From: Chloroflexota bacterium | GTDB lineage: Bacteria; Chloroflexota; Anaerolineae; SpSt-600 | NCBI GenBank assembly: GCA_011041825.1 | Contig: DRAO01000495.1 | Coordinates: forward strand, 1-10,279 | Direction of reading: 5' to 3' | DNA: 10,279 nt | Shown: piece after piece, positions 1 through 10,279 of the stretch | Layout: every line of letters begins with the position of its first letter | How positions within the stretch are numbered: position 1 is the first letter of the stretch | Made by a program: the position numbers and the translations under genes | The notes under the pieces: generated by a model | Told to the model about the DNA's origin: nothing | The model's database searches: none | The model's input: the letters and a program-made list of their open reading frames with translations, nothing else

Positions 1-8
1 ACACCAGG

Positions 9-404
9 TTGGGGCCATCACTTCAAGATACCGCCCAGCTTCTCTCCCCGGAGCATCAGCTTTCAATCCGCTCCAGACCTTCTGTCTGGGGCAGGTCGCG
101 GGTGTCTGATTACACCCAGCCAGGGGCATATGTCATCACCATCTGCACCCACAACCGCATCCCCCTGTTCGGGGACATGGTGGACGGCGAAATGCGGCTG
201 AACGCCTACGCGGATGACGATGTAGGGGCACGGCGACGCCGTGCCCCTACCGAACAATTCGGGAAACCTGTCCTCGGTTCCATCCCCACCATTGTGCGGG
301 CGTTCAAATCCGCCGTGACACGGTGCATCAACGCCGTCCGCAATGCCCTTGGGGCACCCGTATGGCAACGCAATTATTTTGAACACATCATTCGCCATTC
401 TTAA
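9..404 (+). pseudogene. REP-associated tyrosine transposase (RAYT, Y1/IS200-like) remnant
   Basis: The frame carries two recognisable RAYT segments. An N-terminal strand reads DYTQPGAYVITICTHNR (about residues 34-50), followed by LFGDMVDGEMRLN. A C-terminal part reads SIPTIVRAFKSAV...APVWQRNYFEHIIR (about 91-129). In intact relatives the segment between them holds the MPNHVH-type HUH motif that binds the catalytic metal. Here LNAYAD runs straight into DDVGARRRRAPT, so the HUH block is gone. The frame also stops just after EHIIR, before the YI..NP segment that carries the catalytic tyrosine in this family. The first 30 or so residues show no family similarity, and the only start near the left edge is a TTG. 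I infer an in-frame internal deletion plus a 3' truncation, giving an inactive relic. The family call is fairly sure; the exact borders are not. Confidence 0.75.
222..250. repeat. REP-like perfect palindrome inside the RAYT remnant
   Basis: Two 14-base arms (gtaggggcacggcg and its exact complement) flank a single central base. The element reads in frame as VGARRRRAPT within the transposase remnant. GC-rich palindromes starting GTAGGGGC are typical of the short REP-like elements that RAYT enzymes are thought to spread. Only one copy is visible in this window, so its repeat status in the genome is inferred. Confidence 0.7.
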
Positions 405-419
405 TTCGAGGAGGTGACG

Positions 420-1049
420 ATGGCAGCACAATTGCCTCAGGAATTCATAGATTGGCTCTACACCGAGCGAGCCGAGATAGTACGCCGGATGATGGCAGGG
501 GAGAGAATCCCCAAGGAGCAGCTCTACCTTTCCTTCACCCGCCATAACCCTGCCGTCATAACATCCGGACCCGGAGGGTTAAACGGCTCTATAAAAGGGG
601 TGGGATTCGTCCCCAAAGAAGAGTATGCTCAGGAATTTCTGGAACTTTTTATGGAGCACATCAACAAAGGGCAATGCCAAAGCTATGCCCGGGAAGGGCT
701 GGCATTGCTGTACCGCTTGATTTACAGTGAAGAAGCCAGAGAGCGTCTTGATTTCAACCGACTTGGGTCGCTGGAGTTAGCCTGCAAGCATACCTGGACT
801 AACATCCTGGCCGAACCCAAGGCTACGCTTCTCTTCTACGAACCCCCTTCCACAAGCTACGAAGTCCGCTGTCGGGTGGAAATCCATCGGGAGGGCGTTT
901 ACCACGCCCTCGTCAACGCTATGCACGATGCCTATCACGGTCCTGAGCCCTCTTGCTGGTCTGAACGCCCGGTTTACATCTTCATCATCGAGGAAATCTA
1001 CGATAATTCGGTTACACCCCAGGGGTTTGGGAGAAAGATTTATCCCTGA
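420..1049 (+). CDS. Uncharacterised 209-residue protein
   Basis: I do not recognise a named family with confidence. The ATG at 420 is preferred over an in-frame GTG at 414 because a strong ribosome-binding site, gaggaggtga (408-417), lies five bases in front of the ATG. The N-terminal half is mostly amphipathic helix (for example residues 6-26, 67-84 and 88-112). The C-terminal half looks like alternating strands: ATLLFYEPPSTSYEVRCRVEIH (135-156), a helical VNAMHDAYHG (165-174), then PVYIFIIEEIYDNS (184-197) and a GFGRKIYP end. There is no signal peptide or membrane segment, so it is probably cytoplasmic. The EPP...EVR.RVEIH pattern is vaguely reminiscent of flavin-binding split-barrel (PPOX-like) proteins, but this is a weak impression. 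It lies 38 bases upstream of the large secreted protein on the same strand and may be cotranscribed with it. Confidence 0.8.
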   Translation: MAAQLPQEFIDWLYTERAEIVRRMMAGERIPKEQLYLSFTRHNPAVITSGPGGLNGSIKGVGFVPKEEYAQEFLELFMEHINKGQCQSYAREGLALLYRLIYSEEARERLDFNRLGSLELACKHTWTNILAEPKATLLFYEPPSTSYEVRCRVEIHREGVYHALVNAMHDAYHGPEPSCWSERPVYIFIIEEIYDNSVTPQGFGRKIYP

Positions 1050-1087
1050 GCACTCTTAGGGAGTTGGCTGCATAAGGGAGGAGAGAG

Positions 1088-4000
1088 GTGCGCAAGAGGG
1101 AACTTTCACGCAGGTTCTTAATAACCTGTATGGGAGCTCTTGTCCTAACCTTTGGTTTGCTCATCCTTTGCGCCTGGGCAGGAGGCCCCCCGGAGAAGCC
1201 GATTGACCAGGATATAGCGAAGGGAAAATGGCTGGTCTTCGTATCCCCACCCCAGGAATTCCCCATTAACCCGGAGCCAGCCTTGGCTATCTCCCTCTTT
1301 GAGCGAAGCTGGAAGGAGAGACAGAGAGCTCTTGAGAGGCAATTGCGCCAGTTGAGAGGGGTGGGGGAAATCAGCGAGGTCAAAGGGGTTCCCTATGCCC
1401 TGAGCATCCGGACTGAACCTCAGAGTTTGGCCCTTATCTCCGGATTGCCCGGGGTGGAGGAGGTAGTGCCGGATACAAAAGCAGCCAGGCAGAGGCTAAA
1501 AGGGCTTCCTCTCCTCCAAAAGCAGCGAAGCGCTCTATCCCGAATCATCCCCCTTCAAGCCCCACTCACCCTTACCGTGGCCGTCCACCTCACCGAGATG
1601 AAAGTGGTCGGCGAGACGAGCCTTCCCACTCCAGTATTGATAACCATAGCCAGCTCCACAGGTTACATCAGCAAATTCTCAACCGTTATACCCATCCCCA
1701 TAGGTTCCAACAGATACATTTACGTTTTTAACTTTTGTTCTGGATGGATACCCAGAGAAACAATCCTCCCTCCAGGAGGTGTAATCACGGTATCCCAGGC
1801 AGGGAAGGTAATCACAGCCACCATACCCTCGCTGAGTGCCTTCGCCACGGCCGAGGATGACAGCATCTACGGGACAGGGCCTCTTTCTGCCACCGTAGAT
1901 GTATACTTGTACAAGGAAGACGAAGCAAGCTTCTTCGCAAGCTATACCACCACAGTAACCGCATCTGGGGCTTATACCTTGATGCCGGGTATAGACCTGG
2001 TAGGCGGCCATTACGGATATGCAGGGGTGACGGGGGAAAACGGGGTGCGCTTTTACGAGTCTTTTGTGGTGCCCTATGTTTCCCTCTGGTATGGGGGTGA
2101 TGTGCTCTCAGGTAAAGCCGTGCCTTACAGCTATATCAATGTGAGGGTGAAGGATAAACAAGGGCAAATTGGGTCAGGCTGGGGGGATGCCTATTCAGAC
2201 CCTTACGGGGCCTTTGCGTGCTACATCTCGCAAAATTACTATGGCGGTTGGTCCTTCGCCGAAGGCGACCTCATCACAGTCTCAGGTGGCGGGCAGGAGT
2301 TTTCCACTGTGGTGCCCTTGCTTACCTCAGAATTCCACAGAGATGAAGCTAAAGTTGACGGCTATGCTCCCCCCTCTTCGCCCTTGGAAATTTCCCTGCT
2401 GAAGCTCGATGGCTCAACGGCAGCTTTCACCACCACCTCCTCAGCCGATGGCTATTATGCCCTATCCCTGGCCCCGGTATCCCCCCAGGCAACGGAGATG
2501 GGCTTCGTCCGCTACCGCACCCCAGAAGGCCACCGCATCCATCGGGCCTTTGCCGTGCCGGGGATAATCGCTGAACTCAACGACTTCTACCTGAGAGGCT
2601 ACCTCTCCCAGGCCGCAGCACCTTTCACCTTAACCTTAACCGGTGCCAGCGGCAGGGTTAAAAGTATGTTCTTCGATACCAGCTCATACCAGGCCGACTT
2701 CGCCTTCTACCAGCGGTATTATTACTACGAAAACGTTAAGATATACCCCATCATTAAGGAAGGAGACAGGGTCTCAATTGAAGTGAGTGGCGAAGAGGAG
2801 ATAAGCCTTACCGTCCCCCACCTTACAATCAATGTTGACTCCTCTGTCAAAATCGCCTATGGTGAAGCCCCACCCAGCTCCCACCTTGAAGTCTGGTGGG
2901 GGGATTACGTGCGGGAAGTGACTGCCACCGCCACCGGTATCTATACGGCAGATTTCTCCAGCGAGATAGGAGAGGAACTTGCCTATGGCTCCATGAGCAC
3001 CTGGTATTTTGATGAACAAGGCAACTCCGTCTACATTGAGGCTTTTGCTCCCTATCTGAGTATAGCGATTGGCAGAAAGTACGTTTACACGCCATATTGC
3101 TCCAAGTTCTCCTGCCCGATGGCTGTCCTGCTCCTAGATGAGAATGGGCAATTAAAGGAACGGGCCCAAGCCCACTGCTGTGGGGTGGCTAATTTCTCCA
3201 ACCCCATACAGGCAGGGGATATACTGGTCCTGGAAATAGAAGGCCAACGGGTGCTCACCGCCACCGTTCCCTTTATCAGCGCCCGCTTCGACGAGGAAAA
3301 CGACCTAATCTATGGTCAAGGGCCCCCTTCATCAACCCTTTCCATATACGTTTATGTTTACGAACCTACTTACGAGTCCGTCTATAAAGCCAGCCAGGAA
3401 TGGCCTTACTATTACTACACTTATATCTATACGGTTGAGACCTCGGCTGGCGGATTCTACACCCTCCCCCTCTCCGGGACGCTGGATATAATCCCTGGTT
3501 CTAGGGGCTATGTCATCTACACTTCCCCCCACAATTATATGGTTGGCTACCCCTTTGGCGCCCCTATGGTATACGTCAACATCGGTGAGGAAGGGGTTGC
3601 TATGCTCCTGGAATCCTTTGCCCCCGTTAGTGTCACCTTGCTTGGGCCGGATGGAACCGAGAAATCACCGCCTCGCTCGGTTACCCCCTCTTATCTGGAA
3701 GCCTATGCCAGCTTCGATAAGCCCGTCGAACCAGGGGATACAATAGTGCTCACCACCGCTAGCAAGGTCATCTCAGTGCCCATCCCCCTGTTAACCGTCT
3801 CCCTGGACGGGGATGAGAACCTGATAAAGGGGATGGCTCCCCCTGAAGCTAGCCTGGACGTACTGTTATGTAGGCTCCAGATGGGGCAAGAGTGGAGATG
3901 TTTCCTCCGTTCGGCCACTGTCTCCTCCTCAGGGGGCTATTCATTGACCCTCCCTTCCGATGTTACGAGAGCCGATGTTATGTATTGGCCCCCTCGGGGA

Positions 4001-4645
4001 GACCAGATAAAGGTTACTGGCATTAAGCCCCACTTGGAGGTCAAACTGGGAGCGAGGACGATTTACGGCTCCTCCTTCCGCCTGGGTGAACCCGTAACCG
4101 TCACCCTCTACGCAAGTGATGGCAGCGTTAAAGGCCAGGGGACGGGGGAGTCCTCTGCCTACCACTCCTCATTCAACGTGTATCTGGACGGGATAACCCC
4201 CACCGTTGGAATCAGCGATGTAATAGAATTGAGGACGCCTTCAGGGGTTTACACCTTCGTTATACTGCATCTCACCGCTTATGGAGATGCAGTGGAGGAC
4301 GTGGTTCACGGCCAAGCTCCACCCCTCACCCTCGTCCGGGTGGAGGTCTCGGAAAAAAGCTGGCTCAGAGGCCCACACGCCCAAGGGGGATACTATTATT
4401 CTCCCCCTTACCGGATAGTTCAGGCTGATGCTAACGGCTTCTATGCTGCAGATTGGAGCGATGTGGGGCTTCCTATGGACGGCGAAGGGGAGGTAAAGTG
4501 GAGCAACAAACGTGGTGACCTCGTGGAAGTGGGGTTCACCGTGAAGGGTGCGGACTTCTACCTGCCTCTGGTGTTGAAACAGTGGCCTTACGAAAGGGAG
4601 ATGGTTATTTCTTCGACGGCAGCTTCGCTGCCGTCGAAGAAATAA
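1088..4645 (+). CDS. Large secreted modular repeat protein with N-terminal I9-like domain
   Basis: An 1185-residue exported protein of unknown function. It starts at GTG 1088 behind gggagga. Residues 1-31 form a signal peptide: a basic RKRELSRR head, a hydrophobic core and an AWA cleavage site; no good lipobox is present. Residues about 47-129 match the strand-helix-strand-helix-strand layout of subtilisin propeptide inhibitors (I9): KWLVFVS, a long charged helix, GVGEISEVKGVPYALSIRT, SLALISGLPGVEEVVPD. No protease domain follows. From about residue 231 six beta-rich modules recur, each marked by a G.APPSS.L.V-type anchor (about residues 264, 427, 594, 745, 917 and 1077), with an intervening AFAP-type half-module. 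Tyr and Trp are abundant. FYLPLVLK (1158-1164) near the end resembles the terminal motif of many Chloroflexota secreted proteins. The last dozen residues are encoded by a palindrome. Likely a surface or extracellular structural or adhesive protein; the function is inferred only from architecture. Confidence 0.9.
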   Translation: MRKRELSRRFLITCMGALVLTFGLLILCAWAGGPPEKPIDQDIAKGKWLVFVSPPQEFPINPEPALAISLFERSWKERQRALERQLRQLRGVGEISEVKGVPYALSIRTEPQSLALISGLPGVEEVVPDTKAARQRLKGLPLLQKQRSALSRIIPLQAPLTLTVAVHLTEMKVVGETSLPTPVLITIASSTGYISKFSTVIPIPIGSNRYIYVFNFCSGWIPRETILPPGGVITVSQAGKVITATIPSLSAFATAEDDSIYGTGPLSATVDVYLYKEDEASFFASYTTTVTASGAYTLMPGIDLVGGHYGYAGVTGENGVRFYESFVVPYVSLWYGGDVLSGKAVPYSYINVRVKDKQGQIGSGWGDAYSDPYGAFACYISQNYYGGWSFAEGDLITVSGGGQEFSTVVPLLTSEFHRDEAKVDGYAPPSSPLEISLLKLDGSTAAFTTTSSADGYYALSLAPVSPQATEMGFVRYRTPEGHRIHRAFAVPGIIAELNDFYLRGYLSQAAAPFTLTLTGASGRVKSMFFDTSSYQADFAFYQRYYYYENVKIYPIIKEGDRVSIEVSGEEEISLTVPHLTINVDSSVKIAYGEAPPSSHLEVWWGDYVREVTATATGIYTADFSSEIGEELAYGSMSTWYFDEQGNSVYIEAFAPYLSIAIGRKYVYTPYCSKFSCPMAVLLLDENGQLKERAQAHCCGVANFSNPIQAGDILVLEIEGQRVLTATVPFISARFDEENDLIYGQGPPSSTLSIYVYVYEPTYESVYKASQEWPYYYYTYIYTVETSAGGFYTLPLSGTLDIIPGSRGYVIYTSPHNYMVGYPFGAPMVYVNIGEEGVAMLLESFAPVSVTLLGPDGTEKSPPRSVTPSYLEAYASFDKPVEPGDTIVLTTASKVISVPIPLLTVSLDGDENLIKGMAPPEASLDVLLCRLQMGQEWRCFLRSATVSSSGGYSLTLPSDVTRADVMYWPPRGDQIKVTGIKPHLEVKLGARTIYGSSFRLGEPVTVTLYASDGSVKGQGTGESSAYHSSFNVYLDGITPTVGISDVIELRTPSGVYTFVILHLTAYGDAVEDVVHGQAPPLTLVRVEVSEKSWLRGPHAQGGYYYSPPYRIVQADANGFYAADWSDVGLPMDGEGEVKWSNKRGDLVEVGFTVKGADFYLPLVLKQWPYEREMVISSTAASLPSKK
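1778..4552 (+). repeat. Six degenerate protein repeat modules of about 150-172 residues
   Basis: Within the large secreted protein the pattern GD.I.V......TVP.LT, then D...I.G.APPSS.L.V, then a G.Y strand, then an F..P...V..G half-module, recurs six times. The APPSS-type anchors are at about residues 264, 427, 594, 745, 917 and 1077, giving intervals of 163, 167, 151, 172 and 160. The copies are clearly diverged at protein level and I see no long DNA identity between them, so the duplications look old. The composition suggests Ig-like or carboxypeptidase-regulatory-like beta sandwiches. Confidence 0.7.
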
Positions 4646-4646
4646 C
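4604..4646. repeat. Perfect 20-bp inverted repeat spanning the stop codon of the secreted protein gene
   Basis: Arms at 4604-4623 and 4627-4646 are exact reverse complements around a 3-base loop (ttc). The right arm contains the TAA stop (4643-4645), so the hairpin encodes the final residues VISSTAASLPSKK. The stem is GC-rich in the middle (gacggcagc) and AT-rich at the base, with no clear U-run afterwards. It therefore looks more like a REP/MITE-type insertion than a classic terminator, although it may also stall or protect the transcript end. Confidence 0.85.
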
Positions 4647-4666
4647 TTTCCTATGGAGCAAATAAG

Positions 4667-4710
4667 AAGCCCCCTGGGCGGCAATGCCGCCCAAGGGGCT
4701 TGTTTTAATT
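4667..4710. terminator. Bidirectional intrinsic terminator between convergent genes
   Basis: The arms aagccccctgggcggc (4667-4682) and gccgcccaaggggctt (4686-4701) pair over 16 positions with one C-A mismatch and a 3-base loop. On the plus strand the stem is followed by gttttaatt. On the minus strand it is followed by cttattt. It sits between the stop of the plus-strand secreted protein gene and the stop of the minus-strand nucleotidase gene, the expected place for a shared terminator. Confidence 0.8.
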
Positions 4711-4717
4711 ATGTCAA

Positions 4718-6421
4718 TTAGGCTGCCTTCTTCATCCTCCTGAGGGAAGCCCCCGCAGCGACAGCCGCCCCGCCCAGGATGATCACCACATAGAAGGGGA
4801 TGGGCTCCTCAGCGCCGGTGACCGGGAGTTCAGCCTGGACAGCCAGGTTGATGATGCGGCCTTCGACCTTGGGGCTCACCGGGGAATAAGTGGTGATGTA
4901 CTCCGCTACGGCGTCGTGGAGCAGCACGCCCGTCTCGAAGACGTTGGTCCCCTGCTTGAAGACCTCGTAGCCGTCGCCGCCGCCGAAGAGGAAGTTGTTG
5001 GTGACCACCCGGTAGGTGGCGTTGGGGTCAATGGGCACGTACTGCCCGCTGGCCTTATCCCATACTTCCACCTTGACGATGCGGGAACCGGCGGGCTTGC
5101 GGGGGTCAAAGGTGTAACGCAAGCCAGCCACCTGCGGGAAGCGGCCCTTGACATCCTCGATGCGGCTTACACCATTCTCCAGGGCCTCGATAATCTGGGC
5201 GCCAGTGAGGTCAAGGTCCACCAAGGTGTTCCCGAAGGGCAAAATCTCCAGAATCTTGCCCATCGAGATGTCGCCAGCGGGGGCGCTGGCCCGGATGCCG
5301 CCGCCGTTCTGGATGGCAATCTGGGTGTTGTCGTCGGCGGTTTTCCACAGCATAGCGTCGCAGATGAGGTTGCCCAGGTTGGTCTCCATCGTGCGGACGT
5401 GCTCTTTCTCGCCGTCCAAATCCACCGCCGACTGACCGATGATGGTGTTCTTGAGCTCCTCAATGGGGCCAGCGAGTTCAGCCAGCTTGGCATCGAACTC
5501 GGGGTCGGAGGCGATGCTGGCGTTCACGAAGATGGGCTGGCCGCTGTATTCGGTGACCTTGCCCTCGGCATCGAAGGTCACGTTCAGGCGGCCAAGGTAG
5601 CTGCCCCACTGATAGGCGTGGACGATGAGGACTGGTTCACCGCTGGGGGAATTGACCACGGTGGGATAAGGCCCCTTAGCGCCTTCCATATCGCCCAGGA
5701 GGGTGTGGGAGTGCCCGCCGACGATGATGTCTATCCCGGCCACGGAAGCGGCGAGTTCCTTGTCCTCATTGTAACCGAGGTGGGTGAGGGCGATTATCTT
5801 ATTGATGCCCTGGGACTCGAGCTCGGCAACAACCTGCTTGGCTGTCTCGATGGGGTCTTCAACTTCCACGCCTTCGCCGACGTTGGAGATAATCTTAACG
5901 TCTTCGGTGGTGAGCCCGAAGATGGCCACCTTCTCGCCTCCGATTTCCTTGATGACATAAGGCTTAATCTTGCCCCGGAGCAGGTCAGAGCCAGAGCAAT
6001 CCAGGTTGGCTGAGAGGACCGGGAAGTTAGCGCCGTCAATGAACTTGGCAAGCGGCTCCTGCCCTTTGTCAAACTCATGGTTCCCGACGGCCATCGCATC
6101 GTAGCCCATCTTGTTCATAAACCACAGGTCGGCCTGGCCCAGGTACTGGTTGAAGTAGAGGGTTCCCTGGAAAACATCGCCAGCGTCCAGCAGGAGCACG
6201 TTGCCACCCTCAGCTCGAATCTGCTTGATGAGGGTATACCGCCGGGAGACACCGCCCTGTTCCTCGCCTTTGAAGGGGGTGAAAGGCTCAAGGTGAGCGT
6301 GGGTATCATTGGTGTGCAAGATGGTGAGGGTAATAGGAGCTTGGGCAAGCGCCTGAGGGACCAGGGCTAGAAGGAGCGTGATAGTGAGAATAATTGGTAG
6401 CAAGTATCTCTTACCCTTCAT
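4718..6421 (-). CDS. LPXTG-anchored 5'-nucleotidase / UshA-type metallophosphoesterase
   Basis: A 567-residue exported enzyme of the 5'-nucleotidase/2',3'-cyclic phosphodiesterase family, expected to hydrolyse extracellular nucleotides for phosphate or nucleoside salvage. Residues 1-26 form a signal peptide ending ALA. The catalytic metallophosphatase domain shows all dimetal motifs: NDTH (38-41), GD (81-82), GNHEFD (113-118), THLG (213-216) and GGHSH (235-239). The C-terminal substrate domain has NGGGIR (372-377) and FGGGDGYEVF (479-488). LPVTG at 532-536, a hydrophobic stretch and a final RRMKK form a sortase sorting signal, so the mature enzyme should be covalently attached to the cell wall. 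The ATG is preceded by aaggaggagg five bases away. It begins 37 bases after the OsmC-like gene on the same strand and could share its transcript, with a palindrome between them. Confidence 0.95.
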   Translation of the reverse strand: MKGKRYLLPIILTITLLLALVPQALAQAPITLTILHTNDTHAHLEPFTPFKGEEQGGVSRRYTLIKQIRAEGGNVLLLDAGDVFQGTLYFNQYLGQADLWFMNKMGYDAMAVGNHEFDKGQEPLAKFIDGANFPVLSANLDCSGSDLLRGKIKPYVIKEIGGEKVAIFGLTTEDVKIISNVGEGVEVEDPIETAKQVVAELESQGINKIIALTHLGYNEDKELAASVAGIDIIVGGHSHTLLGDMEGAKGPYPTVVNSPSGEPVLIVHAYQWGSYLGRLNVTFDAEGKVTEYSGQPIFVNASIASDPEFDAKLAELAGPIEELKNTIIGQSAVDLDGEKEHVRTMETNLGNLICDAMLWKTADDNTQIAIQNGGGIRASAPAGDISMGKILEILPFGNTLVDLDLTGAQIIEALENGVSRIEDVKGRFPQVAGLRYTFDPRKPAGSRIVKVEVWDKASGQYVPIDPNATYRVVTNNFLFGGGDGYEVFKQGTNVFETGVLLHDAVAEYITTYSPVSPKVEGRIINLAVQAELPVTGAEEPIPFYVVIILGGAAVAAGASLRRMKKAA

Positions 6422-6446
6422 CTCAACCTCCTCCTTGAATTTTTAG

Positions 6447-6462
6447 GTAGCGATATCGCTAC
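6447..6462. promoter_or_regulatory. 16-bp perfect palindrome between the OsmC-like and nucleotidase genes
   Basis: The sequence gtagcgatatcgctac is its own reverse complement. It overlaps the TAG stop of the OsmC-like gene (6459-6461) and lies about 25 bases upstream of the nucleotidase start codon. Perfect dyads of this size are typical of operators for dimeric regulators. As RNA it could form only a six-pair hairpin with an AUAU loop and no U-tract, so a terminator is less likely. The regulator is unknown and I see no convincing promoter around it. Confidence 0.45.
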
Positions 6463-6836
6463 TTTAACCTGTACTCCAGTTTTATTGGCCCTCTTAGGAA
6501 TTTCCCTACCTCGCAATGCCTGGCCGAGTTAAACAATATCTTTACTTCCCGCCCGGTCAACCCTTCATCTAACCACAAGCTGACCTGCACAGTTCCTCCC
6601 TTCTCCTCCTGCTCTATTTCCACCTCTACCTCTACTTTGCCCAGCTCAATCTCTTTAACAGCGGCAACTGCCGCCAGGGTCAGGATTATTCAAGAGGCGA
6701 GCGCTGCTGCCACCAATTCTACCGGGCAGAACTTCTCCCGCTCCTCTTTTGTCCCTTGTTCCACCACGAAAGTACGCCCTCCAGAACGTATGAGGGCTTT
6801 ATCCGGGGCAACGTAGGAAGCGCTTACCTTAACCAT
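6459..6836 (-). CDS. OsmC-like peroxiredoxin, predicted selenoprotein (in-frame TGA read as selenocysteine)
   Basis: A 125-residue OsmC/Ohr-superfamily protein that becomes visible only if one TGA is read through. From ATG 6836 it begins MVKVSASYVAPDKALIRSGG and continues FCPVELVAAALAS-U-IILTLAAVAA (U at residue 49). It then has the central strands and LTGREVKILFNSARHCEVGKFLRGPIKLEY, ending at TAG 6461-6459. OsmC proteins have their peroxidatic Cys in a P.ELLLAALASC motif and a resolving Cys in an A..HC.V...L motif. The TGA sits exactly at the first and Cys108 is the second. Cys37 is an extra cysteine. Both halves are intact in one frame, with no other lesion. OsmC-like proteins are an established prokaryotic selenoprotein family. 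The start codon has only a weak upstream gggtg; a GTG three codons earlier is possible. It lies 20 bases after lplA. The alternative is a nonsense pseudogene, which is less likely given the position of the TGA and the hairpin after it. Confidence 0.9.
6661..6689 (-). promoter_or_regulatory. Candidate bacterial SECIS hairpin just downstream of the Sec codon
   Basis: Reading the minus strand after the TGA, 20 bases separate the codon from a four-base loop AGUU closed by the five-pair stem GCGGC/GCCGC (6674-6670 with 6665-6661). Two G-U pairs can extend the stem below (6675/6660 and 6676/6659), and a distal AAUC/GAUU pairing is possible. Bacterial SECIS elements have a short upper stem, a small apical loop with a G in one of its first two positions, and roughly 16-37 bases from UGA to the loop. 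All of these are met, with the G second in the loop. The hairpin lies inside the coding region, as usual in bacteria. Confidence 0.7.
6690..6692 (-). other. Predicted selenocysteine codon (TGA, residue 49 of the OsmC-like protein)
   Basis: The minus-strand TGA occupies the position of the conserved catalytic cysteine in the AALASC motif of OsmC proteins. Replacement of a redox-active Cys by TGA, with Cys in homologues, is the standard signature of a selenoprotein. A general code change is ruled out locally because other genes here, including 420-1049 and lplA, end in TGA. Confidence 0.85.
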
Positions 6837-6856
6837 AGACAGCACCCAGATGCAAA

Positions 6857-7912
6857 TCAGGCTGCTTCGCCCGCCAGTATCATCCGGAAGTCCCCGGGCG
6901 TTATGCCGGGGGCTTCCACCCCTCGGGAAGCGAAGAACCGCTCGATGGTGGCTTCCACATCCTCCAAGGCCACGCCCTCCAAGGCCATTTCCAATTCCTC
7001 CAGCGCCTCAGAGGGGTAGAAGAAGAAATCGCCCGAGAGGGAAACATCGTAGATGCGGCCTTCCTCAAGCCTGTAAACAGCCCTGATAAGGCCACCAGGG
7101 GCTTTGTAGACTTTGTGCTGAACCTCAACCCCCTCCCGAATCTTCACCCGGTCGGCAGGGGCTTTCTTCCTCCCTCCGGCCAGAAGCCATTCTTCGCTGA
7201 AGAGCCACCGGGATACCTCATCGGTTTTAGCCCGCAGTTCCGGGTCAACTTCGTTCACCCTTTCGAGGGAGCCCAGGATGCCCTCAAACTTGGCCGCCAG
7301 GAGCTTCCGCAGCTCATCAAAGGGAGGCGCATAGCCCAATTCCCGCTTTATGGTCGAGAGGTTTTCCTTCAGGGTTTTGTAAATTTTGTCCCGGAACTTC
7401 TCATCGGGCACTTTGAGCACCCGTACCATCGTCTCATAATCGAAGTCCACGATGAGATTGCCCACGAAGACGATGAAATCGCCTATCTCAGCAACACCGT
7501 TGCCGGAGATTTTGCGCCCTTCGGCAGTGATGATGTCGTTGACAGGTTTGTAGCGGGCGTCAATCCCCAATTCCCTGTAAGCGGCAATGGGGGCTTGGAG
7601 AAAGCGCTCGTAGAATTCATCCTTCCTAGGGGGAGCTAAGGGGTTATCCCTGTGGATTATAAGCTGATAGAAAATCTGGTTGCCATCCAGGTAAACGGCT
7701 CCACCCCCCACTTCCCTGCGCATCACAGGGGTGTGGTGTTGACGGCAGTAATCCAAGTCCACGTCGTATCTGGCATCCTGGTGGCGCCCGATGGAAACAT
7801 AAGGAGAAGAGGGGGCTAGAATAAACAGCCCCTCCCGTCCTATCCGGGGAAGGGTATGATAAAGGGCCTGGGAATCCTGCCAGGATACATAGCCCAGGTC
7901 ATAGAGTTTCAT
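6857..7912 (-). CDS. lplA: Lipoate-protein ligase A family protein
   Basis: A 351-residue cytoplasmic enzyme that activates lipoate with ATP and attaches it to a lysine of lipoyl domains (E2 subunits, GcvH or related carriers). The ligase domain has the RREVGGGAVY signature (65-74) that binds the lipoyl-AMP intermediate and the catalytic-lysine motif GRKISGNG (132-139, Lys134). A linker and a C-terminal accessory domain follow (about 250-345), including YKAPGGLIRA, so ligase and accessory domain are in one chain, as in E. coli LplA. The ATG has aaggag eight bases upstream and a near-consensus promoter about 37-65 bases upstream. The stop is 20 bases before the OsmC-like selenoprotein gene, suggesting translational linkage. 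An octanoyltransferase role (LipM-like) is the main alternative within this fold, but the accessory domain favours LplA. Confidence 0.93.
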   Translation of the reverse strand: MKLYDLGYVSWQDSQALYHTLPRIGREGLFILAPSSPYVSIGRHQDARYDVDLDYCRQHHTPVMRREVGGGAVYLDGNQIFYQLIIHRDNPLAPPRKDEFYERFLQAPIAAYRELGIDARYKPVNDIITAEGRKISGNGVAEIGDFIVFVGNLIVDFDYETMVRVLKVPDEKFRDKIYKTLKENLSTIKRELGYAPPFDELRKLLAAKFEGILGSLERVNEVDPELRAKTDEVSRWLFSEEWLLAGGRKKAPADRVKIREGVEVQHKVYKAPGGLIRAVYRLEEGRIYDVSLSGDFFFYPSEALEELEMALEGVALEDVEATIERFFASRGVEAPGITPGDFRMILAGEAA

Positions 7913-7948
7913 AGCTATTGCTCCTTCGCCCCTGCCAGGTATGCTCCA

Positions 7949-7977
7949 ATTTTATGGAAAAATCAGGCAAATGTCAA
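7949..7977 (-). promoter_or_regulatory. Near-consensus sigma-70-type promoter for the lplA unit
   Basis: On the minus strand a perfect TTGACA -35 (7977-7972) is followed by a 17-bp spacer and a TAAAAT -10 (7954-7949), one base from consensus. Transcription should start near 7942, giving a leader of about 30 bases before the lplA start. It lies in the 104-bp gap after folP, separating the folate pair from the lplA, OsmC-like and nucleotidase genes. A 9-bp direct repeat (agctcccct on the plus strand, 7990-7998 and 8005-8013) lies just upstream of the -35. Confidence 0.75.
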
Positions 7978-8016
7978 ATGAGTCCACTCAGCTCCCCTCT
8001 CAAGAGCTCCCCTGCC

Positions 8017-9255
8017 CTATCCCTTCATAATGGCATCGGTCATCCGGGCCACCCGCACCATCTCTTTTACATCGTGCACCCGAACAATGTTGGCTCCCTT
8101 GGCGATGCCCAGGGCTACGGTGGCCGCTGTGCCTTCCATCCTCTCCTGTGGGGGCAAATCCAGCACATAGCCGATTACCGATTTGCGAGAAGAGCCCAGG
8201 AGGATGGGCCTGCCGAGCACCTTGAGCTCCCCCAGACGGCGCAATATCTCCAGGTTTTGCTCCACCGTCTTACCAAAGCCGATGCCCGGGTCAACGATGA
8301 TTTTCTCCCATTCAACCCCGGCTTTGAGGGCTATGTCAATGCTGTAGCGCAGCTCCCGGATGATGTCAGCCATCAGGTCTTCATACTCGATGCCCACATA
8401 GCGCCCCCCAAGCCTCTCTTCCTGGACGGCGTTCTTAGGCCGGGAGCGGTTATGCATCACCACCACGGGCACTTCGTATTCGGCTACCACCTCAGCCATC
8501 TCAGGGTCCATCCGCAAGCCCCACACATCGTTAACCAGGCTGGCCCCGGCTTCGAGGGCCTCCCGTGCCACCCTTGCCTTATAGGTGTCAATGGAGATGG
8601 GCACATCAACCTGCCCGGCCAGGCGCTCCAGGACAGGCATCACCCGCCGGAGTTCTTCATCTTCGGAGATAGGCGCCGAGCCGGGGCGGGTGGACTCCCC
8701 CCCGATGTCCAGGATGTCGGCTCCCTCTTCCACAAAGCGCATCGCCTGGGCCAAAGCCCTCTCCACATCCCCGGCCAACCCATCGCCGGAGAAGGAGTCA
8801 GGGGTAACGTTGATGATGCCCATTACGTAGGTGCGCTTATCCCACTCGAAGGTCTTGCCCCCTATCTGCATCACGCCCAGAGTCTGCCCTTCATACCTTT
8901 TGATGGCTTCCTCAACCTCCCTGGCGATGGCTTGCAAGCTCTCAAGGGGTTGACGACGCAGGTTAGCGATAAGCTGCTGGCAATGGTGGAGGGTGCCTAA
9001 GATGATGAGGTCCGTTGTCTCCTGGGTGCCAAAGTAAGCATCAGAAGCCAGGGCAGCATCACCGCCTTGGGAGAGCATCTCCCGCTTGATGATGTTGGCC
9101 GCATTGCGGTCAACTCCCTCCAGTTTGATGGCCCGCAACATCCCTTTGGGAGCCATCGTTTCAATTCCTTTGGGATCAGCGTCCAATTTCCGCATCTCTT
9201 CACGGAGCTGGTCAAGGGTTTCATACTCCAGGATACGGGTATTGAAACCGGCCAT
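8017..9255 (-). CDS. folP: Dihydropteroate synthase with N-terminal extension domain
   Basis: A 412-residue enzyme that condenses 6-hydroxymethyl-dihydropterin pyrophosphate with p-aminobenzoate in folate synthesis. The TIM-barrel domain (about 140-412) carries every DHPS signature: NVTPDSFS (149-156), DIGGESTRPG (183-192), SIDTYK (221-226), NDVWG (242-246), VMHN (266-269), DPGIGFGK (322-329), GSSRKS (354-359) and RVHD (392-395). Typical bacterial DHPS is about 270-290 residues. Here roughly 135 residues precede the barrel, rich in helix (DQLREEMRKL, RQPLESLQAIAREVEEAIKRY) and including MLRAIKLEGVDRNAANIIKREM. Similar extended DHPS forms are, to my knowledge, found in some thermophiles and Chloroflexota. 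I start at ATG 9255, not 9270, because ggagggaagg sits directly in front of it. The gene follows folE closely, so the two are probably one transcript. Confidence 0.95.
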   Translation of the reverse strand: MAGFNTRILEYETLDQLREEMRKLDADPKGIETMAPKGMLRAIKLEGVDRNAANIIKREMLSQGGDAALASDAYFGTQETTDLIILGTLHHCQQLIANLRRQPLESLQAIAREVEEAIKRYEGQTLGVMQIGGKTFEWDKRTYVMGIINVTPDSFSGDGLAGDVERALAQAMRFVEEGADILDIGGESTRPGSAPISEDEELRRVMPVLERLAGQVDVPISIDTYKARVAREALEAGASLVNDVWGLRMDPEMAEVVAEYEVPVVVMHNRSRPKNAVQEERLGGRYVGIEYEDLMADIIRELRYSIDIALKAGVEWEKIIVDPGIGFGKTVEQNLEILRRLGELKVLGRPILLGSSRKSVIGYVLDLPPQERMEGTAATVALGIAKGANIVRVHDVKEMVRVARMTDAIMKG

Positions 9256-9258
9256 AAA

Positions 9259-9268
9259 CCTTCCCTCC
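9259..9268 (-). promoter_or_regulatory. Ribosome-binding site that sets the folP start at 9255
   Basis: The minus strand reads ggagggaagg, with GGAGG eight bases in front of the ATG at 9255. An in-frame ATG at 9270 lies upstream of this site and has no comparable signal of its own. The internal ATG is therefore the more likely start, shortening the protein by five residues. Confidence 0.65.
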
Positions 9269-9277
9269 ATCCATTTG

Positions 9278-9865
9278 CTACTTCATATTCCTGTTCCTAA
9301 CCAGGCTCAGGAATTCCTGTCGGGTTGCCAGATTCCGCCGGAAGAGGCCCCTGTTGGCCGAGGTTACCACAATGGTGCCGGGCTTTTTGATGCCCCGCAT
9401 CGTCATACAGGTATGGACGGCTTCGACCACAACCCCTACCCCCTTTGGCCGCAATCCCTCCATAATCACGTCGGCAATCTGACCGGTGAGGCGTTCCTGA
9501 AGTTGGGGGCGGCGGGCAAGTATCTCCACCACCCGGGCCAGTTTGGATATGCCAACGATGCGCCCTTCGGGGATGTAACCGATGTGAGCTACACCGTGGA
9601 AGGGGAGGAAGTGGTGCTCACACATAGAATAAAAGGGGATGTCACGCAGGATAATCATCTCCTGGTGCTTTTCTTCCTCAAACCCCACCTTGAGTACTTC
9701 CAAGGGGTCTTGATAAAGCCCTTCGAAAAGCTCCGCATACATCTCGGCAATACGACGGGGGGTATCCAGCAACCCCTCCCTGGTGGGGTCTTCACCTATG
9801 GCCTCAATTATCTCCTTAACGGCCCTCTCAATGCGAGCTTTATCAATGCAGGTTTGAGATTCCAT
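9278..9865 (-). CDS. folE: GTP cyclohydrolase I (type IA)
   Basis: A 195-residue enzyme that converts GTP to 7,8-dihydroneopterin triphosphate, the first step of tetrahydrofolate synthesis. It has the usual length and all key elements: [15 protein letters not shown] near the N-terminus, the zinc-binding CEHH (Cys82, His85) with the second cysteine in HTCMTMRG (Cys153), and the C-terminal [13 protein letters not shown]. Because Cys82, His85 and Cys153 are all present, this is the zinc-dependent form. The ATG at 9865 follows gtagaggaag. The stop is 22 bases before the chosen folP start, so translational coupling is likely. No folB or folK lies in the window. Confidence 0.97.
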
Positions 9866-9909
9866 CTTCCTCTACCCCCTCACTATTGGTTTGTTAAGCA
9901 AGATTCCGT

Positions 9910-9937
9910 GAGGGGCAGGCATTCTCAAACGCCCCTC
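9910..9937 (-). other. Hairpin in the folE upstream region
   Basis: The 130-bp gap between the membrane protein gene and folE contains seven-base complementary arms (gaggggc / gcccctc) around a 14-base loop that could itself pair over five positions. No U-tract follows on the minus strand, so it is not an obvious terminator. It does not resemble a THF riboswitch as I know that fold. I see no convincing promoter in this gap. Confidence 0.3.
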
Positions 9938-9995
9938 CTTATGCCCTCTCCAGCGCAGGCCTCTCAACCAAAATGCGCATTTATGAGGGCAGCTT

Positions 9996-10279
9996 TCAAG
10001 TCTCCCGGGCTTCCGTGGTGCAGACGCCAAACTCCCGCCAGGTTATGCTCTCCCTGGCCATATAATAGAAGCCAAGCAAGGTGATGGGCAACCACAGAGC
10101 AGCATGTAGGACCAGGGTATACCCGGCAGCTATGGCTCCAGGAACTCCAAATCTCTCCAGGATACGGATACCAGGGGCATCGAAAGTGCCCACATATCCA
10201 GGGGTTGAAGGTATCGTGGTTGCCAGGTTCACCACTGCCGTCATCAGCATAAGCACGTAGAAGGGCACGTTGAAATCAA
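9996..10279 (-). CDS. C-terminal end of a YbhN / lysylphosphatidylglycerol-synthase-like membrane protein (partial)
   Basis: The last 93 codons of a multi-pass membrane protein that continues beyond the right edge. The frame is open to the window end, reading DFNVPFYVLML, so the GTG at 10268 is internal. Two hydrophobic helices are visible (around FYVLMLMTAVVNLATTI and GYTLVLHAALWLPITLLGFYYMA). The loop IPSTPGYVGTFDAPGIRIL between them is characteristic of the UPF0104/YbhN family, which shares the transmembrane domain of MprF lysyl-PG synthases and is often linked to lipid or glycan flipping. Its substrate cannot be told from this fragment. It ends 130 bases before folE on the same strand and could be in the same transcript. 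Confidence 0.8.
   Translation of the reverse strand, partial: DFNVPFYVLMLMTAVVNLATTIPSTPGYVGTFDAPGIRILERFGVPGAIAAGYTLVLHAALWLPITLLGFYYMARESITWREFGVCTTEARET

Follow-up and report, generated by a model that had tools for sequence, protein, structure and literature searches.

An OsmC-like reading frame in the genome of a Chloroflexota bacterium (Anaerolineae; SpSt-600) is interrupted by one TGA codon, and the question raised by this locus is whether that codon ends a protein or encodes selenocysteine (Sec) within a complete one, and what such a protein would do. The window, by which we mean the whole stretch of DNA analysed, covers positions 1-10,279 of contig DRAO01000495.1 in assembly GCA_011041825.1. 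We use the label OsmC-U both for the OsmC-domain protein with a UGA codon that is encoded here and for its family. The features on which the argument turns are as follows.

6459..6836, minus strand: OsmC-U gene, 125 aa with one UGA read through; stop codon TAG at 6461-6459; an ATG start is assumed.
6690..6692, minus strand: in-frame TGA at codon 49, for which selenocysteine is predicted; it occupies the column of the first catalytic Cys.
6726..6728, minus strand: codon of Cys37; 18 of 19 Sec loci encode Cys here, the exception being L038 with Ser, and so does the Cys homologue found in genome G002.
6513..6515, minus strand: codon of Cys108, aligned to the second (resolving) Cys of OsmC/Ohr.
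6660..6675, minus strand: SECIS-like hairpin GGCGGC-AGTT-GCCGCT, spanning columns 18-33 when the T of the TGA is column 1.
6857..7912, minus strand: lplA, lipoate-protein ligase, 351 aa, LplA-B_cat 131.4 bits; its stop lies 20 bp before the OsmC-U start.

The frame runs from its initial M through ELVAAALAS-U-IILTLAAV and RHCEVGKFLRG to a final K followed by TAG, with exactly one TGA, and its product scores 51.9 bits against the Pfam OsmC profile PF02566, above the gathering score of 27.5. The original prediction of a minus-strand OsmC-like frame broken by the TGA alone and ending normally is thus borne out. AlphaFold modelled the protein, with Sec replaced by Cys, at a mean pLDDT of 90.2, and the best structural matches of the model are OsmC/Ohr proteins. 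In a sequence alignment to the solved chain 2pn2 (E 3.6e-5), U49 and C108 fall on the first and second Cys, respectively, and a weak alignment to the solved chain 2bjo (E 0.094) places them in the same way, which agrees with the earlier assignment of the TGA to the peroxidatic Cys and of the resolving Cys to RHCEVGKFLRG. Both columns are invariant across the 14 family members aligned, the former holding Sec or Cys and the latter Cys. Cys37 has no Cys counterpart in either 2pn2 or 2bjo.

The OsmC-U family was found in 14 of 100 related genomes, a set that includes the genome of the window; 13 of these 14 carry exactly one in-frame TGA, always in the same column, and the remaining one (G002) carries none and has Cys there. 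G002 and G001 are the two genomes that belong to the same taxonomic family as the window's genome. Scanning the GTDB contigs of 84,980 species gave 15 loci, comprising 14 with the UGA and the Cys locus of G002, and four of the 14 derive from Deltaproteobacteria (one Desulfosarcina, one Desulfobacteraceae, and two labelled 'Deltaproteobacteria bacterium'). A class-wide search of 396 genomes detected the family in 16 and added G144 and G125, both TGA-bearing. After removal of records from the same contig we retained 19 Sec loci (15 from Anaerolineae and four from Deltaproteobacteria), which are not phylogenetically independent (G003/G072, G013/G048, and G029/G062 share genera) and come largely from draft assemblies.

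Alignment of homologues at the TGA column, which had been proposed as a check, returned either Sec or Cys; Cys is present in G002, whose homologue has no TGA, and in the database proteins P0002-P0004. A tree built from 22 proteins places the Cys forms at three points, and the window's Sec protein clusters with two Cys proteins (support 0.99), which implies that the family has seen exchanges between Sec and Cys. In all six pairs tested, dN was lower than dS both before and after the TGA, as estimated from fixed blocks (40 and 71 codons) assumed to contain no gaps. Decay in close relatives had been named as a sign against a functional gene; the frame is open around the TGA in these relatives, but the record is not uniform, as L060 of G125 is discontinuous upstream of the CP motif. 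This break, upstream of position 1546, may reflect either faulty assembly or a copy in decay. Judged from the alignments, the conservation of OsmC-U is more than chance, and the family is predicted to be one of selenoproteins by the usual mark of bacterial selenoproteins, a conserved in-frame UGA with Cys homologues in its column.

Directly after the UGA, columns 18-23 can pair with columns 28-33, and over the 19 Sec loci 91.2% of the 114 cells are paired. The covariation score of this hairpin is 0.383 versus 0.107 in shuffles, and none of 500 shuffles reached it. Two other measures showed no clear excess, namely the count of pairs in which both partners had changed (3 versus 2.8; 385 of 500 shuffles as high) and that of further pair types (7 versus 5.0; 32 of 500 as high). 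When the partners were slid the score did not rise above 0.110, and at an offset of -3, where 79.8% of cells still pair, it was only 0.039. RNAalifold, unprompted, gives the same hairpin. The strongest point in its favour is pair 21-30. Both columns are fourfold-degenerate third positions (of Ala or Ser codons and of Ala codons, respectively) in all 19 Sec sequences, so protein coding does not tie them, and they are paired in every one (G-C in nine, U-A in eight, A-U in one, and U-G in one); in 200,000 permutations, which ignore relatedness, pairing was never as frequent. The loop has an invariant G25 and U26, and in the one Cys gene available, that of G002, both positions of pair 21-30 are T. 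The hairpin supports the presence of a predicted bacterial SECIS element.

The source bin comprises 2,290,119 bases in 512 contigs and is 84.69% complete. It encodes a tRNA-Sec (72.6 bits; ARAGORN anticodon TCA) and selA (598 bits), the latter expected given that selA lies above the cut-off in 87 of the 100 relatives, together with a selB truncated by a contig edge to its C-terminal half, which retains both SelB winged-helix domains and scores below the whole-protein cut-off. The search for Sec genes called for in the original prediction therefore succeeded in these three respects and not in a fourth, as selD was not found in this bin of roughly 85% completeness. A lone selD candidate was rejected because it is closer to HypE. 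A search of 15 genomes gave a selD above the cut-off in 12, including both same-family genomes. The source genome also holds an hdrA fragment with an in-frame TGA (DCSI-U-ILGPKM; G000:C115:3-1343, locus L102) that is cut by a contig edge and probably represents a second selenoprotein.

How the family is stored in databases bears on whether Sec is involved at all. A profile search of a set of 5.8 billion proteins gave 409 proteins at E <=0.001 among 7,994 scored candidates. Among the 120 homologues listed, 117 are 79-101 aa long and start with M-[VTAI]-L-T right after the UGA position, a placement based on the residue that follows the UGA in loci whose DNA was examined; the other three (P0002-P0004) are full-length proteins with Cys. 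That 117 of 120 predicted proteins begin past the UGA would fit a scenario in which the TGA is a true stop, an error, or a nonsense mutation, leaving halves that are separate or dead, and so would the missing selD in the source bin. Such a scenario must nonetheless contend with an identical TGA at 19 loci in two bacterial groups, with dN below dS on either side of it, with a hairpin that covaries at synonymous sites, and with the Sec machinery present in the genome. The start codons point the same way: ATG (Met) directly follows the TGA in 12 of 18 Sec loci tabulated, whereas in the window this codon is ATA, which is no start codon, so a separate second half would have no start there. We consider a reading without Sec highly improbable, and insertion of Sec at UGA49 of OsmC-U very likely on this comparative evidence.

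We compared OsmC-U with described relatives. Twenty-two proteins (P0001, P0002, and two further sets of ten) were tested against NF041052, the NCBIfam model for OsmC-related (seleno)proteins; the best score was 38.9 bits relative to a cut-off of 95, and two of the 22 had no match at E 0.01. OsmC-U itself scores 20.7 bits with the Ohr model TIGR03561 (cut-off 88.85) and 25.5 bits with the OsmC model TIGR03562 (cut-off 85.8). OsmC-like selenoproteins with the motif UxxT are reported from Sargasso Sea and GOS data in passages of PMC1088965 and PMC2398784. OsmC-U has in common with them the OsmC domain, Sec at the catalytic-Cys position, and the existence of Cys homologues, but it lacks UxxT, having Thr at U+4 in the 14 aligned members and in six further Sec loci, and it differs as well in the extra Cys37 and in its lipoate and Hdr gene neighbours. 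These sequence characters indicate that the OsmC-U family is distinct from described Se-OsmC.

A second point of comparison is provided by the lipoyl-dependent peroxidases of the Ohr/OsmC type, including the Trichomonas OsmC that works with H and L proteins. Passages of PMC4486171 describe regeneration of Ohr by lipoylated proteins, and passages of PMC5962072 place the catalytic Arg at Arg19 in Ohr and in a Gly-rich loop in OsmC. OsmC-U shares with these enzymes the fold, the two redox positions, and a proposed lipoyl donor; it differs in having Sec for the first Cys, in falling below the Ohr and OsmC subfamily cut-offs, and in that its activity is a prediction. The supposed electron source also differs, being Hdr proteins for OsmC-U and dihydrolipoamide dehydrogenase for the known peroxidases.

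The gene neighbourhood, which formed no part of the original prediction, motivates this proposed donor. Using HMMs built from locus clusters, we scanned 20 loci (19 Sec and one Cys) of 3.5 to 20 kb each. On the same strand and within 4.3 kb, lplA occurs in 13 of the 19 Sec loci; it lies just upstream in nine of the 15 Anaerolineae and downstream in all four Deltaproteobacteria, two of which are weak, domain-level matches. The window's LplA is 63-64% identical to the LplA of both same-family genomes, compared with 51-56% to ten others. A gene for a GcvH-like carrier lies within about 2.1 kb in seven of the 19 Sec loci, and ligase or carrier is found in 15. Hdr-like proteins (CCG and 4Fe-4S domains) are encoded within 10 kb in eight of 19, and an hdrA with its own single TGA is located near OsmC-U in G086 (L067:5274-7241) and in G049 (L069, 12433-13026 with 10465-12414). 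None of the three neighbours was found in G014, in G125, on the 3.5-kb contig of G013, or at the Cys locus of G002. Both G002 and G001 contain a gene run in the order carrier, lplA, hdrC-like, hdrB-like, and hdrA with a TGA, for which Pfam assignments come from G002 only.

The carrier also tracks the family across genomes. Using an alignment built from carriers near OsmC-U, matches of at least 160 bits, a line drawn after the list had been seen (the next lower score being 133), occur in 27 of the 100 relatives: 12 of the 14 with the OsmC family versus 15 of the 86 without it (Fisher 1.1e-6, relatedness ignored). The only match in the source bin scores 125 bits, in the range of a second, GcvH-like group, so a carrier of this type was not found there, which counts against the lipoyl-donor reading. 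The lipoyl Lys is kept in all six aligned carriers, and as each of three carriers tested passes the NCBI GcvH subfamily cut-off, the carriers may be ordinary H proteins. In joining Hdr-like proteins, a GcvH-like carrier, and a ligase, the relatives resemble the sHdr-LbpA sulfur oxidation system treated in parts of PMC6067878 and PMC10332631. There, LbpA is described as having two strictly conserved Cys that GcvH lacks, with some archaea excepted, whereas the six aligned carriers here have none (four) or one (two); OsmC-U and an hdrA with an in-frame UGA are further differences. Sec-containing HdrA is itself a described selenoprotein according to the parts of PMC1794560 that treat it, and the UGA-bearing hdrA of the source genome, like those beside OsmC-U in G049 and G086, is a neighbour and not OsmC-U.

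The frequent proximity of OsmC-U to lipoate-attachment genes suggests that its electrons come from a lipoyl-carrying protein, and on these sequence grounds we consider a lipoyl donor likely. We also find it probable, with somewhat less confidence, that OsmC-U is as a whole a selenocysteine-containing OsmC-family reductase whose electrons would likely come from a lipoylated GcvH-like carrier. In the sequence of events we propose, tRNA-Sec and SelB would read UGA49 as Sec, guided by the downstream hairpin, for which the covariation is observed and the decoding is presumed. The U49 selenol would then attack an oxidised substrate, for which an organic hydroperoxide is the most likely candidate, and the product would be resolved by C108, by analogy with the OsmC/Ohr mechanism. 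LplA would lipoylate the GcvH-like carrier, the dihydrolipoyl arm of which would reduce the U49-C108 bond, as suggested by domains and by gene order in relatives. Finally, the lipoyl disulfide would be re-reduced by iron-sulfur and flavin proteins of the Hdr type, whose genes lie close to those for carrier and ligase in relatives. The step to a functional Sec peroxidase, as first proposed, would follow from what is known of OsmC/Ohr enzymes, and we lean slightly toward peroxide as the main substrate. A relay from Hdr through lipoyl to selenol that reduces peroxides or related substrates is, we infer, the best reading; we found no description of a selenium-lipoyl electron relay of this Hdr/GcvH/OsmC-U kind in the PMC literature. 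A more specific version is tentative and rather doubtful: HdrABC with Sec-HdrA may use the carrier's lipoyl disulfide as a heterodisulfide-like substrate, so that the reduced carrier feeds OsmC-U and two selenoproteins link flavin-based electron transfer in anaerobes to the reduction of peroxides or persulfides.

Two other accounts accept Sec and differ in what surrounds it. The protein could be a conventional peroxidase that draws on thioredoxin or a different thiol system, with the lipoate and Hdr genes being neighbours for other reasons. Three of the 19 Sec loci indeed have none of the three neighbours, and parts of PMC4486171 report that the Ohr of C. glutamicum is also reducible by Trx/TrxR; the same parts of that study, however, give lipoylated proteins as the prime Ohr donors, and 13 of 19 loci have lplA close to OsmC-U, an association seen in Anaerolineae as well as in Deltaproteobacteria and in differing arrangements. 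We regard this account as unlikely. About equally so, or marginally more, is one in which OsmC-U is no peroxidase and instead handles thiols or persulfides in an Hdr-lipoyl sulfur pathway resembling sHdr-LbpA. Its appeal lies in the Hdr-like proteins near OsmC-U in eight of 19 loci, in the single run of carrier, LplA, HdrC-like, HdrB-like, and HdrA genes in G002 that is repeated in identical order in G001, and in the requirement of Hdr-like sulfur oxidation for LbpA stated in parts of PMC6067878, while the Cys content of the six aligned carriers, none or one rather than the two of LbpA, argues against it.

If the Sec reading is correct, a selenoprotein family of uncultured Anaerolineae and Deltaproteobacteria is mostly stored without the half that carries its active site, and the selenoproteomes of both groups are undercounted. 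Should a path from HdrA through lipoyl to OsmC-U exist, the deposition of OsmC-U as half a protein would explain why it was missed. The neighbours suggest a role for lipoate ligases and GcvH-like lipoyl carriers encoded alongside Hdr proteins, and they make the electron donor of Sec-OsmC directly testable.

The remainder of the window contains several other genes. Two genes on the strand of lplA and upstream of it, one of the pterin-binding (folP) type and one for GTP cyclohydrolase I, fall within 8017-9865 (minus); on the downstream side of OsmC-U, 4718-6421 holds a gene of the 5'-nucleotidase type; and 1088-4645 (plus) encodes a predicted protein of 1185 aa with no Pfam match at E 0.01.
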